Below, one piece after another: positions 1-64,000 of a DNA stretch of 64,000 bases (the first letter of the stretch is position 1; each line of letters begins with the position of its first letter). The notes beneath the pieces were generated by a model. That model did not search any database and had not been told where the DNA came from. It was given only the letters and a program-made list of their open reading frames with translations. A program made the translations under genes and the position numbers. The stretch comes from Schumannella sp. 10F1B-5-1 (GTDB taxonomy: Bacteria > Actinomycetota > Actinomycetes > Actinomycetales > Microbacteriaceae), in NCBI RefSeq assembly GCF_006517535.1, contig NZ_VHQH01000034.1, positions 186,001-250,000 on the forward strand. Reading direction: 5' to 3'.

Positions 1-2
1 TC

Positions 3-950
3 ACCGGTGGAACCGGCTCGCTCGGCAAAGCGCTCATCGCCGAACTGCTCGCGAACCACGATCCGCGCCGTCTGGTGATCTTCAGCCGCGACGAGTTGAA
101 GCAGTTCGAACTGCGCAAGGCCGTCGGAGAGGATCCGCGTCTGCGATGGTTTCTCGGTGACATCCGCAGCCGCGAGCGTCTGACCCGCGCGTTCAGCGGG
201 GTCGACTACGTCATTCACGCCGCGGCACTCAAGCAGGTCGATACGGCCGAGTACAACCCCTTCGAATTCGTCGAGACGAACGTGCGGGGTTCGCAGAACG
301 TCATCGATGCGGCGATCGACGCGGGAGTGAAGCGCGTCGTCGCCCTGTCGACCGACAAGGCGTCGAGTCCCATCAATCTCTATGGGGCGACCAAGCTCAC
401 GGGTGACCGGATGTTCATCAGCGGCAACCACTACGCCGGAGCGGCCGAGACCCGATTCTCGGTGGTGCGCTACGGCAACGTCATGGGCTCGCGCGGCAGC
501 ATCGTCCCGGTGTGGAAGGCGATGGCCGAACGCGGCGAGTCGCTCCCGATTACCGACAACCGGATGACGCGATTCTGGATCACCCTGCCGCAGGCGGTGG
601 ACTTCGTGCTCAGCGCCTTCGAGATCATGCAGGGCGGTGAGCTGTACGTGCCGCGCATCCCGTCGCTCAAGATCACCGACCTCGCCGAGGCGATCGCGCC
701 GGGGGCGCGCACGCACGAGGTCGGCATCCGCCCCGGAGAAAAGCTGCACGAGGAGATGATCTCCTTCGATGACGCGCGGCGCACGTTGCAGTTGCAGGAT
801 CGCTACGTGGTCACCCCGCACATCTCCGGCTGGGGTTGGGAGGCGCCGGCGGACGGCGCCCCGGTCGCCGACGGCTTCGCCTACCACTCGAACACCAACG
901 ACCAGTGGCTCGACGTCGAAGCGATCCGTACGCTGCTCGCCTCCGCGTGA
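3..950 (+). CDS. pseB: UDP-N-acetylglucosamine 4,6-dehydratase (PseB-like), 5'-truncated by window edge
   Basis: First step of CMP-pseudaminic-acid-type synthesis: NADP-dependent dehydration and C5 inversion of UDP-GlcNAc in the cytoplasm. The start lies left of the window; 315 residues remain. The visible N-terminus opens directly in the Rossmann motif TGGTGSLG, so only a few residues are missing. STDKA is followed by NLYGATK, which carries the YxxxK catalytic pair, and PGEKLHEEM is near the C-terminus. The tail with YHSNTNDQWLDVE matches PseB rather than the membrane-bound CapD/PglF dehydratases. It converges on the NeuB-type operon with a 13-bp gap. Codons are looser at position 3 than in the core genes to the right. 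Aminotransferase, acetyltransferase and hydrolase steps are not in view and may lie to the left. Confidence 0.85.
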   Translation, partial: TGGTGSLGKALIAELLANHDPRRLVIFSRDELKQFELRKAVGEDPRLRWFLGDIRSRERLTRAFSGVDYVIHAAALKQVDTAEYNPFEFVETNVRGSQNVIDAAIDAGVKRVVALSTDKASSPINLYGATKLTGDRMFISGNHYAGAAETRFSVVRYGNVMGSRGSIVPVWKAMAERGESLPITDNRMTRFWITLPQAVDFVLSAFEIMQGGELYVPRIPSLKITDLAEAIAPGARTHEVGIRPGEKLHEEMISFDDARRTLQLQDRYVVTPHISGWGWEAPADGAPVADGFAYHSNTNDQWLDVEAIRTLLASA

Positions 951-963
951 ACGGCGGCGACGG

Positions 964-1719
964 TCAGGACGGTCGACGTCGCGCATCCACTACGCGGTAG
1001 TCCTTCTGACGCGCGGTCTCGTGGCGGGCGAACAGCGACGGCTGAGCTTCCGCGAGATCCGCGAGCTCCTGCCAGCGGGACAGCGCGGTGAGGTGAGGTG
1101 CCAGTCTGCGCACGATCTCCAGGTCCTCGGCAGTGTCGACGGTGACACGAAGGTGGGAGAGATCGCGGGGCAGGTCGATCAGTTCGATCCCGAACCGGTC
1201 GGGGTTCTCATAGAAGTACGGGGTGACGTGCTCGCGTTGGTGGGGCTCCGTCGCTTCGGCGAGTGCGGTCCGCAGCGCTTCGGCGCTCATCGCCTCGACG
1301 TCAAGGCCGACCGGAGTGGTCCGCGTCCAGGGTGGTGGAAGGCGGTTGGTGGCGTAGTCGGCGCCACCGACGACCGCGGCGATCACCTCGTCGACGAGCG
1401 ACGGGTCGAGCAGCGGGCAGTCGGCTGTGACACGCACGATCACGTCGCCGGGCGCTTCCTCGAGGGCAGTGCCGAATCGCCCCAGCACATCGTGCAGGCT
1501 GCCGCGGACGACACGGGCGCCGAGCGAGACGGCGGCTCCCACCGTCTCCTGGTCGTCGGCCTGATCGGTCGTCGCCACGATCACCTCGTCCACGAGGGAG
1601 GCGGCTCGCAGCCGACGAACCGTGGAGGCGAGCACCGATTCGTCGCCGAGCGACGCGAGGATCTTGCCCGGCAGACGACTCGAGCCCATCCGAGCCTGGA
1701 TGACGCCGATCGTGGTCAC
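964..1719 (-). CDS. SpsF/NeuA-like sugar cytidylyltransferase
   Basis: Predicted nucleotidyltransferase that activates a nonulosonic or related sugar with CTP. 251 residues. The N-terminus IGVIQARMGSSRLPGKIL is the nucleotide-binding signature of the SpsF/COG1861 and KDO/NeuA cytidylyltransferase fold, followed by VTADCPLLDPSLVDE, which holds the metal-binding region. The GTG start at 1719 overlaps the TGA of the upstream glycosyltransferase by 4 nt (GTGA), so it is translationally coupled and last in the operon. Family membership is clear; the sugar is not determined. The adjacent NeuB homologue makes a nine-carbon acid the best guess. Confidence 0.8.
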   Translation of the reverse strand: MTTIGVIQARMGSSRLPGKILASLGDESVLASTVRRLRAASLVDEVIVATTDQADDQETVGAAVSLGARVVRGSLHDVLGRFGTALEEAPGDVIVRVTADCPLLDPSLVDEVIAAVVGGADYATNRLPPPWTRTTPVGLDVEAMSAEALRTALAEATEPHQREHVTPYFYENPDRFGIELIDLPRDLSHLRVTVDTAEDLEIVRRLAPHLTALSRWQELADLAEAQPSLFARHETARQKDYRVVDARRRPS

Positions 1720-2696
1720 GACGCGGCTCCGCGGCCGATCGCGTGCCGTGCGAGCGCGGGCAGTCGAGCGCTCGTCTGGGCCCAGTCTGCTTCCGCGGCG
1801 ACCCGCGCGGCGGCGGCCCTGGCGCGGTCGTCTCCCTCCGGGTTCAGCGCAGCGAGGATGCCAGCGGCGGCGCGGGTCGGGTCTCCGACCGGAAAGGTCC
1901 ACCCGGTCCGCTCGTCGATCCATTCGGCATTGCCGGGGATGTCGCTCACGCAGCAGCGGGTCCCGAGGGCCATCGCCTCGAGAAGTGTGATCGAGCTGCC
2001 GTCGGTCAGGGATGCGCTCAGGTACACATCGGAGTCGGCGAGCGCTGCGTCGAGATCGGTCTGGGCGAGCCTGCCGACGAACTCGACGGAGTCGTCGAGA
2101 CCCAGCTCGTGCGCCAGCCCTCGGAGATGCACCGTCTCGCTGCCATCGCCGGCGATGATCGCGCGCAGATCCGGAACGGACCGCCGGGCGATCGCGATGG
2201 CCCGGATGGCGGTCCCGACGTCGTACAGCGGCTCGTGACTGCGCGCGGAGACGACCGTGGGCGCTGGATTCGATCGCGCACGCCGAGTCAAGCCGATGCG
2301 CGCGAGATCGACGCCCCAGGCGAATCGTGCGATGCCCGTCGGCTCGGCGCCGAGCTCGAGCACGCGCCGCTCGACTGCGAGGTTGTCGACGAAGAGCAGC
2401 TCGGCGCGGCGGATCGCCCGCTCCGCCAGGCTGGCGTCGACACGGTCGGGTCCGATCAGGTCGAACCCCCACGACGTGACGATCAGCGCTCCCTGCCACA
2501 CCTGCGACACGGCCGCGGTCACCGCACCGATCGGCCCGGCCTGCACCACGTCCGGAGCGAAGCGCCCCAGCTCCCGTTCGAGGTGCGCAGACCCGACGGG
2601 CACTGCCAGCGTCTCGACTCCGCTCGCCTCCCAGGCGTCGAGAAAGCGGAGATCGTGGGTGCGGTCGATGCGATCGGACAGGTAGGCGAGCCTCAT
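1716..2696 (-). CDS. Glycosyltransferase family 4
   Basis: Retaining GT-B glycosyltransferase of 326 residues, slightly short for GT4. The N-terminal acceptor domain begins MRLAYLSDRIDRTH, and the C-terminal nucleotide-sugar domain carries SASLTDGSSITLLEAMALG, equivalent to the E(x7)E region of GT4 enzymes, followed by SDIPGNAEWI. It lies between the NeuB-like synthase and the cytidylyltransferase, with 4-nt overlaps on both sides (ATGA at 2693-2696, GTGA at 1716-1719). That placement suggests it transfers the sugar made by this operon, or builds the same glycan. Donor and acceptor cannot be read from sequence. Confidence 0.78.
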   Translation of the reverse strand: MRLAYLSDRIDRTHDLRFLDAWEASGVETLAVPVGSAHLERELGRFAPDVVQAGPIGAVTAAVSQVWQGALIVTSWGFDLIGPDRVDASLAERAIRRAELLFVDNLAVERRVLELGAEPTGIARFAWGVDLARIGLTRRARSNPAPTVVSARSHEPLYDVGTAIRAIAIARRSVPDLRAIIAGDGSETVHLRGLAHELGLDDSVEFVGRLAQTDLDAALADSDVYLSASLTDGSSITLLEAMALGTRCCVSDIPGNAEWIDERTGWTFPVGDPTRAAAGILAALNPEGDDRARAAAARVAAEADWAQTSARLPALARHAIGRGAAS

Positions 2697-3766
2697 CGCG
2701 CTGGCGTCAGGTCTTCCCAGCCGATGACCGCGTCGCGCGTGAGCTCGCTCGCGAGCACGCGTCCCACGACCTCGTCGACGTGGGCGGCTCCGATCGCGTG
2801 ACGCGGGGCCGGGCGCAGCACCGAGATGTCGTCGCGGGTGAGGACATGGCCGGCGGGCAGGTTCCGGATGACCCGCAGAGCACGTCGCTGGATGACGACG
2901 GTGTCGTGCTCGTTGTCGGCGACGCGCTTCACGGGGCTTCCCAGCGCGAGTTCGAGTTCGCGACTGCGATCGACCATCTCCCGCCAGGTCTCCGGGTCCA
3001 TCGAGAAGCCGTGGTCAGGGCCGGGACGGGTGGTGTCGTCGGTGAAGTGCTTCTCGACGACGCGAGCGCCGAGGGCGATCGCGCCGAGGGTCGTCGCATG
3101 TCCGGGGGTGTGGTCCGACAACCCGAGCACGACGTCGGGGAAGGCCGCGCGGTAGCTGTTCAGGACGTTGAGATGGATGTGGCTGAAGTTGCCGAGGTCG
3201 CCGGTGTAGTTCGTGTTGCACTGCATGAGCACGATGTCGGAGGTATGGCGTCGGATGACATCGATCGCGGCGACGACCTCGTCGAAGCTCGAGGCGCCGG
3301 TTGCGAGCAGCACCGGCTTGCCTTTCGAAGCAATCCGGTCGACCGCCTCGAGCCAGGAGAGATCACCGCTCCCGATCTTGTAAGCGGGCACCCACGGGTC
3401 GAGCATGTCGATCGCGCCGAAGTCGTAGGGGGCCGAGAAGTAGTCGATGCCGGCTCGATCGCAGGCCTCTTTGAGCGTCGGGGTCCACTCGTCTGGAATG
3501 GAGGCATCGGCGTAGACGTCGACCACCGAGCGCTCCCAGGCGGCCTGATGACCGATCTGCGTTCCCAGTTCGCGGAATCCGCGGTCGGAGACGATCTGCT
3601 CGGCGTGAAAGTTTTGGAACTTGGCGGCATCGGCGCCGGCTTCCGCAGCCAACTCGATCAGCTGTACCGCGCGGCCGAGGTCTCCGTCGTGGCTGGCCGC
3701 GATGTCGGCGATGAAGTACGTCGGGCTGTCATGGGAGACAGTCCGTGTGCCGATGGTGAAAGTCAT
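2693..3766 (-). CDS. NeuB/SpsE-family nonulosonate synthase with SAF domain
   Basis: Predicted synthase that condenses phosphoenolpyruvate with a six-carbon aldose to give a nine-carbon sugar acid (NeuB, PseI and SpsE family). 357 residues. The TIM-barrel part shows SHDGDLGRAVQLIELAAEAGADAAKFQ in two conserved blocks, GSGDLSW and the C-terminal barrel motif VVEKHFT. Residues from about 290 form the SAF antifreeze-like lid (AGHVLTRDDISVLRP). The ATG at 3766 is preceded by AAGGAGA at 8-nt spacing, which fixes the start. It overlaps the genes before and after by 4 nt. Codons are less GC-biased than in core genes. Whether the product is pseudaminic, legionaminic or another acid is unknown. Confidence 0.85.
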   Translation of the reverse strand: MTFTIGTRTVSHDSPTYFIADIAASHDGDLGRAVQLIELAAEAGADAAKFQNFHAEQIVSDRGFRELGTQIGHQAAWERSVVDVYADASIPDEWTPTLKEACDRAGIDYFSAPYDFGAIDMLDPWVPAYKIGSGDLSWLEAVDRIASKGKPVLLATGASSFDEVVAAIDVIRRHTSDIVLMQCNTNYTGDLGNFSHIHLNVLNSYRAAFPDVVLGLSDHTPGHATTLGAIALGARVVEKHFTDDTTRPGPDHGFSMDPETWREMVDRSRELELALGSPVKRVADNEHDTVVIQRRALRVIRNLPAGHVLTRDDISVLRPAPRHAIGAAHVDEVVGRVLASELTRDAVIGWEDLTPAR

Positions 3767-4701
3767 GTCGTCTCCTTGGGGTGCCAGTCGCGGATGAGCT
3801 GTGGGACGCCGCGCTCGAACTCGCGGTGGAGTTCGTCGAGTCCGTCCTGCACGGTGGGCAGCTCGGACCCCAGGCGTGTCGCCGTCGCCGTCGTGTCGAG
3901 GCTGATGTCGGAGCCTCGGGCGACGACGAGGACATCGCGAGAGCGTGCTGGCCGGATGAGGTTGGGGTCGAAGCCGAAGCGGAGAGCGAGCCGTCGGCCG
4001 AAATCGTACTTCGACACGCTGTCGCGGGCGGTCACATGCTGAATCCCGTCGACGGACCGAGCGCTGAGGGCGCGGAGAGCGCCGATGAGGTGACCGACGT
4101 GCAGGGTCGACACGCGGACGTCGGTGAATCCGCGCATCACGTCGCCGGCGACGAGACCGCGATGGAAGAACTCGGCCAGGCTGCGACGTCCGCTCGGGCT
4201 CCATCCGAAGAAGTCGACTCGCGCCACGAGCGCACTCGGCACGGTATCGAGCACCGCGTGTTCCGATTCCGCTTTCGTCGCTCCGTACACGTGTGTCGGA
4301 GAAGTGGTCTCGTCGACCCGGTAGCCTCCGCGCCGGCCGTCGAAGACGGCATCGGTCGAGATGTGGATGAATCGAGCTCCCAGCGCGTCGCCTTCCCGTG
4401 CCAGTGCCTCGGCGGCCTCGACGTTCATCCGCCGTGCGAGGTCGGGATCGCGCTCACAGGCTTCGATGTCGGCCAGCGCGGCGGCGTGGAGGATCGTCGA
4501 CGGTCGAAGGCGCTCGACCACATCGCGACGTGCGGACTCGTCCAGAAGGTCGACCGCGATGACATCGTCTCGATCGGGGGGTCTTCGGGCCACTCCGACC
4601 GCGGGGATGCCGGCGGCCTGCAGTGCGTGCATGGCGTTCGCTCCGAGCAACCCTGTCGCTCCGGTGACGAGCCAGGGACGAGCGCTCGAACCCCGATCCA
4701 T
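3763..4701 (-). CDS. RmlD-like short-chain dehydrogenase/reductase
   Basis: NAD(P)H-dependent extended SDR related to dTDP-4-dehydrorhamnose reductase (RmlD/SpsK). 312 residues from ATG 4701. It shows VTGATGLLG near the N-terminus, HAAALADIEACERDP typical of RmlD proteins, STDAVFDG and YGATKAESE (YxxxK). It is first in the operon and couples to the NeuB-like gene by ATGA at 3763-3766. The start is uncertain: there is no Shine-Dalgarno before ATG 4701, but TTGAAT lies 6 nt upstream, the leaderless spacing used elsewhere here; an in-frame TTG at 4713 would add four residues. It may reduce a 4-keto sugar nucleotide; substrate unknown. Confidence 0.75.
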   Translation of the reverse strand: MDRGSSARPWLVTGATGLLGANAMHALQAAGIPAVGVARRPPDRDDVIAVDLLDESARRDVVERLRPSTILHAAALADIEACERDPDLARRMNVEAAEALAREGDALGARFIHISTDAVFDGRRGGYRVDETTSPTHVYGATKAESEHAVLDTVPSALVARVDFFGWSPSGRRSLAEFFHRGLVAGDVMRGFTDVRVSTLHVGHLIGALRALSARSVDGIQHVTARDSVSKYDFGRRLALRFGFDPNLIRPARSRDVLVVARGSDISLDTTATATRLGSELPTVQDGLDELHREFERGVPQLIRDWHPKETT

Positions 4702-4707
4702 CCGACG

Positions 4708-4713
4708 ATTCAA
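4708..4713 (-). promoter_or_regulatory. Possible leaderless -10 box of the NeuB operon
   Basis: TTGAAT on the minus strand ends 6 nt before ATG 4701, the spacing at which transcription would start on the start codon. The match to TANNNT is imperfect and no -35 is visible, so this is weak. Confidence 0.3.
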
Positions 4714-4730
4714 TCAGACCTAGGAAGAGA

Positions 4731-4763
4731 AGAAGGGCCGGGACTCCCCGTCCCGGCCCTTCT
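4731..4763 (-). terminator. Strong hairpin with pyrimidine-rich tail (minus-strand terminator)
   Basis: A perfect 14-bp stem (AGAAGGGCCGGGAC at 4731-4744 and its complement at 4750-4763) closes a 5-nt loop. Read on the minus strand it is followed by TTCTCTTCC, a U-rich tail, so it should end leftward transcripts. It sits only 30 nt upstream of ATG 4701. It is therefore either the terminator of accDE or a spacer RNA, or an attenuator inside a leader of the NeuB operon. Confidence 0.75.
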
Positions 4764-4770
4764 GACGTTT

Positions 4771-4807
4771 CGAGTCAGGGCGACAACCCGAATATCGCCC
4801 TGACTCG
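4771..4807. repeat. Perfect 13-bp hairpin in spacer
   Basis: CGAGTCAGGGCGA at 4771-4783 is exactly complementary to 4795-4807 around an 11-nt loop. It lies 7 bp from the terminator hairpin, so on the minus strand the two form a tandem pair. It has no U-rich tail on either side. Confidence 0.8.
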
Positions 4808-4892
4808 CCCCCACATCACCGACTTGCTTACCCTTGTCAGCCGGTGTGTGTCGCGATCGCTAAGAGGATCGCTGTATGACGAGGATGCCTGA

Positions 4893-5017
4893 TCTGTACC
4901 CCGCGAAACAGTCATCATTTCGGGGGACTCGCGGGGGACATCCCCCGGAATTCCGGGCGACAACGGGAAATCGCGGGCGGAATCGGGCCTCGGGCGGGCC
5001 GAATCTCGGGGTACAGA
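4893..5017. repeat. 125-bp element bounded by perfect 11-bp inverted repeats
   Basis: TCTGTACCCCG at 4893-4903 is exactly repeated in inverse at 5007-5017. Inside are three further foldable parts: CGAAA/TTTCG at 4904-4922, CGGGGGA/TCCCCCG at 4932-4947, and the palindrome CCCGGAATTCCGGG at 4944-4957. This is the geometry of a multi-branched RNA closed by an 11-bp basal stem. A miniature inverted-repeat element is the alternative, but no flanking target duplication is seen. Confidence 0.55.
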
Positions 5018-5129
5018 ACGTGAGCGCGGGTCGAATGATCGGTTCACCCCCGCGAAACCGACGGATTCCGCACATCCGAGCTTCGGATCCCGCTTGATGA
5101 GGATCGATCGGATGCGGGGACGCGCGGCC

Positions 5130-5372
5130 TCAGCGCCCGAAGGTGCTCCACGCCCCGACCGTCACACCGCGACGCGGCGCACGCTGACTGCGCCGCGTCG
5201 CGGTCGGACGGGGATCGCGCTGCTCGCGGTTCTCGGCGGCCAGCGCATCCAGCGAGGTCGTCAGCACCGCTATGACCGCCGCCAGCTCCTCGTCGCTCGG
5301 CCTGCCCGCGACGATGCGCACGTCGGCCACGGCGGGAATCGGCGCGGCGTCGCCGTTCGGGGCGCCGCTCAC
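5130..5372 (-). CDS. accE: Acyl-CoA carboxylase epsilon subunit
   Basis: Small accessory subunit (80 residues) of actinobacterial acyl-CoA carboxylases, which stabilises the alpha-beta complex. The segment [20 protein letters not shown] is the family hallmark. The C-terminal half is Arg-rich and ends VGAWSTFGR. The ATG at 5372 overlaps the accD stop by 4 nt (ATGA at 5369-5372), as usual for accD-accE pairs. In M. tuberculosis accE5 is followed by maf and later accA3 (from memory); here the structured spacer and sugar island follow instead. Confidence 0.85.
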
Positions 5373-6967
5373 AGCGGGATGTTCCCGTGCTTCTTGGGGG
5401 GCAGCTCCGCGCGCTTGCCGCGCAGCGCTCGCAGCGCCTTGATCACGGCGACGCGCGTCGCGGCCGGCTCGATCACGCCGTCGAGCTCGCCGCGCTCGGC
5501 CGCGAGGAACGGCGAGGCGACGTTGTAGGTGTACTCGTTGGCGAGGCGCGTGCGCACGGCGTTGACGTCCTCACCGCGCTCCTCGGCGGCCCTGATCTCG
5601 CCGCGGTAGAGGATGTTGACCGCGCCCTGACCGCCCATGACGGCGATCTCGGCGGTCGGCCAGGCGAAGTTGATGTCGGCGCCGAGCTGCTTCGAGCCCA
5701 TGACGATGTAGGCGCCGCCGTAGGCCTTGCGCGTGATGACCGTGACCAGCGGCACCGTCGCCTCGGCGTAGGCGTAGAGCAGCTTCGCGCCGCGGCGGAT
5801 CACGCCCGTCCACTCCTGATCGGTGCCGGGCAGGTAGCCGGGCACATCCACCAGGGTCAGCACCGGGATGCCGAAGGCGTCGCAGAAGCGCACGAACCGG
5901 GCCGCCTTCTCGCCGGCCTCGATGTTCAGGGTTCCGGCCATCTGGTTCGGCTGGTTGGCGATGATGCCGATGCTGCGGCCCTCGATGCGCGCGAAGCCGA
6001 CCACGATGTTCGGCGCGAACAGCGGCTGCACCTCGAGGAAGTCGTTGTTGTCGACCAGCTGCTCGATCACGTCGTGCACGTCGTAGGGCTGGTTCGGCGA
6101 GTCCGGGATGAGCGTGTTGAGCGTCATGTCGGCGTCGGTGATCTCGAGCTCGACGTCGTTCTCGTACACGACCGGCTCGGCCATGTTGTTGTCGGGCAGG
6201 AAGCTGATGAGGCTGCGCGCGTAGTCGAGCGCGTCGTCCTCGTCGTCGGCCATGTAGTGCGAGACGCCCGTGCGGGTGCTGTGGGTGTGCGCGCCGCCGA
6301 GCTCCTCCATGCCGACGTCCTCGCCGGTGACGGTCTTGATCACGTCGGGACCGGTGACGAACATCTGGCTGGTCTTGTCGACCATGATCACGAAGTCGGT
6401 CAGCGCGGGGGAGTAGACGGCGCCGCCGGCGGCCGGGCCCATGATGATCGAGATCTGCGGGATGACGCCCGACGCGGCCGTGTTCAGTCGGAAGATCTCG
6501 CCGTACTTGCCGAGCGCGACCACGCCCTCCTGGATGCGCGCGCCACCCGAGTCGAGCATGCCGATGATCGGCACGCCGGTCTTGAGCGCGAGCTCCATGA
6601 CCTTGATGATCTTCTCGCCGGCGACCTCGCCGAGCGATCCGCCGAAGATCGTGAAGTCCTGCGCGTAGACGGCGACCTGACGGCCGTGGATCGTGCCGGT
6701 GCCGGTGACGACGGCGTCGCCGTAGGGACGGTTGCGCTCCATGCCGAAGGCGTGGGTGCGGTGGCGCACGAACTCGTCGAGCTCGACGAAGCTGCCCTGG
6801 TCGAGAAGCTGCTCGATGCGCTCGCGGGCGGTCTTCTTGCCCTTGGCGTGCTGCTTCTGGATCGCGGCCTCGCCGCTGGCGGTGACGGCCTCGTGGTATC
6901 GCGCCTTGAGGTCGGCGAGCTTGCCGGCGGTCGTGTACGGATCGGGCGTCGATGCTGCGTCGGTCAC
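5369..6967 (-). CDS. accD: Acyl-CoA (propionyl-CoA) carboxylase beta subunit
   Basis: Carboxyltransferase subunit that moves the carboxyl group from carboxybiotin to acetyl- or propionyl-CoA for fatty-acid and methyl-branched lipid synthesis. 532 residues, full length for AccD5/PccB. Features include [12 protein letters not shown], a GGARIQEGV oxyanion region, [12 protein letters not shown], and in the C-terminal crotonase fold [12 protein letters not shown] and [13 protein letters not shown]. The GTG start at 6967 lies 7 nt downstream of a TAGGCT -10 box and lacks a Shine-Dalgarno, so it is probably leaderless. It forms an operon with accE; birA, which would biotinylate the partner subunit, lies about 2.3 kb to the right. 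Confidence 0.95.
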
Positions 6968-6974
6968 GGATGCC

Positions 6975-6980
6975 AGCCTA
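6975..6980 (-). promoter_or_regulatory. Leaderless -10 box of accD
   Basis: TAGGCT on the minus strand, 7 nt before GTG 6967. It fits the TANNNT consensus and puts the transcript start at or next to the start codon. Confidence 0.6.
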
Positions 6981-7036
6981 GCGAGGCCTCAGCGCTCGGC
7001 TCTGGAGGACACCGACAGCGGAACGGGTTCCGGCTG

Positions 7037-7049
7037 GTGGATCATCCAC
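7037..7049. promoter_or_regulatory. Short perfect inverted repeat between accD and ppm1
   Basis: GTGGAT and ATCCAC flank a single C. It lies about 55 bp upstream of the accD -10 box, where a repressor or activator could bind. The length is short enough for chance. Confidence 0.3.
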
Positions 7050-7092
7050 GAAACGCGTCGGCGGCGGGGTGCCGTCGGTGTCGGCGACGGCG

Positions 7093-7878
7093 TCAGCGAC
7101 GGCGTCGGCCGAGCCGGCGCAGCACGCCCCAGCCGGTGACCCGCAGCATCGCCTCGAGCACGATCGCGCCCGACATCTTCGAGCGCCCGGCGACGCGGTC
7201 GCGGAAGGTGATCGGCACCTCGACGACCGGGATGCCCGCATCGAGCACCCGCAGCGCCATGTCGATCTGGAAGCAGTAGCCGCGCGAGTGCACGTCGTCG
7301 AGGTGCGCCGCGCGCAGCGCCTCGAGGCGGTAGGCCCGGTAGCCCGCGGTCGCGTCGCGCACCGGGATGCCGAGCACGAGGCGCGCGTAGGTGTTGCCGG
7401 CGCGGCTCAGCCACCCGCGCCACGGAGCCCAGTCGACGACGCGTCCGCCGGGCACCCAGCGCGACCCGATCGCGAGGCCGGGACCGGCCGGGTCGGCGAC
7501 GGCCGCCAGCAGCGCCGGCAGGCTCTCGAGCGGGTGCGAGCCGTCGGCATCCATCTCGACCACCACGTCGTAGCCGCGCCGGTCCGCCTCGGCGAAGCCG
7601 GCCAGGTAGGCGCGGCCGAGGCCGTCGCGCGTCGTGCGATGCAGCACGCTCACGCGCGGGTCGGCGGCGGCCATCCGGTCGGCGATGTCGCCGGTGCCGT
7701 CGGGGCTGGAGTCGTCGACGACGAGCAGGTCGACATCGGCCACGGACGCGAGCAGGGCGCCGGCGACGCGCTCGAGGTTCTCGGCCTCGTCGTAGGTCGG
7801 CATCACCACGAGCGATCGCGGGCGCGGGCCTCGGGATGCGGGGCCCTGCGGGCCGGGCGCCGTCGCAGGGTCGTCCAT
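7093..7878 (-). CDS. ppm1: Polyprenol-phosphate mannosyltransferase (Ppm1/DPM1 type)
   Basis: GT2 enzyme that makes polyprenyl-phosphate mannose from GDP-mannose, the lipid donor for membrane mannosyltransferases. 261 residues. It shows MPTYDEAENL, VVDDSSPDGTG, VEMDADGSHPLE (the DxD metal site), IGSRWVPGG and FRDRVAGRSKM, all DPM1 hallmarks. There is no C-terminal membrane domain and no fusion to an apolipoprotein N-acyltransferase as in M. tuberculosis Ppm1. An Arg-rich C-terminus may help it sit on the membrane. The start at ATG 7878 is followed by an Arg/Pro linker before the GT core at about residue 22. Confidence 0.88.
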   Translation of the reverse strand: MDDPATAPGPQGPASRGPRPRSLVVMPTYDEAENLERVAGALLASVADVDLLVVDDSSPDGTGDIADRMAAADPRVSVLHRTTRDGLGRAYLAGFAEADRRGYDVVVEMDADGSHPLESLPALLAAVADPAGPGLAIGSRWVPGGRVVDWAPWRGWLSRAGNTYARLVLGIPVRDATAGYRAYRLEALRAAHLDDVHSRGYCFQIDMALRVLDAGIPVVEVPITFRDRVAGRSKMSGAIVLEAMLRVTGWGVLRRLGRRRR

Positions 7879-7888
7879 GTCGCGCTCG

Positions 7889-7894
7889 ACCCTA
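7889..7894 (-). promoter_or_regulatory. Probable -10 box of ppm1
   Basis: TAGGGT on the minus strand, 10 nt before ATG 7878, which leaves a leader of only a few nucleotides and no room for a Shine-Dalgarno. Confidence 0.4.
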
Positions 7895-8000
7895 GTCGAT
7901 GCGATGTCGCCGTCGGCCGTGCACGCGAGGCGGCTTTGCCGAATGCAACACTTCGAGCGGGATGAGGCATGAACCTCTCGACGACCGAGAAGGAGAGATC

Positions 8001-8639
8001 ATGCACGACCTCGACGATGAAGAACGCGCCCTCGAGGAGCGACTGCGCGCACTCGACCCTGCCGGCGCAACCCCGCCCGGACTCGATCGCTTCGTCTCGG
8101 CGACACTCTCCGAAGCGCGACCGCGAAGGGTCACTCGGCGCGCGCGCCTCGTGATCGCGAGCATCGCCGCCGCAACGCTCGTATCCGGCGGCGTGACCGC
8201 CGGAATCAGCTATCAGGACTATCTGATGTCCCGAGAGCCTTTCGTCGGTCTCGATCCCGGCGAGTACCGCACCGACGCCTCTGCGCGTTTCGTGCCGCCC
8301 CTCGGACAAGATGAAGGTGAGCACTGCAACCTCTATCCCGAGTTCCGCGGTCTCACCGGCGACCAGCTCCGGCGCCTTGACGATCTGGTGCGCGAACGCG
8401 ACTGGAGCGATCTGGGTGCTGACGTGATGGCGGCCGCGCGAACGAGCGGAGCGATCCACGACGGCATGACTGCCGATCAGATCGACGCGACCTATTCGGT
8501 CGCCCTTAAGGCCCGGCTCGCGGTCGAGCTGGCGGAGGCCGTGCCCGACCTCCGGGTCTACCCGTCTCCTGCTGGCGACTTCGATGTCGAGGGTCCGTCG
8601 CTGGCGGGGTACACGATCGTCTGCCGAGGCGACTGGTGA
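8001..8639 (+). CDS. Single-pass membrane protein paired with ECF sigma factor; possible anti-sigma
   Basis: No family recognised. 212 residues. An acidic N-terminal cytoplasmic part of about 47 residues (DDEERALEERLRALDPAG) is followed by a basic RRVTRRAR stretch, one membrane span (about 50-70) and an external domain of about 140 residues with two Cys (EHCNLYPEF and the C-terminal TIVCRGDW). ATG 8001 has GAAGGAGAG at good spacing; a longer in-frame start at 7899 lacks this. It overlaps the sigma gene by GTGA, so expression is coupled, as with anti-sigma/sigma pairs. It lacks the HxxxCxxC zinc motif of ZAS anti-sigmas, and its gene comes before the sigma gene. Codons are looser than in neighbours, suggesting transfer. 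Confidence 0.7.
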   Translation: MHDLDDEERALEERLRALDPAGATPPGLDRFVSATLSEARPRRVTRRARLVIASIAAATLVSGGVTAGISYQDYLMSREPFVGLDPGEYRTDASARFVPPLGQDEGEHCNLYPEFRGLTGDQLRRLDDLVRERDWSDLGADVMAAARTSGAIHDGMTADQIDATYSVALKARLAVELAEAVPDLRVYPSPAGDFDVEGPSLAGYTIVCRGDW

Positions 8640-9244
8640 GCGCGGCTCCCGACGCTCGCCGAGCGCGTGTCGAAGGACTGGTTCGACTCACTTCACCTGC
8701 GTTGCTGCGGTACTTCGAACGGCGCGTGCGTCCGGCCGAGGACGCGGCCGATCTGCTCGGCGAGACGCTGCTGGTTCTCTGGCGGAGAGTCGATGCGATC
8801 CCTCGAGATGACGCCGAGGCGCGGATGTGGATGTTCGGAGTCGCGCGTCGCGTCCTCCTGCGGCACCTCCGCCAAGCCGTGCGGGGCGGGGAGCTCGTGG
8901 AGCGCCTGCGCGACGAACTCATGACTGGTCGTGACGCCGGAGCCGCTGAGTCGAGCGCAACTGACCGGGCAGAGCTGGTTGCGGCGCTCGCGCGACTCGC
9001 TCCGCGCGATCGGGAGATCGTCATGCTCGTGGCGTGGGACGGATTCTCTCTCGCCGAGGTCGCGCGTCACCTCCGGGTGCCCGGCGGGACCGTCCGCAGC
9101 CGTTATTCGCGCGCGCGAGCTTCACTACGGCGCACCCTCGACGCGGACCCGGGTGACGACGGGGCGATTGCTACCCGGTCGAATGGCCGTCTGCGGGCAG
9201 TCCACCCGGCGATGCGCCCCGGCGCCGGCGGCGGTCGCGGCTAG
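8636..9244 (+). CDS. ECF-type RNA polymerase sigma factor
   Basis: Sigma-70 family group 4 regulator, 202 residues. Region 2 lies at about 20-80 (LLRYFERRVRPAEDAADLLGE, then LWRRVD and ARRVLLRHLR). Region 4 lies at about 115-170 with the HTH FSLAEVARHLRVPGGTVRSR. A Gly/Arg-rich tail of about 25 residues follows. The GTG at 8636 overlaps the stop of the membrane-protein gene. Its TAG stop (9242-9244) forms part of the predicted -10 box of birA. The promoters it controls, and the inducing signal, are unknown; the companion membrane protein may gate its activity. Confidence 0.85.
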   Translation: MSAAPDARRARVEGLVRLTSPALLRYFERRVRPAEDAADLLGETLLVLWRRVDAIPRDDAEARMWMFGVARRVLLRHLRQAVRGGELVERLRDELMTGRDAGAAESSATDRAELVAALARLAPRDREIVMLVAWDGFSLAEVARHLRVPGGTVRSRYSRARASLRRTLDADPGDDGAIATRSNGRLRAVHPAMRPGAGGGRG

Positions 9245-9247
9245 CCT
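9242..9247 (+). promoter_or_regulatory. Leaderless -10 box of birA
   Basis: TAGCCT, exactly 6 nt before ATG 9254. Its first three bases are also the stop codon of the sigma-factor gene. Confidence 0.7.
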
Positions 9248-9253
9248 GACGCC

Positions 9254-10075
9254 ATGGACCTCCCGCGCAGCGCTCGCGTCGCCGGACGCCTGATCGCGCG
9301 CGAGTCCAGCCCCTCGACCAACGCCGAGCTCGTCGGTCTCGCCGCCGTCGACGACCTGCCCGACCTCACGGCGCTCGTGACGCTCGAGCAGACCGCCGGT
9401 CGCGGCCGCCTCGACCGCGTCTGGACGGCGCCGCCCGGCACGAGCCTGGCGATCTCGGTGCTGCTGCGCACGGTCGATCCGGTCGGCCGTCCCGTGGCGT
9501 TCGACCGGCTCAGCTGGCTGCCGATCGCCGGCGGCGTGGCGATGACCGAGACGATCGCCGAGCTGCTGCCGCACGCCGGCGTCGGCCTCAAGTGGCCCAA
9601 CGACGTGCTGATCGGCGACCGCAAGGTCTGCGGCGTGCTGACCGAGCTCGTGCCCGCCACCGCCGGAGGGACCGGAGCCGTCGTCATCGGCGCCGGGGTC
9701 AACCTGACCATGAGCGCCGAGCAGCTGCCGGTGCCGACCGCGACCTCGCTCGTGATCGAGGGCGCGGCGGCCGAACCGGGCTCGCTCGATGCCGACCTCG
9801 CCGATCGCGTGCTCGCCGACTACCTCGCCCGCCTCCGCTCGCACGTCTCGGCCCTGCTCACCGCGCACGGCGACGCCGAAGGCAGCGGCCTGCGCGCCCG
9901 CGCCCGCGAGCTGTGCGGAACCCTCGGCGGCCAGGTGCGCGTCGAGCTGCCCGACGGCACCAGCCGCGTCGGCACCGCCCGCGACCTCGACCTGCTCGGC
10001 CGGCTCGTGGTGGCCACCGAGCACAGCGACCTCGTCGTGGCGGCCGGCGACGTCATCCACCTGAGGCACGGGTGA
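9254..10075 (+). CDS. birA: Biotin--[acetyl-CoA carboxylase] ligase
   Basis: Adenylates biotin and attaches it to the carrier lysine of acyl-CoA carboxylase. 273 residues, without the N-terminal repressor HTH of E. coli BirA, as in other actinobacteria. Conserved blocks are SPSTNAEL, the biotinyl-AMP loop GRGRLDRVW, GLKWPNDVLIGDRKVCGVLTE and GAGVNLT. The C-terminal SH3-like part runs from about 225. It lies divergent from accD across the sigma-factor insert; in M. tuberculosis birA and accD5 are direct neighbours (from memory). The PH-domain gene starts 4 bp after its stop and is probably co-transcribed. Confidence 0.93.
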   Translation: MDLPRSARVAGRLIARESSPSTNAELVGLAAVDDLPDLTALVTLEQTAGRGRLDRVWTAPPGTSLAISVLLRTVDPVGRPVAFDRLSWLPIAGGVAMTETIAELLPHAGVGLKWPNDVLIGDRKVCGVLTELVPATAGGTGAVVIGAGVNLTMSAEQLPVPTATSLVIEGAAAEPGSLDADLADRVLADYLARLRSHVSALLTAHGDAEGSGLRARARELCGTLGGQVRVELPDGTSRVGTARDLDLLGRLVVATEHSDLVVAAGDVIHLRHG

Positions 10076-10079
10076 TCGC

Positions 10080-10673
10080 ATGAGCGAGCCCGCCCCCGAC
10101 ACCGCCGCGAACCGCACCCAGGAGGTCGTGGTCGCCCGGCTGCGCCCGAGCGCGCGCAGGCTGCTGTGGTCGGCGCTGCTGCTCATCCTGCTCGCGGCCG
10201 CCGCGGCCTACGTGCCCTCGCTGCTGCCCGAGTCGTGGATGTCGATCACCGCCCTCGCGCTGGCCGGCGTGATCGCGATCGCCGGGGTGCTCGTGCCGGT
10301 TCTGCGCTGGCTCAGCCGCAGCTACACGATCACCACCCGCCGCATCGTGATCCGCGCGGGCGTGCTCGTGCGCACCCGGCAGGAGCTGCTGCACAGCCGC
10401 GGCTACGACGTGACCGTGCGGCGCGCCGGCTTCCAGCTCATCGGCAGCGCCGGCGACGTGCTGATCAACACCGGCCTGGATGCGCCCGTGCGGCTGCGCG
10501 ACGTGCCCCACGCCGAGCTCGTGCAGGAGGCGCTGCAGGACCTGATGGAGCGCAGCCTCAATCCGGTCGCGGCGCGACGGCAGCAGGAGCGCTCGCTGCG
10601 GCAGAGCGGGGAGCTCGGGGTGCGCGGCGAGGAGCCGGCGTGGCGGCCGGATCAGTGGGGGCAGAATCAGTGA
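10080..10673 (+). CDS. PH-domain membrane protein (bPH2 type)
   Basis: 197 residues with two membrane spans (about 30-50 and 57-76) followed by a bacterial PH domain containing SYTITTRRIVIRAGVLVRTRQEL, split here as SYTITTRRIVIR and AGVLVRTRQEL. A charged Gln/Arg tail follows. It corresponds in position to Rv3278c beside birA in M. tuberculosis. The function is unknown; bPH2 proteins are membrane-associated scaffolds. Its last 116 bp overlap, tail to tail, the coding region of gtrA on the other strand. Confidence 0.78.
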   Translation: MSEPAPDTAANRTQEVVVARLRPSARRLLWSALLLILLAAAAAYVPSLLPESWMSITALALAGVIAIAGVLVPVLRWLSRSYTITTRRIVIRAGVLVRTRQELLHSRGYDVTVRRAGFQLIGSAGDVLINTGLDAPVRLRDVPHAELVQEALQDLMERSLNPVAARRQQERSLRQSGELGVRGEEPAWRPDQWGQNQ

Positions 10674-11124
10674 CCGTCGCATCCTCGATCGCCTCGGCCG
10701 GGGTGTGCGGCGCGAAGACCCACACCCGGTAGAGCCAGAACCGGAACACCGTGCCGAGCACGAGACCGATCCCGTTGCCCGCGACGTTGTCGGCGACGAC
10801 GCTGTCGAAGCCGAGCGCGTAGCGCGAGACCCACAGGCAGGCCAGCCCGATGAGCAGTCCGCCGACGCTCACGACGCCGAACTGCAGGCCCTCGCGCCAG
10901 ACGCGGTGGCCGCGGTGCTCGCGGAAGGTCCAGAAGCGGTTGCCGAGCCAGTTCGCCACGATCGCCACGGTCGTCGAGATCGCCTTCGCGATCAGCGGGC
11001 CCTCGTGCAGCTGCGCCGGGTGCAGCACGGTCGCGATCAGCAGGTTGAACAGCCCGACGTCGATCACGAAGCCGACGCCGCCGACGAGTCCGAAGCGCAG
11101 CAGCTGCGAGATCAGGCGGCGCAT
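10558..11124 (-). CDS. GtrA family membrane protein
   Basis: 188 residues with four predicted membrane spans (about 8-30, 45-65, 85-105, 115-135) and the GtrA signature LLRFGLVGGVGFVIDVGLF plus WTFREHRG. GtrA proteins help move or present lipid-linked sugars such as polyprenyl-phosphate hexoses. A purine-rich GAGGAAGAGGAG precedes ATG 11124. The C-terminal 50 residues are Ala/Pro/Arg-rich and partly encoded antisense to the PH-domain gene, an unusual 116-bp convergent overlap. It matches Rv3277 in position. Confidence 0.82.
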   Translation of the reverse strand: MRRLISQLLRFGLVGGVGFVIDVGLFNLLIATVLHPAQLHEGPLIAKAISTTVAIVANWLGNRFWTFREHRGHRVWREGLQFGVVSVGGLLIGLACLWVSRYALGFDSVVADNVAGNGIGLVLGTVFRFWLYRVWVFAPHTPAEAIEDATVTDSAPTDPAATPAPRRAPRAPRSAAASAPAAVAPRPD

Positions 11125-11239
11125 CCGGCTCCTCTTCCTCGCGGCTAGGCTCGACGTCGCGGCAGTCTAACCGCCGCCGCTATGGGGCCGAGCGCCCGCA
11201 TCCACAGGGCCGCTCCGGCCCGGAACCCCAGGAGGAATC

Positions 11240-12367
11240 GTGCGAGTCGGCGTCATCGGCGGAGGTCAGCTGGCTCGGATGATGGTGCCCCCCGCGATCG
11301 GGCTCGGCGTCGACATCCGCGTGCTCGCCGAGCAGGAGGGCATGTCGGCCCGCATCGCCGCCACGGCCGTCGGCGACTACACCGACGCCGCGACCGTTCT
11401 CGCCTTCGCGCGCGAGGTCGACGTGATCACCTTCGACCACGAGCACGTGCCGCAGAACGTGCTGAACGCGCTCGTCGACGCGGGCGTCGCGGTGCATCCG
11501 GGGCCGCACGCGCTCGCCGTCGCCCAGGACAAGATCGTCATGCGCGAGCGGCTCACCGCCCTCGGCGCCCCCGTGCCGTCGTGGGGCGTCGTGCGCGACC
11601 GCGGCGAGCTCGCCGCCTTCCTGGATGCGCACGGCGGCGCCGCGGTCGTGAAGACCCCGCGCGGCGGCTACGACGGCAAGGGCGTGCGCGTCGTGCGCAG
11701 CGCCGACGCCGCCGACGACTGGTTCGAGGTGCTCGACGAGGCCGGCGCCGGCGACGGGCTGCTCGCCGAGGAGCTCGTCGACTTCCGCCGCGAGCTGGCG
11801 CAGTCGGTCGCCCGACGCTCGTCCGGCGACGCGGTCGCGTGGACCCTGGTCGAGACCGTGCAGAAGGACGGGGTGTGCGCCGAGGTCACCGCGCCCGCGC
11901 AGAACGCCGGAACCCTCGTCGCCGAGGCCCGCGCGCTCGCGTTCTCGATCGCCGAGGGACTCGACGTGACCGGCGTGCTCGCCGTCGAGCTGTTCGAGAC
12001 CCGCGACGGCCGCCTGCTCGTCAACGAGCTCGCGATGCGTCCGCACAACACCGGCCACTGGTCGATCGACGGCTGCGTCACCAGCCAGTTCGAGCAGCAC
12101 CTGCGCGCCGTGCTCGACCTGCCGCTCGGCGCGACCGACGAGCTCGCGCCCGTCAGCGTCATGGTCAACGTGCTCGGCGGGCCCGCGTCGGGGTCGATGC
12201 TCGACGTGTACCCCGCCGCGCTGGCCGCGCATCCCGACGTGAAGTTCCACTACTACGAGAAGGCCTCGCGCCCCGGGCGCAAGGTCGGCCACGTGACCAC
12301 GACCGGCGGCGACGCCGACGAGACCCTGGGCCGTGCGCGTGCCGCGGCGGAGTTCTTCAGGGGCTGA
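11240..12367 (+). CDS. purK: 5-(carboxyamino)imidazole ribonucleotide synthase
   Basis: ATP-dependent carboxylation of AIR to N5-CAIR in purine synthesis. 375 residues, normal for PurK. It opens [13 protein letters not shown] and has the ATP-grasp blocks [14 protein letters not shown] and [18 protein letters not shown], with [17 protein letters not shown] 11240 follows AGGAGGAATC, a strong Shine-Dalgarno, in contrast with the leaderless genes nearby. purE starts 16 bp after its stop. Confidence 0.95.
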
Positions 12368-12371
12368 CTCC

Positions 12372-12377
12372 TACGAT
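12372..12377 (+). promoter_or_regulatory. Leaderless -10 box of purE
   Basis: TACGAT lies 6 nt before GTG 12384, suggesting purE has its own promoter in the 16-bp purK-purE gap. Confidence 0.5.
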
Positions 12378-12383
12378 GGCTCC

Positions 12384-12917
12384 GTGCCATCCACCCCCCT
12401 CGTCTCCGTCGTCATGGGATCGGACTCCGACTGGTCCGTGATGCAGGATGCCGCGACCGCCCTCGGCGAGTTCGGCATCCCGTTCGAGGTCGAGGTCGTC
12501 TCGGCGCACCGCACGCCCCGCCGCCTGATGGAGTTCGGCTCCGAGGCTGCCGGCCGCGGCATCCGCGCGATCATCGCCGGAGCCGGCGGCGCCGCCCACC
12601 TGCCCGGCATGATCGCCTCGGTCACGACCCTGCCCGTCATCGGCGTGCCCGTGCCGCTCGCCCGCCTCGACGGACTCGACAGCCTGCTCTCGATCGTGCA
12701 GATGCCCGCCGGCATCCCGGTCGCGACGGTCTCGATCGGCGGGGCCCGCAACGCGGGACTGCTCTCCGCCCGCATGCTCGGCGCGACCGACCCGACGCTC
12801 GCCGCCCGCCTCGCCGACTACGCCGCCTCGCTCGAGACGATGGTCGCCGAGAAGAACGCGCGGCTTCAGGCGAGCCTGAGCCATCCGGACGACGCGGGTC
12901 CGACCACCGCCTCGTGA
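12384..12917 (+). CDS. purE: N5-carboxyaminoimidazole ribonucleotide mutase
   Basis: Converts N5-CAIR to CAIR in purine synthesis; homo-octamer. 177 residues from GTG 12384, chosen because the -10 box is 6 nt upstream and the length suits the family; an upstream in-frame start at 12333 would run back into purK. Motifs are MGSDSDW for phosphate binding, SAHRTP with the catalytic His, and [11 protein letters not shown]. It follows purK and overlaps the LCP gene by GTGA. Confidence 0.93.
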
Positions 12918-14266
12918 CCGCCGTCACCCCGGTCCGCTACCCCGACCTCCGGTCGGAGAAGCTGATGACCCGGCGGGCGTGGTGGCTCGTCGTGCTCAAC
13001 GTGCTCATCCCCGGCTCGGCGCAGGTGCTGGCCGGCAATCGGCGTCTCGGGCGCTTCGCCCTCGGCACCGACCTCGTGTTCTGGGCCATCGGCATCCTGC
13101 TGATCGCCGGGCTGCTCGTCGCCCGCAGCACGGTCGTCACGATCGTGACGAACCCGATCGTGCTGTGGATCGTCGTCGCTGCGCTCGTCTTCTACGCCGT
13201 GCTCTGGATCGTCTGCACGCTCGACACCCTGCGCCTCGTGCGCTTCGTGCGGGTCAACCGCGTCGCCGGGTCGATCGCGGCGCTGTTCTCGATCGCCGCG
13301 CTCGTGATCACGGGCGGCGGCGCGCTGTACGGCGCGTGGAACGCGGGCGTGACCGCCGGCGTCGTCGGCACGGTCTTCGGCGACGGGGACATCGCCGACC
13401 CGGTCGACGGGCGCTACAACATCCTGCTGCTCGGCGGAGACGCCGGCGCCGACCGCGTGGGACTGCGGCCCGACAGCATCTCGCTCGTCAGCATCGACGC
13501 GGCGACGGGGCAGACGACGATCATCGGCATCCCGCGCAACCTCGAGAACGTGCCGTTCCCGAAGACCTCGCCGATGGCGGAGCAGTTCCCCGACGGCTGG
13601 AGCTGCGCCGACTGCCTCATCAACGCGCTCTACACCTACGGCGAGGAGCACCCCGACCTCTACCCGAAGGCGAAGAGCCAGGGATCGAGCCCGGGCATCG
13701 AGGCGACGAGCGACGGCGTCGAGGCCGTCACCGGGCTGACGGTGCAGTACTACGCGATGATCGACATGAACGGCTTCTCGCAGCTCATCGACGCGCTCGG
13801 CGGCATCGACATCGACGTGAAGACCCGCCTGCCGATCGGCGGAGGGCAGGACTACGACGGCAATCCGACGGGCGTGAAGAAGTGGATCGAGGTCGGGCCG
13901 CAGCACATGGACGGCAACACCGCCCTCTGGTACGCCCGATCGCGTCACGCGGACGACGACTACCACCGCATGGCCCGGCAGCGCGAGGTGCAGCAGGCGC
14001 TGCTCAAGCAGTTCACCCCGGCGAACGTGCTGACCAAGTTCCAGGCCGTCGCGCAGGCGGGCGGCAACATCGTCGAGACCGACATCCCGCAGCCCATGCT
14101 CGGGAAGTTCGTCGACCTGGCCGATCTGTCGCGCAAGCAGAAGATCACCGATCTCGAGCTCGTGCCGCCGCAGGTCGAGACCTGGGACCCCGACTACGAC
14201 GAGATCCACCAGATGGTGGCCGACGTCACGAAGGTCGCGAGCGCGAGCCCGTCGCCGAACGGCTGA
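12914..14266 (+). CDS. LytR-CpsA-Psr (LCP) family cell-wall polymer ligase
   Basis: Extracytoplasmic phosphotransferase that links polyprenyl-pyrophosphate-carried glycans to peptidoglycan. 450 residues. Three to four hydrophobic spans fill residues 22-140, more than the single anchor of classical LCP proteins. The LCP domain is at about 165-420 with [19 protein letters not shown] and [20 protein letters not shown], which carries the substrate-phosphate Arg residues. The GTG start is coupled to purE by GTGA. It sits next to the glycan island and likely attaches its products; M. tuberculosis cpsA (Rv3267) is in the matching place. Confidence 0.92.
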
Positions 14267-14287
14267 GCTGGCGGCGGCGCGGTCGAC

Positions 14288-15418
14288 TCAGATGTCGGCG
14301 TGCAGCTGCCAGACCTTCTCGGCCGCATCCCGCCAGCTGTAGGCGCGCGACCGGTCGGCGCCGGCGGTGCTGAGCCGCTGAGCGACCTCGCCGTCGCGCA
14401 GCACGAGCTCGATCCCCTCGCGCAGACGCGCGGCGTACTCGGCGTCGTCGTCGCTGCGCTCGACCAGGTGGGCGGCATCGGCGGCGACCTCGGTCAGCGC
14501 CGGAGCATCCGAGCTCACGACCGGGGCGCCGAAGGCGAAGGCCTCGAGCGAGGCGAGGCCGAAGCCCTCATCGCGGCTCGGGTTCACCATCACTCGGGCG
14601 CGGCTGTAGGCGACCGCCAGATCGTCGTCGTCGATCGCGCCGAGCGCGACCACCCGGTCGGACGGGATGCCGGACTCGTCGATCGCGCGCTCGAGGGTGT
14701 CGTCGCCCCAGGCCGGGTCTCCCGCGATCACGAGCGGTGCCTCCACGTCGCTCATCGCCGTCAGCAGCGGCCGCAGCGCCTTGCGCGGATTGAGCGTGGC
14801 GAGCGTGAGCACGTAGGTCTCGGGCAGCCCCAGGCGCTCGAGGCGCTCGGCGACGTCGTCGGGCACGAGCAGTCCCGGCGAGACGGCGCCGCCGATGACC
14901 CGCACGCGGTCGCCGAAGTCCGCGTGCTCGGCCAGCTGCGCGGCCACCGCGTGGGTCGGCACGACGATGGCGTCGGCGTAGCGCTCGGCCCGCTTGATCA
15001 TGTTCTGGTGCCACGACGCCGGGCGGCCCGAGATCGTCTCGGGCGCCGTCCACGGCAGCGCGTCGTGCACCGTCACGATCATCTGATCACCGGTCGCGGC
15101 GCGATCGTGCTTGCGCAGCGGAGCGAGCAGGCTCGGTGCGTGGATCATGCCGCCGATCGGCGAGACCGTGAAACCGTGCTGCCAGACGGCCGCCATCTCG
15201 CGACGGGCCAGCACGCTCTTGAGCAGGCCCGACATGCCCGGCAATCGCCGCTCGAGCTCGCGGTAGTCGTCGTCGCGCGACGCCGAGACGATGCCCTCGA
15301 CGTCGCAGTCGCGGGGCGCCGTGGCGATGAGCGCACGCGTCAGATCCTCGGTGTAGCGGGCGAGGCCGCGCGTCGACGGGTCGAGGATGCCGTCGATCAC
15401 GACGCGGAGGGTCGTCAC
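14288..15418 (-). CDS. Glycosyltransferase family 4
   Basis: GT-B enzyme of 376 residues. It opens LRVVIDGILDPSTRGLARYTEDLTRAL, split as LRVVIDGIL and GLARYTEDL. The C-terminal domain has LATLNPRKALRPLL, NPSRDEGFGLASLEAFAFG (the GT4 E(x7)E motif) and SSDAPALTEVA. The GTG at 15418 overlaps the ABC-ATPase stop by 4 nt, so permease, ATPase and transferase form one operon. Its codons are strictly GC-ending, unlike the two ABC genes upstream, so the operon may be mosaic. Probably a rhamnosyl- or mannosyl-type transferase; donor unknown. Confidence 0.82.
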   Translation of the reverse strand: MTTLRVVIDGILDPSTRGLARYTEDLTRALIATAPRDCDVEGIVSASRDDDYRELERRLPGMSGLLKSVLARREMAAVWQHGFTVSPIGGMIHAPSLLAPLRKHDRAATGDQMIVTVHDALPWTAPETISGRPASWHQNMIKRAERYADAIVVPTHAVAAQLAEHADFGDRVRVIGGAVSPGLLVPDDVAERLERLGLPETYVLTLATLNPRKALRPLLTAMSDVEAPLVIAGDPAWGDDTLERAIDESGIPSDRVVALGAIDDDDLAVAYSRARVMVNPSRDEGFGLASLEAFAFGAPVVSSDAPALTEVAADAAHLVERSDDDAEYAARLREGIELVLRDGEVAQRLSTAGADRSRAYSWRDAAEKVWQLHADI

Positions 15419-16164
15419 GAGCGGCTCGCGCGCATCGCGGCCACGGCCTCGGCAGACGGACCGTCGAAAGCCACACGCCCCCGATCGATGAGGATGCCCC
15501 GATCGCACAGCCGGGCGACAGTGTCGAGATCGTGACTGACGACCACCATCGTCTTGCCCTGGGTCTGCAGCTCACGGATCTTGGCGAGGCACTTGCGCTG
15601 GAACGGCTCGTCGCCGACCGACAGGATCTCATCGACCAGCATGATGTCGAGAGTGCAGTGGATGGCGACGGCGAAAGCGAGCCTGACGAACATGCCCGAG
15701 GAGTAATGCTTGACCTCGGTGTCGATGAAATCGCGGATCTCGCTGAACTCGACGATGTCGTCGAAGCGTTCGTCGACCTCGCTGCGGGACATGCCCAGGA
15801 TCGACGCGTTGAGGTAGATGTTCTCGCGTCCACTCAGATCCGGGTGGAAACCGGCGCCGACCTCGATGAGCCCCGCGACGCGTCCGCGCGTGAGCACCTG
15901 ACCCTGATCGGGGCGGAGAACGCCGGAGATGAGCTTGAGCATCGTGGACTTGCCGGAGCCGTTGAACCCGAGCAGAGCCACCGACTCGCCCTCGCGGATC
16001 TCGAAGTCGATGTCGTGGAGAGCGTCGAAGGTGGTTGTGAGCTTCTTGCGTCGCAGGAGCGCGATGAACGACTCCTTCAGGGAATGGGTGTGACGCAGCA
16101 CGAAGCGCTTGCGCACGTCGCGCACGATGATGCGCAGGTCGCTGTCGTCAGAGATCTTGGGCAA
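15415..16164 (-). CDS. Polysaccharide ABC exporter ATPase (Wzt/TagH type)
   Basis: Energises export of a lipid-linked glycan with the adjacent permease. 249 residues. Walker A GFNGSGKST, the signature YSSGMFVRLAFAVA and Walker B IMLVDEILSVGDE are intact; SVGDEPFQRKC is typical of the Wzt/RfbE/TagH subgroup. There is no C-terminal carbohydrate-binding domain, so chain-length recognition as in E. coli O9a Wzt is not expected. The start is TTG at 16164, supported by GGAGGG at 7-nt spacing; it overlaps the permease by 17 nt. Confidence 0.88.
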   Translation of the reverse strand: MPKISDDSDLRIIVRDVRKRFVLRHTHSLKESFIALLRRKKLTTTFDALHDIDFEIREGESVALLGFNGSGKSTMLKLISGVLRPDQGQVLTRGRVAGLIEVGAGFHPDLSGRENIYLNASILGMSRSEVDERFDDIVEFSEIRDFIDTEVKHYSSGMFVRLAFAVAIHCTLDIMLVDEILSVGDEPFQRKCLAKIRELQTQGKTMVVVSHDLDTVARLCDRGILIDRGRVAFDGPSAEAVAAMRASRS

Positions 16165-17017
16165 AGCGACCCTCCAGACGGCGGAAGACGAACTGGCCCA
16201 CCAACAGGACCGCGACCGAGATCAGCAGAGCGATCGCCGACGTCATCGCGAGATTCGGGGGCAGGGGCAGCTGCTCGCCCGTGGTCGGATACCAGAACCC
16301 GGCGTGCATGAGCTCGACAGCGGTGGTGACGGGGTTGATCTGGTAGATGGTCAGCAGCCATCCCGGCACCGCATCGCGAACCGTCGTCCACGTGTACAGC
16401 ACCGGCGAGGCCCAGGTGACGACGAGGGCGATCAGTTCGACGACGTTCTGCGAGTCTCGGAATGAGACGTTCGCGGCGCCGAAGAGCATGCCGAGACCGG
16501 TCGCCAGGATCACGATGATCACCATGGCGAGGATCACCCCGAGAAGCTGCGGCACCGTCGGATGCCAGCCGACGAACAGGCACACCACCACGGTGATGAG
16601 CACCTGGGGGAGGAAGTTGACGAAGGCGACGATCGTGGACGAGACCGGGAACATCTCGCGCGGAAGGTAGATCTTCTTGATGAGTGCGGCGTTGTCGACG
16701 AGCGAGCGGGTCCCGTTGCCGAACGCCTCGTTGAACAGGTTCACCACGATGAGCCCGCTGAAGAGGTAGATCGGATAGCTCTCGATCCGAGCGTTCTGGC
16801 TCAGGAAGACGCCGAGCGCCAAGAAGAACACGATGAACTGCGCCGTGGGCTTGACGTACGACCACAGCCAGCCGAGCACCGAGCCCCGGTAGCGGACCTG
16901 CACTTCCTTGCGAACCAGTAGCGTCAGCAGATAGCGGCGACGGAACACGTCGAGGAGCCCGGCGCCGTGACCGGGTTCGACGAACCCGCGGGGCGTTGCG
17001 GAAGGGATCACGGACAT
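16148..17017 (-). CDS. Polysaccharide ABC exporter permease (Wzm/TagG type)
   Basis: Six-span membrane subunit of an ABC-2 type exporter, 289 residues. Residues 25-40 (RRRYLLTLLVRKEVQVRYR, with RGSVLG next) form the amphipathic entry motif of this family; ALIKKIYLPREMFPVSS is also typical. Spans fall at about 58-80, 85-105, 130-155, 165-190, 200-215 and 255-275. A TAGACT box at 17052-17057 on the same strand could start the operon with a leader of about 28 nt. Codon use is looser than in core genes. Confidence 0.87.
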   Translation of the reverse strand: MSVIPSATPRGFVEPGHGAGLLDVFRRRYLLTLLVRKEVQVRYRGSVLGWLWSYVKPTAQFIVFFLALGVFLSQNARIESYPIYLFSGLIVVNLFNEAFGNGTRSLVDNAALIKKIYLPREMFPVSSTIVAFVNFLPQVLITVVVCLFVGWHPTVPQLLGVILAMVIIVILATGLGMLFGAANVSFRDSQNVVELIALVVTWASPVLYTWTTVRDAVPGWLLTIYQINPVTTAVELMHAGFWYPTTGEQLPLPPNLAMTSAIALLISVAVLLVGQFVFRRLEGRFAQDL

Positions 17018-17051
17018 CCTCGGATGGAGAGCGGGCGAAAGTGCGGGGCCG

Positions 17052-17057
17052 AGTCTA
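17052..17057 (-). promoter_or_regulatory. Possible -10 box of the ABC exporter operon
   Basis: TAGACT on the minus strand in the 41-bp gap after the DUF6541 gene, 34 nt before ATG 17017. No convincing -35 was found. Confidence 0.35.
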
Positions 17058-17058
17058 C

Positions 17059-19098
17059 TCAGCCGGCGTTCGGAGCATCGCAGATAGAGACCCGGTAGAG
17101 CCGAGAGGATCCCTCGGCGTCCACTTCAGTGAGCAGACCGGGGGTGGCGACCGCGCGGTCGATCCCGGCCCAGAACTGCGCTTCGGCCGGCTGGCCCCAG
17201 AGCAGCTCGGGGTCGTGGACGACCCAATGGGCGTCGAGGCGGTTGACGGCGGCGCAAACCTCCGGGTCGACCGCGGCCTGGTCGAGACGCTGGGCGATCG
17301 TGACCGCGTCAGGCGACCACACGCCGGCGAGATGCGGGAAGAGCGATCGACGACTGCCGATCGCCCACGAGAGCGCAGACCCGTCCCACGGGTCGCCGAC
17401 GACGATATCGCCGGCCGGAACCGTGCGGTCGAGTCGTGCGAGAAGACGGTACTCGTCGCGATCGAGCAGCGCGCCCGACTTCGTCGAGTTGGGCAGCCGG
17501 AACACCGCCGCCACGGAGGACGACGTGGAGGGCAGCTGCGCCCCCGCTGTCGCGATCACCGCGGTCGCCACGACGACGGCGACCAGAACCGTGCGGCGCC
17601 GCTCCGGGGTGCGGGTGCGGCGCAGCACCGCGTCGGCGAAAACGGTGATCGTGAGCGTGGCGAGCAGGAGCGCGGTGAGAGCGATGAGCGGGAACAGGCG
17701 GAACTTGTCCTTGTACCAGACCCCGGTCAGCACCTTCGCGAGATCGGAGTTGCTGCCGGAGGCGAGAACCCAGAGCAGCAGGGAGACCAACCATGCCGCG
17801 AGCAGCCAGCGCTGCCCGCGTCGGCGCGCGGCGAACACGGCCCCGACGGCGGCGAGCGCTGCGATGCCGATCGCCGGCGCGAGCACGACCGTGTCGACGC
17901 GGGGGTCGAGCGGGGCGAGCCCGACCCCCTGGAGCAGAGCGGGGAGCGGTCCCTGGCGCGCCGTGGCCGGGCCACCGTTGAGGTGATCGGAGATCGGGCG
18001 TGCCGCGACATTGAAGGCGCGGTACACATAGATGACGCCCACGGTGCCCACCCCGACCACGAGGGCGGCGACCGAGCCGAGCATGATGACGATGCGACGT
18101 CGCAGGCCCCGGTGGGTCCACAGCCTGCTCACCGCGGTGGCCGCTGTCACGACCAGCAGCGGCACGGCGATCACCAGCAGACTGAACATCGAGCGGGGAT
18201 GCGCGAATGCGGCACCCAGCAGCCACGACACGGCGAGCATGAGCGACGAGATCCGCACGGGCAGGCGGTGGCGGGTGCGGCCGAGGACCCAGCGGCAGAG
18301 CCGCACCGTCAAGATCAGGCCCGTCGGAAGAAGCGTGTACGCGAGTCCTGTCGGGTAGAGGGTCCCCCACGCGAGCAGGAGCAGCGGGAATCCGGTCGCA
18401 CCGACGCTGAGCACGGCCGCTGCGGCGGCCGCCAGACGGCCTCGTGCGGCTGGCGCGAGCTGGGCGGCGAGGGCGGCGACGCCGGGAGTCCAGATCGCCG
18501 AGCTCGTGGCGATCCAGGCCACGTTCGTCGCGGTCGGAATACCGCACCCGCTGAGCTGCACGATGCCGGCGACCAGTGCGTGCCACGCCGCCGGGTAAAA
18601 CTCGTTGCCGTCACCCGGGTGGGTGATCTGATAGAGGTGGAACGACGACGCGTCGCCCGTGTCGAGGATCCAGGCCGCCGCATTCAGGTGGAACAGCCCG
18701 TCATACGTCTGGCTGATGCGGTCAAGTCCGCCCATCGCTGCTGCGCCGATACCGGCTCCCGCGACCGCTGCGACGACCACGACCGCGAGCAGCGGGAGGT
18801 CGCGTCGCCACACCCCTCGCCCGTGTCGCCGGAGACGCTCGTCCCGTCGCCGGCGCGCTCGTCGCGCTGTGGCGCACGTCACCGCGGCGACGGCGGCGGT
18901 GAGCGGCGCGTGCCACCAGGCGAAGGGGATCCCGAGTGCTGCGGCGACGACGCCGAGTGTGCTCGTCAAGCCGATGCTGATCGGACCGGCGAATGCGAGC
19001 GCCGGCAGCATCCGCATCCGCAGAGCCGTCGTGATCGCCAGTCCTGGAAGCAGCGTGAGCCCGAAGCCGCCGAGCAGGGCCAGCGCGTCACTCGGCAT
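17059..19098 (-). CDS. DUF6541-like polytopic membrane protein
   Basis: 679 residues with about 14 hydrophobic spans and a soluble C-terminal domain from about 555. The layout resembles GT-C type glycosyltransferases and the actinobacterial DUF6541 family found in polysaccharide loci: a long periplasmic loop near the N-terminus contains DGLFHLNAAAWILDTGD, and later GVWYKDKFRLFPL. The C-terminal part (VPAGDIVVGDPWDGSALSW) resembles the soluble domain of PMT-like proteins. ATG 19098 is chosen because hydrophobicity starts at once. It is divergent from the GT2 gene across 132 bp. No enzymatic function is proven. Confidence 0.72.
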   Translation of the reverse strand: MPSDALALLGGFGLTLLPGLAITTALRMRMLPALAFAGPISIGLTSTLGVVAAALGIPFAWWHAPLTAAVAAVTCATARRARRRRDERLRRHGRGVWRRDLPLLAVVVVAAVAGAGIGAAAMGGLDRISQTYDGLFHLNAAAWILDTGDASSFHLYQITHPGDGNEFYPAAWHALVAGIVQLSGCGIPTATNVAWIATSSAIWTPGVAALAAQLAPAARGRLAAAAAAVLSVGATGFPLLLLAWGTLYPTGLAYTLLPTGLILTVRLCRWVLGRTRHRLPVRISSLMLAVSWLLGAAFAHPRSMFSLLVIAVPLLVVTAATAVSRLWTHRGLRRRIVIMLGSVAALVVGVGTVGVIYVYRAFNVAARPISDHLNGGPATARQGPLPALLQGVGLAPLDPRVDTVVLAPAIGIAALAAVGAVFAARRRGQRWLLAAWLVSLLLWVLASGSNSDLAKVLTGVWYKDKFRLFPLIALTALLLATLTITVFADAVLRRTRTPERRRTVLVAVVVATAVIATAGAQLPSTSSSVAAVFRLPNSTKSGALLDRDEYRLLARLDRTVPAGDIVVGDPWDGSALSWAIGSRRSLFPHLAGVWSPDAVTIAQRLDQAAVDPEVCAAVNRLDAHWVVHDPELLWGQPAEAQFWAGIDRAVATPGLLTEVDAEGSSRLYRVSICDAPNAG

Positions 19099-19216
19099 GC
19101 GCCGACCTCGGAACGGCGGAGATCGGGCGGGGCACGGGGACGATTCTCGCAAATGCGGGCTGGAAGGTCCGTCAGCGCGCACCGACCCTCCCGCAGGGAC
19201 GACCCGTCGGGCCGGA

Positions 19217-19222
19217 TAGGCT
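19217..19222 (+). promoter_or_regulatory. Probable leaderless -10 box of GT2 gene
   Basis: TAGGCT, 8 nt before GTG 19231; no Shine-Dalgarno is present. Confidence 0.5.
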
Positions 19223-19230
19223 CGGGTTCC

Positions 19231-20181
19231 GTGCCGGAGAATCAGGGCGAGCGCGTCGTCGCCGTCGTCGTCGCATACAACAGGGCCGAGCTGTTGGTCG
19301 AGGTGCTCGACGCCCTGCATGCGCAGACCGCGCCGTGCGGAATCGTCGTCATCGACAACGCGAGCGATGACGACACCATCGAGATCGTGCGTCGCACCGC
19401 CCCCGAGGCGCACCTGGTGCACCTACCTCGGAACACCGGTGGTGCCGGCGGCTTCGCGGTCGGCGCCGCCGTCGCCCTGGCGCGCGAGGATCCTGACCTG
19501 GTGTGGTTCATGGACGACGACACCGTCCCGACACCGACCGCGCTCGCCGAGCTGCTCGAGGCCCGACGCCGGCATCGCGTCCCCCTCGCTCTCCTCGCGT
19601 CGCGTGTGGTGTGGACCGACGGCGCGGACCACCCCATGAACCTGCCGCGCCCGCGTCCCCTCGACGGCCGTCGCCGGCGCGAGGCGCAGGACGCCGGACT
19701 CGTCGCTGTGCGCTCGGCGAGCTTCGTCTCTCAGTTGGTGGACACGCGGGCGTTGCGTCACCACGGTCTGCCGATCGCCGACTATTTCATCTGGAACGAC
19801 GACTTCGAGTTCTCGACCAGGCTGCTGCGGCGAGCCTCGGGCGTCTCCGTGCCGGGCAGCGTCGTGGTGCACAAGACGAAGGCTCTCGCCTCGACCGACG
19901 CGGACCCGGGAGAGCGCTTCTACTTCGAGGTGCGCAACAAGATCTGGCTGTTCACCCGGGGCCGAACTCTCGGCCCCGTCGAAACACTGCTCTACGGAGC
20001 GTCGACCCTGCGCCGGTGGATCCGCACATTCGCCCGCTCGTCGGACCGTGCGGTGCTGCGCCGCGGAATGCTGCGCGGGGTGCGCGACGGAGTGAGCCGC
20101 GGCCCGCGCTCCAACGCCGATTCCCTCGCCGACCTCATGCCGATCGTGCCGGAACTCGCCGTCGCTCCCGAGGGCCGATGA
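19231..20181 (+). CDS. Glycosyltransferase family 2 (GlfT1/rhamnosyltransferase-like)
   Basis: Inverting GT-A enzyme, 316 residues. It has VVAYNRAELLVEVLDALHAQ, VIDNASDDDT, NTGGAGGFAVG, the metal motif WFMDDDTVPTP and the acceptor/base region YFIWNDDFEFSTRL. This arrangement matches galactofuranosyl- and rhamnosyltransferases such as GlfT1 and WbbL. The next gene overlaps by ATGA, and glf with a GlfT2-like enzyme follows, so galactofuran initiation is plausible but unproven. GTG 19231 is chosen from the promoter spacing and the position of the first GT motif. Confidence 0.82.
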   Translation: MPENQGERVVAVVVAYNRAELLVEVLDALHAQTAPCGIVVIDNASDDDTIEIVRRTAPEAHLVHLPRNTGGAGGFAVGAAVALAREDPDLVWFMDDDTVPTPTALAELLEARRRHRVPLALLASRVVWTDGADHPMNLPRPRPLDGRRRREAQDAGLVAVRSASFVSQLVDTRALRHHGLPIADYFIWNDDFEFSTRLLRRASGVSVPGSVVVHKTKALASTDADPGERFYFEVRNKIWLFTRGRTLGPVETLLYGASTLRRWIRTFARSSDRAVLRRGMLRGVRDGVSRGPRSNADSLADLMPIVPELAVAPEGR

Positions 20182-21029
20182 CCGGCACCCCGGCGTTCTC
20201 GCTGCTGCTCCCGCTCTATCGAGGCGACACCGCTGCGCACTTTCGCCGGGCGTTCCTCAGCTCGGTCGAAGGTCAGCGCCTCCGGCCTGACGAGGTGGTC
20301 ATCGTGCGCGACGGGCCGATCCCCGACGAGCTCGAGGCTGAGCTCGGGGCACGGGTCGCTGCGTCGCCTGTGCCCTGCGTCGTGGTCGAGCTCCCGGAGA
20401 ACGTCGGTCTCGCCCGCGCCCTGACGGCCGGACTCGAGGCGGTCACGAATGCGGTGGTCGCGCGAATGGATGCCGATGACATCGCTCAGCCGGAGCGCTT
20501 CGCTGTTCAGCTGCCGATGATCGCCGATGGGCTCGACCTCGTCGGCTCCGCGATCGACGAGTTCGTCGAAGTCGGCGACGTCACCCGCATCGTGGGGCGG
20601 CGCACGCCTCCTCTCGACGAAGCGGCGATCGTCGCGCGAGCGCGCCTGCTCTCCCCGTTCAATCACCCGTCGGTCGTCTTCCGCGTCGACGCGGTGCGGC
20701 GCGCGGGCGGATACCGCGACCTGCCCTTGCTCGAGGACTACTGGCTCTTCGGTCGGATGATCCAAGCCGGCGCCCGTGTCGGCAACTCGGCTGAGGCTCT
20801 CGTGCTGTACCGCGTCGACTCAGGCGCCTACGGTCGGCGCGGAGGCGGAAGGCTTCTGCGCAGCGAGCTCCGGCTCCAGCTGCTGTTCCGTCGTGACGGC
20901 TTCCTCTCGCCGGCGCAGTTCGCGCGCAACGTCCTCGTGCGATGTGGGTATCGGCTCGTGCCCGAGGCGGTACGCCGTCGCCTGTACCGGCGCGCGCTCG
21001 TCGACGAGGGCGTGACCCGGGTCTTCTGA
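20178..21029 (+). CDS. Glycosyltransferase family 2
   Basis: 283-residue GT-A enzyme. It opens FSLLLPLYRGDTAAHFRRAF and shows VVIVRDGPIPDELEAEL, NVGLARALTAGLE, the metal motif RMDADDIAQPERF and the base region LPLLEDYWLFGRMIQ. It resembles beta-1,3-glucosyl/galactosyl-type capsule enzymes. It overlaps the previous GT2 by 4 nt. Codons are looser than those of the glf gene that follows after 115 bp, so the glf promoter may mark a cassette boundary. Confidence 0.82.
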   Translation: MTGTPAFSLLLPLYRGDTAAHFRRAFLSSVEGQRLRPDEVVIVRDGPIPDELEAELGARVAASPVPCVVVELPENVGLARALTAGLEAVTNAVVARMDADDIAQPERFAVQLPMIADGLDLVGSAIDEFVEVGDVTRIVGRRTPPLDEAAIVARARLLSPFNHPSVVFRVDAVRRAGGYRDLPLLEDYWLFGRMIQAGARVGNSAEALVLYRVDSGAYGRRGGGRLLRSELRLQLLFRRDGFLSPAQFARNVLVRCGYRLVPEAVRRRLYRRALVDEGVTRVF

Positions 21030-21132
21030 CCGCTAGCGAGCTCTGCTCGCATCGCTGCGGCCCGTCCGCTGCGCAGAGTCACCCACCCGACATCCGGTAG
21101 TCTTCTGGGGTTTTCCGCCCGCCGAACGTTAG

Positions 21133-24284
<3,152 letters not shown>

Positions 24285-24309
24285 CCGGGTCGAGCTGTCG
24301 GCCGCCCCG

Positions 24310-25635
24310 TCAGTCCGCCCGGGGCGCGTCTTCGCGGCCGGTGCCGACGGGCGACGAGAGCCGATGCCGCCAGGATCGCTTGCGCGCGGCGGCGAGCGCG
24401 CAGGTGACGAAGAGCAGCAGCCCGCCCTCGAACAGCAGGTAGCTCTCGGCGAGGCTCGTGGCGGCGAGCAGCACGAGCACGAGCGCCGGCCAGGCGTAGG
24501 TCGTGTTCGGATTCTCGGTGCCGACCAGCCACGCCCGCGTCATCGCCAGGGCGAAGGCGGCGCCGAGCAGGATGACGCCGATGATGCCGAGCTGGAAGTA
24601 GGCATCGAGCGCGGCGTTCAGCGCCGAGTCGAAGCTCTTGCCGTCGTCGCCCTGCGACAGGAATGAGTAGGGGAACACCTCGGGACGCCAGATCCCGACC
24701 CAGCCCCACCCCTCGAGCTGGTGCAGCTGCGACAGCTGCAGCACGCGGCTCCACTGCCCCGAGCGGGAGTCGAAATCGCTCGCGGCGTTGAGCAGGTCGA
24801 TGATCGGGCGCCGCAGCATCCAGGCGGCGACGGCTCCGGCGACGACGATGCCCGCCACGACGAACTGCGCGATCGGCCGTCGGCGGGCCGGCACCCGCCG
24901 CAGAGCGTAGACGGCCACCGCGGCGACGCCGATGACGACGAGCACGACGAAGGTCACGGGCGAGCGGGCGAAGAGCAGCGTGACGGCCACGAGCGCGAGC
25001 GAGAAGAGGGCGCGCGGACGCTCGACCGAGCGGGTGCGCCACTCGGTGAGGAACGTGATCACCGCCAGACAGGCGAGGTAGCCGAGGTAGTTGCGGGTGC
25101 CGGCGATGCCCTGGATCGGCCCGCCGTTCGCGATCGAGCCGGTGATGCCGATCAGGTGCAGCGGAACATCGAGGATGATGCCGCTCAGCACCTCGAGCAC
25201 GAGACCGACGGCGAGGATCGCCCGCAGCGCGTCGCCGAAGGCGCGGATGACCTGGATGAGGTCGCGCGCCAGAGCGAGCCAGGTGCCGAGCAGGCCGAAC
25301 AGCACCGCATAGAGCGCGGCGCCGGCGCTGATCCAGCCGTACTGGCTGAAGAACACGCTCACGAGCATCCACGCGAAGAAGGCGAGCACGCTGATCGGCA
25401 GCACGCCGCGCCACTCGATGCGGTCGCGCTGCGCCCACAGCGAGACCCCCGCGAGCGCGGCCATGGCGATGAGCGCGGCCAGGAAGCCGCCCCAGCCGAG
25501 CAGCGCGCGCAGGAACGCCGACGAGAGCGAGGTCGCCGCGATGACGACGGCGAGCGCCTGGCTGGTGCGCGGGTGCGCGATCAGCTCGAGGACGCCGCGC
25601 CCGCGGGCGGCAGCGCGATCCCGGGCGCCCGTCAC
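24310..25635 (-). CDS. O-antigen polymerase/ligase family membrane protein (second copy)
   Basis: 441 residues with 10-12 membrane spans and a large external loop around 280-330 (FDSRSGQWSRVLQL, EGWGWVGIWRPEVFPY), the usual place of the O-antigen ligase (Wzy_C/WaaL) motif. The GTG start overlaps the stop of the upstream paralogue by 4 nt (25632-25635). Family members polymerise or transfer lipid-linked glycans outside the membrane. The two copies share layout but differ in sequence, so they probably have different acceptors. Which polymer is used is unknown. Confidence 0.8.
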   Translation of the reverse strand: MTGARDRAAARGRGVLELIAHPRTSQALAVVIAATSLSSAFLRALLGWGGFLAALIAMAALAGVSLWAQRDRIEWRGVLPISVLAFFAWMLVSVFFSQYGWISAGAALYAVLFGLLGTWLALARDLIQVIRAFGDALRAILAVGLVLEVLSGIILDVPLHLIGITGSIANGGPIQGIAGTRNYLGYLACLAVITFLTEWRTRSVERPRALFSLALVAVTLLFARSPVTFVVLVVIGVAAVAVYALRRVPARRRPIAQFVVAGIVVAGAVAAWMLRRPIIDLLNAASDFDSRSGQWSRVLQLSQLHQLEGWGWVGIWRPEVFPYSFLSQGDDGKSFDSALNAALDAYFQLGIIGVILLGAAFALAMTRAWLVGTENPNTTYAWPALVLVLLAATSLAESYLLFEGGLLLFVTCALAAARKRSWRHRLSSPVGTGREDAPRAD

Positions 25636-26987
25636 AGTCCGCGTTCCCCGCGGCGCAGCCATCGGAAGGTGCGCAGATCGCGCGAGCGGGTCGCGATCGC
25701 GACGACGACGAGCAGCATGAACTCGCCCTCGATCAGGATGCGGCTCTCGGCCAGGCTCTGCACCAGGAGGACGACCGCGAAGAGCAGGGGAGCGATCGCG
25801 AGCGCCGCATCCCGTCGGCTTCGGGCGGCGGTTCCGACCAGCGCCGGGTCGCCGCCGACCGTCTCGTCGCCGCGCCGCGTGTCGATCGCCGACAGCCAGC
25901 TGCGGATCAGCAGTCCGAGCGCGAACGTCGCGAACAGCACGAGGCCGACGATGCCGACCTGCAGCCACAGGTCGAGCCAGGCGTCGTGCGCCTGCGAGTA
26001 GCGCACGCCCTTGATCAGGAAGGCGTCGGAGTCGAACGGGTGCACGCCGGGGAACCAGTAGGTGATCCAGCCCCAGCCACCCACCGGGCGCTGCTGGGCG
26101 AGCTCGATCACCTTCGACCAGATGACGCCGCGGTTCGTCAGGTCGCTGCTCTTGCCGAGCAGGGCGAGCAGCGGGCCGCGGAACACGAGCGCGCCGACGA
26201 CGCCGAGCACGACGACGCCGGCCGAAACGGCGTAGGCGATCGTGCGGCCGACGCCGCGGGTGCGCCGGATGACGAGCACGACCGCCAGCACGACCGCGGC
26301 GGCGAGACCGGCCACGATGACGGTCGACGAGCGGGTCAGGGCGAGCGTCAGCACGGCGACGGCGATCCAGACGACGCCGACCGTGCGGCCGACCAGACCC
26401 GCGGCGAGCTGCACCGCGAAGGCGATGAGGGCCAGCAGCGCCGCGATCGCGAGCAGGTTGCTGTTGCCCTGGATGCCCTGGATGCGCCCGCCCTGGAACA
26501 GCAGGTCGCGCGACCAGTAGCAGGCGCGCGGGATGTCGCCCGACAGATCGCAGAGGCTGAAGAAGGGCAGCACCTTCTGCCGCACGAACACGGCCACGAC
26601 GAGCTCGAACAGCAGCGACAGGGCGAGGATGGCGCGGCCCGCGTCGGCGAGGGCCGTGATCACGCCGGTCCAGTCGAGCGCCGAGGCGACGAAGAGTCCG
26701 ACCGCGACGGCGGCGACCGTGACGACCGTGGCGAGCCCGGTGAGTGCCGGATAGGCCGACCAGGCGGTCGACGCGGCGCACACCCCCAGGAACAGCACGA
26801 GCATGACGGGCACCGGATCGAGGCGCATCCGGTGGCGCACCAGCTCGACGACGCAGAGGGCGACGATCAGCCCGACCACGACGCCCCAGCCCGCCCAGCC
26901 GATCGCGTAGCGGAAGACGTCGCCGGCGAGGCCGGTGAAGAAGGCGGACGCGGCGAGGGCGCGGTGGTAGCGGCTCGACAGCGTCAT
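25632..26987 (-). CDS. O-antigen polymerase/ligase family membrane protein (first copy)
   Basis: 451 residues with 10-12 predicted spans. The long external loop (about 265-345) carries TNRGVIWSKVIEL, RPVGGWGWITYWFPG and SQAHDAWLDLWLQ, where the WaaL/Wzy family keeps its H and W residues. ATG 26987 follows a TACGCT box by 7 nt, so it is probably leaderless. It is first of a two-gene operon. Its company with a Wzm/Wzt exporter is unusual, because ABC-dependent glycans are normally polymerised before export. Confidence 0.82.
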   Translation of the reverse strand: MTLSSRYHRALAASAFFTGLAGDVFRYAIGWAGWGVVVGLIVALCVVELVRHRMRLDPVPVMLVLFLGVCAASTAWSAYPALTGLATVVTVAAVAVGLFVASALDWTGVITALADAGRAILALSLLFELVVAVFVRQKVLPFFSLCDLSGDIPRACYWSRDLLFQGGRIQGIQGNSNLLAIAALLALIAFAVQLAAGLVGRTVGVVWIAVAVLTLALTRSSTVIVAGLAAAVVLAVVLVIRRTRGVGRTIAYAVSAGVVVLGVVGALVFRGPLLALLGKSSDLTNRGVIWSKVIELAQQRPVGGWGWITYWFPGVHPFDSDAFLIKGVRYSQAHDAWLDLWLQVGIVGLVLFATFALGLLIRSWLSAIDTRRGDETVGGDPALVGTAARSRRDAALAIAPLLFAVVLLVQSLAESRILIEGEFMLLVVVAIATRSRDLRTFRWLRRGERGL

Positions 26988-26994
26988 GCGGGAA

Positions 26995-27000
26995 AGCGTA
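26995..27000 (-). promoter_or_regulatory. Leaderless -10 box of the polymerase-like pair
   Basis: TACGCT on the minus strand, 7 nt before ATG 26987. Confidence 0.6.
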
Positions 27001-27072
27001 TCGGCGGCGGCTCCGCGCTCCGTGAGGGCGCGGGGCCGCCGCCGATGCGGACGGAGGGGCGGGAGCCGTGGA

Positions 27073-28293
27073 TCAGACGAAGGCGCTCTGCCCTGTGATC
27101 GCCTTGCCCACGATCAGCGTGTTCATCTCGCGCGTTCCCTCGTAGCTGTAAAGCGCCTCGGCGTCGGCGAAGTGGCGGGCCACGTCGTAGTCGAGCACGA
27201 TGCCGTTGCCGCCCATGGCCTCACGGGCCCAGGCGACCGTCTCGCGCATCCGGCTCGTGGCGAAGGCCTTCGCCAGGGCGGCGTGCTCGTCGCGCTGGGT
27301 GCCGTGGTCGAGCATCTGCGAGACGCGGGTGACCATCGCGATGGAGGCGGTGATGTTGCCGATGCTCTTGGCCAGCAGGTCCTGCACGAGCTGGTGCGCG
27401 GCGATCGGCTTGCCGAACTGCTGCCGCTCGGTCGCGTAGCGCAGAGCGGCCTCGTAGGCGCCGATCGAGTTGCCGACGGCGGCCCAGGCGACCTCGGCGC
27501 GGGTGAGGCGCAGCACGGCGGCCGTGTCGCGGAACGTGTTCGCGTTCTGCAGCCGCAGCCGCTCGGGCACCCGCACGCCCTCGAGCACGATGTCGGCGTT
27601 CTGCACGATGCGCAGGCTCTGCTTGTTCTCGATCTTGGCCGTCGTGAAGCCGGGGGTGTCGTTCGGCACGATGAAGCCGGTGACCTGGCCGTCGTCGGCC
27701 TTGCGCGCCCAGATGACGGTCACATCGCTGAAGGTCGCGTTGCCGATCCAGCGCTTCGCGCCGTCGAGGATCCAGTCGTCGCCGTCGCGGCGGGCGACCG
27801 TGCGCAGGCCCTGGGCGCTGTCGCTGCCCGAGAGCGGCTCGGTCAGTCCGAAGGCGCCGATCAGCTCGCCCGAGGCGAGCTTCGGCAGCCACTCGGCGCG
27901 CTGCTCGGGCGAGCCGGCGACGCCGATCGCGCCCATCGCGAGCCCGTTCTGCACGCCGACGTAGGTGGCGACGCTCGCATCCACCCGCGCCAGCTCGAGC
28001 GCGACCCAGCCGCGGTAGACGGCCGAGTTCTCGAACGAGCTGGTCTCGGCCCACTGCATGCCGAACACCGGCTGGCGGTGCAGGCCCGGCAGGATCTCGC
28101 GCGGGAACTCCGCCTTCTCCCACGCGCCGTTGACGACCGGCTTGACCTCGGCCTCGAGGTAGGAGCGCAGTCCGGCGAGCGCGGTCTTCTCGTGCTCGGG
28201 CAGCAGGTCCTCGAAGCCGTAGAAGTCGCTGCGCAGGGTGCTGAACGCGGTCGCCTCGCTCGCGGCGGCGGCGGGCTCGGAGGTGAGGGTCAT
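27073..28293 (-). CDS. Acyl-CoA dehydrogenase, glutaryl-CoA dehydrogenase-like
   Basis: FAD-dependent acyl-CoA dehydrogenase, 406 residues. It shows FGLTEPLSGSDSA (FAD/substrate loop), GAKRWIGNATFSDVTVIWAR, KQSLRIVQNADIVLEGVRVPE, the helical C-terminal domain with RQQFGKPI, and YSYEGTREMNTLIVGKAITG near the end, where the catalytic Glu of glutaryl-CoA dehydrogenases lies. ATG 28293 is preceded by GGAG at 6-nt spacing; an in-frame ATG at 28305 is possible. It is divergent from manA over 200 bp holding a palindromic operator. M. tuberculosis has fadE25 at the matching backbone position (from memory). Confidence 0.9.
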   Translation of the reverse strand: MTLTSEPAAAASEATAFSTLRSDFYGFEDLLPEHEKTALAGLRSYLEAEVKPVVNGAWEKAEFPREILPGLHRQPVFGMQWAETSSFENSAVYRGWVALELARVDASVATYVGVQNGLAMGAIGVAGSPEQRAEWLPKLASGELIGAFGLTEPLSGSDSAQGLRTVARRDGDDWILDGAKRWIGNATFSDVTVIWARKADDGQVTGFIVPNDTPGFTTAKIENKQSLRIVQNADIVLEGVRVPERLRLQNANTFRDTAAVLRLTRAEVAWAAVGNSIGAYEAALRYATERQQFGKPIAAHQLVQDLLAKSIGNITASIAMVTRVSQMLDHGTQRDEHAALAKAFATSRMRETVAWAREAMGGNGIVLDYDVARHFADAEALYSYEGTREMNTLIVGKAITGQSAFV

Positions 28294-28387
28294 CGGTGTC
28301 TCCATCGGTCCGATCGTCCCGGGGCGATGCCGGGGTTCTTCCGGGGTGCCCGGGCAGGCTACGCCGGGCACCTGCGGGGTTCGACCG

Positions 28388-28408
28388 GGTTGGTAGTTTG
28401 AACCAACC
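28388..28408. promoter_or_regulatory. Palindromic operator candidate between acyl-CoA dehydrogenase and manA
   Basis: GGTTGGT and ACCAACC form a perfect 7-bp inverted repeat around a 7-nt centre. The 21-bp dyad is typical of TetR/GntR-type binding sites and lies in a divergent promoter region. An overlapping GGTTC/GAACC pair (28378-28404) makes it wider. Confidence 0.5.
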
Positions 28409-28493
28409 GCGGCGCACGCCGATCCCGCGGTCTTGTAGGTCGCCACAGCCGCCGCCCGGATGCTGTGTGGACATCCGCCAGGAGACTCGCCGC

Positions 28494-29609
28494 ATGCTCG
28501 TGCCCATCACCAACACCCCCCGCGACTACGCCTGGGGCTCGACCACGGCGATCGCCGAGCTGCTCGGCACGACTCCGAGCGGCGGACCGGAGGCCGAGCT
28601 GTGGCTGGGCGCGCATCCCGGATCGCCGGCGCGGATCGCCGACGGCTCGGGCACGCTGCTCGACGTGGTCGACGGGCGCCTGCCGTTCCTGCTCAAGGTG
28701 CTCGCCGCCGCGTCGCCGCTGTCGCTGCAGGCGCACCCGACGCCCGCGCAGGCGGAGGCCGGCTTCGCGGCCGAGGAGCGCGCCGGCGTCGCGATCGACG
28801 ACCCGACTCGCAACTACAAGGACGCTTTCCACAAGCCCGAGCTGATCTACGCGCTGAGCGCGTCGTTCCGCGCCCTGTGCGGCTTCCGCTCGACCGCCGA
28901 GACCCGCACCGTGCTCGGCAGCGCCGTCGGCGACGCCGCGATCGCCGACCTGTTCGCGCGGCTCGACGACGACGCGCAGCTGCGACCCGTCTTCGAGTGG
29001 CTGATCACCCGCGGCGAGGGCGTGGATGCCCTCATCGCCGCCGTCGTCGCGGCCTCGGCCGCCGAGTCGGCGACCGGCCTCAGCTGGGACACCGTCCGCC
29101 TGCTCGCCGGCGCCTACCCCGGCGACCCCGGCATCGTCATCTCGCTGCTGCTGCACACGGTCGAGCTGCACCGGGGCGAGGTGCTCTACCTGCCGGCCGG
29201 CAACATCCACGCCTACCTCGACGGCCTCGGCATCGAGCTGATGGCGGCGAGCGACAACGTGCTGCGCGGCGGCCTCACACCCAAGCACGTGGACGTGCCC
29301 GAGCTGCTGACCGTGCTCGACTTCCGGCCGCTGCCGGTGCCCTACCTGGCGTCCGAGAGCCCGCGCCCGGGCGTGCGGGTGTTCCGGCCCGACGTGCCCG
29401 ACTTCGTGCTCACCGTGCTCGACGACGCGGCGCTCGCCGAGGGCGTCGACCTCGAGCTCGACGGCCGCCCGGCGATCGCGCTGTGGGCGCAGGGCTCGGG
29501 CACGGTGGGGGATGCGGCGGTCGCCCACGGCGGCGCCGTCTACCTGGCCGAGGAACCGGTCGCGACGATGCGCGGCTCGGGTCTGGTGTTCGTCGCGAGC
29601 GCCGGCTGA
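28494..29609 (+). CDS. manA: Mannose-6-phosphate isomerase, class I
   Basis: Zinc enzyme that interconverts fructose-6-P and mannose-6-P, feeding GDP-mannose with manB. 371 residues. It opens ITNTPRDYAWGS; zinc-site motifs are LSLQAHP, FHKPELIYAL and LPAGNIHAYLDGLGIELMA. ATG 28494 follows AGGAGA at good spacing. In M. tuberculosis manA lies near manB; here it is about 10 kb left of it. A hairpin follows the stop. Confidence 0.93.
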   Translation: MLVPITNTPRDYAWGSTTAIAELLGTTPSGGPEAELWLGAHPGSPARIADGSGTLLDVVDGRLPFLLKVLAAASPLSLQAHPTPAQAEAGFAAEERAGVAIDDPTRNYKDAFHKPELIYALSASFRALCGFRSTAETRTVLGSAVGDAAIADLFARLDDDAQLRPVFEWLITRGEGVDALIAAVVAASAAESATGLSWDTVRLLAGAYPGDPGIVISLLLHTVELHRGEVLYLPAGNIHAYLDGLGIELMAASDNVLRGGLTPKHVDVPELLTVLDFRPLPVPYLASESPRPGVRVFRPDVPDFVLTVLDDAALAEGVDLELDGRPAIALWAQGSGTVGDAAVAHGGAVYLAEEPVATMRGSGLVFVASAG

Positions 29610-29616
29610 GGGATAC

Positions 29617-29640
29617 CCCGAGAGCGGTGTGCCGCTCGGG
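29617..29640 (+). terminator. Hairpin after manA
   Basis: GAGCGG/CCGCTC with a further CCCG/CGGG outside a 2-nt bulge, loop TGTG. It begins 8 bp after the manA stop. There is no U-run, common for actinobacterial terminators. Confidence 0.45.
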
Positions 29641-29665
29641 TCTACCGCATGTCGGAGGTGATGTT

Positions 29666-29671
29666 TACGCT
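29666..29671 (+). promoter_or_regulatory. Leaderless -10 box of MFS gene
   Basis: TACGCT, 6 nt before ATG 29678. Confidence 0.6.
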
Positions 29672-29677
29672 GTCCAC

Positions 29678-31030
29678 ATGAGGACCTTCGCGCAGATCCT
29701 GGTGAACACGGCCCTCGCGAACGTGACGACGAGCTTCCTCTGGTTCGCCCTGACCTTCTGGGTGTACCTCGAGACCCGGTCGGTGCTCGCCACCGGCATC
29801 ATCGGCGGCGCGTACATGCTGCTGGTCGCCCTGTTCTCGATGCTGTTCGGCACGATCGTCGACCGGCACCGCAAGCACCGCGTCATGGTGTTCGCGGGCG
29901 TGACGACGCTCATCTCCTTCGGCATCGCCGGCATCCTCTATCTGCTGTTCCCCGAGTCGGCGCTGCTCGACCTCGGCGGCCCGATGTTCTGGGTGTTCTC
30001 GGCGATCATCCTGTTCGGCGCCGTGATCGAGAACATGCGCAACATCGCGCTGAGCACGACGGTCACGCTGCTCGTGCCCGAGGAGCGCCGGCCGAACGCG
30101 AACGGCCTGGTCGGCACCGTGCAGGGGCTCGCCTTCATCGTCACGAGCGTGTTCAGCGGCCTCGCGATCGGTCTGCTCGGGATGGGCTGGACCCTCGTGA
30201 TCGCGATCGCGCTGTCGGCTCTGGCGCTCATCCATCTGCTGTTCCTGACCGTGCCCGAGGAGCAGCCGGAGCGCGAGGGCGACCGGCAGCCGCTCATCGA
30301 CATCCGCGGCAGCGTGACCGCGGTGCGGGCCGTGACGGGCCTGTTCGCGCTGCTGATCTTCTCGACCTTCAACAATCTGATCGGCGGCGTCTACATGGCG
30401 CTCATGGACCCCTACGGCCTCGAGCTGTTCCCGGTCGAGGTCTGGGGTGTCGTGCTGGGGGTCACCTCCACCGGCTTCATCATCGGCGGTCTGCTCGTCG
30501 CGAAGTTCGGACTCGGCCGCAATCCGATCCGCACCCTGCTGATCCTGGTGATGGTCATGGGCGTGCTCGGCGCGCTGTTCACGATCCGCGAGTCGTGGTG
30601 GATCTACGTGGTCGGCATCTGGATGTACATGACGCTCATCCCGGCCGTCGAGGCCTCGGAGCAGACGGTGATCCAGCGGGTCGTGCCGTTCCGCACGCAG
30701 GGCCGCGTGTTCGGCTTCGCGGCGGCGTTCGAGTCGGCGGCCGCGCCGATCACGGCGTTCCTGATCGCGCCGATCGCCGAGTTCGCGATCATCCCCTACA
30801 TGCAGGGGGATGCGGGCCGCGCGCAGCTCGGCTGGCTCCTGGGCGACGGCGAGGCGCGGGGCATCGCGCTCGTGTTCCTCGTCGCCGGCATCGTCATGGT
30901 GATCGCGGCGGCGCTGGCGTTCCTGACCCGGTCGTACCGCACCTTGTCGCGGCAGTACCGTGACAACCCGGCGGAGCAGCCCGAGCAGGCGGGTGGCGGG
31001 GGAGCGACGGCGGTGCCCGCGGCCGAGTGA
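29678..31030 (+). CDS. Major facilitator superfamily transporter (MFS_3 / enterobactin-exporter type)
   Basis: 450 residues and 12 predicted membrane spans, with a cytoplasmic loop between spans 6 and 7 at about 195-215 (EEQPEREGDRQPLIDI). It carries the loop 2-3 motif GTIVDRHRKHRVM, a version of GxxxDRxGRR. It resembles EntS/macrolide-efflux type MFS proteins, so export of a small hydrophobic compound is likely; the substrate is unknown. It is a single leaderless gene that converges on the GlxA-type regulator with a 12-bp gap. Confidence 0.85.
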   Translation: MRTFAQILVNTALANVTTSFLWFALTFWVYLETRSVLATGIIGGAYMLLVALFSMLFGTIVDRHRKHRVMVFAGVTTLISFGIAGILYLLFPESALLDLGGPMFWVFSAIILFGAVIENMRNIALSTTVTLLVPEERRPNANGLVGTVQGLAFIVTSVFSGLAIGLLGMGWTLVIAIALSALALIHLLFLTVPEEQPEREGDRQPLIDIRGSVTAVRAVTGLFALLIFSTFNNLIGGVYMALMDPYGLELFPVEVWGVVLGVTSTGFIIGGLLVAKFGLGRNPIRTLLILVMVMGVLGALFTIRESWWIYVVGIWMYMTLIPAVEASEQTVIQRVVPFRTQGRVFGFAAAFESAAAPITAFLIAPIAEFAIIPYMQGDAGRAQLGWLLGDGEARGIALVFLVAGIVMVIAAALAFLTRSYRTLSRQYRDNPAEQPEQAGGGGATAVPAAE

Positions 31031-31042
31031 GTCGGGCCCCGC

Positions 31043-31996
31043 TCAGCTCGCCTCGCGCGCGCCGAACGCCCGCCGGTAGTCGGTCGGCGTCGTGCCGAGC
31101 ACTTTCAGGAAGTGGTGCCGCATGACGGCGGCCGTGCCGAAGCCGGCGCGCTGCGCGAGCGGCTCGAGGCCGAGGTCGCTCTGCTCGAGCAGCTCCTGCG
31201 CGCGGATGAGGCGCTGCCGGTTGAGCCAGGCGGCGGGCGTCGTGCCGAACTCGGCGCGGAAGCGGCGGGCGAAAGTGCGCGACGACATGAGCGCGCGACG
31301 GGCGAGCTCGTCGATCGCGAGCTCCTGGTCGAGGTGCTCGAGCATCCAGTCGGCGAGGCCGGCGAGGGAGTCGTCGCGGCACTCGGGCACGCTGACCTGG
31401 ATGAACTGGGCCTGCCCGCCGTCGCGCTGCGGCGGCACGACCATCCGCCGGGCGATGACGTTGGCGGCGGCGGCGCCGAACTCCTGGCGGATGAGGTGCA
31501 GCGCGGCGTCGATCCCGGATGCGGTGCCGGCGCTCGTGATCACGCGGCGGTCCTCGACGAAGAGCACGTCGGGATCGACCACGGTGTTCGGATACTCGGC
31601 GGCGAGGCGGTCGGAGTGCATCCAGTGCGTCGTCGACCGGCGGCCGTCGAGGATTCCCGCCTCGGCGAGCACGAAGGCGCCGCTGCAGACGCTCATGATC
31701 CAGGCGCCGCGCGCCTCGGCGTCGCGCAGCACCTGCAGGTAGCGCTCGTCGTTGTTCTGGATCAGGTGCGCCGGAACCGTGATGAGGTCGGCGTCGGCGC
31801 AGGCGCTGAGGTCGTCGGCGATGTTCATCGAGAAGCCCTGGCTGGTCATGACGGGTCCGGGGTCGGCCGTGACGACGTGGTGCTCGAAGCTCGGACCGCC
31901 GGTGGCGCTGCGGTCGATGCCGAAGACCTCGCACATGATGCCGAACTCGAACGGCGCGGTGCCGGGGATGACGAGGGTGGCGACCTTCTTGATCAT
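31043..31996 (-). CDS. GlxA-type transcriptional regulator (DJ-1/PfpI plus AraC HTH)
   Basis: 317 residues. The N-terminal DJ-1/PfpI-like ligand domain (1-185) has the nucleophile-elbow motif SVCSGAFVLAEAGIL. The C-terminal AraC DNA-binding domain (about 215-315) carries two HTHs, with LARRALMSSRTFARRFRAEFG and FGTAAVMRHHFLKVLGTTPTDYRR. ATG 31996 has GGAGAG upstream. The 136-bp upstream region holds three direct TGGCAG sites at 13-bp steps plus inverted copies, probably its own operators. Likely targets are itself and the divergent 43-residue gene or the MFS gene. Confidence 0.88.
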   Translation of the reverse strand: MIKKVATLVIPGTAPFEFGIMCEVFGIDRSATGGPSFEHHVVTADPGPVMTSQGFSMNIADDLSACADADLITVPAHLIQNNDERYLQVLRDAEARGAWIMSVCSGAFVLAEAGILDGRRSTTHWMHSDRLAAEYPNTVVDPDVLFVEDRRVITSAGTASGIDAALHLIRQEFGAAAANVIARRMVVPPQRDGGQAQFIQVSVPECRDDSLAGLADWMLEHLDQELAIDELARRALMSSRTFARRFRAEFGTTPAAWLNRQRLIRAQELLEQSDLGLEPLAQRAGFGTAAVMRHHFLKVLGTTPTDYRRAFGAREAS

Positions 31997-32033
31997 GCGC
32001 TCTCCGAGGTGCGGGCCAGATGGCGGGGTCGAG

Positions 32034-32094
32034 TGGCAGGGCTGTGTGGCAGGGCTGTGTGGCAGAAATCTGCCGGACTGTGGCGATCCTGCCA
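32034..32094. repeat. TGGCAG iterons at exact 13-bp spacing, with inverted copies
   Basis: TGGCAG begins at 32034, 32047 and 32060. The third forms a dyad with TCTGCC (32060-32074), and an inverted CTGCCA lies at 32089-32094. The array is in the divergent control region between the GlxA-type regulator and the small peptide gene. Helically phased half-sites are typical of AraC-type regulators. Confidence 0.6.
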
Positions 32095-32118
32095 CTGTTG
32101 GCATGATCTGTCCATCCG

Positions 32119-32124
32119 TAGCGT
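32119..32124 (+). promoter_or_regulatory. Leaderless -10 box of the 43-residue gene
   Basis: TAGCGT, 7 nt before ATG 32132. Confidence 0.55.
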
Positions 32125-32131
32125 TCCTGCC

Positions 32132-32263
32132 ATGATCACTCTCGCCTTCTTCTCCCTCCTCGGAGTCGGCGCCGCCCTCGCGACGGCCGCCGCCTTCCGC
32201 GACATCGCCCGCGACGGCTACCGTCGCCGCCCGACCCTCGGCTCGCGCATCCCGCGGGTCTGA
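32132..32263 (+). CDS. 43-residue membrane peptide, hypothetical
   Basis: One hydrophobic span (residues 2-22, starting MITLAFFSLLGVGAALAT) followed by a basic tail with RDIARDGYRRRPTLGSRIP. There is no Shine-Dalgarno, but a good leaderless -10 box supports ATG 32132. Peptides ending in a DGYRR-type basic segment recur in Microbacteriaceae as unannotated small proteins (from memory). Function unknown; it lies divergent from the GlxA-type regulator and may be controlled by it. Confidence 0.6.
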   Translation: MITLAFFSLLGVGAALATAAAFRDIARDGYRRRPTLGSRIPRV

Positions 32264-32321
32264 GCCGCCTCCGGCCCGGGCCGCTCGCCGGCCGCTCGCC
32301 GGCCGCCCAGCCGCGCCCCGC

Positions 32322-32327
32322 TAGCCT
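32322..32327 (+). promoter_or_regulatory. Leaderless -10 box of galE
   Basis: TAGCCT, 7 nt before ATG 32335. Confidence 0.68.
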
Positions 32328-32334
32328 GGGTCGC

Positions 32335-33306
32335 ATGACCTGGCTGGTGACCGGCGGCGCCGGATACATCGGCGCGCACGTGCTGCGCGCCCTGCGCGAC
32401 GCGGGCCTCGAGCCCGTCTCGTTCGACGACTACTCGAGCGGACACGAGGCCTTCGTGCCGGCCGATGTTCCGGCGGTGCGGGGCAGCATCCTCGATGGGG
32501 GAGCCCTCGAGCGCGCGATCGTCGAGCACGGCGTGACGGGCGTCATCCACGTCGCCGGCTACAAGTACGCCGGCGTCTCGGTGCAGCGCCCGCTGCACAC
32601 CTACGAGCAGAACGTGACCGGAACCGCCACGCTGCTGGCCGTCATGGCCGACCGCGGCGTCGACCGCATCGTGTTCTCGTCGAGCGCCGCCGTCTACGGC
32701 ACCCCCGACGTCGACCTCGTCGTCGAGGAGACGCCGAAGAGCCCGCAGTCGCCCTACGGCGAGTCGAAGCTGATCGGCGAGTGGCTGCTGCGCGACCAGG
32801 GCGTCGCGACCGGACTGCGGCACACCAGCCTGCGCTACTTCAACGTCGTCGGATCCGGAGATCCGGCGGTGTCGGACACGAGCCCGCACAACCTCTTCCC
32901 GCTCGTCTTCGACGCGCTCGTCGAGGGGCGCACGCCGCGCATCAACGGCGACGACTACGCGACCCCCGACGGCACGAACGTGCGCGACTACATCCACGTC
33001 GCCGACCTGGCCGTGTCGCACGCGGCCGCCGCGCGGCGGCTGGATGCCGGCGACACCCTCGAGCCGGCCTACAACCTGGGCAGCGGCGAGGGCGTGTCGG
33101 TCGCCGAGATCATGGCGGCGATGTCGCGCGTGACCGGCATCGACTTCACGCCCGAGATCGGCCCCCGCCGGGCCGGAGACCCCGCGCGCATCGTCGCCGC
33201 GGGCGAGCTCGCCGCCCGCGATCTGGACTGGGAGATGCGGCACTCGCTCGACGACATGGTGGCGTCGGCGTGGGATGCGCGGCGCGGCGCGTCGCAGGCC
33301 GGTTAA
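32335..33306 (+). CDS. galE: UDP-glucose 4-epimerase
   Basis: NAD-dependent epimerase giving UDP-galactose, the substrate of the Glf mutase in this window. 323 residues. It has VTGGAGYIGAHVL at the N-terminus, HVAGYKYAGVSVQRP, SSSAAVYG and YGESKLIGE (YxxxK), RYFNVVGS, and DYIHVADLA. It is monocistronic between the small peptide gene and whiB. Strict GC-ending codons mark it as core or long resident. Confidence 0.93.
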   Translation: MTWLVTGGAGYIGAHVLRALRDAGLEPVSFDDYSSGHEAFVPADVPAVRGSILDGGALERAIVEHGVTGVIHVAGYKYAGVSVQRPLHTYEQNVTGTATLLAVMADRGVDRIVFSSSAAVYGTPDVDLVVEETPKSPQSPYGESKLIGEWLLRDQGVATGLRHTSLRYFNVVGSGDPAVSDTSPHNLFPLVFDALVEGRTPRINGDDYATPDGTNVRDYIHVADLAVSHAAAARRLDAGDTLEPAYNLGSGEGVSVAEIMAAMSRVTGIDFTPEIGPRRAGDPARIVAAGELAARDLDWEMRHSLDDMVASAWDARRGASQAG

Positions 33307-33334
33307 GGCGAAGACACGAAATATCATCCGCGAC

Positions 33335-33363
33335 TTGACTCGTGAGAATCACACGGGTGTAAT
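33335..33363 (+). promoter_or_regulatory. Sigma-A-type promoter of whiB2
   Basis: TTGACT (33335-33340), a 17-bp spacer, and TGTAAT (33358-33363). It sits in an A+T-richer patch and gives a leader of about 43 nt. It is one of the few genes here with a recognisable -35. Confidence 0.6.
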
Positions 33364-33413
33364 TACCTCAGCGATCGGAGCTGGGAACCGAGAGCGATGA
33401 GGGGAGAGGCCTG

Positions 33414-33743
33414 ATGGCGATCAACGAGTACCGCCCGCATGTGCCGGACGACTGGTTCGTCGACCCCGTGCGTCTCGGCGTCCCCGGTGTGCGCAAGCCC
33501 GCCGTGGAGGAGGACGAGAACCAGCTCTCCTGGCAGTCGGACGCGCTGTGCGCGCAGACCGACCCCGAGGCGTTCTTCCCCGAGAAGGGCGGATCGACGC
33601 GCGACGCGAAGAAGATCTGCACCGGATGCGAGGTGCGCGCCGAGTGCCTGCAGTACGCCCTCGAGAACGACGAGCGCTTCGGCATCTGGGGCGGCCTCTC
33701 CGAGCGCGAGCGCCGCAAGCTTCGCCGCAGCCGCATCGCCTGA
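33414..33743 (+). CDS. whiB2: WhiB-family iron-sulfur regulator (WhiB2/WhmD type)
   Basis: 109 residues with the four [4Fe-4S] Cys at 46, 69, 72 and 78 (C-x22-C-x2-C-x5-C), the turn GIWGG at 90-94 and a basic C-terminus RERRKLRRSRIA. WhiB2/WhmD proteins control septation and division with WhiA-type partners. Its backbone position, before Rv3259, Rv3258 and manB homologues, matches whiB2 of M. tuberculosis. ATG 33414 follows GGGGAGAGG. Two hairpins follow the stop. Confidence 0.93.
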   Translation: MAINEYRPHVPDDWFVDPVRLGVPGVRKPAVEEDENQLSWQSDALCAQTDPEAFFPEKGGSTRDAKKICTGCEVRAECLQYALENDERFGIWGGLSERERRKLRRSRIA

Positions 33744-33786
33744 GCCGGCGAGCGGATCGGGCCGGCTGAGCCGACGGCGGCGTCGG
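33743..33786 (+). terminator. Tandem hairpins after whiB2
   Basis: AGCCGGC/GCCGGCT (33743-33767, 11-nt loop) and CCGACG/CGTCGG (33771-33786, 4-nt loop) directly follow the stop codon. There is no U-tract. Tandem GC-rich stems are plausible actinobacterial terminators. Confidence 0.45.
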
Positions 33787-33896
33787 ATCCGGGTACGACA
33801 CGACCGGTCTTGGCGGCCGCCCGGGGCCTGAACCCCGAGCGGGGGTCACCTCTCTGGCGCGCCGCGCGTCATCCCCGGCGATCTGGGCGCCCCGCC

Positions 33897-33902
33897 TAGC
33901 CT
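33897..33902 (+). promoter_or_regulatory. Leaderless -10 box of the large GT2 gene
   Basis: TAGCCT, 7 nt before ATG 33910. Confidence 0.65.
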
Positions 33903-33909
33903 CGACTCG

Positions 33910-36756
33910 ATGCAGCCCCGAGTCACCGCGATCCTCGTCGCCCACAACGGCGAGGAGCACCTCGGTCGAACCCTCGCCGCACTCGCAGCCCAGACCCGCC
34001 CCGTCGACGCGACGGCGCTGGTCGATGTCGAGTCGAGCGACGGCACGGCCGCGCTGCTCGACGCCGTCGACGGGGCCGTGCGCGTCGACGCGAAGGGGCG
34101 CGCCTTCGGCGACGGGGCCCGGGCTGCGGTGCGCGCGCTGCCCCCGAGCGACAGCGCCGACGACTGGATCTGGCTGCTCGCCGCCGACACGGCGCCGGAG
34201 CCGGGCGCCCTCGCAGCGCTGCTCGGCGCGGTCGAGGTGGCGCCCTCGGTCGCGATCGCCGGCCCGAAGGTCGTCGATCGCGACGATCACGCGCTGCTGC
34301 TCGAGTACGGCGTGACCATGACCTCGCTCGGCACGAGCGTCGCGCTCGTCGACCGCGAGCTCGATCAGGCCCAGTTCGACCGCGACGACGACGTGCTCGG
34401 CGTGGGGGCGACGGGGATGCTCGTGCGCCGTCACGTCTGGGAGCGCCTCGAGGGTCTCGATCGCGGTCTGCCCTCCACCGACTCCGGACTCGATCTCTCG
34501 GTGCGTGCGCGCCTCGCCGGCCACCGCGTCGTGCGGGTTCCCGGGGCCCGTGTCAGCCGCGTGCATCCGCCCCAGGACTTCGGCCGCCGCCGCCCGGCCA
34601 CCACGGCGACCCGCCGCCGGCTCGCCCGCCGGGCCCAGCTGCACCGCCGCTTCGCCTACGCGCCGGGCGCGGCCCTGCCCATCCACTGGCTCAGCCTCGT
34701 GCCGCTCGCGCTGCTCCGCTCGATCGGGCACCTGCTCGGCAAGCGCCCCTCAGCGGTCGGCGGCGAGTTCGCCGCGGCCTTCGCCGCCGCGTTCGCGCCG
34801 CGCGGCGTCGGCGCGGCCCGGCGCCGCATCCACCGCGATCGCGAGCTCGGCTGGGCCGCGGTCGCCCCGCTGCGTCTCGGCGGCAGCGCCCTGCGCGAGC
34901 GCCGCTCGTCCCTGCGCGAGCGCGCCGAGGAGGCACGCGCCGGCGAGGCGCCGCTCGTGCGCGCCGAGTTCTTCGGCGGGGGCGGCATCTGGGCGGTGCT
35001 GGTCGCCGCGGCCGTCGGCGCCGGCCTGTTCTGGTGGTTGATCGGCGCGAGCGCCGTGCAGGGCGGAGCGCTGCTGCCGCTCTCGGACACGCTGCCCGAG
35101 CTGTGGCGCAACGCCGTCGGAGGCTGGCGCGAGATCGGCCTCGGCACGGCCGGGCCCGCCGACCCCTTCGCCGTGCTGCTCGCGCTGCTCGGCTCGATCA
35201 CGTTCTGGTCGCCGTCGGTGTCGATCGTCGCGCTGTGGATCCTCGCGCTGCCGCTCGCGGCGCTGGGCGCCTGGTGGTGCGCGACCCGCATCAGCCGTCG
35301 CGCCTGGCCGCCGGCCGTCGCGGCCCTGCTCTGGGCCTTCGCGCCGCCGCTGCTGGTCGCGCTCGGCGACGGCCGCATCGGCGCCGTGATCGCGCACCTC
35401 GTGCTGCCTTGGCTCGTGCTCGCGGGCATCGAGGGGCGTCGCTCGTGGAGCGCCGCCGCCACGGCCGGGCTGCTCATGGCCGTGACGGCCGCCGCCGCGC
35501 CCTCGCTGCTGCCCGCGCTGCTCGTCGCCTGGTTCGCCTGGCTGGTCGCGCATCCCCGTGCCCTGCACCGCCTCATCGCGATCCCGCTGCCCACGATCGC
35601 CGTGTTCGCGCCGCTCGCGCTCTCCCAGCTCGGGCGGGGCACGCCGCTCGCGCTGCTGGCCGACCCCGGGGTGGTGCTGCGCTACGCCGCCTCGAGCGGC
35701 TGGGGGCTCAGCCTGCTCGAGCCGCGCGAGGGAGCCAACGGCTGGGAGGCGATCGCGCAGGCCGTCGGGCTCGGCCACGTCTACGGCCAGGTTCTGATCG
35801 CCGCGCTGCTCGCCCCGCTCGCGGCCACCGCCCTCGCCGCGCTCTTCCTGCGCGGATCGCAGCGCGCCATCCCCGCCCTCGCCGTCGCGCTGCTCGGTCT
35901 GCTGACCGCCGTCGCGGCCGCGCACCTCACGCTCGTCGCCGACGGCGCCGACCCGGTCGCCGTCTGGCCCGGGGCGGGCCTCAGCCTCTACTGGATGGGA
36001 CTGGTCGCGGCCGGCGCGATCGCCCTGCAGGCGCTCGATCGTCTCGGCGTGCTGGCCGGCGTGATCGTGCTCGCCTGCGGCGCGCTCGCGGTCGGACCCC
36101 TCGGCATCGGGCTCGCGCTGCGGCAGGTTCCCGCGCAGGCCGGAACCGGGCAGACGCTGCCCGCGGCGGTCGGCGCGCAGGCCGACAGCACCCCGCGCAT
36201 CGCGACGCTGCTCATCACTCCGCTCGCCGACGGCACCGCCTCGGCCGAGCTCGTCCGCGGCGGCGGCGCGACCCTCGACCGTCAGTCGACCTGGGTCTCG
36301 ACGCGTCCGACGCTGAGCGCCGACGAGCGGCGCCTCGCCGACCTGGCCGGCAACCTCAGCTCGCGCAGCGGACTCGATCCGCGCGACGAGCTGCGCGAGC
36401 TCGGCGTCGTCTACGTCGTCGTGCCGCGGGCGGATGACGACGCGAGCCCCGAGCAGGCCGCGGTGCGGTCGCGCATCACCGAGGCCCTCGACGGCACCGC
36501 GGCGCTCACGCCGGTCGGCGCGGGGCAGACCCGCTCGGGCGACTCGCTGTGGCGCTTCCCGGCCGCCGAGGTCGACGAGATCCCGGCCGCGCCCGCGGCG
36601 CCGCTCGACCCGGTGCTGACGACCGCGCAGCTGATCGTGCTCGGCGCGACCATGCTGCTCGCCATCCCGACGCGTCGCCGTCGCCGCGTCGTATCCGAGA
36701 CCGGTCTGCCGGGCGAGGACCCCGCCGACACCTTCGCGGAGGACGAGGATGCCTGA
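33910..36756 (+). CDS. Large GT2-domain membrane protein
   Basis: 948 residues. A GT-A domain (1-250) opens VTAILVAHNGEEHLGRTLAAL, but its metal motif reads WLLAADTAPEPGAL where homologues carry two Asp, so catalysis may be lost or changed. After a basic linker come about 12 hydrophobic spans (about 360-720), an external domain (about 725-900) and one last span near 905-925 before a cytoplasmic acidic tail. It overlaps the DUF5719 gene by 8 nt. The whiB/GT2/DUF5719 linkage recurs in actinobacteria (from memory), suggesting a wall-glycan role; the substrate is unknown. Confidence 0.78.
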   Translation: MQPRVTAILVAHNGEEHLGRTLAALAAQTRPVDATALVDVESSDGTAALLDAVDGAVRVDAKGRAFGDGARAAVRALPPSDSADDWIWLLAADTAPEPGALAALLGAVEVAPSVAIAGPKVVDRDDHALLLEYGVTMTSLGTSVALVDRELDQAQFDRDDDVLGVGATGMLVRRHVWERLEGLDRGLPSTDSGLDLSVRARLAGHRVVRVPGARVSRVHPPQDFGRRRPATTATRRRLARRAQLHRRFAYAPGAALPIHWLSLVPLALLRSIGHLLGKRPSAVGGEFAAAFAAAFAPRGVGAARRRIHRDRELGWAAVAPLRLGGSALRERRSSLRERAEEARAGEAPLVRAEFFGGGGIWAVLVAAAVGAGLFWWLIGASAVQGGALLPLSDTLPELWRNAVGGWREIGLGTAGPADPFAVLLALLGSITFWSPSVSIVALWILALPLAALGAWWCATRISRRAWPPAVAALLWAFAPPLLVALGDGRIGAVIAHLVLPWLVLAGIEGRRSWSAAATAGLLMAVTAAAAPSLLPALLVAWFAWLVAHPRALHRLIAIPLPTIAVFAPLALSQLGRGTPLALLADPGVVLRYAASSGWGLSLLEPREGANGWEAIAQAVGLGHVYGQVLIAALLAPLAATALAALFLRGSQRAIPALAVALLGLLTAVAAAHLTLVADGADPVAVWPGAGLSLYWMGLVAAGAIALQALDRLGVLAGVIVLACGALAVGPLGIGLALRQVPAQAGTGQTLPAAVGAQADSTPRIATLLITPLADGTASAELVRGGGATLDRQSTWVSTRPTLSADERRLADLAGNLSSRSGLDPRDELRELGVVYVVVPRADDDASPEQAAVRSRITEALDGTAALTPVGAGQTRSGDSLWRFPAAEVDEIPAAPAAPLDPVLTTAQLIVLGATMLLAIPTRRRRRVVSETGLPGEDPADTFAEDEDA

Positions 36757-38281
36757 GAACCCGACCCCGGAGCGCACGGGCGAGCCCGTCGAGACGGACG
36801 AGCCCGTGAAGGCCGTCCGCGCACCGCGCCCGGAGCGCGACGCGGCCGCCCGCAGCGCCGTGGCGCGCCGCCGCGCGCTCGCCGGCCTGCGCGCCACGAC
36901 CGGGGCGATCGGCGTCGTCATCGCCGCCGGCGTCGTCGCGGCGGTCGGACTGGTCCCGCTCCCCGGCGTCGGCGAGCCCGCCCCCGCGGTCGAGGTCACG
37001 CCGCAGCGCGCCGAGCTCGAGCAGGTCTGCCCCGGCGCCCTGCTGCGCCTCGGCGACGACACCGGTCAGGATGCCGGCACCGCGACGGCGGTCGGCGGCG
37101 CGGTGGTGCGCAGCGCGGCCACCGACGGCGATCCCGAATCCGCCGGGCTGTCGCAGGCGCCCTCCGCCGCGCGGGTGCTGACGGCCTCGCCCGGCGGCGA
37201 CGCGCTGCTCGCCGGGGCGCAGTCGCAGCGCGCGGGCAGCGGCGGGCTCTCGGGCTTCGCCGCCGCGAGCTGCCGCGAGGCGGGCTCGAGCGCGTGGCTC
37301 GTCGGCGGTTCGACGACCGTCGGTCGCACGACCCTGATCACCCTCACGAACCCGACCGAGGTCGAGGCGACCGTGTCGCTGCGCATCTGGGGCGAGAACG
37401 GGGCCGTGTCGGCACCGGGCATGACCGGCATCATCGTGTCGCCCGACAGCCAGCGCGTGCTGTCGCTCGCGGGCTTCGCGCAGAACCTCGCCTCGCCCAT
37501 GATCGAGGTCACGAGTCGCGGCGGCCAGGTCGTCGCCGAGCTGCAGCAGAGCATCACCCGGGGCGTGGATGCGAGCGGCGTCGACCTCGTCGGCGAGACC
37601 ACCGCCCCCGCGACCACCCAGGTCATCCCCGGCGTGCAGATGCCCGGTCCCGACACGATCGGCGCCCAGCTCGGCGAGGACGGCTTCGCCGACCTGGCTT
37701 CGGCGCTGCGACTCGGCAACCCGGGAGACAGCGAGGCGACGGTCGATGTGGCCGTCGTGCCGGAGGCGAAGGGCGCCGAGGCGACGACCCTGCGCATCCC
37801 GGTGCCGGCGGGCAGCACGGTCGACGTGCCCATCGAGGAGCAGCCGGCCGGTGCCTACACGGTGACGCTCGACTCGGATCAGCCGATCGTCGGAGCGATG
37901 CGCACCTCGGTCTTCACCGCGGCGGCGAGCGCGAACGCCGCGCCGGTCACCGATGTCGCCTGGTCGGTCGCGGCTCCCGCGCTCGGTGCGCGGGCGGCGT
38001 TCACGACCGCGACCGGCGACGCTCCGACACTCCACCTCGTGAACCCGGGCGACGAGGCGGTGACCGTCCGGCTCGAGCCGCTCGACGGCGGCGACGGTCG
38101 CGAGATCGCGGTGCCCGCGCGAGGCGCCGCGACGGCCTCGCTCGCCGGCGCCGCGTCGTACCGGCTGATAGATGCCGCCGGACTCAGCGCGGCCGTCACC
38201 TTCCGGGCCGCGGGCGTGCTCGCGGGCTACACCGTCGCCTCGCCGGCGCCGATCTCGGGGCCGATCACCATCCGTCGCTGA
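36749..38281 (+). CDS. DUF5719 family membrane-anchored protein
   Basis: 510 residues. A charged cytoplasmic start (1-45), one membrane anchor (about 48-70), then an external beta-rich domain with VGGSTTVGRTTLITLTNP and repeated NPG-type strands (LRLGNPGDSEATVDV, LHLVNPGDEAVTVRL). This is the DUF5719 architecture. ATG 36749 has GGAGGACGAG before it and overlaps the GT2 gene, so the pair is translationally coupled and likely acts as one envelope complex. Function unknown. Confidence 0.78.
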   Translation: MPENPTPERTGEPVETDEPVKAVRAPRPERDAAARSAVARRRALAGLRATTGAIGVVIAAGVVAAVGLVPLPGVGEPAPAVEVTPQRAELEQVCPGALLRLGDDTGQDAGTATAVGGAVVRSAATDGDPESAGLSQAPSAARVLTASPGGDALLAGAQSQRAGSGGLSGFAAASCREAGSSAWLVGGSTTVGRTTLITLTNPTEVEATVSLRIWGENGAVSAPGMTGIIVSPDSQRVLSLAGFAQNLASPMIEVTSRGGQVVAELQQSITRGVDASGVDLVGETTAPATTQVIPGVQMPGPDTIGAQLGEDGFADLASALRLGNPGDSEATVDVAVVPEAKGAEATTLRIPVPAGSTVDVPIEEQPAGAYTVTLDSDQPIVGAMRTSVFTAAASANAAPVTDVAWSVAAPALGARAAFTTATGDAPTLHLVNPGDEAVTVRLEPLDGGDGREIAVPARGAATASLAGAASYRLIDAAGLSAAVTFRAAGVLAGYTVASPAPISGPITIRR

Positions 38282-38330
38282 CGCCCGCATCCCGTCGGCG
38301 TGCGTTCCGCGGCCGCGGATCCGGGACGGC

Positions 38331-38765
38331 TCAGAAGTGGCGGTAGCGCTCGGGCGCGATGTCCCAGGGGTCGCGGCCGAGCAGCTCGGCCGTCGCGCGG
38401 AACACGCAGCTCTCGATGAACGAGCGGCGGTGCCAGTCGTCTTCGCGGTGCAGGTGCGACAGGCGCTGGATGGGCAGACGGTAGAGCACGACGCGGCGCG
38501 CCTTGCGGTCGACGCGCCAGCGGTCGACGCCGTGCGCGGCCGGATCGCCGCCCGGCACCGCGGCGATCTCGAACGAGACGCCGGCCAGCTCCTCGGGCCA
38601 CAGCCCGCGCACGTACTCGACCGCCTCGGCCGCGCACGACTCGAAGAAGGTGATGCGGCTGGTCAGCAGCGGCAGGTCGGGACCGGTGACGGGGGAGCGC
38701 ATGCCGCGCCCGTGCCGCTCCCCGGCGCCGCGGCGCACGTGGGCACGTCGAGCGGGGCGGGGCAT
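38331..38765 (-). CDS. Metallopeptidase-family protein lacking HExxH (Rv3259-like)
   Basis: 144 residues, related by position and C-terminal sequence to Rv3259 and the zincin-like PF06262 family. The expected HExxH is absent: the matching helix reads FIESCVFRATAELLG, followed by the conserved DPWDIAPERYRHF. A basic N-terminus of about 20 residues precedes the core. The start is taken as ATG 38765 because a TAGACT box lies 6 nt upstream; Met at residue 22 is the alternative. Likely a non-enzymatic or differently metallated member; function unknown. Confidence 0.7.
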   Translation of the reverse strand: MPRPARRAHVRRGAGERHGRGMRSPVTGPDLPLLTSRITFFESCAAEAVEYVRGLWPEELAGVSFEIAAVPGGDPAAHGVDRWRVDRKARRVVLYRLPIQRLSHLHREDDWHRRSFIESCVFRATAELLGRDPWDIAPERYRHF

Positions 38766-38771
38766 GGCGTC

Positions 38772-38777
38772 AGTCTA
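38772..38777 (-). promoter_or_regulatory. Leaderless -10 box of the metallopeptidase-family gene
   Basis: TAGACT on the minus strand, 6 nt before ATG 38765. Confidence 0.62.
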
Positions 38778-38897
38778 GGTCGCGGGCGGTCGGGCGAGTG
38801 GTCGGGCGGGCGTCGGCGGTGAGGCTCACGGCACGGGCGCGGCATGCGGTCCGCCGGCGACCCCGGACGGGTGCCAGCCGACGTCGGCGGCAGGTCG

Positions 38898-38903
38898 TAG
38901 TCT
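38898..38903 (+). promoter_or_regulatory. Leaderless -10 box of DUF3499 gene
   Basis: TAGTCT, 7 nt before ATG 38911 and only 1 nt before the in-frame ATG 38905, which decides for the second ATG. Confidence 0.62.
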
Positions 38904-38910
38904 GATGCCG

Positions 38911-39120
38911 ATGAGCGAGCGCACCTGCAGCAAGGTCGCCTGCACCGAGCAGGCGGTCGCGACGCTCACCTACGTCTACGCCGACTCGATGGCCGTCCTC
39001 GGCCCGCTGAGCTTCCGCACCGAGCCGCACAGCTACGACCTCTGCGCCAAGCACGCCGAGAGACTGTCGGTGCCGCAGGGCTGGAGCGTCATCCGCCACG
39101 TCGCCGCCGGCGAGCTCTGA
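38911..39120 (+). CDS. DUF3499 family protein (Rv3258-like)
   Basis: 69-residue conserved actinobacterial protein of unknown function. Cys at RTCSKVACTEQ and the DLCAKHAERL segment give a C-x4-C...C-x2-H pattern that could bind metal. TLTYVYADSMAVLGPL is the family core. It lies between the Rv3259-like gene and manB in the same order as in M. tuberculosis. Two residues longer if the ATG at 38905 is used. Confidence 0.82.
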   Translation: MSERTCSKVACTEQAVATLTYVYADSMAVLGPLSFRTEPHSYDLCAKHAERLSVPQGWSVIRHVAAGEL

Positions 39121-39148
39121 GCCGAACCGCCTCGCAGGGGCGCATCCC

Positions 39149-39154
39149 TACGAT
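39149..39154 (+). promoter_or_regulatory. Leaderless -10 box of manB
   Basis: TACGAT, 6 nt before GTG 39161 (3 nt before ATG 39158). Confidence 0.55.
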
Positions 39155-39160
39155 GGGATG

Positions 39161-40579
39161 GTGACCCACCCCATCCGCCTGGCCGATTTCGTCAAGAGCT
39201 ACGACGTGCGGGGTCTCGTCGGCTCGCAGCTGACCGAGGAGGTCGTGACCGCGATCGGCGCCGCCTTCGTCGACGAGCTCGGGCCCGACGCGGGTGCGAC
39301 CGTGCTGATCGGCCACGACATGCGCGACAGCTCACCCGGCTTCGCCGCTGCCTTCGCGCGCGGGGCCCAGGCTCGGGGCGCCGACACCGTGAGCATCGGA
39401 CTCTGCTCGACCGACGAGAGCTACTACGCCTCGGGCGCGCTCGAGCTGCCGGCCGCGATGTTCACCGCCTCGCACAACCCGGCGACCTACAACGGCATCA
39501 AGCTGAGCCGCGCGGGGGCGCAGGCGATCTCGATCGACACGGGCCTCGGCGCCGTGCGCGACCGCGCTCAGACCTACCTCGACGAGGGGCTCGAGAGCGT
39601 GGATGCGCCGGGCTCCGGCACCGACCGCACGGTGCTGCCCGACTACGCCGCCTACCTGCGCTCGCTCGTCGACCTGGCCGGCATCCGGCCGCTCAAGGTC
39701 GTCGTCGACGCCGGCAACGGGATGGGCGGGCTCACGGTGCCCGCCGTGCTCGGCACAGCCGCCGGTCTGCCCGAGCTGCCGCTCGAGATCGTGCCGCTCT
39801 ACTTCGAGCTCGACGGCACCTTCCCGAACCACGAGGCCAACCCGCTCGACCCGGCCAACCTCGTCGACCTGCAGGCGGCGGTGCGCGAGCACGGCGCCGA
39901 CCTCGGCCTCGCCTTCGACGGGGATGCCGACCGCTGCTTCGTCGTCGACGAGCGCGGCGAGCCGGTCACCCCCTCCTCGGTCACCGCGATCGTGGCGCTG
40001 CGCGAGATCGCCCGCATCCGTCGCGACGAGCCCGACGCCGACATCGCGATCATCCACAACCTGCTCGTCTCGCGGGCCGTGCCGGAGACGATCGAGGAGG
40101 CCGGGGCGACGCCGATCCGCACCCGCGTCGGCCACTCGCTCATCAAGGACCGGATGCGCGAGACCGGCGCCCTGTTCGGCGGCGAGCACAGCGCGCACTA
40201 CTACTTCCGCGACTTCTGGGGCGCCGACAACGGCATGCTCGCGGCGATGCACGTGCTGGCCGAGTTCGGCGGACAGGATCGCCCCCTGTCGGAGTTCGCG
40301 GCGCGCTTCGACCCCTACACGCAGAGCGGCGAGATCAATTCGGTCGTCGACGACGTGCCCGCGGCCTACGCGCGCATCGTCGAGTCGTTCGCGCACGAGG
40401 CCGAGTTCGACGAGCTCGACGGCCTGACGGTGTCGGGTCAGGACGGCCAGGACTGGTGGTGGTTCACGGTGCGTCCGTCGAACACCGAGCCCTACCTGCG
40501 CCTCAACGCCGAGGCGCGCACGCGCCCCGCGCTCGAGCGCCTGCGCGACCGCGTGCTCGCCCTGATCCGCGAGTCCTGA
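39161..40579 (+). CDS. manB: Phosphomannomutase/phosphoglucomutase
   Basis: Converts mannose-6-P to mannose-1-P (and possibly glucose-6-P to glucose-1-P) for nucleotide-sugar supply. 472 residues. The phosphoserine loop TASHNPATYNGIK, metal loop DGDADR, GGEHSAHYYF and the phosphate-binding RPSNTEPYLRLN are intact. GTG 39161 is preferred over ATG 39158 from promoter spacing. It matches Rv3257c in the backbone. A CCCGG/CCGGG hairpin separates it from ahcY. Confidence 0.93.
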   Translation: MTHPIRLADFVKSYDVRGLVGSQLTEEVVTAIGAAFVDELGPDAGATVLIGHDMRDSSPGFAAAFARGAQARGADTVSIGLCSTDESYYASGALELPAAMFTASHNPATYNGIKLSRAGAQAISIDTGLGAVRDRAQTYLDEGLESVDAPGSGTDRTVLPDYAAYLRSLVDLAGIRPLKVVVDAGNGMGGLTVPAVLGTAAGLPELPLEIVPLYFELDGTFPNHEANPLDPANLVDLQAAVREHGADLGLAFDGDADRCFVVDERGEPVTPSSVTAIVALREIARIRRDEPDADIAIIHNLLVSRAVPETIEEAGATPIRTRVGHSLIKDRMRETGALFGGEHSAHYYFRDFWGADNGMLAAMHVLAEFGGQDRPLSEFAARFDPYTQSGEINSVVDDVPAAYARIVESFAHEAEFDELDGLTVSGQDGQDWWWFTVRPSNTEPYLRLNAEARTRPALERLRDRVLALIRES

Positions 40580-40587
40580 CCGCGAGT

Positions 40588-40603
40588 CCCGGCATCCACC
40601 GGG
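40588..40603 (+). terminator. Small hairpin between manB and ahcY
   Basis: CCCGG and CCGGG pair around a 6-nt loop, 9 bp after the manB stop. It is short and has no U-run. Confidence 0.3.
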
Positions 40604-40608
40604 TCTGA

Positions 40609-40614
40609 GAGAAT
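40609..40614 (+). promoter_or_regulatory. Possible leaderless -10 box of ahcY
   Basis: GAGAAT, 6 nt before ATG 40621. The first two bases do not match TANNNT, but the spacing does. Confidence 0.35.
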
Positions 40615-40620
40615 CGACGC

Positions 40621-42081
<1,461 letters not shown>

Positions 42082-42096
<15 letters not shown>

Positions 42097-42114
42097 GGCA
42101 CTACCGCTACTGAG
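42082..42114 (+). repeat. Tandem 16-bp duplication across the ahcY stop codon
   Basis: CACTACCGCTACTGAG occurs at 42082-42097 and again at 42099-42114 with one G between. The unit holds the last four codons (HYRY) and the stop. It looks like a recent slippage or misalignment duplication, with no effect on the protein. Confidence 0.85.
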
Positions 42115-42188
42115 CACCGGATGCGCGGCCGCCGCCCCGGCGGAGGCTGCCGTCTCAGCGTGATGGGCGCGGGCGACGCCCGTCCCGC

Positions 42189-43106
42189 TCAGCCGCGGTC
42201 GGGGAAGCCGTGCGGCAGGCCGCGCAGCGACGGCCGCAGGCGCTCGAGACCGGCGCGCTCCAGCTCGAGGGCGGTCGCCTCGCGCTCACGGCGCAGCACC
42301 GTCACGGCGGCGAGGAAGAGCTCCGCATCCACGCCGTAGGGGATCGGCGACACCCAGACGGCGGCCTCGTCGGCGAGCGAGCGCGCCATGATCACGCGGC
42401 GGTCGGGCGTCATGCGCGGCGCCTGCGCGAGGAACTGCGACATGCGCCGGGCGACGGGCGAGGGGATGCGGGCCACATCCGCGGTCGTCGCCCAGCTGCT
42501 CAGCGCGTACGGCACGCCGAACACGGGCGTCGCGGCCTTCGACACCCGCTCGTACTGGCTGTAGGTGCCGGCGATGAGGTCGCCGAGGCGCTTGCTGCGG
42601 CGGTTGAGCAGGCCCGTCAGGGCGGCCATGCCGAAGCTCGTGAACCAGAAGTCGACCAGTCCGGCGAGGCTGCGGATGAAGGCGTGACGGAATCCGATGG
42701 CCCCGCCGTCGTCGCGCACGATGCGCGTGCCGAGCGCGAGGCGCCCGACCGACTTGCCGCGGCTCGCGACCTCGACCACGATCGGCGCGACGATGAGGCA
42801 GAGCACGAGCAGAGTGATCGAGAGGATGCCGGCCTCGGCGGCGCCGAGCTCGTTCAGAGCCCCGCTCGCCGTCAGCGCGATGATCACCAGCAGGTAGGTG
42901 CCGGCGTAGACGACGGCGTCGATCGCGCATCCGGCGGCCCGGATCGCGAAGGAGGCGGGGCGCAGATCGAGGGCGACCGCCTCGCCGACGATCAGCTCGT
43001 CCTGGCTGTCGTCGTAGTCGACCGAGTCGGGCTCGACGTGCCGATCGTGCCGGTTCCGCCCCGGGCGTGCGGCCTCGGCGGATCCCGTCTTCGGCGCGCG
43101 TGCCAT
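42189..43106 (-). CDS. RDD family membrane protein
   Basis: 305 residues. The RDD domain has about three spans (residues 60-80, 92-112, 140-165) and the motif VEVASRGKSVGRLALGTRIV, followed by FRHAFIRSLAGLVDFW. A hydrophilic C-terminal half of about 120 residues (ARRMSQFLAQAPRMTPDRRVIMARSL) is cytoplasmic and typical of the version that sits next to SpoIIM-like proteins. It starts at ATG 43106, 17 bp from the divergent SpoIIM gene. Function unknown; RDD proteins are linked with transport or stress. Confidence 0.85.
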   Translation of the reverse strand: MARAPKTGSAEAARPGRNRHDRHVEPDSVDYDDSQDELIVGEAVALDLRPASFAIRAAGCAIDAVVYAGTYLLVIIALTASGALNELGAAEAGILSITLLVLCLIVAPIVVEVASRGKSVGRLALGTRIVRDDGGAIGFRHAFIRSLAGLVDFWFTSFGMAALTGLLNRRSKRLGDLIAGTYSQYERVSKAATPVFGVPYALSSWATTADVARIPSPVARRMSQFLAQAPRMTPDRRVIMARSLADEAAVWVSPIPYGVDAELFLAAVTVLRREREATALELERAGLERLRPSLRGLPHGFPDRG

Positions 43107-43109
43107 GCG

Positions 43110-43115
43110 TAGTAT
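43110..43115 (+). promoter_or_regulatory. -10 box in a 17-bp divergent promoter region
   Basis: TAGTAT, 8 nt before ATG 43124. The complementary strand of the same 17 bp must also promote the RDD gene, so the two promoters overlap almost completely. Confidence 0.5.
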
Positions 43116-43123
43116 CGAACCAC

Positions 43124-44116
43124 ATGGATCTCGACGCCTACTCACAAGCGCACGGCGCGAAGTGGGAGCGTCTGCGCCAGCTGGGCGGGATGCGCCGCCT
43201 CGACGGGCGCGAATCCGATGAGCTGATCGACCTCTATCAGTCGGGCGCGACGCAGCTGTCGACCATGACCTCGACGATGGGGCGCAGCATCCCCGCCGAC
43301 CGGCTGTCGCTCGCGATGTCGCGCGCGCGCCTCAAGTTCACCGGCACGCCGGCGAACCCGCTGCGGCAGCTGGCCCGGTTCTTCGTGCTGTCGCTGCCCG
43401 CCGCGCTCTACCGCGTGCGCTGGCTGACGCTCGCCGTCACGCTCGCCTGCGTGATCGTCGCCGTGGCCTACGGCGTCTGGCTGGCGTCCGATCCCCGCAA
43501 CCTGGTCGCGGTGGTGGGGCAGACGAACCTCGAGGCCTACCCCGACCAGTTCGTCGCCTACTACTCCGAGAGCTCGGAGGCGGCGTTCGCCGGGCAGGTC
43601 TGGACGAACAACGCCTTCATCGCCGCCCAGTGCATCGCCTTCGGCATCATCGGCGTCTGGGCGCCGTACGCGCTGTTCCAGAACTCGCAGAGCGTCGGCG
43701 TCGCGGGGGCGATGATGGCGCACGAGGGCCGGCTCGACGACTTCTTCCTCTACATCTCCCCGCACGGACAGCTGGAGCTCTACTCGATCTTCCTCGCCGG
43801 AGCGACCGGCATCATGATCTTCTGGTCGTGGGTCGCACCGGGGCGACGCACGCGCGCGCAGGCGCTGCGCGAAGACGGTCGGGCCCTGTTCACGCTCGTG
43901 ATCGGCACGACGCTCATGCTGCTCACCTCGGGCATCATCGAGGGCGCCGTGACCCGGCAGGACTGGCCGTGGCCGATCAAGATCGGCATCGGCACGGTCG
44001 CCCTGCTGGCGTGGCTCGCCTACCAGTGGATCGTCGGCCGCCGCGCCTGGCGGTCGGGGCAGACCGGCGACCTCGAGCGGTTCGAGGCCGGCGAGGAGCA
44101 GCTCGTCGCGGGCTGA
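43124..44116 (+). CDS. Stage II sporulation protein M (SpoIIM/DUF95) homologue
   Basis: 330 residues. A cytoplasmic N-terminus of about 95 residues with helical LIDLYQSGATQLSTM is followed by five predicted spans (about 105-125, 165-190, 205-225, 250-270, 285-305) and FGIIGVWAPYALFQNSQSVG, a conserved DUF95 block. In Bacillus, SpoIIM is part of the peptidoglycan-degrading DMP complex; non-sporulating actinobacteria keep it next to RDD and MoxR genes, where its role is unknown. It converges on the DUF58 operon, with a shared hairpin. Confidence 0.85.
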   Translation: MDLDAYSQAHGAKWERLRQLGGMRRLDGRESDELIDLYQSGATQLSTMTSTMGRSIPADRLSLAMSRARLKFTGTPANPLRQLARFFVLSLPAALYRVRWLTLAVTLACVIVAVAYGVWLASDPRNLVAVVGQTNLEAYPDQFVAYYSESSEAAFAGQVWTNNAFIAAQCIAFGIIGVWAPYALFQNSQSVGVAGAMMAHEGRLDDFFLYISPHGQLELYSIFLAGATGIMIFWSWVAPGRRTRAQALREDGRALFTLVIGTTLMLLTSGIIEGAVTRQDWPWPIKIGIGTVALLAWLAYQWIVGRRAWRSGQTGDLERFEAGEEQLVAG

Positions 44117-44133
44117 TTACCGCGCTGCGCCGC

Positions 44134-44151
44134 GTCGGCCCTACAGCCGAC
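44134..44151. terminator. Bidirectional hairpin between SpoIIM and DUF58 genes
   Basis: GTCGGC/GCCGAC form a perfect 6-bp stem with a 6-nt loop across the convergent gene ends, overlapping the last codons of DUF58. Confidence 0.45.
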
Positions 44152-45457
44152 CGGCGGCCTTGAGCGCGAGGTAGCGGTCGGCGAGGGCCGGAGGCAGGTC
44201 GGCGGGCGCGGCCGTCACGACCTCGGCGCCGAGCCGGCGGATCGCCGCGGCAACCCGGTTCGCGTCGAGCAGCGCCCGCTCGGCGGCGGCGGCGCGGTAG
44301 ACCTCGTGCCGGTCGCCGCGCTGCCGGGTCGCGTCGAGCACCTCGGGGTCGGTGACCGAGGCGACGACGACGAGGTGCTTCTGGGTCAGCTGCGGCAGCA
44401 CCGACAGCAGACCCGTGGATGCACCGGGCGCGTCGACCGAGGTCAGCAGCACCACGAGCGCCCGCTGCGAGGTGATCGAGCGCACGACGCCCGGAACACC
44501 CGTCCAGTCGGCCTCGATCAGCTCGGGCTCGACCGGGGCCATGGTGTCGACCATGCGGGCCAGCAGCTCGGCGCCGGTCTGCCCCTGCACGCGGCCGCGC
44601 ATCCGGCGATCCCAGATGGCGAGGTCGACGCGGTCGCCGGCGCGCGAGGCGAGCGCCGCCAGCAGCAGGCCCGACTCGAAGGCGGTGTCGATGCGCGGCT
44701 CGTCGGCGATGCGCGCGGCGGCCGTGCGGCCCGAGTCGACGATCAGCACGACACGGCGGTCGCGCTCGGGGCGCCAGGTGCGCACGACGAGCTTGAGCGC
44801 GCTCGGCACGAGCGGGTCGCGGCGGCGGGCGGTCGCGCGCCAGTCGATCGAGCGCACGTCGTCGCCGCGCACGTACTCGCGCAGGCTGTCGAACTCGGTG
44901 CCCTGGCCGCGGATCATCACGCTCGTGCGGCCGTCGAGCTCGCGCAGGCGGGCCAGGCGCGAGGGCAGGTGCTTGCGCGAGTGGAACGGCGGCAGCACGC
45001 GCACCGCGCCGGGCGCGGCCAGTGTCGCCTGACGCGCGGTCAGACGCAGGGGTCCGAAGGAGCGCACGGTCACGTGCGCGGCCCGGCGCTCGCCGCGGCG
45101 GAACGGCGTGAGCGTGATCGTCACGGCGCGACGCTCGCCGCGCGGCACCGCCAGGCGGCGGCGGGTCGGCGACGCTCCGGCCGAGGGCGTCCACGCGTCG
45201 CGCAGCACCCCGCGCACCGTGCGGCGGCCCGTGTTGGTCACGAGCAGGGTCGCCGCGACCGACTCGCCCAGCCGCATCCGCCCGGGCAGATCGCGCTCGA
45301 GGCGCAGCGCGCGCGGAGAGCCCGCGAGCACGAGATCGAGCACCGCGAGCACGACGCAGACGCCCAGCCACACGGCGAGGGCGAGCCAGCCGCCGCCCGC
45401 GATGACGGGCACGGCACCGAGCGCGACGAGCGCGACGAACCAACCGGAGACGGCCAT
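44141..45457 (-). CDS. DUF58 domain protein (MoxR partner)
   Basis: 438 residues. Two N-terminal spans (about 5-22 and 26-45) anchor an Ig-like part and then a vWA-like DUF58 domain with TEFDSLREYVRGDDVRSIDW (the family signature) and VVLIVDSG, a MIDAS-like DxG without the full DxSxS. These proteins usually work with MoxR AAA+ ATPases, whose gene lies 3 bp upstream in the same operon. Proposed role: assembly or insertion of envelope complexes. Confidence 0.87.
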   Translation of the reverse strand: MAVSGWFVALVALGAVPVIAGGGWLALAVWLGVCVVLAVLDLVLAGSPRALRLERDLPGRMRLGESVAATLLVTNTGRRTVRGVLRDAWTPSAGASPTRRRLAVPRGERRAVTITLTPFRRGERRAAHVTVRSFGPLRLTARQATLAAPGAVRVLPPFHSRKHLPSRLARLRELDGRTSVMIRGQGTEFDSLREYVRGDDVRSIDWRATARRRDPLVPSALKLVVRTWRPERDRRVVLIVDSGRTAAARIADEPRIDTAFESGLLLAALASRAGDRVDLAIWDRRMRGRVQGQTGAELLARMVDTMAPVEPELIEADWTGVPGVVRSITSQRALVVLLTSVDAPGASTGLLSVLPQLTQKHLVVVASVTDPEVLDATRQRGDRHEVYRAAAAERALLDANRVAAAIRRLGAEVVTAAPADLPPALADRYLALKAAGRL

Positions 45458-45460
45458 GGG

Positions 45461-46654
45461 TCAGATCGGAACCCGCACCTGCTGCAGGATCGACCGCAGC
45501 ACCGTATCGGCCCCGACGCCCTCCAGCTCGGCCTCGGGACGCAGCTGGATGCGGTGCCGCAGCACCGGGATCGCCATCGCCTGCACGTGGTCGGGCGTGA
45601 CGCCGCTCGCGCCGGTCATCCACGCCCAGGCACGGGAGGCCGCGAGCAGCGCCGTCGTCCCTCGGGGGCTCACGCCGAGCTTGACCGAGGGGCTCGTGCG
45701 GGTCGCGCGGGCCAGATCGACGGCGTAGCCGAGCACATCGGGCGACACCGGCACGCGCTGCACCTCGGCCTGGGCCGCGGCGAGCTGCTGCGCATCCAGA
45801 ACCGGGCGCACGCCGGCCGCATCCAGGTCGCGCGGGTTGAAGCCGCGGGCGTGGCGGCTGAGCACCTCGACCTCGGCGTCGCGCTCGGGCAGGTCGAGCA
45901 CGAGCTTCAGCAGGAAGCGGTCGAGCTGCGCCTCGGGCAGCGTGTAGGTGCCCTCGTACTCGACCGGGTTCTGCGTCGCCGCGACCAGGAACGGCGACGG
46001 CAGCCGGCGGGTGATGCCGTCGGCCGAGACCTGGCGCTCCTCCATCGCCTCGAGCAGCGCCGACTGCGTCTTCGGGGGCGTGCGGTTGATCTCGTCGGCG
46101 AGCAGGATGTTGGTGAACACCGGCCCTTCGCGGAACTCGAAGTCGCCGCTCTTGGCGTCGTAGACGATCGAGCCGGTGATGTCGCCGGGCATCAGGTCGG
46201 GCGTGAACTGCACGCGCTTCGTGTCGAGGCTGAGCGCGTGGCTGAGGGTGCGCACGAGCAGCGTCTTCGCCACGCCGGGCACGCCCTCGAGCAGCACGTG
46301 ACCGCCGGCCAGCAGAGCGATCAGCAGGCCCGAGACGGCGCCGTCCTGGCCGACGACCGACTTGGCGACCTCGGCGCGCACGGCGGCGACGGCATCCCGC
46401 AGCTCGCTGCCGGGCGGGGATGCCGGGGCCGGGGCCGGGGGAGCGGTCGGGGCGGGCTGCTGCGGCTCGACCGGCTGGGCCTGCGCCTCGGATGGCTGCG
46501 AGGTCTGCGGCGCCTGCGGTTCGAACGGCGCGGGCTGCGGCTCCGACGCGAACTGCGGGGACGGCTGCTGCGGCACCTGCGGCTCGAACGGCGCCGAGGG
46601 CTGCGGCGGCTGCCCCGCGGGCTGGTCGCCGTGCGGATACTGCGGGTCGGTCAT
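45461..46654 (-). CDS. MoxR-family AAA+ ATPase
   Basis: 397 residues. The first 75 residues are Pro/Gln-rich and contain the repeated APFEPQ-type segments (PSAPFEPQVPQ, PAPFEPQAPQ). The AAA+ core has Walker A GVPGVAKT, Walker B LLADEINRTPPKTQSALLEA and sensor 1 VAATQNPVEYEGTY. MoxR proteins are chaperone-like and act with vWA/DUF58 partners. ATG 46654 is preceded by AGAGGA at 7 nt. The long disordered N-terminus is unusual for MoxR and may bind another member of the operon. Confidence 0.9.
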   Translation of the reverse strand: MTDPQYPHGDQPAGQPPQPSAPFEPQVPQQPSPQFASEPQPAPFEPQAPQTSQPSEAQAQPVEPQQPAPTAPPAPAPASPPGSELRDAVAAVRAEVAKSVVGQDGAVSGLLIALLAGGHVLLEGVPGVAKTLLVRTLSHALSLDTKRVQFTPDLMPGDITGSIVYDAKSGDFEFREGPVFTNILLADEINRTPPKTQSALLEAMEERQVSADGITRRLPSPFLVAATQNPVEYEGTYTLPEAQLDRFLLKLVLDLPERDAEVEVLSRHARGFNPRDLDAAGVRPVLDAQQLAAAQAEVQRVPVSPDVLGYAVDLARATRTSPSVKLGVSPRGTTALLAASRAWAWMTGASGVTPDHVQAMAIPVLRHRIQLRPEAELEGVGADTVLRSILQQVRVPI

Positions 46655-46728
46655 CGGGGCATCCTCTGCGTGGTCGGTGTCGGTCAGGTCGGTGTCGGCG
46701 GCGTCCGCGCGCGGCGGGCGCCGGGCGG

Positions 46729-47925
46729 TCAGTGCGGCAGCCTCGCGGCGACCTCGCGCTCGAGGTCGAGCAGGCGGTCGGAGAGGCGCACGAGCTCGGC
46801 GTCGTCGCGCGGCTCGGCGTCGACGAGCAGCGCGCCGATCTCGGCGGGCGGACGGCCGACGAGGTCGGCGACCGCGAGCACGACCTCGGTCACAGTGGAT
46901 GCGCTGGGCAGCCCCACCGCGCGGGCGAGCCGCTCGACCGTGCCGATGCGCAGGGCGTCGAGCGCCCGCAGGCGCGCCGACGAGCGCGCGTAGAGCCGGG
47001 CGCGCCCCTCCATCGTCTCGCTCGCGCGCACCGTGACGGGCAGGTTCTCGACCACGAGCGGGCCGAGGCGCCGGCCGCGCCACAGGATCGCGGCGAGCGC
47101 GACGCCGAACAGCAGCAGCACGAGCGGCACGTAGAAGCTCGGCGTCAGCGTGCCCTCGGTCGCCGAGGCGGGCAGGTCGGCGATGCCCGACCGGTACCAG
47201 ACGAGGCGGTCGGTCTCGCCGAGCAGGTTGATCGTGAGCGCCGCGTTGCCGGCCACGTCGATGCCGTCGTTCTGCAGGGCCTTCGAGGCGCCGAGCACCG
47301 TGATCTCGACGCCGTCGCGCTCGAGCTGCACGAGGCTGTACCCGCGCGATTCGCTGCCGAGGCAGCGCGCAGTGACATCAGCGGAGTCGTCAGCGGAGTC
47401 GGCCGCGTAGGCGCGGCCCGTGGTCTCGACCCGCTGCGCCTTCTCGACGGCGGGCACGGTGCAGTCGGCGGCGCGGGCGCCCGAGACCTCGCCGCGCGCA
47501 TCCACGCCAGGGGTGAGGCCGTTGAGCAGCCGGAAGCCGGGCTCGACCAGCACGATGCGGTCGGCGATCGAGGGCAGGTCGGCGATCTGGTCGGCGTCCA
47601 GGATGCCGGTGTCGTAGACGAGCAGGGTCGTGTCGGCCGGGTCGGCGGCGGCGTCGCGCGCCTCGGTCAGCGACTCCGCGGAGCGCACGTCGACGCCGTG
47701 CTGCCCGAGCACCTGCGCGAGGGCGCGGCTGCCGACGGGGCTCGCGTCGTCGGGAGAGAAGGGGTCGGCGCCCGAGCCGCCGCGGGCGAGCAGCACGCCG
47801 GCGAGCAGCAGCACGAGCACGACCGTGACCAGGCCGATCCAGGTGGATGCGCGGCGCAGGCGCGCCCGCACGGTCGGCGTCAGCACCTGCTGCTCGGCGT
47901 CGCCGAGCTGCTGCAGCGCGCTCAC
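46729..47925 (-). CDS. DUF4350 domain membrane protein
   Basis: 398 residues. A span at about 28-48 is followed by an external DUF4350 domain (SPDDASPVGSRALAQVL, then VYDTGILDADQIADLP), a second span at about 262-282 and a cytoplasmic helical C-terminus (RLYARSSARLRALDALRIG). DUF4350 resembles the GldG/ABC-associated periplasmic fold. The GTG start overlaps the DUF4129 stop by 4 nt. Function unknown; part of the MoxR module. Confidence 0.83.
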   Translation of the reverse strand: MSALQQLGDAEQQVLTPTVRARLRRASTWIGLVTVVLVLLLAGVLLARGGSGADPFSPDDASPVGSRALAQVLGQHGVDVRSAESLTEARDAAADPADTTLLVYDTGILDADQIADLPSIADRIVLVEPGFRLLNGLTPGVDARGEVSGARAADCTVPAVEKAQRVETTGRAYAADSADDSADVTARCLGSESRGYSLVQLERDGVEITVLGASKALQNDGIDVAGNAALTINLLGETDRLVWYRSGIADLPASATEGTLTPSFYVPLVLLLFGVALAAILWRGRRLGPLVVENLPVTVRASETMEGRARLYARSSARLRALDALRIGTVERLARAVGLPSASTVTEVVLAVADLVGRPPAEIGALLVDAEPRDDAELVRLSDRLLDLEREVAARLPH

Positions 47926-48617
47926 CGCGGCACCGTCGACACGGGCTCGGCGGCGTCGAGACGGGGGCGGGCGCCGGCGAGCTCGCGGTCGAGCGCGACG
48001 AGCTCGTCGTAGGCCTCGCGGCTACCCCCGCCGCCGAGGTAGCGCACGTCGTCGAAGGCGGCGGCTCCGCGGGCGAGTCCGTCGGCCTGCGCGGGGAACA
48101 CGGCTCCCGCGCGGCGGGCGGCGTCGGCGGCCGTCGTGCCCGGGGTCAGCGTGACGGCCGTGCGCTCGGTCAGGGCGCGGGCGATCGCGCGGAACCGCTC
48201 GGCGATCGCGAGCGGCCAGTCGCCGGCCCGCGCGGCCTGGTCGGCGGCGCGGCGCAGGGCGGCCGCATCCCGCTCGTCCTTCGCGCCGAACAGCTCGCCG
48301 TCGGCGCCGCGGCGACTGCGGCGGTTCGCGCGCGGAACGCCCCAGACGAGCAGGGCGATCACGACGACCACCACGACCACGCCGAGCAGCAGGAGCAGGC
48401 CGAGCGGCGGCGCGCCGTCGGCGACGGGGACCTGCAGTGACTGGATCCACTTCCAGAACCGGTCGGCGATCTGGTCGAACAGCGTCGGCTTCGCCGCCTG
48501 GTACTCGCTCTTCGCCAGCTCGCGCAGGATCCACTCGCGCGCCTCGGGCGCGTCGGGGTCGACGGGCGGCTCGGCGACGCGCGCGAGCGCCGGCAGCGCC
48601 GCGGAGATCAGGCCCAC
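47922..48617 (-). CDS. DUF4129 domain membrane protein
   Basis: 231 residues. External N-terminal part (EWILRELAKSEYQAAKPTLFDQIADRF), one span at about 75-95, then a cytoplasmic helical domain (LRRAADQAARAGDWPLAIAERFRAIARAL) that is the DUF4129 core. DUF4129 is related to transglutaminase-associated helical domains. It overlaps the genes on both sides (10 nt and 4 nt). Start GTG 48617. Part of the MoxR module, function unknown. Confidence 0.83.
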   Translation of the reverse strand: MGLISAALPALARVAEPPVDPDAPEAREWILRELAKSEYQAAKPTLFDQIADRFWKWIQSLQVPVADGAPPLGLLLLLGVVVVVVVIALLVWGVPRANRRSRRGADGELFGAKDERDAAALRRAADQAARAGDWPLAIAERFRAIARALTERTAVTLTPGTTAADAARRAGAVFPAQADGLARGAAAFDDVRYLGGGGSREAYDELVALDRELAGARPRLDAAEPVSTVPR

Positions 48618-50086
48618 GGCGACCCGGAGCTCGGGGGATAAGGCGTCGACGCACCGGGCGCGGCGGCACCGGCGGGCTGGTCACCGGACCAGCCGGCCGT
48701 GCCGGGCCCACCGGCGCCGGGCGCCCCCGGCATCCCGGGAGCGGGCGCCTCGTAGGGGTCGCGCAGATCGGTCGCGCCGCCGGCCCGGCCCTCGACGAAG
48801 CGGATCAGCTCGAGGTCGAGGCCCTCCCGCCGCATCCGGAGGTCGATGAACAGGATCGAGGTGGTCGCCGAGAGCATGACCGTGCCGATCGCCGAGACCA
48901 CGAGCGAGACGACGAGCGTCGCGGCGTAGATGATGCCGAGCGTCACGAACATGCCGGTGGGGTCGTTCGGGTCGCTGTCGGCGCCGGTCGCGCCGCCGAT
49001 GATCCCGCCGATGAAGCTGATCGGCGTCGTGATGATCTGCGAGGCCGTCGAGTAGATGACGTTGACCAGCAGGTAGATGCCGAAGGTCTTCCAGAACGAG
49101 CCGCGGATGAGCGTCCACGACCGCGCGACGGCGCCCCGGATGCTGCGGCGCTCGAGCGTGATCGCCGACGGCACGAAGATCAGCTTCGTGCCGATCCAGA
49201 TCGCCGCGACGATGTAGGCGAGAAAGAAGAGGACGCCCAGCCCGATCGCGATGCCGATCGCGCTGCCGCCCAGCGTTCCAAGCGCGAACAGCCCGCCGCC
49301 GACCACGCCGATCACGAGCAGGTTGACGCCCGTGATGATGCCCGCCCAGCCGATCAGCGCGCCGAGGCGCGGCTTGAGCCGGCGCCAGAGCCCGGCCAGG
49401 CGCAGGCGCTCGCCGAGCGTGCCGCGGGCCACCTCGAGCGCGACCAGGCCCTGCACGATCGCGGTCACGACCAGCTGCAGCGCGAGGCTCACCAGGAACG
49501 CGACGACCGTGCCGGCGACGCCGCCCGCCCAGATCGCGTCCTGGTCGGCCGCGTCGGCGCTCATCGACCGGTCGTAGGTGAGGAACAGCATCCCGCCGAC
49601 CAGGCCGACCGTGATGATGCCGAGCGCGGCGTTGAGCAGCAGCGCGAGGCCGAAGGTCGGCAGCGGGTTGCGGCGCATGACCTGGAAGGTCGCGCCGAGG
49701 ATGTCGCCGAGCGTCAGCGGGCGCAGCGGCAGCAGGCCGGGGCGCGGCGGCGGGCGCCAGTCACCGCCCGGCATGCCCGGCTGCGGGCCGGGCGCGCCGC
49801 CCCAGGGCTGGGTCGGGGCGACGGGGTGCGCAGGGGCGCCACCCCAGGGCTGCTGCGGCGCGGGCGCGTGGACGGGCTGCCCGCCCCAGGGCTGCTGCGG
49901 CGCGGCCGGCGAGACAGGCTGCCCGCCCCAGGGCTGCTGCGGCGCGGCCGGCGCGGCGGGCTGCTGTGGCACCGGCGGAACGGACTCCGACGGAGGAACG
50001 TCCCCCTGCGGCTGCCAGCGCTGGTCGTCGCTCACCGGGCCCCTCCCGAACGTCGCGGACCCCGAACCGGGGTGATCCTCAGCCAT
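48608..50086 (-). CDS. Multi-span membrane protein with Pro-Trp-Gly-Gly repeats (GlpQ-type membrane domain family)
   Basis: 492 residues. Residues about 45-100 hold four 14-residue repeats around QPWGG, a proline-rich cytoplasmic tail. Then about six to eight spans occupy 140-430, starting with LRPLTLGDILGATFQVMRRNP, the signature of the actinobacterial family annotated as glycerophosphodiester phosphodiesterase membrane domain or DUF7847. There is no catalytic domain. It is the first gene of the DUF4129-DUF4350-MoxR-DUF58 operon and diverges from mtrA over 80 bp. ATG 50086 is the likely start; a GTG near 50036 is possible. Confidence 0.8.
   Translation of the reverse strand: MAEDHPGSGSATFGRGPVSDDQRWQPQGDVPPSESVPPVPQQPAAPAAPQQPWGGQPVSPAAPQQPWGGQPVHAPAPQQPWGGAPAHPVAPTQPWGGAPGPQPGMPGGDWRPPPRPGLLPLRPLTLGDILGATFQVMRRNPLPTFGLALLLNAALGIITVGLVGGMLFLTYDRSMSADAADQDAIWAGGVAGTVVAFLVSLALQLVVTAIVQGLVALEVARGTLGERLRLAGLWRRLKPRLGALIGWAGIITGVNLLVIGVVGGGLFALGTLGGSAIGIAIGLGVLFFLAYIVAAIWIGTKLIFVPSAITLERRSIRGAVARSWTLIRGSFWKTFGIYLLVNVIYSTASQIITTPISFIGGIIGGATGADSDPNDPTGMFVTLGIIYAATLVVSLVVSAIGTVMLSATTSILFIDLRMRREGLDLELIRFVEGRAGGATDLRDPYEAPAPGMPGAPGAGGPGTAGWSGDQPAGAAAPGASTPYPPSSGSPWA
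49800..49967 (-). repeat. Four 42-bp tandem repeats coding QPWGG-type units
   Basis: CCCCAGGGCTG recurs at 49800, 49842, 49884 and 49926, an exact 42-bp period. On the minus strand each unit codes 14 residues of the form P-Q-Q-P-W-G-G-x-P. The near-identity of the three right-hand units points to recent expansion or gene conversion. Confidence 0.8.
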
Positions 50087-50166
50087 GTTTCCACACTCGA
50101 CTAACCTGGAACCGAAAACGGCGGTGCTGTGAGCGATCCGCCCCGGAACCCGAAGCGGCGAGGTGC

Positions 50167-50847
50167 ATGAACGCGCGAATCCTGGTGGTCGACGACGACA
50201 CCGCCCTCGCGGAGATGATCGGCATCGTGCTGCGCGCCGAGGGCTTCGACCCGGCGTTCTGCGCCGACGGCGCCGCCGCACTCGACGAGTTCCGCGCGGT
50301 GCGACCCGACCTGGTGCTGCTGGATGTGATGCTGCCCGGCAAGGACGGCATCCAGGTCTGCTCCGAGATCCGAGCCGAGAGCGGCGTGCCCATCATCATG
50401 CTGACGGCGAAGACCGACACCGCGGATGTGGTGCGCGGGCTCGAGAGCGGCGCCGACGACTACGTGGTCAAGCCCTTCAACCCGAAGGAGCTCGTGGCGC
50501 GCGTGCGCACCCGGCTGCGTCCCTCGCAGCCGGAGGCGTCGGAGACCATCACGGTCGGCGACCTGCTTATCGACGTGGCCGGGCACGAGGTGCGGCGCGG
50601 CGACGACCGGATCAACCTGACGCCGCTCGAGTTCCAGCTGCTGCTGGCGCTGGCCGCGAAACCGCAGCAGGTCTTCACCCGCGAGATGCTGCTCGAGCAG
50701 GTCTGGGGCTACCACTACAAGGCCGACACGCGCCTCGTGAACGTGCACGTGCAGCGCCTGCGCGCCAAGGTCGAGCACGACCCCGACAACCCCCGCATCG
50801 TGACGACCGTGCGCGGCGTGGGCTACCGCGCCGGCGGCGCGGTCTGA
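50167..50847 (+). CDS. mtrA: Response regulator MtrA
   Basis: OmpR/PhoB-class DNA-binding regulator of cell-wall, division and osmotic genes in actinobacteria. 226 residues. The receiver domain has the acidic triad (DDD at 9-11), phospho-acceptor Asp53 in LLDVMLPGKDG, Thr in LTAK and the Lys in YVVKPFNPKEL. The winged-helix part runs from about 130 with LTPLEFQLLLALA and VQRLRAKVEHDP. ATG 50167 follows GAGGTG. A TAACCT box at 50102-50107 may start the mtrA-mtrB-lpqB transcript. Confidence 0.95.
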   Translation: MNARILVVDDDTALAEMIGIVLRAEGFDPAFCADGAAALDEFRAVRPDLVLLDVMLPGKDGIQVCSEIRAESGVPIIMLTAKTDTADVVRGLESGADDYVVKPFNPKELVARVRTRLRPSQPEASETITVGDLLIDVAGHEVRRGDDRINLTPLEFQLLLALAAKPQQVFTREMLLEQVWGYHYKADTRLVNVHVQRLRAKVEHDPDNPRIVTTVRGVGYRAGGAV

Positions 50848-50863
50848 GCTCGGCGGTTCCCTC

Positions 50864-52492
50864 GTGAACCGGCTCTCGCTCCGGCTGTGGCTGGATCGGG
50901 CGCTGCACCTCTGGCGCAGCTCGCTGCAGCTGCGCACCCTGCTCGCGACGGTCGCGCTGTCGGGCATCGCCGTCGCCGTGATCGGCGGGTTCATCTCGAC
51001 GAGCGTGCGCAGCAACCTGTTCGACTCGCGGCGTGACCAGGTCGTCGCCGAGTCGGAGCGCGCGACCGAGAACGCGCAGAGCGAGTTCAGCAACGCGGCC
51101 GAGCTCAGCGACTCGCAGGACTTCGACCAGGCCCAGTCGAGCGCGCGCGAGGCGATCGCCCGCAGCACCACGAGCCCCGGCGGCACCCTCGTGGCGATGC
51201 TGCGCGTGACCGGCCAGGACGGCCCGGTCGTCATGCAGAACCTGGTGAGCCGCGGCTTCGACGAGTCGACCATGGTGAGCGACGCGCTGCGCAAGTCCGT
51301 CGACGCGGATGCGGCGGGCCGCGTCTACTCGCAGCCGGTCGAGATCCCCGGCGACGACAACCGGCGCGATCCCGGGCTCATCACCGGCAGCGTGCTCGAC
51401 GTGCCCGGCGGCGGTCGCTACGAGCTCTTCATCGTCTACAACCTGCGCGACGTGCAGAACACGCTCGACTTCGTGCAGCAGACGATCGCGGTCGGCGGCA
51501 TCGCGCTCGTGTTCCTCATCGCGGCGGTGTCGTACGCGGTCGTGCGGCTCGTCGTGCGCCCCGTGCGCGTCGCGGCGGCCACGAGCCAGCGGCTCGCCGC
51601 GGGCGAGCTCGACCAGCGCATCCCGGTTCGCGGCGAAGACGTGCTGGCCACGCTCGCCCGCTCGTTCAACGGCATGGCCGACAGCATGCAGCGGCAGATC
51701 CGCCAGCTCGCCGACCTGTCGCGCGTGCAGCAGCGCTTCGTCTCCGACGTCTCGCACGAGCTGCGCACCCCGCTCACCACGATCCGCCTCGCCGGCGACG
51801 TGCTCTACGACCAGCGCGACGACTTCCCGGCCGCCACGGCGCGCGCCGCCGAGCTGCTGCACACGCAGACCGAGCGCTTCGAGCTGCTGCTCGGCGACCT
51901 GCTCGAGATGAGCCGCTACGACGCCGGCGCCGTGCAGCTCGAGACCGAGCCGACGAACCTGGTGCGCCTCGTCGAGGACGCGATCGAGGCCGTTCGCCCG
52001 CTCGCCGCCGAACGCGGCTCGGAGCTGCGGCTCGTCGCCCCGGGCGGCTACTTCGAGGCCGACGTGGATGCGCGCCGCATCCGCCGCATCCTGCAGAACC
52101 TGCTCGGCAACGCGATCGACCACGGCGAGGGGCTGCCGATCGTCGTGCACGTCGACAGCGACGCGGATGCGGTGGCGCTGGCCGTGCGCGACTACGGCAT
52201 CGGCATGACGCCCGAGCAGGTCGAGCGCGTGTTCGACCGCTTCTGGCGCGCCGACCCGTCCCGGCAGCGCCGCACCGGCGGCACCGGACTCGGCCTCGCG
52301 ATCGCGCAGGAGGACGCCGTGCTGCACGCCGGCCGCGTCGAGGTGTGGTCGCAGGACGGCGCGGGCAGCTGCTTCCGCCTGACGCTGCCGCGGCGCCGCG
52401 GCGAGGTGCCGGGGGAGTCGCCGCTCGACCTGCCGCCCGAGGACGGGCTCGACATCGAGGCGCTGACCTCCGACGGGGAGGGGGGATCGTGA
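50864..52492 (+). CDS. mtrB: Sensor histidine kinase MtrB
   Basis: Membrane partner of MtrA. 542 residues. Span 1 at about 24-46, an external sensing domain to about 205, span 2 at about 206-231, then a HAMP linker, HisKA with His298 in FVSDVSHELRTPLTT, and the HATPase_c domain with NLLGNAIDH (N box), VRDYGIGM (G1) and GGTGLGLAIA (G2). The Pro/Glu-rich C-terminus is typical. GTG 50864 is 16 bp after mtrA, and lpqB overlaps its end by GTGA. Confidence 0.95.
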   Translation: MNRLSLRLWLDRALHLWRSSLQLRTLLATVALSGIAVAVIGGFISTSVRSNLFDSRRDQVVAESERATENAQSEFSNAAELSDSQDFDQAQSSAREAIARSTTSPGGTLVAMLRVTGQDGPVVMQNLVSRGFDESTMVSDALRKSVDADAAGRVYSQPVEIPGDDNRRDPGLITGSVLDVPGGGRYELFIVYNLRDVQNTLDFVQQTIAVGGIALVFLIAAVSYAVVRLVVRPVRVAAATSQRLAAGELDQRIPVRGEDVLATLARSFNGMADSMQRQIRQLADLSRVQQRFVSDVSHELRTPLTTIRLAGDVLYDQRDDFPAATARAAELLHTQTERFELLLGDLLEMSRYDAGAVQLETEPTNLVRLVEDAIEAVRPLAAERGSELRLVAPGGYFEADVDARRIRRILQNLLGNAIDHGEGLPIVVHVDSDADAVALAVRDYGIGMTPEQVERVFDRFWRADPSRQRRTGGTGLGLAIAQEDAVLHAGRVEVWSQDGAGSCFRLTLPRRRGEVPGESPLDLPPEDGLDIEALTSDGEGGS

Positions 52493-54216
52493 GCGCGACA
52501 TCCCGGATCGCACCGCGCTCGCGCCTCGCGACCGCGCTCGCCGCCGCGCTCGCGGCGCTGGCGCTGCTCGCCGGCTGCGTCAGCATCCCGACCTCCGGCG
52601 GGGTCACGGCCCACGACCGCACCGCCGACAGCGGCGACGACGGCGGCTTCGCGTTCCTGCCGCGCGGGCCGCAGAAGGGCGACACGCAGGAGGAGATCCT
52701 GCGCGGCTTCCTGCGCGCCGGCCTCGGCCCCGACGACCGCTACGGCGTCGCCCGCAGCTTCCTCACGACCGACTTCTCGTCGTCGTGGAACCCGAACGCC
52801 TCGGTCACGATCTCCGACGGCAGCGACGACACGATCACGCGCGCCGGCGACGACCGGCTCACGCTCGAGACCACGGTCACCGCGCGAGTGGATGCGACGG
52901 GCCAGTACCAGCCGCTCGCCACCTCGGTCACCGATGCGCTCGGCTTCCGCTTCGTGAAGGAGAAGGGCGAGTGGCGCATCGCGGAGGCGCCCGACGGCAC
53001 GGTGCTCTCGCCCGGCAACTTCGCCACGATCTTCGAGGCCTACCCGCTCTACTTCTTCGACCCGAGCGGCGACTTCCTGGTGCCCGACCTGCGCTGGTTC
53101 CCGACGCTGCCGACCACCTCCGAGCGCATCGTGCGCACCCTGCTGCAGGGGCCGGCCAGCTGGCTCGGCTCGGGCGCCGTCATCAGCGCGTTCCCCAGCG
53201 GCACCCAGCTGGGCGGATCGCGGGTGATCGTCGGCGACGACGGCACCGCCCGCGTCGACGTCAGCGACGAGGTGCTGGGCGAGTCGACCGTGCAGAAGCG
53301 GCGGATGCTGCTGCAGCTGCTCGCCAGCCTGCGCAGCCTCGACAACGTGACGCAGGCCGAGATGACCGTGGGCGACATCGTCGTGGATGTCCCCGGCGGG
53401 CCTGCCACGGGCGTCGACTCCGACCCGCAGGTCGACAGCAGCCCGCTCGGCGTGCGCGACGGCGCCTTCGGCTACCTCACCTCGACCGGCGTGCGTGAGC
53501 TCGGGGCGCTCAGCGACCGCGTGGCCGCGCTCGCCCCGGTGGCCGTCGCGCTCGATCGCGACCAGACCTCGGCGGCCGTGCTGACCTCCGGCGGCGTCGC
53601 GCGCGCGGTCGCCTCGGCGACGCCGGGCATCGTCGACGGGCGCCGCGGGCTCGTCGCGCCCGGGATCGACCCGCTCGGCTTCATCTGGTCGGCGCCTTCG
53701 TCCGATCCCGGGGCGATCCTCGCGATCGACGTGAACGGGGTTCAGCATCCGGTGGCCCTGTCGACGCCGATGCCCGCCGGTGCGATCCTCGTCGACCTCG
53801 AGGTCGCCCGCGACGGAGCGCGGGTGCTGCTGTCGCTGTCGACGCCGACCGGGCCCATGGTGCTCGTCGAGGCGGTGCAGCGCGACGGCGACGGCGTGCC
53901 CGTGCGGCTCGGGGCCGCGGTCGAGCTGCCCATGCCGACCTCGGCCGGCGGCGTCGTGGATGCGGCGTGGATCGACGGCACGAGCGTGGCCGTCATGACC
54001 CAGCGCGGCGGCGGCGGCGTGCAGGTGCGTGCGGTGCAGATCGGCGGGCGCTCCACCGACCTCGGCGCCCCGGTCTCGGGCGTGCGGATCGTGGGTGGCA
54101 ACGGCGGCAGCGGAGGAGTGCGCGTGCTCTCGGCCGAGGGGCAGGTGCTGCAGCGCGGCGGTGCGGGGTGGCAGGCGACCGGGCTGACGGCCTCGGTGCT
54201 CGCGACCCAGCAGTAG
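52489..54216 (+). CDS. lpqB: Lipoprotein LpqB (MtrB modulator)
   Basis: Outer-face lipoprotein that modulates MtrB signalling. 575 residues. Signal peptide with lipobox LLAGC, the lipidated Cys being residue 30. A GerMN domain follows at about 180-310 (PSGTQLGGSRVIVGDDGTARVDV region) and a C-terminal beta-propeller-like LpqB domain with SPLGVRDGAFGYLTS and LGFIWSAPS. The GTG is coupled to mtrB (GTGA). The order mtrA-mtrB-lpqB-comF-hpf-secA is the actinobacterial standard. Confidence 0.93.
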   Translation: MSATSRIAPRSRLATALAAALAALALLAGCVSIPTSGGVTAHDRTADSGDDGGFAFLPRGPQKGDTQEEILRGFLRAGLGPDDRYGVARSFLTTDFSSSWNPNASVTISDGSDDTITRAGDDRLTLETTVTARVDATGQYQPLATSVTDALGFRFVKEKGEWRIAEAPDGTVLSPGNFATIFEAYPLYFFDPSGDFLVPDLRWFPTLPTTSERIVRTLLQGPASWLGSGAVISAFPSGTQLGGSRVIVGDDGTARVDVSDEVLGESTVQKRRMLLQLLASLRSLDNVTQAEMTVGDIVVDVPGGPATGVDSDPQVDSSPLGVRDGAFGYLTSTGVRELGALSDRVAALAPVAVALDRDQTSAAVLTSGGVARAVASATPGIVDGRRGLVAPGIDPLGFIWSAPSSDPGAILAIDVNGVQHPVALSTPMPAGAILVDLEVARDGARVLLSLSTPTGPMVLVEAVQRDGDGVPVRLGAAVELPMPTSAGGVVDAAWIDGTSVAVMTQRGGGGVQVRAVQIGGRSTDLGAPVSGVRIVGGNGGSGGVRVLSAEGQVLQRGGAGWQATGLTASVLATQQ

Positions 54217-54272
54217 GGGCGGGTCGGCGCTCTCGTCCCCGTTCCTCCTCCCCAGCGCGCCGGCCGGCGGGG

Positions 54273-54281
54273 TTGTCCACG
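54273..54281 (+). promoter_or_regulatory. DnaA-box-like site upstream of comF
   Basis: TTGTCCACG differs at one base from the actinobacterial DnaA box TTGTCCACA. It lies in the 116-bp lpqB-comF gap, 51 bp before the comF start. A single box is weak evidence. Confidence 0.3.
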
Positions 54282-54320
54282 GATCGGCGGATGCGCAGGG
54301 CGCGGCGTGCGCAGAGCATC

Positions 54321-54326
54321 CAGCCT
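54321..54326 (+). promoter_or_regulatory. Leaderless -10 box of comF
   Basis: CAGCCT, 6 nt before GTG 54333; one mismatch from the TAGCCT form used by birA, galE and pdtaS. Confidence 0.45.
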
Positions 54327-54332
54327 GGGTGC

Positions 54333-55115
54333 GTGACCGACCCCGACCCGCCGCCGTCGACCCCGCCGCCCTCGACGCCGCCGCGCCGGCGCGACGTCGT
54401 GCGCGCGGCGCTGCTCGACGCGCTCGCGGTCGTGCTGCCGGTCGACTGCGTCGGCTGCGGGGCGCCCGATCGCGCGCTTTGCGACTCCTGCCGCGCCGAG
54501 CTCGCCCCGCTGCCCGTGGAGCGGCGCATCCCCGTCGGCGACGACGGGCCCGGGATGCTCGTGGTCGCCGGTCTCGCGTACGGCGGCGTCGCGCGTCGAG
54601 CCCTCGTCGCGCTCAAGGAGCAGGAGCGCACCGAGCTGCTCGGCGCGCTCGCTCCGCCGCTCGCGGCGGCCGCGGTGCGCCTCGGCGAGCTGCTCGGGCC
54701 GGCCGCCGACCCGGGCGGCGACCTCGAGCTGTGCCGGGTGCCGACCTCGCGCGCCGCATTCCGCCGCCGGGGGCGCGAGCCGGTCGCGCAGCTCGCGGAT
54801 CGCGCCGGGCTGCGCACCCGCAGCCTGCTGCGGCTCGGCGGGGCGATCGCGCGTCAGAAGCGGCTCGGCGTGGAGGAGCGAGCCGAGAACCTGCGCGGTG
54901 CGATGAGCGCCCGGCGTCCGCTGCTCGGACGCCGCATCGTGCTCGTCGACGACGTCGTGACGACCGGCGCCACGCTCGCCGAGGCCGCGCGGGCGGTGCA
55001 GGCGGCCGGCGGCGAGGTGCTCGGCGCGATCGTCGTGGCGTCGACGCCCAAGCTGTTCCGCGGTGCGGGAGACGGCGCATCCACGGTCTCGGCGCGGGCT
55101 CCGGATGAACGCTGA
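54333..55115 (+). CDS. comF: ComF family phosphoribosyltransferase-like protein
   Basis: 260 residues. The N-terminal zinc-finger-like part has CVGCGAPDRALCDSCRAEL (four Cys); the PRTase domain carries the PRPP loop IVLVDDVVTTGATL. ComF proteins are required for DNA uptake in competent bacteria, but in actinobacteria the role is not established. REPVAQLADRAGL and RQKRLGVEERAENL are conserved. It matches Rv3242c between lpqB and hpf. Confidence 0.9.
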   Translation: MTDPDPPPSTPPPSTPPRRRDVVRAALLDALAVVLPVDCVGCGAPDRALCDSCRAELAPLPVERRIPVGDDGPGMLVVAGLAYGGVARRALVALKEQERTELLGALAPPLAAAAVRLGELLGPAADPGGDLELCRVPTSRAAFRRRGREPVAQLADRAGLRTRSLLRLGGAIARQKRLGVEERAENLRGAMSARRPLLGRRIVLVDDVVTTGATLAEAARAVQAAGGEVLGAIVVASTPKLFRGAGDGASTVSARAPDER

Positions 55116-55148
55116 CCGATCCCGGAGGAGATGCACCGAGAACGGGTG

Positions 55149-55177
55149 GTGACAACGGAGGTGGCCGGGACTAGCGT
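55149..55177 (+). promoter_or_regulatory. Sigma-A-type promoter of hpf
   Basis: GTGACA (55149-55154), 17-bp spacer, TAGCGT (55172-55177). It gives a leader of about 68 nt that contains an ACCGCC/GGCGGT stem-loop (55207-55226). Confidence 0.6.
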
Positions 55178-55251
55178 GGCCGCACAAGACACGGCGTGAA
55201 GGGATGACCGCCTGGAACCGGGCGGTAGCACGCCGGAACAGGAGGTCGCGC

Positions 55252-55911
55252 ATGGACATCACGATCACCGGCCGGGGGGTCGGCATTCCGGAGCGTTTCG
55301 AGGATTACGCCACCGAGAAGGCCGACAAGGTCGCGAAGCTCGCCGAGAAGGCACTCGCCCTCGAGATCAAGGTCTGTCGCCATCACGAGAAGGCCGGCGG
55401 AACGAGCGGCGACGATCGCGTCGAGCTCACCCTGATCGGGCCCGGGCCCATCGTGCGCGCCGAGGCCGGTGCCGGCGACAAGTACGCCGCCTTCGATCTG
55501 GCGCTCGACAAGATGGTCGAGCGCATCCGCCAGGCCAAGGACCGCAAGAAGGTGCACCGCGGTCAGCACCGCCCCACCTCGCTGCGCGAGGCCAGCGCCG
55601 ACGGATTCCGCACCGCCGGCCTCGAGGCCGCGTCGGCCGAGGCGATCGAGCGGGTCTCGACCGGCTCGATCCCCGTGCAGGCGGAGGAGGAGCAGGACTG
55701 GAGCCCCGTCGTCATCCGGCAGAAGGTGTTCCCCGCGTCGCGGATGACGCAGGAGGACGCGGTCGACCACATGGAGCTGGTCGGTCACGACTTCTTCCTC
55801 TTCATCGACGCGCGCACCGATCGCCCGAGCGTGGTCTACCGGCGCAAGGGCTGGGACTACGGCGTGATCGGGCTCGAGGAGTCGGCCGACGCGCTGGTCG
55901 GCGCTCGCTGA
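55252..55911 (+). CDS. hpf: Ribosome hibernation promoting factor, long form
   Basis: Binds the 30S decoding region and dimerises ribosomes to 100S particles in stationary phase. 219 residues, the long actinobacterial/firmicute form. N-terminal S30AE domain (1-105, opening MDITITGRGVGIPERFEDY) and C-terminal dimerisation domain (about 160-215) with IRQKVFPASRMTQEDAVDHM and FFLFIDARTD. ATG 55252 has AGGAGG at 6 nt; an in-frame ATG at 55204 lacks this. A strong hairpin follows. Confidence 0.94.
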   Translation: MDITITGRGVGIPERFEDYATEKADKVAKLAEKALALEIKVCRHHEKAGGTSGDDRVELTLIGPGPIVRAEAGAGDKYAAFDLALDKMVERIRQAKDRKKVHRGQHRPTSLREASADGFRTAGLEAASAEAIERVSTGSIPVQAEEEQDWSPVVIRQKVFPASRMTQEDAVDHMELVGHDFFLFIDARTDRPSVVYRRKGWDYGVIGLEESADALVGAR

Positions 55912-55941
55912 CGGCGGCGCTCGCCGAAGATCGTGCAACCT

Positions 55942-55974
55942 CGTGGGGCGGCGGCCGGTGGTCGTCGCCCCACG
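55942..55974 (+). terminator. Terminator-like hairpin after hpf
   Basis: CGTGGGGCG and CGCCCCACG form a perfect 9-bp stem (55942-55950 with 55966-55974) around a GC-rich 15-nt loop that can pair further. It starts 30 bp after the hpf stop. Confidence 0.6.
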
Positions 55975-56046
55975 GCGTGCTCGGCCGAGGAGCCGCGGCC
56001 CCGCAGTGGGGTCAGACAAGCCCAGGATGCACGCCCGGCGGATTGG

Positions 56047-56052
56047 TAGAGT
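56047..56052 (+). promoter_or_regulatory. Possible -10 box of secA
   Basis: TAGAGT about 55 nt before GTG 56108. The leader then contains GCGGC (56066-56070), which can pair with either of two downstream GCCGC copies (56074-56078 or 56081-56085). No clear -35. Confidence 0.4.
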
Positions 56053-56107
56053 AACGCGCTGGTAACAGCGGCGATGCCGCGTGCCGCTCAACGGAAACGG
56101 AGTCGCT

Positions 56108-58936
<2,829 letters not shown>

Positions 58937-58946
58937 CGGCGTCTCC

Positions 58947-58970
58947 GGATGCCGGGCTCCACCGGCATCC
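58947..58970. terminator. Bidirectional hairpin between secA and the Rv3235-like gene
   Basis: GGATGCCGG and CCGGCATCC pair perfectly (9 bp, 6-nt loop), 10 bp after the secA stop and 14 bp from the convergent gene end. The arms are built from the GGATGC hexamer that is common in this window. Confidence 0.6.
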
Positions 58971-58984
58971 AGAGATCGAGCGGC

Positions 58985-59437
58985 TCAGAGCACGTGGATC
59001 GCGGTCGCGCGCCAGCGGCGGTCGAGCCCCTCGAGCCGGAACGCGACGGCGCGGGCGCGCCCGCGGCCCAGCACGACGACGGTCGCCTCGACGACGCCGT
59101 CGGCGGGGTGGCAGATCACGACCGAGCCGATCGTGACCGCCGGCCGGGTCGCCTTCGCCCCGCGCATCTGGCGCGCGCGGGTGCTGAGCACGACCCGCTT
59201 GAGCAGGTGCTTGTAGACGCGATCGTCGACCCAGCGGGCGATCTGCTCCAGCTCGCGGGCTCCGGCGAGGATCTCGATCACGCTGCGGGTCAGGTTCTCG
59301 AGCAGCGGCCGCGGATCGGGCAGCTCGTCGGTGGTGGAGTGCTGGTGGCCGAACCACTCGTCGGCGTCGAAGCGCCCGCGCGGCGCCCGGGCGGCGGTGC
59401 CGTCGACGAGAGCGAGGGCGGGGCGGGCGTCGGACAT
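58985..59437 (-). CDS. Rv3235 family (DUF6459) protein
   Basis: 150-residue actinobacterial protein of unknown function that is usually encoded beside secA. An N-terminal Ala/Arg-rich part is followed by LLENLTRSVIEILAGARELEQIARWVDDRVYKHL (in two conserved blocks) and a beta-sheet end with AVAFRLEGLDRRWRATAIHVL, resembling a small SecB/NTF2-like fold. ATG 59437 is used. An ACCCCCG/CGGGGGT dyad (59471-59486) lies 34 bp upstream and may be its operator. Confidence 0.8.
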   Translation of the reverse strand: MSDARPALALVDGTAARAPRGRFDADEWFGHQHSTTDELPDPRPLLENLTRSVIEILAGARELEQIARWVDDRVYKHLLKRVVLSTRARQMRGAKATRPAVTIGSVVICHPADGVVEATVVVLGRGRARAVAFRLEGLDRRWRATAIHVL

Positions 59438-59470
59438 ACGGAGAACCTGACTTCCGGGGGCACGGGGTCT

Positions 59471-59486
59471 ACCCCCGTTCGGGGGT
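59471..59486. promoter_or_regulatory. Perfect 7-bp dyad upstream of the Rv3235-like gene
   Basis: ACCCCCG, TT, CGGGGGT. It lies in the divergent region between the Rv3235-like gene and the 197-residue gene. It may be an operator or a small hairpin. Confidence 0.4.
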
Positions 59487-59539
59487 GACCTTCACTCAAC
59501 CATGCGGCGCGCATCCGCGTCCAGAGGATTCGTCGGATT

Positions 59540-59574
59540 GTGGAGAACTGCGTCGCGCATCCGCTGTGGAGAAC
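59540..59574 (-). promoter_or_regulatory. Two TGTGGAGAA repeats (DnaA-box-like)
   Basis: TGTGGAGAACT occurs at 59540-59550 and 59566-59576, 26 bp apart. The reverse, TTCTCCACA, is one base from the DnaA box. The second copy lies 47 nt before ATG 59613, almost the same distance as the TGTGGATAA before the SAF gene. Confidence 0.45.
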
Positions 59575-59600
59575 TCGCGCGCCGCCGTCTCGAGCGCCGC

Positions 59601-59606
59601 TACCGT
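59601..59606 (+). promoter_or_regulatory. Leaderless -10 box of the 197-residue gene
   Basis: TACCGT, 6 nt before ATG 59613. Confidence 0.58.
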
Positions 59607-59612
59607 GCCCGC

Positions 59613-60206
59613 ATGCGCTGGGACCGCCTGTTCGACGACCTCGAGAGTCAGCTCGAGCAGGAGCTCGACGCCGAGCGCTCCGACCTCATCGCCGAGGAGG
59701 AGCGGCTGCGCCTCGGCCGCCTCGCGCTGCGCGATCGCCTGACCGAGATGGTGCGCGCCGATGCGGGCGCCGAGCTCGACCTGCTGCTGCGCGATGGGAC
59801 GCGCGTCGTGCTCGCGGTCGGCTCGACCGGGCGCGACTGGATCGCCGGCGAGCTGCGTGACGACACGCGCGTGCGCGCGTCGTGCATCCTGCCGCTCGCC
59901 GCCGTCGGCGCCGTCGTGCCCCGCGGCGACCAGCTCGCCGTGAGCCTCGGCGCGCCCCCGCTCGGCGACCCGCAGCCCTCGCTCTCGGCGCGACTCGGCC
60001 TCGGCTACGTGCTGCGCGAGCTGAGCCGCCGGCGCTCGCCGGTCGACCTCGTCACCGGGTGGGGCCGGATGCACGGCACGATCGACCGCGTCGGCCGCGA
60101 CCACCTCGACCTCGCCGAGCACGACCCGGGCGCGCATCGGCGGCTCGGCGCCGTGCGGCGCACCCTGCTGCTGCCGTTCGGCGAGCTGCTGCTCGTGCGC
60201 TTCTGA
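59613..60206 (+). CDS. Conserved hypothetical protein, 197 residues
   Basis: No family recognised with confidence. An N-terminal acidic coiled-coil-like helix (about 1-50, MRWDRLFDDLESQLEQELDAE region) is followed by a beta-rich domain of about 140 residues (LLLRDGTRVVLAVGSTGRDW, split as LLLRDGTR and VVLAVG; later GRMHGTIDRVGRDHLDLAEHD). The repeated short strands resemble a small-barrel or PRC-like fold. Leaderless start at ATG 59613. It converges on the HTH gene; its promoter shares the TGTGGA(G/T)AA element with the SAF gene, so joint regulation is possible. Confidence 0.65.
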   Translation: MRWDRLFDDLESQLEQELDAERSDLIAEEERLRLGRLALRDRLTEMVRADAGAELDLLLRDGTRVVLAVGSTGRDWIAGELRDDTRVRASCILPLAAVGAVVPRGDQLAVSLGAPPLGDPQPSLSARLGLGYVLRELSRRRSPVDLVTGWGRMHGTIDRVGRDHLDLAEHDPGAHRRLGAVRRTLLLPFGELLLVRF

Positions 60207-60262
60207 GGGCGGCACTGCCGCCGGGGGAGTGCTCCGGGCGTCGCCGTCGAGTCCGGACCGGC

Positions 60263-60550
60263 TCAGCGTCGCCCGTCGCGATCGAAGAGGTCGGCCACGT
60301 CGGCGACGTCTCCGAGGTCCGACTGGTTCCAGCGGCTGAGCCGGCGGCTCTCCTCGTACTTGGCGGAGATGTACGACTCGAGCACGTCGCGCTCGACGCG
60401 CCACTGGCCGCGCCCGCCGACCTTGATCGCGGGCAGCTCGCCCGAGCGCACGAGCGCGTAGGCCTGCCCGAGCGAGATGTTCAGCACCTCGGCCGTGTCG
60501 GCGAGGGTCAGGAAGCGCCCCACGCTGGCAGACGAGTCGGCACCGGTCAT
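60263..60550 (-). CDS. Helix-turn-helix (MerR/excisionase-type) DNA-binding protein
   Basis: 95 residues. The winged HTH FLTLADTAEVLNISLGQAYALVRSGELPAIKVGGRGQWRV (read in two blocks) is the excisionase/BldC type used by small actinobacterial regulators. The C-terminus ESYISAKYEESRRLSRW is helical. A CATACT box 7 nt before ATG 60550 suggests leaderless expression. No integrase or phage gene is near, so it is more likely a housekeeping regulator than an excisionase. It is divergent from the SAF/ParA-like operon over 99 bp. Confidence 0.85.
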   Translation of the reverse strand: MTGADSSASVGRFLTLADTAEVLNISLGQAYALVRSGELPAIKVGGRGQWRVERDVLESYISAKYEESRRLSRWNQSDLGDVADVADLFDRDGRR

Positions 60551-60557
60551 GGCATCG

Positions 60558-60563
60558 AGTATG
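60558..60563 (-). promoter_or_regulatory. Possible leaderless -10 box of the HTH gene
   Basis: CATACT on the minus strand, 7 nt before ATG 60550. Confidence 0.38.
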
Positions 60564-60601
60564 CGGCCGCCACGTGGGGGAGCGGCGGTCGATCGGGCGC
60601 C

Positions 60602-60610
60602 TGTGGATAA
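60602..60610 (-). promoter_or_regulatory. Perfect DnaA-box sequence upstream of the SAF gene
   Basis: TGTGGATAA (reverse TTATCCACA) is the exact consensus DnaA box. It lies 48 nt before GTG 60650, within the divergent HTH/SAF promoter region, and aligns with TGTGGAGAA upstream of ATG 59613. Confidence 0.45.
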
Positions 60611-60637
60611 GTCGGCGCGACCTCGGCGCGGCCGGGG

Positions 60638-60643
60638 CACGAT
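60638..60643 (+). promoter_or_regulatory. Possible leaderless -10 box of the SAF gene
   Basis: CACGAT, 6 nt before GTG 60650. It decides for this start over the GTG at 60644, which would abut the box. Confidence 0.42.
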
Positions 60644-60649
60644 GTGCGG

Positions 60650-61282
60650 GTGACTTCCGCTCCTCCTCGCCGTCGACGTCCGATCGATCCGCGCCTGCTC
60701 ATCGGGCTGGCGCTCGTGCTGCTCTCGGTCGCGGGCGTCGTCGGCATCGTGGCGGTGACCGACCGCACGGCGAAGGTCTACGCGGCGGGCGGCACGCTGA
60801 CCGCCGGCGAGCGCGTCACCGCCGACGACCTCGTGCTGCGCAGCGTCGCCCTCGACGGCGCCGACAAGCACTACCTGCGTGACGGGCAGATCCCGAAGGG
60901 CGGGCTCGTCGTCACCCGCACGATCACCGGCGGCGAGCTGATCCCGTCGGCGGCGGTCGCCCGCGACGCCGAGGTCGAGTCGGCACGGCTCGTGCTGCAG
61001 GTCGACGGCAGCGTCGGCTCGGCCGTCACGGCCGGCGCCGACGTGGATGTGTGGGGTGCCGCCACCGAGGATCGCGCCGACCCCGACGGGGAGGTCGCGC
61101 CGCCCGCGGTGCTCGCGGCCGGGGCGACCGTCGTGCAGGTGCTCGACGACAAGGGCCTCGTCGCCGGCTCGTCGAACGTCGCCGTCGAGGTGCTCGTGCC
61201 GCGCGAGCGCGTCGCCCGCCTGCTCCAGGCGGTCGCCGACGGTCAGCGACTCACGCTGGTCGGGCGCGGAGGTCGCGCATGA
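60650..61282 (+). CDS. SAF domain protein (CpaB/RcpC-like)
   Basis: 210 residues. Basic cytoplasmic N-terminus (PPRRRRPIDP), one span at about 18-38, then an external SAF domain (about 43-105, AGGTLTAGERVTADDLVLR) and a second domain that resembles the RcpC/CpaB C-terminal part (VDGSVGSAVTAGADVDVWG). CpaB proteins belong to Flp/Tad pilus assembly, but no tadA, tadB, flp or prepilin peptidase gene is in the window. It overlaps the ParA-like gene by ATGA, so the two are coupled. Confidence 0.8.
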   Translation: MTSAPPRRRRPIDPRLLIGLALVLLSVAGVVGIVAVTDRTAKVYAAGGTLTAGERVTADDLVLRSVALDGADKHYLRDGQIPKGGLVVTRTITGGELIPSAAVARDAEVESARLVLQVDGSVGSAVTAGADVDVWGAATEDRADPDGEVAPPAVLAAGATVVQVLDDKGLVAGSSNVAVEVLVPRERVARLLQAVADGQRLTLVGRGGRA

Positions 61283-62679
61283 CCGACGTCGGTCTCGGGC
61301 TGCCCTTCGACGATGAGCAGCGGCTGGCCGACGCGGCCACCCGGCACGGGCACCGCGTCGTGCTGCGGTGCTCGGGTGCCGACGAGCTCGCGACCCGGGT
61401 CGCCGCCGCCGCGCCCGAGCTCGTGATCGTGGCGGCCGAGCCGCAGTACCTGACCGCGCGGCTGGTCGAGGTCTGCGACCGTGCCGGCGTGCGGATGCTC
61501 GTGGTCACGATGCCGGGGCGCGAGCGCTGGGCGCGATCGCTCGGCATCGTCGAGACGGTCAGCGGCCCCGCGCGCTGGGAGCTGCTCGAGGACCCGGACC
61601 GGGTGCCGCCGCCGCTCGGCGCGGACGGTCGCCCGGTCGCCGGCGAGCCGCCGGCCGATACGATGCCGCGGCCGATCGTCGGCGCGGGCGGCTCCGTCGG
61701 CCCCATCGCCGCGGACGCCGGCGCGGCAGCCGACGCCGACGAGCCTGCGCTCCCGCCACGCGCTCCCGGCACCGTGATCGCGGTGTGGGGTCCTCACGGC
61801 TCACCCGGGCGCACGACGCTGGCCATCGCGATCGCCGCCGAGCTCGCCGCCTCCGGAGCGCTCGTCGCGCTCGCCGACGCCGACACGCACGCACCCGGCG
61901 TCGCTCCCGCGCTCGGACTGCTCGACGAGGCGCCCGGCTTCGCGGCCGCGTGCCGGCTCGCCGGCGCGGGATCGCTCGACCAGGAGGAGTTCGAGCGGCT
62001 CGCGCGGGTGCACGAGGCGCCGGGGTCGCGCATCCGGGTGCTGACCGGTCTGACCCGTGCGGGGCGCTGGCCCGAGATCACCGGTGACCGGGTGCGGGCG
62101 GTGCTCGCCGCCTCCCGCGACTGGGTCGACTACCTCGTGGTCGATGTCGCCGCCAGCCTCGAGCACGACGAGGAGCTCACGAGCGACGTGATGGTGCCCC
62201 GCCGCAACGCCGCGACCGACGCCGTGCTGCACGCGGCCGACCACGTGATCGAGGTGGGCCGCGCCGACCCGGTCGGCATCTCGCGCCTGCTGCATGCGCA
62301 CGCCGAGCTGCTGGAGCAGATCGCGCCCGCGCGCAGCACGGTCGTGCTGAATCGCCTGCGGTCGAGCGCGATCGGGCTGGATGCGGCGGGTCAGGTGCGT
62401 CAGACCCTCGCCCGCTTCGGCGGCATCGATCATCCCGTGCTGATCCCCGACGACGTGGCCGGCACGGACGCCGCCGTGCTGTCGGGCACGACGCTCGCGG
62501 CCGTGGCTCCGCGGTCGCCGGCGCTCGCCGCCCTGCGCGCCTTCGTCGCCGCCGAGCTGCTGCCGCCGTCGGCCGTGGTGCCCGCTCGCGGCCGCCGCCG
62601 GGGTCGCGACGGCGTCGTCGCGGGCGACGCCGCCGGCCGCCGGCGTGGACGGAGGGTCGGACGCCAACGGCTAGCCTGA
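61279..62679 (+). CDS. ParA/CpaE-like P-loop ATPase with degenerate Walker A
   Basis: 466 residues. An N-terminal receiver-like domain (1-110, with ELVIVAAEPQYLTARLVEV) as in CpaE, a Pro/Ala linker (about 115-165) and a MinD/ParA-type domain from about 165 with IAVWGPHGSPGRTTLAIAIA. The expected GKT/S Lys reads Arg, and the deviant Lys of the ParA signature is also absent (HGSPGRTT). YLVVDVAASLEHDEEL corresponds to Walker B. A basic C-terminus (RGRRRGRDG) ends it. It is the second gene of the SAF operon; ATP binding cannot be assumed. Confidence 0.8.
   Translation: MTDVGLGLPFDDEQRLADAATRHGHRVVLRCSGADELATRVAAAAPELVIVAAEPQYLTARLVEVCDRAGVRMLVVTMPGRERWARSLGIVETVSGPARWELLEDPDRVPPPLGADGRPVAGEPPADTMPRPIVGAGGSVGPIAADAGAAADADEPALPPRAPGTVIAVWGPHGSPGRTTLAIAIAAELAASGALVALADADTHAPGVAPALGLLDEAPGFAAACRLAGAGSLDQEEFERLARVHEAPGSRIRVLTGLTRAGRWPEITGDRVRAVLAASRDWVDYLVVDVAASLEHDEELTSDVMVPRRNAATDAVLHAADHVIEVGRADPVGISRLLHAHAELLEQIAPARSTVVLNRLRSSAIGLDAAGQVRQTLARFGGIDHPVLIPDDVAGTDAAVLSGTTLAAVAPRSPALAALRAFVAAELLPPSAVVPARGRRRGRDGVVAGDAAGRRRGRRVGRQRLA
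62672..62677 (+). promoter_or_regulatory. Leaderless -10 box of pdtaS
   Basis: TAGCCT, 6 nt before GTG 62684; it overlaps the stop codon of the ParA-like gene. Confidence 0.65.
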
Positions 62680-62683
62680 ACCG

Positions 62684-64000
62684 GTGAGCACCCTCTCGGA
62701 GACCGTCCTCTCGCAGGAGCGATCGACCCAGGCCGACGTCGACTGGCTGCAGGTGCTGGTCGCCGACGGACAGCTGCTCGCCGACCTCGCCTTCGCCGAC
62801 ATCGTGCTCTGGGTGCCCACCGACCTCGGCGGATTCATCGCGGTCTCGCACTCCCGGCCCAGCTCGGCGGCGACGCTCTTCTACCGCGACTTCGTCGGCC
62901 AGCAGATCAAGCCCGAGTGGAAGTCGCAGGTCACCGAGGCCTTCGAGACCGGCGCCATCATCGACACCGCCGCCCCCGACTGGTACGAGGAGACGCCGAC
63001 GCGCGTCAGCGCCATCCCGGTCATGCGCCGACTCGATCCGAGCAGCACGGCCACGACCGACTCGCCGATCGCGGTCATCACCCGCCACTCGAACCTGAGC
63101 GAGGCGCGCACGCCCAGCCGCCAGGAGCTCACCTTCAACCAGTGCGCGACCGACCTGTTCGAGATGATCGCCGCGGGCGACTTCCCCGACATGCAGGCTC
63201 CCGCCGGCCCGCGTCGCGGCGCCCCGCGCGCCTCCGACGGACTGATCCGCCTCGATGTCGACGGCGTCGTCACCTTCGCCAGCCCGAACGGCCTCTCGGC
63301 GTTCAACCGTCTCGGCTTCGACGGCGAGCTCGAGGGCCTCTCGCTCGCCGAGGTCACGACCGAGCTCATCAAGGGCAAGCTCATCGTCGACGAGTCGCTG
63401 CCGCTCGTCGTCACCGGCCGGGCGCCGTGGCGCACCGACATCGAGGCCCGCGGCGTCACGATGACCCTGCGCACGATCCCCATCCGGCACGGCCTCACCC
63501 GCGTCGGCGCGATGGTGCTGGTGCGCGACGTCACCGAGGCGCGCCATCAGGAGCAGGAGCTCATCACCAAGGATGCGACGATCCGCGAGATCCACCACCG
63601 GGTGAAGAACAACCTGCAGACGGTGGCGTCGCTGCTGCGCATCCAGGCTCGCCGCAGTCACAGCCAGGAGGCGACCGATTCGCTGACCCAGGCCATGCGC
63701 CGGGTCGCGGCGATCGCGGTCGTGCACGACACGCTCAGCACCGGCCTCAGCCAGAACGTCGATTTCGACGAGGTCTTCGACCGGGTCGTCATGCTCACGG
63801 CCGAGGTCGCCGCCGGCCACAACTCCACCGTGCGTCCGGTGAAGAACGGCGAGTTCGGCGTGCTGCCGAGCGAGTATGCGACGCCGCTCGCCCTCGCGCT
63901 GACCGAGCTCGTGACGAACGCGGTCGAGCACGGGCTGCGCGACCGCGACGGCTCCGTCGAGATCCACGCGACCCGCGGCGACGACAAGCTGCGCGTCTCG
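62684..64000 (+). CDS. pdtaS: Sensor histidine kinase PdtaS, 3'-truncated by window edge
   Basis: Soluble cytoplasmic sensor kinase that phosphorylates the antiterminator-type regulator PdtaR. 439 codons are in view and the frame is open at the right edge. A GAF domain (about 1-150, DIVLWVPTDLGGFIAVSHS), a PAS domain (about 185-280, RLDVDGVVTFASPNGLSAFNRLG in two blocks), then HisKA_2 with His304/His305 in REIHHRVKNNLQTVASLLR and the start of the HATPase_c domain (LALTELVTNAVEHGL). GTG 62684 lies 6 nt after a TAGCCT box. It is homologous to Rv3220c. Confidence 0.93.
   Translation, partial: MSTLSETVLSQERSTQADVDWLQVLVADGQLLADLAFADIVLWVPTDLGGFIAVSHSRPSSAATLFYRDFVGQQIKPEWKSQVTEAFETGAIIDTAAPDWYEETPTRVSAIPVMRRLDPSSTATTDSPIAVITRHSNLSEARTPSRQELTFNQCATDLFEMIAAGDFPDMQAPAGPRRGAPRASDGLIRLDVDGVVTFASPNGLSAFNRLGFDGELEGLSLAEVTTELIKGKLIVDESLPLVVTGRAPWRTDIEARGVTMTLRTIPIRHGLTRVGAMVLVRDVTEARHQEQELITKDATIREIHHRVKNNLQTVASLLRIQARRSHSQEATDSLTQAMRRVAAIAVVHDTLSTGLSQNVDFDEVFDRVVMLTAEVAAGHNSTVRPVKNGEFGVLPSEYATPLALALTELVTNAVEHGLRDRDGSVEIHATRGDDKLRVS

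Follow-up and report, generated by a model that had tools for sequence, protein, structure and literature searches.

A predicted structured small RNA gene of Microbacteriaceae, probably switched on by a linked LuxR-type regulator

The spacer next to accE and the parts of the RNA gene

The window, which is the whole stretch of 64,000 nucleotides of Schumannella sp. 10F1B-5-1 that was analysed, holds at 4714-5129 a spacer bounded by accE (5372-5130, minus strand, with a Pfam ACC_epsilon match) and, at its other flank, by an RmlD-like gene. The spacer had been described as gene-free, and indeed it contains only short mechanical open reading frames (71-90 aa), with no Pfam match at E 1 for the three that were tested. 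Over its full length the minus strand folds at −204.7 kcal/mol where shuffled sequences average −173.4, which gives z −5.0; for the opposite strand z is −3.6. The dense folding noted in the preliminary description is real, but the signal is concentrated in 4722-4877 (z −6.93, 0 of 200 shuffles as good) and is not spread over the whole spacer, 4890-5129 giving z −2.11 with 6 of 200 shuffles as good. Therefore, the proposal of one minus-strand RNA starting near 5088 is unsupported: the conserved RNA begins around 4875, and the 5' half of the spacer (~4890-5129) consists of the accE 3' flank and of repeated promoter boxes, outside the conserved RNA. What stands of this proposal is a minus-strand structured RNA with the terminator hairpin 4731-4763 as its predicted end, the structure being indicated by the fold and the strand by the G-U and A-C counts given below.

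A repeat search (minimum 8 nt, region 4600-5250) evidenced two large perfect hairpins, at 4731-4763 (14 bp) and 4771-4807 (13 bp). At least seven perfect inverted repeats had been claimed, but fully complementary pairs amount to five among the 25 shown, in three of these the arms are separated by 79-452 nt, and the repeats of the remaining families are imperfect. Likewise, the two direct-repeat pairs described as 10-11 bp are exact, but their lengths are 11 and 8 nt. The direct-repeat family D1 (4917, 4950, 5003) corresponds, on the complementary strand, to three of the promoter units, which are of GTCCCCC type and start at 5014, 4961, 4939 and 4928, their distances to the main box being 86, 33, 11 and 0 nt. 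A simple terminator scan of the region, with a rule of at least five T in eight bases, returned none and did not score hairpin H4. The RNA deduced from fold and alignment is made of four hairpins in about 155 nt, with predicted ends and with a terminator hairpin as the last element. Its parts are, 5' to 3' on the minus strand:

5008..5014, minus: further box unit GTACCCC, 86 nt from the main box; a distance of 86-88 nt recurs family-wide
4955..4961, minus: further box unit GTCGCCC, 33 nt from the main box
4930..4940, minus: second box unit TGTCCCCCGCG, 11 nt upstream of the main box; same distance in 39/76 upstream regions
4910..4929, minus: main promoter box AGTCCCCCGAAATGATGACT, 0 mismatches to the family box
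4882..4887, minus: -10-like hexamer CATCCT, 22 nt after the box
near 4875, minus: predicted RNA 5' end, 6-8 nt after the -10 element
4722..4875, minus: putative small RNA gene, ~155 nt (R1 match 4722-4879, 147 bits; fold z as above for 4722-4877)
4853..4872, minus: hairpin H1 (alignment and fold)
4812..4850, minus: hairpin H2, covarying stem and conserved loop, family form CUAGGGUAAGC (alignment and fold)
between H2 and H3, minus: GGGG
4771..4807, minus: hairpin H3, nearly invariant, loop UUCGGGU (alignment)
between H3 and H4, minus: 7-nt link
4731..4763, minus: terminator-type hairpin H4 with tail TCTCTTCC (perfect 14-bp repeat and alignment)

Covariation, strand and taxonomic range

Covariation among relatives, which the preliminary description had proposed as a check, is strong. 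In a MAFFT alignment of 30 sequences, using an RNAalifold structure with the H1 pairs placed by hand, 94.2% of the cells pair, 25 of the 45 pairs change on both sides (15.0 in shuffles) and covariation scores 0.318, versus 0.141 in shuffles; none of 500 shuffles reaches the pairing, two-sided-change or covariation value, a result that kinship among the sequences can produce by itself. A larger alignment of 90 sequences, which was fitted to the model and hence leans its way, gives 96.0% pairing, two-sided changes in 37 of 45 pairs (25.3 shuffled) and a score of 0.472 (0.173 shuffled). G-U cells exceed A-C cells (213 versus 22), which places the RNA on the minus strand, and RNAalifold yields −71.6 for the minus-strand RNA and −45.0 for its reverse. 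Hairpins H1, H2 and H3 covary, with conserved loops, apart from H4. H3 is nearly invariant and the changes in its stem compensate, as seen in a pattern scan of 199 genomes (93 with a site) in which loop constancy is biased because the pattern includes the loop; the flanks of the loop do vary, being GTTCGGGTC in G033 and CTCGGGTC in genus g35. A protein-coding explanation was discarded: the frame GRVRAIFGLSP recurs, but by the script's rule an in-frame start is present in only 51 of the 90 sequences, and the stem changes compensate.

Conservation in relatives, whose absence was to refute the locus, is found across Microbacteriaceae. Within the genus the RNA spacer is better conserved than AccE itself, two species having spacer identities of 87% and 85% over 376-377 nt and AccE identities of 80% and 79%; the corresponding values are 80% over 210 nt and 49% for G004, and 93% over 58 nt and 42% for G003. 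Using blastn, the spacer is matched in 158 of 299 family genomes (50 of 85 genera), and a covariance model built from 30 relatives recovers the RNA in 193 of the 299 (55 of 85 genera; E 1e-4), mostly as one copy per genome. Second RNA-like loci were observed in genus g57 (G128 at L232, ~1390-1555; G227 at L233, ~1370-1520), with the same box and H3 loop, an H3 outer stem changed on both sides in a compensated manner, and no visible H2. Among the 20 match-free genomes listed, nine are 0.9-1.8 Mb in size. Some of the misses are false, as local searches evidence diverged copies in G038 and G112 (genus g35; 54.4 and 42.6 bits), and in G109 and G545 (genus g85; 29.3 and 27.9 bits), the latter two with a different H3 stem and the same loop UUCGGGU.

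Beyond the family, searches were run with stricter filters, which can lose weak copies such as these four. Among 297 genomes of the order, matches of at least 70 bits occur in 10 genomes, all of the same family, the other matches listed reaching at most 34.4 bits; five of these weak alignments (L074-L078) were rejected, as a tRNA gene predicted by ARAGORN overlaps four of them (none in L077) and a terminator-like hairpin supplies the rest. Among 396 genomes of the phylum, the three matches at E 1e-4 all belong to Microbacteriaceae, with none in another family. An exact pattern scan of a collection of species genomes returned 108 stretches, and the 80 listed carry titles of Microbacteriaceae genera or of the family, or broad or unlikely ones (Micrococcales, Actinomycetota, one 'Acidobacteria bacterium'). 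As judged by these searches, the RNA is restricted to one family of soil and plant bacteria, the Microbacteriaceae. A mobile element was also considered and dismissed, since phages, plasmids and viral contigs (the last scanned with one exact pattern) gave no match.

The promoter box and the neighbouring signalling operon

Of 80 loci, 77 have the promoter box with four or fewer mismatches; of the remaining three, L173 shows five mismatches and the other two are truncated by the locus end. In 72 of the 77, the box is succeeded by a [CT]AnnnT hexamer after 21 or 22 nt. The second unit at exactly 11 nt, present in 39 of 76 upstream regions, compares with a mean of 0.19 and a maximum of 2 in mononucleotide shuffles, and distances of 86-88 nt to the main box account for 36 box-unit counts. 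By this comparison, the upstream repeats are promoter elements, namely a box, phased extra copies of it and a -10-like hexamer.

Outside the locus, the window genome contains, besides the RNA promoter, one other box site with three or fewer mismatches, C323:24985-25003. This site, on the minus strand (L063, L358), has the box, 22 nt, CACGGT and an ATG 6 nt further on, and the gene, which looks leaderless, encodes 114 aa with no Pfam match and adjoins a gatB-like gene. Across 100 genomes, 115 box-like sites elsewhere were counted against 5 for the reversed control, which fits a wider regulon or another factor. In 38 stretches around secondary sites, together with the second site of the window genome, no target gene common to many was found, and at least two of the 38 are the RNA itself (L336, L357). 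In two genomes of genus g5 (L329, L331), palindrome-like variants of the box lie upstream of a gene for a sigma-70-type sigma factor, identified by Pfam Sigma70 regions 2 and 4 in L329 and by likeness in L331.

The RNA usually sits between accDE and a convergent two-component operon. This operon encodes a 340-aa membrane protein that neither Pfam nor NCBIfam matches, a kinase with a HATPase_c match and a LuxR-type regulator matching Response_reg and GerE. Of the 80 named loci, 68 have accD upstream on the same strand and 2 have it inverted (L126 and L170, both Naasia); 7 are truncated before it and 3 gave no accD. The gene for the 340-aa protein is convergent and downstream in 71 loci and inverted in 2, while 2 gave no such gene and 5 are truncated before it. 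A third case with inverted accD is L056, and in none of the three has the inversion parted the box from the RNA. In G109 and G545 it is the 340-aa gene of a diverged operon that adjoins the diverged RNA, another gene (ROK-like, by reading) lying between RNA and accE. Thus, by its placement the RNA follows the signalling operon rather than accDE. In the window genome the operon matches C316:181777-184767, outside the window (which starts at C316:186001), with the sugar genes in between: the sugar operon at 1-4713 (RmlD, NeuB, glycosyltransferase, cytidylyltransferase) separates the RNA from its usual convergent neighbour. In Schumannella soli (L100) a NeuB-type gene is likewise found downstream of the RNA.

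Considering 299 genomes, and the 340-aa protein at E 1e-60, 188 have both RNA and protein, 98 neither, 5 the RNA only and 8 the protein only (Fisher p 3e-62, a value that ignores phylogeny and linkage, linkage alone being able to produce such co-occurrence); at E 1e-15 these numbers become 190, 77, 3 and 29. Six of the eight protein-only genomes belong to genus g35, and the two that were checked both have a diverged RNA. Twelve genomes without a model match were also examined: four (G038, G109, G545, G017) have an operon match within 6 kb, three of them with a diverged RNA and the fourth, G017, with a diverged operon beside accE and no recognisable RNA, and the other eight have neither RNA nor operon. 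It is as if RNA and operon were gained or lost as a block. In genomes free of both, accE is followed by an AIR carboxylase gene (L281) or by one for a NUDIX protein (L284).

Two genomes of genus g19, G022 and G102, have the RNA with a best box of 8 mismatches, and kinase, regulator and partner are unmatched in the 8.5 and 5 kb flanks examined; the regulator may be elsewhere in these genomes. In G033 the regulator and the box are retained, and kinase and partner are unmatched in its 7 kb. Over these three genomes, from two genera, the loss of the box in the former and the retention of regulator and box in the latter favour the regulator as the ligand of the box. Self-control of the operon is not indicated, as its own promoter has no box (one other site was counted in the 80 loci, against 3 for the reversed motif). 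Overall, it is reasonably probable from these comparisons that the RNA is controlled by the linked LuxR-type regulator.

Nature of the RNA and comparison with known systems

The conserved structure, its strand, cassette behaviour, family restriction, conserved promoter and operon linkage are all established by comparison. We hold it nearly certain on these grounds that the spacer encodes a structured RNA, and very likely that this is an autonomous small RNA with the transcript ends predicted above; the reading as a whole, an autonomous structured sRNA gene switched on by the linked LuxR-type regulator, is likely. Transcription of the RNA from the minus strand would be driven by a dedicated promoter (box 4910-4929, -10-like hexamer 4882-4887, start ~4875) and would stop at the gene's own hairpin terminator (4731-4763). 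The box would be the site at which the operon's LuxR/NarL-type response regulator binds to switch the RNA on, and the RNA would then act in trans via its conserved loops, CUAGGGUAAGC and UUCGGGU, with either mRNAs as pairing partners or a protein as ligand. Complements of the loops near gene starts were looked for in the 80 loci, and none was conspicuous.

The preliminary description had left three options for the transcript, and an independent small RNA is the best of them, in view of the conserved promoter, the terminator and a cassette that is inverted relative to accDE. Having its own promoter and terminator and no tie to one downstream gene, the RNA would, by comparison, belong with trans-encoded sRNAs. 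The second option, an accDE 3' region, turned out weak, the cassette of box, RNA and terminator being inverted in L056, L126 and L170 and relocated in two genomes. Its broader version, in which the element would be a 3'-UTR or a bidirectional terminator shared by accDE and the convergent operon, with no RNA of its own, would account for the position at the accE 3' end and for the ~25 nt that separate the RNA match from the convergent gene in G268 and G129, but H1, H2 and H3 covary separately from H4, the promoter is conserved and inverted and relocated copies exist, and we consider it highly improbable. The third option was a leader, attenuator or riboswitch, of the sugar operon, which in the window lies on the same strand (RmlD/NeuB genes), the hairpin ending ~29 nt before the ATG at 4702. 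It is hardly conceivable, as the downstream neighbour common to relatives is convergent (71 of 80) and the sugar genes are not shared; for the family as a whole synteny excludes it, and a riboswitch or leader class in general, which would call for a same-strand position 5' of one gene class, was rejected on the same count. Sugar operon and accDE are bystanders.

The alternative that bears most directly on the regulator keeps the autonomous sRNA and has its box bound by another, unlinked regulator, the two-component operon being merely a stable neighbour. The operon's own promoter without a box and the box-like sites elsewhere in 100 genomes point in this direction, as does the arrangement of the box units in direct repeats with an 11-nt distance, which is familiar from OmpR/PhoB-type regulators. 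Against it, the box is lost in the sole examined genus that keeps the RNA without the operon nearby, and where another gene lies between RNA and accE, the RNA is still beside the operon; taken together, we find this alternative rather unlikely. An RNA-polymerase-binding RNA replacing Ms1 or 6S RNA in Microbacteriaceae would agree with a single conserved RNA, mostly in one copy, and with the fact that the family is unmentioned in the main text of the Ms1 survey (PMC9130861). The four separate hairpins, in place of a long rod with a central bubble, the lack of an Rfam match, and neighbours that are accDE and a two-component operon and not the HAD hydrolase gene which, in the accessible text of that survey, adjoins Ms1 (PMC9130861), make such a stand-in very unlikely. 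Returning to control by the linked regulator, a bolder extension is a family-specific circuit in which a membrane kinase, the 340-aa partner and the LuxR-type regulator have as main output one sRNA that would titrate an RNA-binding protein via its GGGU loops, a Gac/Rsm-like arrangement from unrelated parts, with the second loci of g57 as extra decoys; we regard this as speculative and doubtful.

As the preliminary description had suspected, no Rfam family corresponds to this RNA: a scan of the window and 20 relatives against Rfam 15 gave 0 matches, and region 4690-5180 has three low-scoring ones, none at gathering threshold. In the literature on Microbacteriaceae no description of such an RNA was found among the listings and the beginnings of abstracts. 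The comparative evidence indicates a real, family-restricted structured RNA gene, new to Rfam. What is gained is a family-wide structured RNA with a defined strand, a promoter, predicted ends and a candidate regulator; the operon holds a membrane protein with no match in Pfam or NCBIfam, so RNA and operon make each other testable.

Among known systems, in Gac/Rsm and Csr the regulators GacA or UvrY drive RsmY/Z and CsrB/C, and GGA motifs in loops are the mark of Gac/Rsm-type sponge RNAs. The RNA described here resembles these systems in its linked LuxR-type regulator, in the conserved box upstream of a multi-hairpin sRNA and in a repeated loop motif, and differs from them in having no CsrA-type GGA loop motif, the conserved loops being AGGGU and UCGGGU; also, the linked regulator is no GacA equivalog (39.1 bits against a cut-off of 280). 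Among enterobacterial sRNAs controlled by OmpR or PhoP are MicF, OmrA/B and MgrR, with which it would share being the output of a two-component system, here a putative link, but there is no relation in sequence or host. Ms1 is about twice as long as this RNA. According to the accessible text of the Ms1 survey (PMC9130861), Ms1/6S RNA offers the parallel of a widely conserved actinobacterial sRNA with its own intergenic locus, whereas the present RNA has neither synteny in common with the loci described there nor a central-bubble fold.
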